Part shown: in pieces, positions 1 through 13,113 of the stretch
How the letters are laid out: each line of letters starts with the position of its first letter
How positions within the stretch are numbered: position 1 is the stretch's first letter
NCBI GenBank assembly: GCA_002424525.1
Contig: DIKJ01000058.1
Span: 1-13,113 of the forward strand
Direction of reading: 5' to 3'
From: Bacteroidales bacterium UBA5621
GTDB lineage: Bacteria; Bacteroidota; Bacteroidia; Bacteroidales; VadinHA17
DNA length: 13,113 bases
Notes under the pieces: generated by a model
What the model was told of the DNA's origin: nothing
Seen by the model: the letters and a program-made list of their open reading frames with translations, nothing else
Database searches by the model: none
Position numbers and translations under genes: made by a program

Positions 1-85
1 AGCCCGGAAGGATCCGGAAGCAGCTTATTTCAATCACCGGCAAAAGATGATGATTATGAGCCCTACTCGGGCAGGAAGGTTTAGC

Positions 86-1375
86 CTACCGTTTGTTTAA
101 CGTAATAAGGTAGCGGAAAGGATTGATTATCTTCTGAAACAGGCTTACATCCCGTGTTATTATTTCCGCAGTTCCCTGCATGTTCTGGGTAAAGTCGAGC
201 CTGATCCCATAGAGGGTCAGCAGGCCGTCAGGAAGAGTTATCTCGATAAGGTAAGCATCGCCGGACGGAACAAGTGACTTGGACCTTACAATACCCCTGA
301 CCATACCAAACTCAAGATATGGGTAACCGCTGAGTTTTATATTTACCGGCTGGCCAGTCTCCACCTTCCCCGACCTTTGCATCCTGAGATTTATTCTTCC
401 GATATAATCGCCAGTTTCAGCCGGGACAATACTCATCACGGGCTCGTCCTTCACAACGGCCTGATTTTCGCTCCAGAAGCGGGTAAAAGTAACTTTGCCC
501 TCGATCGGAGATACCAGCAGGTATGTGTTTTCCCAGATCCTGAGCTGGGCCTTAAGGTTAAGCAGTGATTCATCGAGTATATAAAAGAGTTTCTCCCTCT
601 CTTCGAGCCTGCGTATGGTGTAATCCTGCAAAAGTTGTTTTTTCTCTGCCAGTTCAATTGATTTTGCTGAGCGGTCAAGTCTGACCTGCTGAAGTTCAAT
701 ATTTATTCTGATCAGCGACTGGCGCGAAATCTCCAGTTCACTTTCAGAAAGCACACCTCCTGCGAAAAGCAATGAATCCCTCCTGTATTTCTTCTCTTCA
801 AGCAGTCTGTTCTCGTTAAAAAGCCTCTCTTTAACCCTGACATTTCTTATGTACTCCTCAATACTGCTGATTTCATCCTTCACTGATTCTATCCTGCTTC
901 CATAAAGATCGTTGGTTATGTAGCTATTGAAATCAGAGAGGCTCTTTACGAAAGATGCCCAGAAATTCTGAATTTCTCCCAGCTCTGAAAAACGGGGCAG
1001 AGAGCCCGGAGCGACCAGTTCCGGGTTGCTTAGGGTATCGATTAACGATTTGAGGATCCCGACCTCAGTTATTGATGCCGCTGTCTCCATAACAGCCAGG
1101 AGCTGGCCCTGACTAACCTCTTCCTTCTCTGAAACATAAAGGTTCTTGATCCGTCCGGTTAGTTTGCTTACAATAGGTACAGGAGGATTTACCGTGGTGA
1201 TCTCTACCGGCGATGGTATCGTATCGGGATATCTGATTATCCAGGAGAAGATGAGAAAAAGAAGAAAAATTGCGAACAGAAGCGAAGTCCCGATCCTCAG
1301 AATTCTGCGGGGTGGGTTTCCCATGATCTCCCTTACGGGATCGGAATATATCAGATCAGGTTTCTGGTCTTCCAT
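86..1375 (-). CDS. HlyD-family membrane-fusion (periplasmic adaptor) subunit of a peptide exporter
   Basis: This protein should bridge the inner-membrane ABC transporter encoded just upstream to an outer-membrane channel, so that processed peptide leaves the cell. The 429-residue chain has a short cytoplasmic N-terminus, one membrane helix at about residues 29-48, and a first lipoyl-like half at about 65-100 (KLTGRIKNLYVSEKEEVSQG). A long charged, Leu/Glu/Arg-rich coiled-coil hairpin follows at about 160-283. The second lipoyl half is at about 284-318 (SPIEGKVTF), and a C-terminal beta-barrel region follows. This is the standard order and length for type-1-secretion adaptors. The start lies 8 nt after the stop of the ABC transporter gene, so the two are almost certainly co-transcribed and perhaps translationally coupled. 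No outer-membrane channel gene is in the window; a TolC homologue elsewhere would be needed. The family call is firm; the cargo is inferred from the neighbours. Confidence 0.93.
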   Translation of the reverse strand: MEDQKPDLIYSDPVREIMGNPPRRILRIGTSLLFAIFLLFLIFSWIIRYPDTIPSPVEITTVNPPVPIVSKLTGRIKNLYVSEKEEVSQGQLLAVMETAASITEVGILKSLIDTLSNPELVAPGSLPRFSELGEIQNFWASFVKSLSDFNSYITNDLYGSRIESVKDEISSIEEYIRNVRVKERLFNENRLLEEKKYRRDSLLFAGGVLSESELEISRQSLIRINIELQQVRLDRSAKSIELAEKKQLLQDYTIRRLEEREKLFYILDESLLNLKAQLRIWENTYLLVSPIEGKVTFTRFWSENQAVVKDEPVMSIVPAETGDYIGRINLRMQRSGKVETGQPVNIKLSGYPYLEFGMVRGIVRSKSLVPSGDAYLIEITLPDGLLTLYGIRLDFTQNMQGTAEIITRDVSLFQKIINPFRYLITLNKR

Positions 1376-1383
1376 CAGTGCAT

Positions 1384-3570
1384 TCAGTTACCCAGTTCCA
1401 GCTGGTTTTTAATAAGGTTATAATAGGGACCCTGGTTTTCTATCAGTGTATAGTGGGTACCGGTCTCGACGATCTGTCCCTTTTCGAGTACCACTATCTT
1501 GTCTGCATTTTTTACCGTGCTCAGCCTGTGCGCCACAATTATCACGGTCTTACCTTTAAAATATTCCGCCAGGTTCCGGACAATTGCTTTTTCGTTATTG
1601 GCATCGAGTGAGTTTGTCGCCTCGTCCAGAATAAAAATATCAGGATCCTTGTAGATCACCCGTGCGATCAGCAGGCGTTGCTTCTGGCCTTCGCTCAGCC
1701 CGTGTCCGTTTGCTCCGATTTTGGTATTGTAGCCAAGAGGAAGTGAATCAATGAATTCCCTTATGTTTGCTGTTTCGGCTGACATGATCAGCCTGTCTTC
1801 GTCTATTGTGCCGGGACCCGGTGAAATATTCCTTGCTATTGTCCCCGGGAAAATGTAGCCATCCTGCATTACGGCTCCCACCTTTGTCCTCCACATTTTA
1901 AGGTTAATGTTTGCCAGGGGTGTATCTCCGATCAGTATTTCCCCTGAAACCGGCCGGTAAAACCCCAGGATCATTTTAAGCAACGTTGTTTTTCCGCTGC
2001 CGCTGGTGCCTGCAATCGCAGTGATACTGTTCTTCTCAATGTGAAGATTGATATCCTTTACTGCAAAAGGAGAACGGGGGCCCTCATACTGGTATGAGAT
2101 ATTGCTCAGGGTAATATCCTTTCTTTCCGGCAGTACCTGCAGTTTCATTGCAGCTTCGCTGTCCTCGTCATCCATAGAATGGACCTCGGCCAGCCGGTCG
2201 AGGCTCATTTTGGCATCCTGGGAGATCCTGAAAAAACCAATGATCTGGTTAACCGGTACGTTAAGCTGACCTATAATAAACTGAACGGCAAGCATCATAC
2301 CCAGTGTCATGGAGCCCTTCATGACAGCAGTTGCAGCGATGATCGTAATAAGGATATTTGTGGCCTCGTTGATAAAAACTGCCCCGGCTGACTGATACTG
2401 AATAATGCCCAGGCCCTTAACCTTAAGGCGGAACAAAGATGCCTGGATGTTTTCCCAGTCCCATCGCATATTCATTTCGCTCTGAGTAAGCTTGATCTCC
2501 TGCATACCATTTATAATGCTTATCAGCTTGGAATTGGATGAGGACATCTCTCTGAAGCGCTGATGATCGAGGCGGGCCCGGGGCTTGATAAAAAATGAGA
2601 TCCACACTGTATAGAGCAATGTTCCTGAAATGAAAATTACAAGGATTTTAATACTGAAAATTGCCAGGACTATTCCGAAGACAACCAGATTAAAGAAAGA
2701 AAAGAGTATGCTCAGGCTGGCAGAAGTCAGGAATTCCTCAATCCTGTTGTTATCATCAATTCTCTGAAGGATATCTCCGGTTAACTTTGTGTCAAAGAAA
2801 GCTATGGGCAATGCCATAAGTTTATGAAGGAATCCGGAGATTATTGCCACGTTGACCCTCGAACCAATATGAAGGAGCAGCCATCCCCTGATAAATTCGA
2901 CAGAGGTTCTGCCCAGAATAAGGGCCAGCTGGGCAAATAGAATAAGGTAGATAAAGCCTATATCGTTGTTATTCAACCCAATATCAATAATCGATTGTGT
3001 AAGGAAAGGAATTGTCAGCTGTATTATACTGCCCAGAAGGAGTCCGAGGATCAGCTGTGAGGTGTATTTCCGGTAAAGCCGGAAATATTTCAGAAGGAAT
3101 CTGAATCCCTGGGTTTTCTCCTGCTCGTCGTCAATATCATACAATGCCGGTGCAGGTTCAATAATAAGTACAAGTCCCACCTGTTTACCTCCGGACAAAG
3201 ATGATGACCAGTTATCAATGAATTCTTCCCGTGAATATTTCACAAGGCCGACGGCAGGATCAGCAACCCAGACGGTATCCTTCCTTATCTTGTATACGAC
3301 AACAAAGTGCTTCTGCTTCCAGTGGACAATACAGGGAAGGGGCACATTTCCCGCAAGCATTTCAAAAGATATTTTCACTCCTATAGTTCTGAAGCCAAGT
3401 GAGTCAGCTGCCTCGGAGAGTCCAAGGAATGAGACACCCTCTCTTGTAATGTGGCATTTTTTGCGAAGAGTATCGAGTGTGAAATTCTTCCTGTGGAAGG
3501 CTGCCACCATTTTCAGGCAGGCTGGCCCGCAATCCATGGCATCGGGTTGTCTTACAAAGGGGAACGACAT
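1384..3570 (-). CDS. C39 peptidase-containing ABC transporter (PCAT) for double-glycine leader peptides
   Basis: This is a bifunctional inner-membrane exporter that cleaves a leader after a Gly-Gly pair and pumps the remaining peptide out using ATP. All three modules are visible in 728 residues. The N-terminal C39 cysteine peptidase has Gln8, Cys14 in DCGPAC, His88 in KQKHFVVV and Asp104 in ADPA, so it should be active. The membrane domain spans about residues 165-445 with several hydrophobic helices. The ATPase has Walker A GTSGSGKTT at 521-529, Q-loop Gln569, signature LSEGQ at 625-629, Walker B ending LDE at 648-650 and switch His681. The HlyD-type adaptor gene follows directly. The gene is divergent from the sigma-factor gene across 153 bp. 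The obvious candidate substrate is the Gly-Gly peptide encoded at 7605-7745. No peptide-modifying enzyme lies nearby, so the cargo may be unmodified. That pairing is inference; the family call is secure. Confidence 0.96.
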   Translation of the reverse strand: MSFPFVRQPDAMDCGPACLKMVAAFHRKNFTLDTLRKKCHITREGVSFLGLSEAADSLGFRTIGVKISFEMLAGNVPLPCIVHWKQKHFVVVYKIRKDTVWVADPAVGLVKYSREEFIDNWSSSLSGGKQVGLVLIIEPAPALYDIDDEQEKTQGFRFLLKYFRLYRKYTSQLILGLLLGSIIQLTIPFLTQSIIDIGLNNNDIGFIYLILFAQLALILGRTSVEFIRGWLLLHIGSRVNVAIISGFLHKLMALPIAFFDTKLTGDILQRIDDNNRIEEFLTSASLSILFSFFNLVVFGIVLAIFSIKILVIFISGTLLYTVWISFFIKPRARLDHQRFREMSSSNSKLISIINGMQEIKLTQSEMNMRWDWENIQASLFRLKVKGLGIIQYQSAGAVFINEATNILITIIAATAVMKGSMTLGMMLAVQFIIGQLNVPVNQIIGFFRISQDAKMSLDRLAEVHSMDDEDSEAAMKLQVLPERKDITLSNISYQYEGPRSPFAVKDINLHIEKNSITAIAGTSGSGKTTLLKMILGFYRPVSGEILIGDTPLANINLKMWRTKVGAVMQDGYIFPGTIARNISPGPGTIDEDRLIMSAETANIREFIDSLPLGYNTKIGANGHGLSEGQKQRLLIARVIYKDPDIFILDEATNSLDANNEKAIVRNLAEYFKGKTVIIVAHRLSTVKNADKIVVLEKGQIVETGTHYTLIENQGPYYNLIKNQLELGN

Positions 3571-3689
3571 TCTGCTTGCAGGGAATAATGTGAAGTAAAG
3601 ATATTCATATTTTATTTAGAAACAGCTCACGATTTATTTAAAATCATTACCTTCAATGACAGATCAATACTTTTCCTTAATGGAAATAG

Positions 3690-3697
3690 TATATTTG
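3690..3697 (+). promoter_or_regulatory. Bacteroidota-type -7 promoter element for the sigma-factor gene
   Basis: TATATTTG matches the Bacteroidota housekeeping -7 consensus TAnnTTTG exactly. It lies 26 nt before the TTG codon at 3724, which places transcription start at about 3703-3706. No clear -33 TTG is seen at the usual distance. Two short dyads flank it: TTTCC/GGAAA at 3672-3686 and CAATT-C-AATTG at 3699-3709. The rest of the 153-bp divergent gap (3571-3723) is AT-rich and must also hold the promoter of the transporter operon, which I could not locate. Confidence 0.5.
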
Positions 3698-3723
3698 TCA
3701 ATTCAATTGGTAATCAAAAGGAT

Positions 3724-4290
3724 TTGTTCCGAAGAATTTCTGATACAGCCATTATTGAAGGAGTGCGCCGCCAGGATGACAGGACGTTAAACTGGCTGTA
3801 CGATAATTTCCTGCAGACAGTCAGGCATCATGTGCTCAAGAACAGCGGATCTGAGGCAGATGTTTCAGATGTATTTCAGGAATCGATTATTACACTCTAC
3901 CGGCAGATAACGGAAAATACCCTCAACCTGACTACCGATCTTAAGGGCTATTTTTTCGGTATCGCCCGGAACATATGGAGCAGTCAGCTCCGGCTGAAAA
4001 GGAGAAATACAGAACTTAACACTGATTTCGCCGATGAAAGCTATACCGACGGGTTAACTGATGCAATTCTCGAAAAGATCATAAGCAGGGCTTTCAGCAA
4101 ATTAAAACCAGATGCGCAGAGAATACTGGTTCTTTTTTCAGAAGGATGCTCATATGAAGAAATTGCAGGTAAGATGAACCTTAAGAACGAGACCTACGCC
4201 AGACGTAAAAAATATCTCAGCAAAGAATCGCTGATGAGCCTGATGAAAGAGGACCCTGAATACAGGGATTACCTTGATCTGCGAAAATAG
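3724..4290 (+). CDS. ECF-like sigma-70 family RNA polymerase sigma factor
   Basis: This is a two-domain sigma factor expected to direct RNA polymerase to a small set of promoters. Region 2 covers about residues 22-94, with the helix around SEADVSDVFQESIITLYR and the LKGYFFGIARN segment. Region 4 covers about 115-172, with a helix-turn-helix around CSYEEIAGKMNLKNETYARRKKYL. At 188 residues with no region 1 or 3 it has ECF size. No ATG exists in frame upstream; TTG at 3724 is the best start, because the likely transcription start is only about 20 nt before it, though the purine-rich stretch sits unusually close. The 3' end overlaps the end of the convergent TPR-CHAT gene by 22 bp. The natural partner is the anti-sigma-like membrane TPR protein encoded at 7935-8681; that pairing is inferred from domain type and proximity. 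Confidence 0.9.
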   Translation: MFRRISDTAIIEGVRRQDDRTLNWLYDNFLQTVRHHVLKNSGSEADVSDVFQESIITLYRQITENTLNLTTDLKGYFFGIARNIWSSQLRLKRRNTELNTDFADESYTDGLTDAILEKIISRAFSKLKPDAQRILVLFSEGCSYEEIAGKMNLKNETYARRKKYLSKESLMSLMKEDPEYRDYLDLRK

Positions 4291-7200
4291 AAATATACCG
4301 GTATTGCTGCAAGGAGAAGGATAACCGCGGCAGATATGAGTACGCGTTTATGATACCAGAGCGGCGAATTATTCCCATAAATAACAAGGGCAGCCCAGAA
4401 AGAGGGATGGGAGCCGATCTGGCTGGCCTTTTTCAGGTATTTTATCCTGGCTTTCTGAAGGGCATCTGTTTTTGATTTTCCTTTCCTCAGATTATGGTAG
4501 AATTGTTTGATGATCTCTGTTCCTGATCTGTCTTCAATCTCCCATAGTGACATGACCACCGACTGACTGCCTGCATAGATGAATCCCCGTGCCAGGCTCA
4601 GTACCCCCTCTCCTGAATTGAGGAGACCCGTTCCGGTGTTACAGGAGCTCAGTACAACCATTTTGGCTCTAAGTGGAATACCATATACCTCCCATGTGTT
4701 CAGGAAACCATCTTCCTGTCCATTGCGCTCCGGATAGAATACCATGGTGGAATGCATGGGTGACCGGTCGTTGAGTACTGTGTGCATTGCAAGATGGATT
4801 ATGTCGTAATTTCCCGATTCAGCCTTGAAAACCGATTCAAGTGCACCGTTATTGATATAAAGCCTGCCCCTGGAAAGTGCCGCAACATATTCAGCCTCCT
4901 GCCTTGCAAAGGGGATATCTGCAAGAAATCTCATGTCATTTTGCCTGTTACGGGTTAGCGAGTCAGCATGGATCGTTCCGGGGTATACCGGAGCGAAGGC
5001 AACCAGTTTATTGCCGGGTCTGTACTTCTTGCTCTGTGATTCTGACAAAAATGTCAGGGAGTAGGTATAGGATATTCTGAAGTCGTACATTAAATAACGT
5101 AGTTCACGATAGAGAATCTCAGTCCCCTGGTACTGCTCCGGGATCAGAGTCTCGAAAGGAAGGTATGAGAGAATATTGTCGGGTGAGATCAGCAGATTGT
5201 CTGATATCAGGTATTTTCTGGCGGGCTCCAGAAGAATTTTATATAAATAGATACCAAGCCTCTGAAATTCCCCGAATTGCTCCCTGGCGTTCGCAGACCT
5301 TGCGGGAGCAAGAAGAAGAGCCCGGTAAGCCTTCAGGTTGTCAAAGAATTCAGGGCCTGTTGAGAGAGAGAGAATTTCCTGGTGCTTCCGGTTTACAACA
5401 AAAATGTAGATCATGGTGTCGGTAACAATGTAACTGAGATAATTCCCTCTTGATCCTGCCACTCTCGGAATGTCGTTCAATTCAGTCACACGGGTGTTAT
5501 ACTTAATGAGGTAATATTCAGGATACTGTTTTTCGAACAGGCGGATAAGGGAATCTCTTTCGTGGGAAGCTCTGAGCAGGTTGTCGTTCCATTCATTCAG
5601 AAGGTATTCATCAGGAGTATCCTTATATTTCTCAGCCAGAATTCTTGCGTTATTATGGCTGATTTCCCGCTGAAGGTCCCTTTCGAGATCAGCAATGCCG
5701 GAGGGGATATGAAACTGAGTTGCCTTCAGCTCCCGTGTTGCGGCGAGCAACCCGGCCACTTTGCTTCTCTCGGAGTATTCAAACGCCTTTTCAAGGTAGT
5801 TCTTTCTGCCAGTAATCTGATAGCAGAGACCAAAATCGCGGATCGCAAAAAGATATGAATCGCGGTAACGATCGCCAAGGATCAGCCTGCTCTCCTCCTC
5901 CGACAGATTTATCCTGACTCTCTCCAGGACCGAAATGATGAGTTCTGCAGTACCGGCAGCCGCAAGGAGGTATTCCGGATCATCTGATTCTTCGAAAATA
6001 TCCCATAAGATCAAATACTTTGTCCTGAGAAGGTCGAGAGAGCGCTGGTCATTCTTCAATGATCCCGGAGTGGGATTTTCCAGGTTGCTGCCCGGCCTGG
6101 CATCAGCTTCGGGATAAAGCATCTCCTGAACAATGTGCAGAGCCTCCATTGACCCGCCGGTTGAGGAGAGTGCAAGAGAATAGCCCTGCAATACAGGTTC
6201 TCTCAGGAGGAGATCCTCCTTATGGGAATTCAAATATTCGATACAGATGGAATAATACGGGAGCGACCTGCTGTATTGTTTGCTGTAAACCCGCAGATAT
6301 TCAGCATAATTCTTGATTATCTCAATATAATTTCTTGATGCGGGCCCATAGACTTTCAGCCCTTTCTCCAGTAATCTTTCGAGAAGCATTTCTCCTTCTC
6401 CCGCCCTGCCCTCTTTAGCAAGCCTGATTGCATAGCTGTTTATTATGTTATTAGCAATTATTGAGGTATACTCCCCTGCGATAATGACACCTCTCTTGTA
6501 GTAATCATCAGATTTATCGGAATAACCAAGATAATCATATGCTATTGCCAGACTGTTAAGCAGATTGATAAATCTGTCATCCTTCTTCAGTCTCCATTTA
6601 TCATAAAACGATTCAGTTTTCTCAAGATATGGAATAGCCCTGGCATAATCGGACAACCGCATATGGCAGACACCTATATTATAATAAAGGTCGGCAAGCT
6701 CTGATGCGTTGGATTCATTTTCAGTTTTATTAATTATCCCTATTGCCCTGTTCCCGTATGTAATGGATCTCTCATATTCCTGAAGCTCTATGCTTGCATT
6801 AATGAGATTTGAAAGGCTGCCGATCAGTTCAGTGCTTGTGCTGCCATAAAGCTTCTCCTCCGCATTCAGTGACCTTAAAGAATAAATATACATGTTCCGG
6901 AAGTCGCCATTGTAATTACAGGCAACTGCGAGGTTATAGAGGGTTCTTGCGTAAATATCGTCGTGTTCGTTAATTTCTTCCCTGATCACTTCAGCCTTTT
7001 GCAGATATTTGACAGCATCACTGTTGTTTCCCGTAAGGAGGTTATAAGCACCGATAAGATAAAAGGACTCCGATAAAACAAGGGAATCAATGTCCAGGGC
7101 AAGGGCAGGTAATATTCTGGCGATGATATTATTGCTTTCAGAGAATTTGTTCAGCCTGATACTCTGTCTGAGTGATGAATTCAGTTCCATGACGCTACGT

Positions 7201-7361
7201 GAATGCCGGTCCAGTACTTTGTCAGGATCCTTACTGCCGGCAAGCAGTTTCTCAATGCCGGGGGTGCCGGGGCTGAAGCAGGTGAATGCAGTAAGGTTGT
7301 TGAAAACTGCAATAAAGATCAGCCAGAACACAATGCATTTAATATGATGTTTGCATGCCAT
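4269..7361 (-). CDS. exported, tail-anchored TPR-CHAT caspase-like protease
   Basis: This is a predicted cysteine protease of the CHAT (caspase HetF associated with TPRs) family. An N-terminal hydrophobic signal (about residues 9-21) precedes a long array of TPR-like helical repeats (about 60-480), a further helical region (about 480-640) and a C-terminal CHAT domain (about 640-975). The catalytic pair is present: His860 in HLAMHTVLND and Cys907 in VVLSSCNTGTG. The typical downstream block with GEGVLSLARGFIYAG and SLWEIED follows. A final membrane helix at about 1007-1026 ends in RRSR. This arrangement puts the TPR and CHAT domains in the periplasm and the basic tail in the cytoplasm. The gene is divergent from the Gly-Gly peptide gene and convergent with the sigma gene. 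Its substrate is unknown; the membrane anti-sigma-like TPR protein is a reasonable candidate. Many Bacteroidota TPR-CHAT proteins have no known function, so only the domain call is firm. Confidence 0.9.
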   Translation of the reverse strand: MACKHHIKCIVFWLIFIAVFNNLTAFTCFSPGTPGIEKLLAGSKDPDKVLDRHSRSVMELNSSLRQSIRLNKFSESNNIIARILPALALDIDSLVLSESFYLIGAYNLLTGNNSDAVKYLQKAEVIREEINEHDDIYARTLYNLAVACNYNGDFRNMYIYSLRSLNAEEKLYGSTSTELIGSLSNLINASIELQEYERSITYGNRAIGIINKTENESNASELADLYYNIGVCHMRLSDYARAIPYLEKTESFYDKWRLKKDDRFINLLNSLAIAYDYLGYSDKSDDYYKRGVIIAGEYTSIIANNIINSYAIRLAKEGRAGEGEMLLERLLEKGLKVYGPASRNYIEIIKNYAEYLRVYSKQYSRSLPYYSICIEYLNSHKEDLLLREPVLQGYSLALSSTGGSMEALHIVQEMLYPEADARPGSNLENPTPGSLKNDQRSLDLLRTKYLILWDIFEESDDPEYLLAAAGTAELIISVLERVRINLSEEESRLILGDRYRDSYLFAIRDFGLCYQITGRKNYLEKAFEYSERSKVAGLLAATRELKATQFHIPSGIADLERDLQREISHNNARILAEKYKDTPDEYLLNEWNDNLLRASHERDSLIRLFEKQYPEYYLIKYNTRVTELNDIPRVAGSRGNYLSYIVTDTMIYIFVVNRKHQEILSLSTGPEFFDNLKAYRALLLAPARSANAREQFGEFQRLGIYLYKILLEPARKYLISDNLLISPDNILSYLPFETLIPEQYQGTEILYRELRYLMYDFRISYTYSLTFLSESQSKKYRPGNKLVAFAPVYPGTIHADSLTRNRQNDMRFLADIPFARQEAEYVAALSRGRLYINNGALESVFKAESGNYDIIHLAMHTVLNDRSPMHSTMVFYPERNGQEDGFLNTWEVYGIPLRAKMVVLSSCNTGTGLLNSGEGVLSLARGFIYAGSQSVVMSLWEIEDRSGTEIIKQFYHNLRKGKSKTDALQKARIKYLKKASQIGSHPSFWAALVIYGNNSPLWYHKRVLISAAVILLLAAIPVYFYFRRSR

Positions 7362-7390
7362 GGATAAACAACTTAAAATAGATTTCCCCG

Positions 7391-7411
7391 TATAAAGATT
7401 AAAACTTTATA
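7391..7411. promoter_or_regulatory. Perfect 7-7-7 inverted repeat upstream of the TPR-CHAT gene
   Basis: The arms TATAAAG (7391-7397) and CTTTATA (7405-7411) are exact reverse complements around a 7-nt spacer, ATTAAAA. The centre lies about 40 nt upstream of the TPR-CHAT start, so an operator or promoter role is plausible. The region is AT-rich and chance symmetry is possible. The 243-bp divergent gap 7362-7604 holds no other recognisable gene. Confidence 0.3.
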
Positions 7412-7538
7412 TTAAAATCCAAAACGTTGAGCAAAACAGTCTGTACAATCTTCGCTAACCAATTGATTCCCAGTACACATGATTTTTTATAAAAAAAGAT
7501 TGATTTTTTTGTGTCACAAAACCGGTATTTCTGACATG

Positions 7539-7549
7539 TTACAATGTAA
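7539..7549. promoter_or_regulatory. Short palindrome upstream of the peptide gene
   Basis: TTACA-A-TGTAA is a perfect palindrome about 56 nt before the peptide start. A one-mismatch -7-like element, TATTTCTG, lies just before it at 7526-7533, without a well-spaced -33 element. It could be an operator or part of an alternative-sigma promoter, but the support is only symmetry and position. Confidence 0.22.
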
Positions 7550-7604
7550 GCCAAAAAAGGCATTTCGAAAAAACCTGGAGTATAAACCATAAAAAATCAA
7601 TATT

Positions 7605-7745
7605 ATGAAGACCCTGAAACTGGAAGTAGTAAATGAAATTTTGAGAGAATTTGTTCTTAGTGATGAAGAAATGATTTGTGTCCGCGGAGGAAACCCCGAT
7701 GGCGATCCGATAGTAATGCCCAACCCCCCTCCGGTTAAGATATAG
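7605..7745 (+). CDS. 46-residue double-glycine leader peptide with a proline-rich core
   Basis: This small gene encodes a peptide with a 29-residue leader rich in Leu, Glu and Val that ends in LSDEEMICVRGG. That is the L-x-x-E-M-x-x-(I/V)-x-G-G pattern of Bacteroidales Gly-Gly precursor peptides cut by C39 transporters. Cleavage after Gly29 would release the 17-residue core NPDGDPIVMPNPPPVKI. Six of the 17 core residues are proline, with Pro31, Pro35 and Pro39 four residues apart. The core has no Cys, Ser or Thr, so lanthionine, thiazole and disulfide chemistry are excluded. ATG 7605 is the first start after an in-frame TAA at 7590, and a terminator begins 12 nt after the stop. A C39 transporter operon lies 4 kb away. 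The peptide may be a signal, a bacteriocin or a ligand for neighbouring proteins; its role is unknown. Confidence 0.82.
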   Translation: MKTLKLEVVNEILREFVLSDEEMICVRGGNPDGDPIVMPNPPPVKI

Positions 7746-7757
7746 TTCTTCACAGAC

Positions 7758-7789
7758 ATACAGTTTCTGTGAAACTGTATTTGTTTTTT
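7758..7789 (+). terminator. Intrinsic terminator of the peptide gene
   Basis: A perfect 9-bp stem, ATACAGTTT (7758-7766) with AAACTGTAT (7772-7780), closes a 5-nt loop and is followed directly by TTGTTTTTT (7781-7789). It begins 12 nt after the peptide stop, so the peptide is probably made from a short, separate transcript. An overlapping alternative stem, CACAGA (7751-7756) with TCTGTG (7766-7771), cannot form at the same time. Confidence 0.75.
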
Positions 7790-7867
7790 GCAGTATCGGC
7801 TGATGAATGATCTGTGCCTGGCTGGCAGGTGGATCAATAAAAGCAGAGTACTTATGAGCGACATAGT

Positions 7868-7897
7868 TAATATACAGATGTTAAATATCTGTTATTA
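7868..7897. promoter_or_regulatory. Inverted repeat upstream of the anti-sigma-like gene
   Basis: TAATATACAGAT (7868-7879) pairs with ATCTGTTATTA (7887-7897), with one bulged base and a 7-nt spacer, GTTAAAT. It lies about 37-67 nt before the start of the membrane TPR gene and has no T-run, so it is more likely an operator or a 5' leader hairpin than a terminator. The 189-bp gap 7746-7934 otherwise holds only the terminator of the peptide gene. Confidence 0.35.
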
Positions 7898-7934
7898 AAG
7901 GTATGGCAAAGATAAATTAACCAAATATATAATT

Positions 7935-8681
7935 ATGAAAACAATTGATTTTTCATACTTCATCGAAAGGTTTAATGCCGGAGAGATGGATGATGCCGAA
8001 AGAAAATGGTTCCTTAAGGAACTTGAAGGCAATGAGAAGCTTCGACGGGAGGCTGAACTCAGGAAAAGGACTGATGGTTTTCTGAAGGAGCGCGAGATAT
8101 TCACGCTGAAGGAAAAGCTCGCCGCAATCGAAAAGAACAGGGAAACAGTGAGGGCTGACAGAGAATCGCGAAAACCCGCGAAATTGAAATACGCTGCGCT
8201 GATTATTGTTCTGGCAATAGCAGGGGGTATCGCATTAATCCCGGGAAAGAAATTATCCAGTGAAGAGATAATGAACCGGTATTACAGTGCATATGAGACA
8301 ACAGCAACCTCCAGGTCCTACATTGCCGAGGCGGATCCTGATTATTTAATGGCAATGGATTATTACAAGATCCACGATTTCAGGAGAGCGGCCATTTATT
8401 TCAGCAAAGTCTTGGAAAACAATCCTAAGGACATGGAATCCACCTTATTGCAAGGGGTTTCTAATTTTGAGATCTCCAATTATCCTGAATCCAAGCAATT
8501 ATTTACCAGTGTAATAGATGACAACAACAACCTCTTCATTGAGGATGCCAGATGGTATCTTGCACTTTGTTACATCAGGACCGATGAGGAGATGAAAGCG
8601 ATCGGCCAGCTTCAGGAAATAAAGAAATCCAGCAGCATATACAAAAGTGATGCTAAGAAGATCCTTCGAAAAATCAACTAA
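7935..8681 (+). CDS. anti-sigma-like single-pass membrane protein with periplasmic TPR domain
   Basis: The cytoplasmic N-terminus (residues 1-50) carries the pattern FIERFNAGEMDDAERKWF...L...EKLRREAEL. It resembles the anti-sigma N-terminal region of Bacteroidota regulators (the Y-L-x-G-E-M-s-x-E-E-R pattern), without a zinc-binding His/Cys set. A charged linker leads to one membrane helix at about 85-103. The outer part (about 130-248) is built of TPR-like helical hairpins, for example around AMDYYKIHDFRRAAIYFSKV and ARWYLALCYIRTDEEMKA. This topology fits a protein that holds a sigma factor inside and senses or binds something outside. The sigma factor at 3724-4290 is the likely partner and the periplasmic TPR-CHAT protease a possible regulator. 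The histidine kinase gene follows after 23 bp, suggesting one operon. Membership of a TPR membrane family is firm; the anti-sigma role is inferred. Confidence 0.75.
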   Translation: MKTIDFSYFIERFNAGEMDDAERKWFLKELEGNEKLRREAELRKRTDGFLKEREIFTLKEKLAAIEKNRETVRADRESRKPAKLKYAALIIVLAIAGGIALIPGKKLSSEEIMNRYYSAYETTATSRSYIAEADPDYLMAMDYYKIHDFRRAAIYFSKVLENNPKDMESTLLQGVSNFEISNYPESKQLFTSVIDDNNNLFIEDARWYLALCYIRTDEEMKAIGQLQEIKKSSSIYKSDAKKILRKIN

Positions 8682-8704
8682 GGTAAAATAAATCTTACTC
8701 TGGC

Positions 8705-9541
8705 ATGTTCGATACATCCGGTCACCCCATAAACCTTGGAGTTACATCAGGGCATAAAAAACTGACTGATCCGGCAAAAGCTTCCGGCGCAGATCAGTCC
8801 GTGATGAACTGTACCGCATTGCTGAAGGGGCTGTCGCATGAGATGAGAACGCACATGAATGCCGTTGTCGCCTTTTCATACATAATGAACAAGGACGGAT
8901 ACAGCGAAGGCGAACGCGGGGAATTTGGAACACAGGTAATGAACTCATGTGAACAGTTGATAGGATTATTCGACAATTTTCTCGATACGGCAATAATAGA
9001 GGCAGGAAATTCCAAAACCGAGGAGAGAGTAATCAGGACCGATGTTTTTCTTGATGACCTTTTTTCGGAATTCAGGAGTATAATGAGAGGGGAAAAATAT
9101 GCAGATCTGATGCTGGTAACGGAAAACCAGTTTTCCGGATCAGCCGAGGTTATGTTCGATTCTTACAAGATTGCAAGGGTAATGCGCAACCTTTTTCAGA
9201 ATGCCCTGCACAATACGAAATCGGGGTATATCAAGGTCGGTTATTCACTCGGAAGCAATCGCCTGAATTGTTATATCCTTGATTCAGGGCAGGGATATTC
9301 AGCAACAAAGGAGTTTTTCCAGACAGACGATCTGAACAGCTCCCTGGGCAAGTTTCCGGATATCTACCAGGCTATTAATGTTGCCCTCACAAGAAAGCTT
9401 GTCGGATTGCTCGGAGGTGAAATACGGGTTGAATGCAATGGGCTGAAAGGTACCGGTATCTATTTCTCAATCCCCGCAGTAATACCGGGAAACAACAGAG
9501 TAGCTATGAACAAACTTTCAAACAATAAGATTACCATCTGA
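8705..9541 (+). CDS. soluble orphan histidine kinase (HisKA-HATPase core only)
   Basis: This is a 278-residue sensor-kinase core without membrane helix, PAS, GAF or receiver domain. The dimerisation and phosphoacceptor helix carries LKGLSHEMRTHMNAVVAFS with His45 as the phosphorylated residue. The usual RTP is RTH here, so the conserved helix-kinking proline is missing. The ATP-binding domain shows the N box NLFQNALHN (Asn166), the G1 box DSGQGY (Asp193) and a G2-like GLKGTG (246-251) followed by IYFSIP. All residues needed for ATP binding appear to be there. About 35 N-terminal residues are not recognisable; Met34 is a possible later start. The gene follows the anti-sigma-like TPR gene by 23 bp and is followed by a strong terminator, so it probably belongs to that operon. 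No response regulator is in the window; its phosphorylation partner is unknown. Confidence 0.87.
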   Translation: MFDTSGHPINLGVTSGHKKLTDPAKASGADQSVMNCTALLKGLSHEMRTHMNAVVAFSYIMNKDGYSEGERGEFGTQVMNSCEQLIGLFDNFLDTAIIEAGNSKTEERVIRTDVFLDDLFSEFRSIMRGEKYADLMLVTENQFSGSAEVMFDSYKIARVMRNLFQNALHNTKSGYIKVGYSLGSNRLNCYILDSGQGYSATKEFFQTDDLNSSLGKFPDIYQAINVALTRKLVGLLGGEIRVECNGLKGTGIYFSIPAVIPGNNRVAMNKLSNNKITI

Positions 9542-9596
9542 TTTAGGTTGTAATATGTATGCCGATGTCTGCGTACAAAAAGCGTGAGTAAAGGAG

Positions 9597-9625
9597 AATA
9601 GCTGTCCGGACGGACAGCTATTTTT
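9597..9625 (+). terminator. Strong intrinsic terminator after the histidine kinase gene
   Basis: A perfect 11-bp stem, AATAGCTGTCC (9597-9607) with GGACAGCTATT (9612-9622), closes a 4-nt loop and runs into a T5 tract (9621-9625). It ends the plus-strand operon and overlaps the stop codon of the convergent OmpA-family gene (9618-9620). On the minus strand the hairpin is not followed by a T-run, so termination is mainly in the plus direction. Confidence 0.85.
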
Positions 9626-11627
9626 CATTTGCTATTATCTTCACCTCAGTTCTCCTGTTGAGCTTCCGGCCTTCCAGAGTAATATTGTCACCCAGGGGCG
9701 AAGTGTTGCCATATCCTTTATATTTAAGTCTTTCCGGCGTGATACCTTTTTCCCTGAGATAATTGACAACCGACAGGGCTCTTCTTTCCGAAAGAACGAG
9801 ATTATGTTCATCCGTTCCTGTGGAATCGGTATACCCTCCAATCTCAACAACAAGATTCCTGTTCTCTTCAAGCAGGTTCGCCAGCCTGTTTAGTTCCATA
9901 ACAGACTCCTTCTTCAGCTCCCATGAATCAACTTCATAAAAAACATTCGACAGAAGCATCCGCTCTCCGACCTTAAGGGGGCTGAGCTGTATCTGTTTAA
10001 TAAACGGCTCTACAAGAGAATGTTCACCCTCCAGCATAAAGCTTTCTGAGTAAAAAAGGTACCCGGGTTTGCTGACATTCAGCCCGTAATTGTTGCCGGA
10101 AGGAAGGCAAACGAGAAAATCACCACTGGCATCGGTAGAATTACTGATTAATATCGTACTTGTAGAAAGGTTGATTAATTCATAACTGGCCCTTATCAGT
10201 TTTCCTGTCTCCTTATCATAGACCTTTCCCTTTAGGTACGACACCGGATCGGGTCTTACTGATTCATGCAGATCGAACCAGAAAATGTCCTTCCCCGTTT
10301 CATTATCCCTTCTGGAAGAGAAGTAGGCTCTCTGGCCGGCAGATTCAATAACAAGGCCCGTTTCGTCGTTGTATGTATTGATCGGATAACCCAGGTTGAC
10401 CGGAACTGTCCATGTACTGTCTTCCTTCATCCTTGACATATAGATGTCGAACCCTCCCATTCCGGGTCTGCCGTCTGACGAGAAGTAGAGAGACTTTCCG
10501 TCGAAATGAAAGAAGGGAGACATCTCATCGCCATCTGTATTGATTGTCTCTCCGAGGTTTTTGGGGTTTGACCATTTACCACTGCTGTTAAGTACGGAAT
10601 ACCACAGGTCCTTTCCCCCCATTCCTCCCGGTCTGCTGCTTGAAAAGAAAATGAGCCTGCCATTGGAGCTGACCGAGGGCTGTGATTCCCAGGCCGGGGT
10701 ATTGACAGGCGGGCCAAGGTTGACTGGCTCGGACCATCTTCCATTGGCCAGGGATGAGAAGAAGATATCACAGCTTCCCATTCCTCCGGACCGGTCGCAG
10801 GCGGTGAAGAACATATAGGTTCCATCGGAGGAGAGAGACTGTGCTCCCTCATTACTGCGGGTATTCAAAGGAGGGCCCGCGTTTACTGCCCTCTGCCACG
10901 TTCCGTTGCGGAACTGGCTGATATAGAAATCCTCCTGCGCCTGCACCGTAAAAGAGCCTCTTTCGACCGGCCGCGCCTGCCTGGTAAACATCATGGTTTG
11001 TCCGTCAGCAGTAATAGAGGGCCAGTATTCATCATCGCGGGTGTTAATACCACTACCAATGTCAACCGGATTAAACGGGACAGGTTTTTTGATCGCTTCA
11101 ATGGCAAAACCACAGTTTTCAATATTCCTGAGGGCTTTTAACCTGTTCTTGTCAGATATGCCCGGCTGGCTGATGTAAACATGATAATGAATCAGGGCTT
11201 TCTCATAATCCCCCGACATGAACTCGGCGTTGGCAAGATTAAAAAAAACCGGTCTGTAGAACAATGAATCGATTCTGACTGCATTACGATAGTAGCTGGC
11301 GGCTTCATTAAACCTTCTGAGATCTGTCATGAGCTCCCCAAGCATAAGCCAGGCTTCGTAGAATTCTGAATCGATTTTTGTTGCTTCCTTCAGATATGAT
11401 TCAGCTCTGCTGAAATTGAAGTAATCGTATGCCTGTGCCCCTTCCTTATAAGCTTTCAGGGCCTTGTTGGAAGTGGTATGGTAAGTCTGGGGAAACATGT
11501 ATTCTGACGGAAAGGAGAGCAACAGTATCAGAAGGATCAGCCTGCGAAGGATTGAACGGTATTCAGGGTATATGCATGAATTTATGTATCTGCAGGGAGA
11601 TCCTCCATTCTGTGTTTCTTCTGACAT
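9618..11627 (-). CDS. PorE-like OmpA-family protein (TPR, PD40 propeller, carboxypeptidase-regulatory-like, OmpA)
   Basis: This is an exported cell-envelope protein that should bind peptidoglycan through its C-terminal OmpA domain. Counting from the ATG at 11627 (669 residues), a hydrophobic signal is at about 27-40. TPR-like repeats follow at about 52-170 and a PD40/WD40-like propeller at about 190-450, with recurring blocks such as SSDGTYMFFTACDRSGGMG and SSSRPGGMGGKDLWYS. A carboxypeptidase-regulatory-like beta-sandwich is at about 463-545 and the OmpA domain at 555-669, with GYTDSTG (Asp601) and LSERRA (Arg616). The order matches PorE of the type IX secretion system, but Bacteroidota encode several paralogues of this shape and no lipobox Cys is visible, so I give no symbol. 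The start is uncertain: the frame opens further up to 11750, and the preferred ATG gives a 28-residue tail before the signal and a 65-bp overlap with queE. Co-transcription with queE is likely. Confidence 0.85.
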   Translation of the reverse strand: MSEETQNGGSPCRYINSCIYPEYRSILRRLILLILLLSFPSEYMFPQTYHTTSNKALKAYKEGAQAYDYFNFSRAESYLKEATKIDSEFYEAWLMLGELMTDLRRFNEAASYYRNAVRIDSLFYRPVFFNLANAEFMSGDYEKALIHYHVYISQPGISDKNRLKALRNIENCGFAIEAIKKPVPFNPVDIGSGINTRDDEYWPSITADGQTMMFTRQARPVERGSFTVQAQEDFYISQFRNGTWQRAVNAGPPLNTRSNEGAQSLSSDGTYMFFTACDRSGGMGSCDIFFSSLANGRWSEPVNLGPPVNTPAWESQPSVSSNGRLIFFSSSRPGGMGGKDLWYSVLNSSGKWSNPKNLGETINTDGDEMSPFFHFDGKSLYFSSDGRPGMGGFDIYMSRMKEDSTWTVPVNLGYPINTYNDETGLVIESAGQRAYFSSRRDNETGKDIFWFDLHESVRPDPVSYLKGKVYDKETGKLIRASYELINLSTSTILISNSTDASGDFLVCLPSGNNYGLNVSKPGYLFYSESFMLEGEHSLVEPFIKQIQLSPLKVGERMLLSNVFYEVDSWELKKESVMELNRLANLLEENRNLVVEIGGYTDSTGTDEHNLVLSERRALSVVNYLREKGITPERLKYKGYGNTSPLGDNITLEGRKLNRRTEVKIIANEK

Positions 11628-12195
11628 AGCTGACAATATCGGGAATGACTTCACTGAATCTGCTCCATTCCGGCTGCAGAAAGAGAAGGCAACCCGGGTT
11701 GACCAGCTCCCTGTTTTTTTCCGCCCAGAGAAAATCATTTTCGTCCTCAATTATTACTTTCAGTTCATCTGCCGCACCGCACACCTCTTTAAGCGGAGGT
11801 CTGGACCTTTTCGGAGAAAGACAGATCCAGTCCCATTCGCCACTCAGAGGATAAGCTCCTGATGTCTCGGCAAATGTACTAATATTATTTTGTTTGAGGT
11901 GGCAGCACAGGTAGTCGAGATCCCACATAAAGGGTTCTCCTCCCGTAACAACAACCGAGCCGGCACCTGAGCTGACAGCATTAGCTATGATTGAATCTGT
12001 TTCCACCAGAGGATGCAGACCGGGATCCCAGGCAAAGGGTGTATCGCACCATGTGCAACCTATGTCACATCCGCCTAGCCTGATAAAGTATGCAGCTTTT
12101 CCTGCGTGAAAGCCCTCTCCCTGAATGGAAAAGAATTCTTCGACGAGGGGCAACTTTTCTCCACCCGCATCCCGGAAGCTGTCGTCTTCAATCAA
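11563..12195 (-). CDS. queE: 7-carboxy-7-deazaguanine synthase (radical SAM)
   Basis: QueE converts 6-carboxy-tetrahydropterin to 7-carboxy-7-deazaguanine, a step in making queuosine and other deazapurines, in the cytoplasm. The 210-residue protein has the N-terminal substrate motif FFSIQGEGFHAGKAAYFIRLGG and the radical-SAM cysteines Cys43, Cys47 and Cys50 in CDIGCTWCDTPFAWD. The SAM-binding block TGGEP is at 84-88, a LSPKRSRPPL segment follows, and the C-terminus SLQIHKFMHIP is typical of the family. The start is TTG at 12195, preceded by a weak CAGGA; an alternative is CTG at 12215, directly after the stop of the phosphatase gene. The phosphatase gene ends 21 nt upstream, so the two are probably co-transcribed although functionally unrelated. 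No other queuosine genes are in the window. Confidence 0.93.
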   Translation of the reverse strand: MIEDDSFRDAGGEKLPLVEEFFSIQGEGFHAGKAAYFIRLGGCDIGCTWCDTPFAWDPGLHPLVETDSIIANAVSSGAGSVVVTGGEPFMWDLDYLCCHLKQNNISTFAETSGAYPLSGEWDWICLSPKRSRPPLKEVCGAADELKVIIEDENDFLWAEKNRELVNPGCLLFLQPEWSRFSEVIPDIVSYVRRNTEWRISLQIHKFMHIP

Positions 12196-12216
12196 GGTTC
12201 CTGGTTGTTCTTTCAG

Positions 12217-13113
12217 TTATTTTATTCTGATCCCAAGGAGATCAAGGAACTCAGGAAAGTAAAATGTATTGTCATGTATCCCTGAAAACCTTTCAGCGCC
12301 AGGGCCATAGGAGAAAACCGGGACCATCACCCCTGTATGGTCGGTTGTCGAAAAGATTACAGAAGCCCAGTGATCCTCTTCGCTACCCTCTGTAAGGGTA
12401 AGTCCTCCTGTTTCATGATCAGAAGTAACAACAATAAGCGTTTCTCCATTGCTTTCGGCAAATTTCTTTGCCACCCCTACTGCCCTGTCGAAATCGAGCA
12501 TCTCGGATGCCACATAGCGGACATCGTTGGCATGGCCACCCCAGTCAATCTGCGATCCTTCTACCATAAGAACGAATCCCTTTTTATTCCTTGAAAGAGT
12601 TTCTATGGCTTTGGAGGTCATTACCTCAAGCATCCCTCTCCTGCCGGATAGTTCCTGGGGCATATGTTCCTTCGCAAGGAGTCCTGCCAGCTTATTGCTG
12701 GTTGATTTTTTCAGGGCGTCAATTGTGTAGACTACATCATAACCCTTTTTTACAAGTTTTTCAGTGAGATCCACACTATCCTTCCTGTTCCTGAACTGAT
12801 CTTCCCCTCCTCCGATAAACACATCTATTGTGCCTTTCAGAAAATCCTTTGCTATCTCCTCGTAGTTACTTCTGTCGATATTGTGAGCCACGAACGAGGC
12901 CGGAGTGGCATGGGTCAGGGAAGATGTGCTGACCACACCGGTGGCAAGACCTTTCCTGTGAGCTAAATCCATAATCGATTCAACCGCCACAGAATCGGGT
13001 CCCATCCCTATCATGCCGTTCCTGGTTTTCACCCCGCTTGAAATAGCTGTACCTCCGGCTCCTGAATCGGTCACATAATTATCATACGAAAATGTCTTGC
13101 TGAATCCTGAAAA
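12217..13113 (-). CDS. alkaline phosphatase (PhoA family), 5' end outside the window
   Basis: This periplasmic or secreted metal-dependent phosphomonoesterase would release phosphate from organic esters. The visible 298 residues stay open to the window edge, so the gene continues beyond 13113. The GTG at 13074 is an internal Val codon, because the family-typical segment SKTFSYDNYVTDSGAGGTA runs through it. The nucleophile is the Ser of TDSGAGG (codon 13063-13065). Metal-site blocks follow: EGSQIDWGGHAND, DFDRAVG, TSDHETGG and TTDHTGVMVPVFSYGPGAE, the last with the C-terminal His ligand. The signal peptide and the first metal-binding Asp must lie outside the window. It is the first visible gene of a minus-strand run with queE. 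No Pho-box can be checked here. Confidence 0.94.
   Translation of the reverse strand, partial: FSGFSKTFSYDNYVTDSGAGGTAISSGVKTRNGMIGMGPDSVAVESIMDLAHRKGLATGVVSTSSLTHATPASFVAHNIDRSNYEEIAKDFLKGTIDVFIGGGEDQFRNRKDSVDLTEKLVKKGYDVVYTIDALKKSTSNKLAGLLAKEHMPQELSGRRGMLEVMTSKAIETLSRNKKGFVLMVEGSQIDWGGHANDVRYVASEMLDFDRAVGVAKKFAESNGETLIVVTSDHETGGLTLTEGSEEDHWASVIFSTTDHTGVMVPVFSYGPGAERFSGIHDNTFYFPEFLDLLGIRIK

Follow-up and report, generated by a model that had tools for sequence, protein, structure and literature searches.

The window analysed here is a 13,113-nucleotide stretch of Bacteroidales bacterium UBA5621 (assembly GCA_002424525.1, contig DIKJ01000058.1, positions 1-13,113, forward strand). Positions 3724-9541 hold genes for an ECF sigma factor, a TPR-CHAT protease, a peptide with a Gly-Gly leader, a membrane TPR protein and a histidine kinase, and the genes of a C39/HlyD exporter adjoin the sigma gene (Table 1). 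Checking of ORF coordinates recovered all five genes and the flanking C39 exporter where an initial annotation of this DNA had placed them, with the peptide gene between the CHAT and TPR genes, as that annotation had implied. A 63-aa minus-strand ORF (7399-7590) considered as the peptide gene is spurious, the real peptide ORF being on the plus strand. The sigma and CHAT genes are convergent and overlap by 22 bases; the sigma gene start is listed as TTG, and the true start is uncertain. No RNA element was found at gathering score. A defence-system reading was rejected, the PADLOC matches being to a generic ATPase, to OmpA/MotB and otherwise weak and partial (CHAT to BovA, E 0.0018; sigma to a CARF model, E 0.0019), as was a plasmid-borne reading, the TPR protein having no match in PLSDB.

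Table 1. Features of the locus, with positions in the window
Feature	Positions	Strand	Evidence
HlyD-type membrane-fusion partner of exporter	86..1375	-	Pfam HlyD_3, 30.6 bits vs cut-off 22.2
C39 peptidase ABC exporter	1384..3570	-	Peptidase_C39 131.5 bits, ABC_tran 114 bits
ECF sigma factor	3724..4290	+	Sigma70_r2 and r4_2 (Pfam), TIGR02937 above cut-offs
TPR-CHAT protease, predicted exported with a C-terminal TM anchor	4269..7361	-	PF12770, 186.2 bits vs 24
Two-block promoter-like element TGTCACAAA-N12-GACATG, proposed sigma promoter	7512..7540	+	Alignment of upstream regions
Gly-Gly-leader peptide gene P0002, 46 aa	7605..7745	+	ORF and conserved position in named loci
Terminator-like hairpin with T tail, directly 3' of peptide gene	7758..7780	+	
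TPR membrane protein (FecR-like cytoplasmic helical domain, one TM helix, periplasmic TPR domain)	7935..8681	+	AlphaFold2, hhalign, hydropathy
Histidine kinase, HisKA-HATPase	8705..9541	+	Pfam HATPase_c, HisKA

Sigma70 regions 2 and 4 both lie above their curated cut-offs (PF04542, 27.1 against 24; PF08281, 26.7 against 25.7), as does the match to TIGR02937 of NCBIfam (57.7 bits, cut-off 42.9). The kinase scores just above the Pfam cut-off for HATPase_c (26.8 vs 26.4) and just below that for HisKA (23.7 vs 26.9) and has no recognised sensor domain; the phospho-acceptor histidine is present in 17 of 18 family kinases, L037 having arginine. For the CHAT protein, initially described as exported with His860 and Cys907 intact, the dyad proved invariant in 18/18 aligned relatives in one set and 50/50 in another, and a proteolytic role is predicted from a CHAT domain bearing this His/Cys dyad. 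By hydropathy alone, a C-terminal transmembrane (TM) segment is found in 18/18 proteins and an N-terminal hydrophobic segment in 13/18, the window protein included; on this hydropathy evidence export is thus well supported, and a periplasmic topology is predicted. The best structural matches of its AlphaFold2 model (pLDDT 85.7, pTM 0.80) are Csx29 and separase, with DdvA also among the matches.

The membrane TPR protein (AlphaFold2 model, pLDDT 81.4) has its TM segment at about residues 84-102, a segment found in 19/19 proteins, and its TPR part has a predicted periplasmic topology. Aligned with hhalign, the cytoplasmic domain scores 85.8% against the N-termini of 27 FecR sequences and 90.9% against 14 hand-picked FecR sequences, with 76 control windows at or below 6.8%. 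The domain is detected solely by such profile-profile comparison: when 61 ORFs of the FecR loci were searched with an ordinary profile, the matches were all weak (best E 0.009), no Pfam or NCBIfam anti-sigma family matched the domain, and PDB sequence profiles returned nothing informative for it. TPR families match the periplasmic part in place of the FecR domain PF04773, so the protein is not classed with FecR itself. Structural matches of residues 126-248 include peptide-binding TPR domains, with no anti-sigma structure among the matches listed. A sigma gene is next to or directly upstream of the TPR protein gene in 28 of 29 loci across the phylum, in other Bacteroidota families (27 by profile, the 28th by Pfam), and in 14/20 loci at order level; in the window, the CHAT and peptide genes stand between the two. 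FecR N-terminus profile homology and sigma gene adjacency together back the initial description of the protein as anti-sigma-like. The TPR membrane protein is very probably an anti-sigma factor, predicted to inhibit the sigma factor, and its placement in a Bacteroidota-wide anti-sigma class, mostly encoded beside ECF sigma genes, is strongly supported at the level of sequence. We are highly confident that the five genes form one unit with the TPR protein as its anti-sigma factor. Mirror-tree correlations are all 0.85-0.97 (52 loci), and the sigma/anti-sigma pair does not stand out among them.

A search for small ORFs between CHAT and TPR genes, as the initial annotation had proposed, found a plus-strand Gly-Gly ORF in 63/65 intergenic regions, compared with 4/65 on the opposite strand and 1/1300 first-order Markov shuffles of these regions, an excess that is not due to chance. 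The predicted mature peptide in the window has 17 aa, and mature cores across regions span 10-26 aa and are rich in Pro; most are acidic to neutral, and 2/65 carry a positive net charge. Mean identity is 0.73 for the leader and 0.28 for the core; a variable core beside a conserved leader suggests between-strain recognition and not a generic sentinel. The exporter Cys motif DCGP[AV]C is kept in 20/20 family regions, and an HlyD gene adjoins C39-ABC in 14/20; with a Gly-Gly leader present and an intact C39 exporter nearby, cleavage and export are predicted. The hairpin is weak by itself (1 found, compared with 0.4 in shuffles, sd 0.8). The promoter-like motif is kept across 16 aligned upstream regions, its second block varying, and the exact two-block motif occurs once in the 3.7-Mb genome, in front of the peptide gene. 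Of 70 named loci, 47 carry the exact clade-A motif and 52 a looser form, and divergent clades have different promoters at the equivalent position before the peptide gene; L043 and L123 keep the promoter and are missing the peptide and kinase. Further motif sites stand upstream of secreted-protein genes. A tie between the peptide and the sigma factor through the conserved promoter is supported by these alignments, and the sigma factor likely drives the peptide gene.

Across the evaluable loci of named relatives, the sigma gene recurs in 56/57, CHAT in 64/66 and the peptide in 63/70. The gene set is conserved far beyond close relatives, so the confinement to close relatives that the initial annotation had named as fatal to its reading does not occur. 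The same genome carries a second, rearranged copy of the gene set with its own peptide, and among second-copy loci the peptide was not found in 6/14. CHAT adjoins the sigma/anti-sigma pair in two gene orders, and in both the peptide accompanies the regulators. CHAT was not detected in 9/20 order-level sigma regions, some of which end early, and sigma/anti-sigma pairs without an adjacent CHAT clearly exist; in L247 and L251 the sigma, anti-sigma and C39 genes form operons, and CHAT was not detected there.

Our best model, which in full we hold at slightly short of an even chance, is that the locus encodes a sigma/anti-sigma switch at the membrane, coupled to an exported peptide. The sigma factor would transcribe the peptide gene, and the C39 exporter would remove the leader and export the mature peptide, roughly 17 residues long. 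CHAT, the anti-sigma factor or both would bind it on their periplasmic TPR surfaces. CHAT, activated by this binding, would cut the anti-sigma factor between the TM segment and the TPR domain, with Arg127 as a candidate site. General proteases would then clear the anti-sigma stub and release the sigma factor, which, once free, would raise production of the peptide and of a limited number of secreted proteins. Cleavage of the anti-sigma factor by CHAT is, in our estimate, an even call. As evidence of a CHAT-specific cut, Arg127 was rejected: it is kept in 21/23 homologues that have no CHAT gene inside 1.5 kb and in 5/6 that have one, so its conservation extends to loci with no adjacent CHAT and is no evidence for CHAT cleavage. 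The peptide may be the activating ligand, which we suggest tentatively. More speculatively still, it may be a Bacteroidota peptide pheromone that is exported, read by periplasmic TPR receptors and induces its own gene via caspase-like destruction of an anti-sigma factor, and one genome may run two such circuits in parallel, a separate peptide and promoter serving each.

The peptide might instead be an output, antimicrobial or surface-active, exported once envelope stress activates CHAT and the sigma factor. Bacteriocins use Gly-Gly leaders and C39 exporters, some of the leaders here resemble bacteriocin/RiPP leader models (weakly, below cut-off), and a sigma-type promoter before the peptide gene, with further motif sites before secreted proteins, fits an effector. 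The short, Pro-rich, rarely positive cores and the company the peptide keeps with the regulators in both gene orders make this rather unlikely, and no immunity-like gene was noticed in the block, for which no dedicated search was made. CHAT could also act on the peptide or another partner, maturing or destroying the signal as negative feedback, while the anti-sigma TPR domain senses the peptide; the pairs that lack an adjacent CHAT, including the L247 and L251 operons, and the structural likeness of the anti-sigma TPR part to peptide-binding TPR domains point this way. We judge it improbable, as two distinct gene orders both place CHAT beside the pair and Csx29, in the passages of PMC10028731 that treat it, is a precedent for a CHAT protease relieving a sigma inhibitor.

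An export-quality sensor, with the peptide as a sentinel whose failed export signals trouble at the envelope or exporter and switches the sigma factor on, would suit the linkage of the exporter to the pair even where CHAT was undetected (L247, L251). A sigma-type promoter would, however, make the sentinel a main target, and the divergence between core and leader speaks for recognition between strains, leaving the sensor highly improbable. Slimmer again is the chance that CHAT is a scaffold or receptor with no protease role, the locus being a two-piece form of DdvA, a transmembrane anti-sigma factor, since the H860/C907 dyad, invariant in 50/50, would be needless for a pure scaffold.

No description of the gene set was found in open-licence PMC papers, the literature searched. 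The sections of PMC7406223 on class I anti-sigma factors report one nearby for 6% of Bacteroidetes ECF sigmas, compared with 32% over all phyla, a gap that its authors explain by broken synteny or by other regulation, e.g. other anti-sigma classes. The TPR anti-sigma class matches 131 of 296 sampled phylum genomes at E 1e-8, many weaker rows spanning the TPR part alone, and would partly close this gap. With the peptide-fed switch as the preferred reading, the conserved gene set, carried by uncultured Bacteroidales, may represent a self-amplifying signalling switch that had gone unnoticed. Should the peptide prove to be the signal, Bacteroidota would have a peptide communication circuit that runs via a caspase-like protease, and type III-E Craspase and DdvA would become relatives in a wider sigma/CHAT theme.

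In type III-E Craspase (Csx29, Csx30, CASP-sigma), as set out in part of PMC10028731, RNA activates the protease, which acts together with Cas7-11. The initial annotation proposed a CRISPR-free counterpart of this system, which stands as an analogy only. The window has no tandem or short-spaced direct repeats, and hence no repeat array, and by the tests made the system is not a type III-E CRISPR relative: the Csx29 model NF041237 reaches 11.9 on the window ORFs against a cut-off of 300, with none above cut-off in the same genome, the type III-E sigma model NF041236 reaches 23.7 against 100, and neither Cas7-11 nor Csx30 matched any of the ten window ORFs scanned. Here, CHAT is predicted to be periplasmic, the inhibitor is a membrane protein, and a Gly-Gly peptide and its exporter are present. 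DdvA reportedly combines an anti-sigma domain, a TM segment and TPR-CHAT in one polypeptide. The Myxococcus xanthus DdvS/DdvA system (relevant parts of PMC4374960 and PMC12288465) is a second analogue, with DdvA among the CHAT structural matches; in the window, the anti-sigma domain and CHAT are in two genes, a peptide is linked, and the similarity is structural only. Like RseA/DegS and RsiW, as these are cited in PMC10028731, the proposed pathway has a first anti-sigma cut followed by sigma release, the first protease here being a caspase-like CHAT and not DegS. The ECF54 entry of PMC8999054 has CHAT proteins in gene context, so that an ECF sigma-CHAT link is already published; ECF54 is proposed there to act without an anti-sigma factor, and by that description the window system, with its anti-sigma factor, peptide and exporter, is set apart. 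FecI/FecR shares a cytoplasmic domain homologous by profile and mostly adjacent sigma/anti-sigma genes, and differs in that the periplasmic part here is TPR and not a FecR domain and that no TonB-receptor gene was noticed in the window block. ComC/ComAB is a Gram-positive Gly-Gly pheromone system, and the locus resembles it in the Gly-Gly leader, the C39 exporter and the nearby histidine kinase; here, in contrast, no sensor domain is recognised in the kinase, and an ECF sigma factor restrained by an anti-sigma factor forms the output.

The window is contig C259 of the 3.7-Mb UBA5621 genome, with the gene layout given in the table and a terminator-like hairpin directly 3' of the peptide gene. 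The listed TTG start of the OmpA/PD40 protein overlaps the QueE-like gene, and the listed frame is probably too long; the protein resembles T9SS PorE (320 bits, cut-off 600).

Genes of the window, with strand and arrangement
Feature	Position	Strand	Remark
HlyD	86-1375	-	
C39-ABC exporter	1384-3570	-	
ECF sigma factor	3724-4290	+	
TPR-CHAT protease (CHAT)	4269-7361	-	tail-to-tail with sigma gene, 22-base overlap
Gly-Gly peptide	7605-7745	+	
Membrane TPR protein	7935-8681	+	
Histidine kinase	8705-9541	+	
OmpA/PD40 protein	9618-11750		3' of kinase, belongs to conserved neighbourhood
QueE-like protein, then alkaline phosphatase			after OmpA/PD40 protein

CHAT, TPR-protein and sigma matches (E 1e-3, distant paralogues counted in) were found in 90, 80 and 95 of 98 sampled family genomes, respectively. 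Across 20 family regions, comprising the window's locus and regions hand-picked from CHAT matches, the order sigma, CHAT, TPR protein is kept in all 20, the kinase comes next save in L043 (L042 is cut by a contig end), and the exporter is found at the sigma end in 18 and past the kinase in L054 and L055. The interval from CHAT to the TPR gene holds a Gly-Gly peptide ORF in 16 of these regions by pattern; inspection by eye adds L042, L054 and L055, whereas L043 has none. Named loci were the best 80 of 187 relatives from a contig scan with a TPR alignment, nearly all Bacteroidales or Bacteroidota MAGs by title (one says Chitinivibrionales), and share some genomes with the family regions. Among these best 80, where enough contig was available on the needed side, CHAT is present in 64/66, sigma in 56/57, the peptide in 63/70, the kinase in 63/71 and the C39 exporter in 36/39. 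Five of the seven peptide-less named loci also have no kinase (L123, L165, L167, L170, L176), L137 has one and L144 ends too early; the kinase is absent from L126 and L127 among the 63 peptide-bearing loci. L043 (G055, 9521-9799) and L123 represent one lineage without peptide and kinase in which the promoter is kept immediately 5' of the anti-sigma gene, making this lineage a naturally occurring knock-out for the peptide branch.

A second set on contig C179 of the same genome consists of peptide (+), CHAT (+), TPR protein (-), sigma (-) and kinase (+), the peptide immediately upstream of CHAT. When this locus and 13 orthologous loci, picked from CHAT, TPR-protein and sigma matches in family genomes, were compared, sigma, TPR protein and CHAT were all present in 14/14, the kinase in 12/14 (absent: L262, L266) and a Gly-Gly peptide in 8/14, a figure that excludes a Cys-rich pattern match at another place in L266; the 14 stretches yielded no detectable C39 gene. 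Because the gene order differs from that of the window, co-occurrence is not explained by descent of one fixed block, and we read sigma, TPR protein, CHAT, peptide and kinase as a functional unit. The L266 match (11518-11709), located at the sigma side of that locus, is a small Cys-rich ORF that contains a Gly-Gly motif and possibly encodes another exported peptide. For a third CHAT gene of the UBA5621 genome (L006 7711-10584, contig C161), no sigma or TPR anti-sigma partner was detectable within the 17 kb taken.

Peptide cores are 10-26 aa long (median 17, n=65), average 19% Pro and have a median net charge of -1 (positive in 2/65). For 53 clade-A-like (window-type) peptides, mean identity is 0.73 over the last 14 leader residues versus 0.28 over the cores. 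None of the peptides tried (8/65 plus the window's own among them) has a curated family, and leader models match them weakly, under cut-off. In each of the divergent loci L158, L168 and L175, two or three Gly-Gly peptides follow one another in tandem, and their acidic cores resemble each other.

Upstream of the peptide gene, 16 aligned regions share TGTCACAAA and a GACATG-like block at constant spacing, with the second block varying in L045, L046-L048 and L051. All 18 clade-A regions have a looser form of the motif in the CHAT-to-TPR interval, with two chance-like matches outside it (L046, L047). The exact motif occurs once in the UBA5621 genome and yields 76 rows in 55 of the 98 family genomes, confined to 3/15 genera, versus 12 rows for a reversed-pattern control; a hand count against CHAT and TPR-protein matches assigns 53 rows (52 sites) to the module, including one next to CHAT where a contig ends, and places the other 23 (21 sites) away from it. 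Among the best 80 of 187 relatives, 47/70 named loci have the exact motif and 52/70 the looser form. Three mismatches give 10 motif rows versus 12 control rows in the UBA5621 genome, so only its two one-mismatch rows are meaningful. The genome's second promoter-like site, C18:11358 (one mismatch), lies ~0.4 kb 5' of genes for an unassigned membrane-protein-like product, an AhpC-TSA protein and a C39-ABC exporter (L177 3358-7001); a run of N separates site and genes, and a small gene could lie there. Sequence was taken around 19/21 off-module sites plus one module site, and ten hand-picked downstream proteins comprised T9SS sorting tails (2), Peptidase_S74 (2), Fib_succ_major (1), fn3 (1), HlyD (1) and three without a Pfam match. 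In four genomes (L075, L077, L079, L081) one and the same fn3 protein, judged by eye to be a lipoprotein, is encoded ~120 bases after the motif and is a recurrent candidate target.

Divergent clades have other two-block elements upstream of the peptide. Clade B GGGTAAC...GGAATAAA has one match apiece in 5/6 peptide-bearing loci (not L156), none in L159 and L144, both without a detected peptide, and two in the remaining loci (2.24 Mb, partly redundant), one of them, L242 position 14456, itself 80 bases 5' of a Gly-Gly peptide. Clade D GACATTT...GGAAGTGGAACnTAT is found in 3/3 loci and clade C TGTCACGTTTTT...ATGnACCTC in 3/4, neither elsewhere; in the fourth clade C locus, L175, the first peptide starts at contig base 36 and the upstream region is missing. 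As the patterns derive from the same loci, within-clade counts are not independent, whereas counts elsewhere and L242 are. GTAACA is present in 8/8 sequences upstream of second-copy peptides. Such clade-specific promoters are what one would predict if every sigma lineage controlled a peptide gene of its own.

Sigma, TPR protein and C39-ABC form a tight operon in L247 and L251 (HlyD next in L251), stretches in which CHAT was not detected and no peptide was found by pattern, and in L239 a Gly-Gly ORF lies immediately 5' of the C39 gene; the exporter is thus part of the theme even where CHAT was not detected. Among the 20 order-level regions to which these loci belong, however, C39 was detected in only four and a family-type kinase in two. 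L240 (3146-4492) encodes sigma and TPR anti-sigma factor in a single 448-aa open frame, either a natural fusion or an assembly indel.

The sigma, peptide, C39 and CHAT parts fit a loop in which sigma would direct peptide production, C39 would export the peptide, periplasmic TPR surfaces would sense it and CHAT would remove the anti-sigma factor; the last two steps we infer purely from genomic and structural evidence. Arg127 of the TPR protein, invariant in 64/64, lies in a poorly ordered linker that joins the TM helix to the TPR domain and is an obvious candidate site for caspase-like cleavage, but it is also kept in 21/23 proteins without an adjacent CHAT gene. No sensor domain is recognised in the kinase, nor was an adjacent response regulator identified. 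In the L037 kinase (10653-11489) the phospho-acceptor His is replaced by Arg (SREMRT), which questions a constant need for kinase catalysis.

Searches of open-licence PMC papers turned up no account that links a Gly-Gly peptide to a CHAT/anti-sigma pair. Published work describes related systems: the Craspase CHAT protease acts on a sigma inhibitor (PMC10028731), CHAT genes lie in the genomic context of ECF54 sigma factors (PMC8999054), some Myxococcus operons combine sigma factors with caspase homologues (PMC3501461), and DdvA is described as an anti-sigma factor with an unknown signal (PMC4374960).
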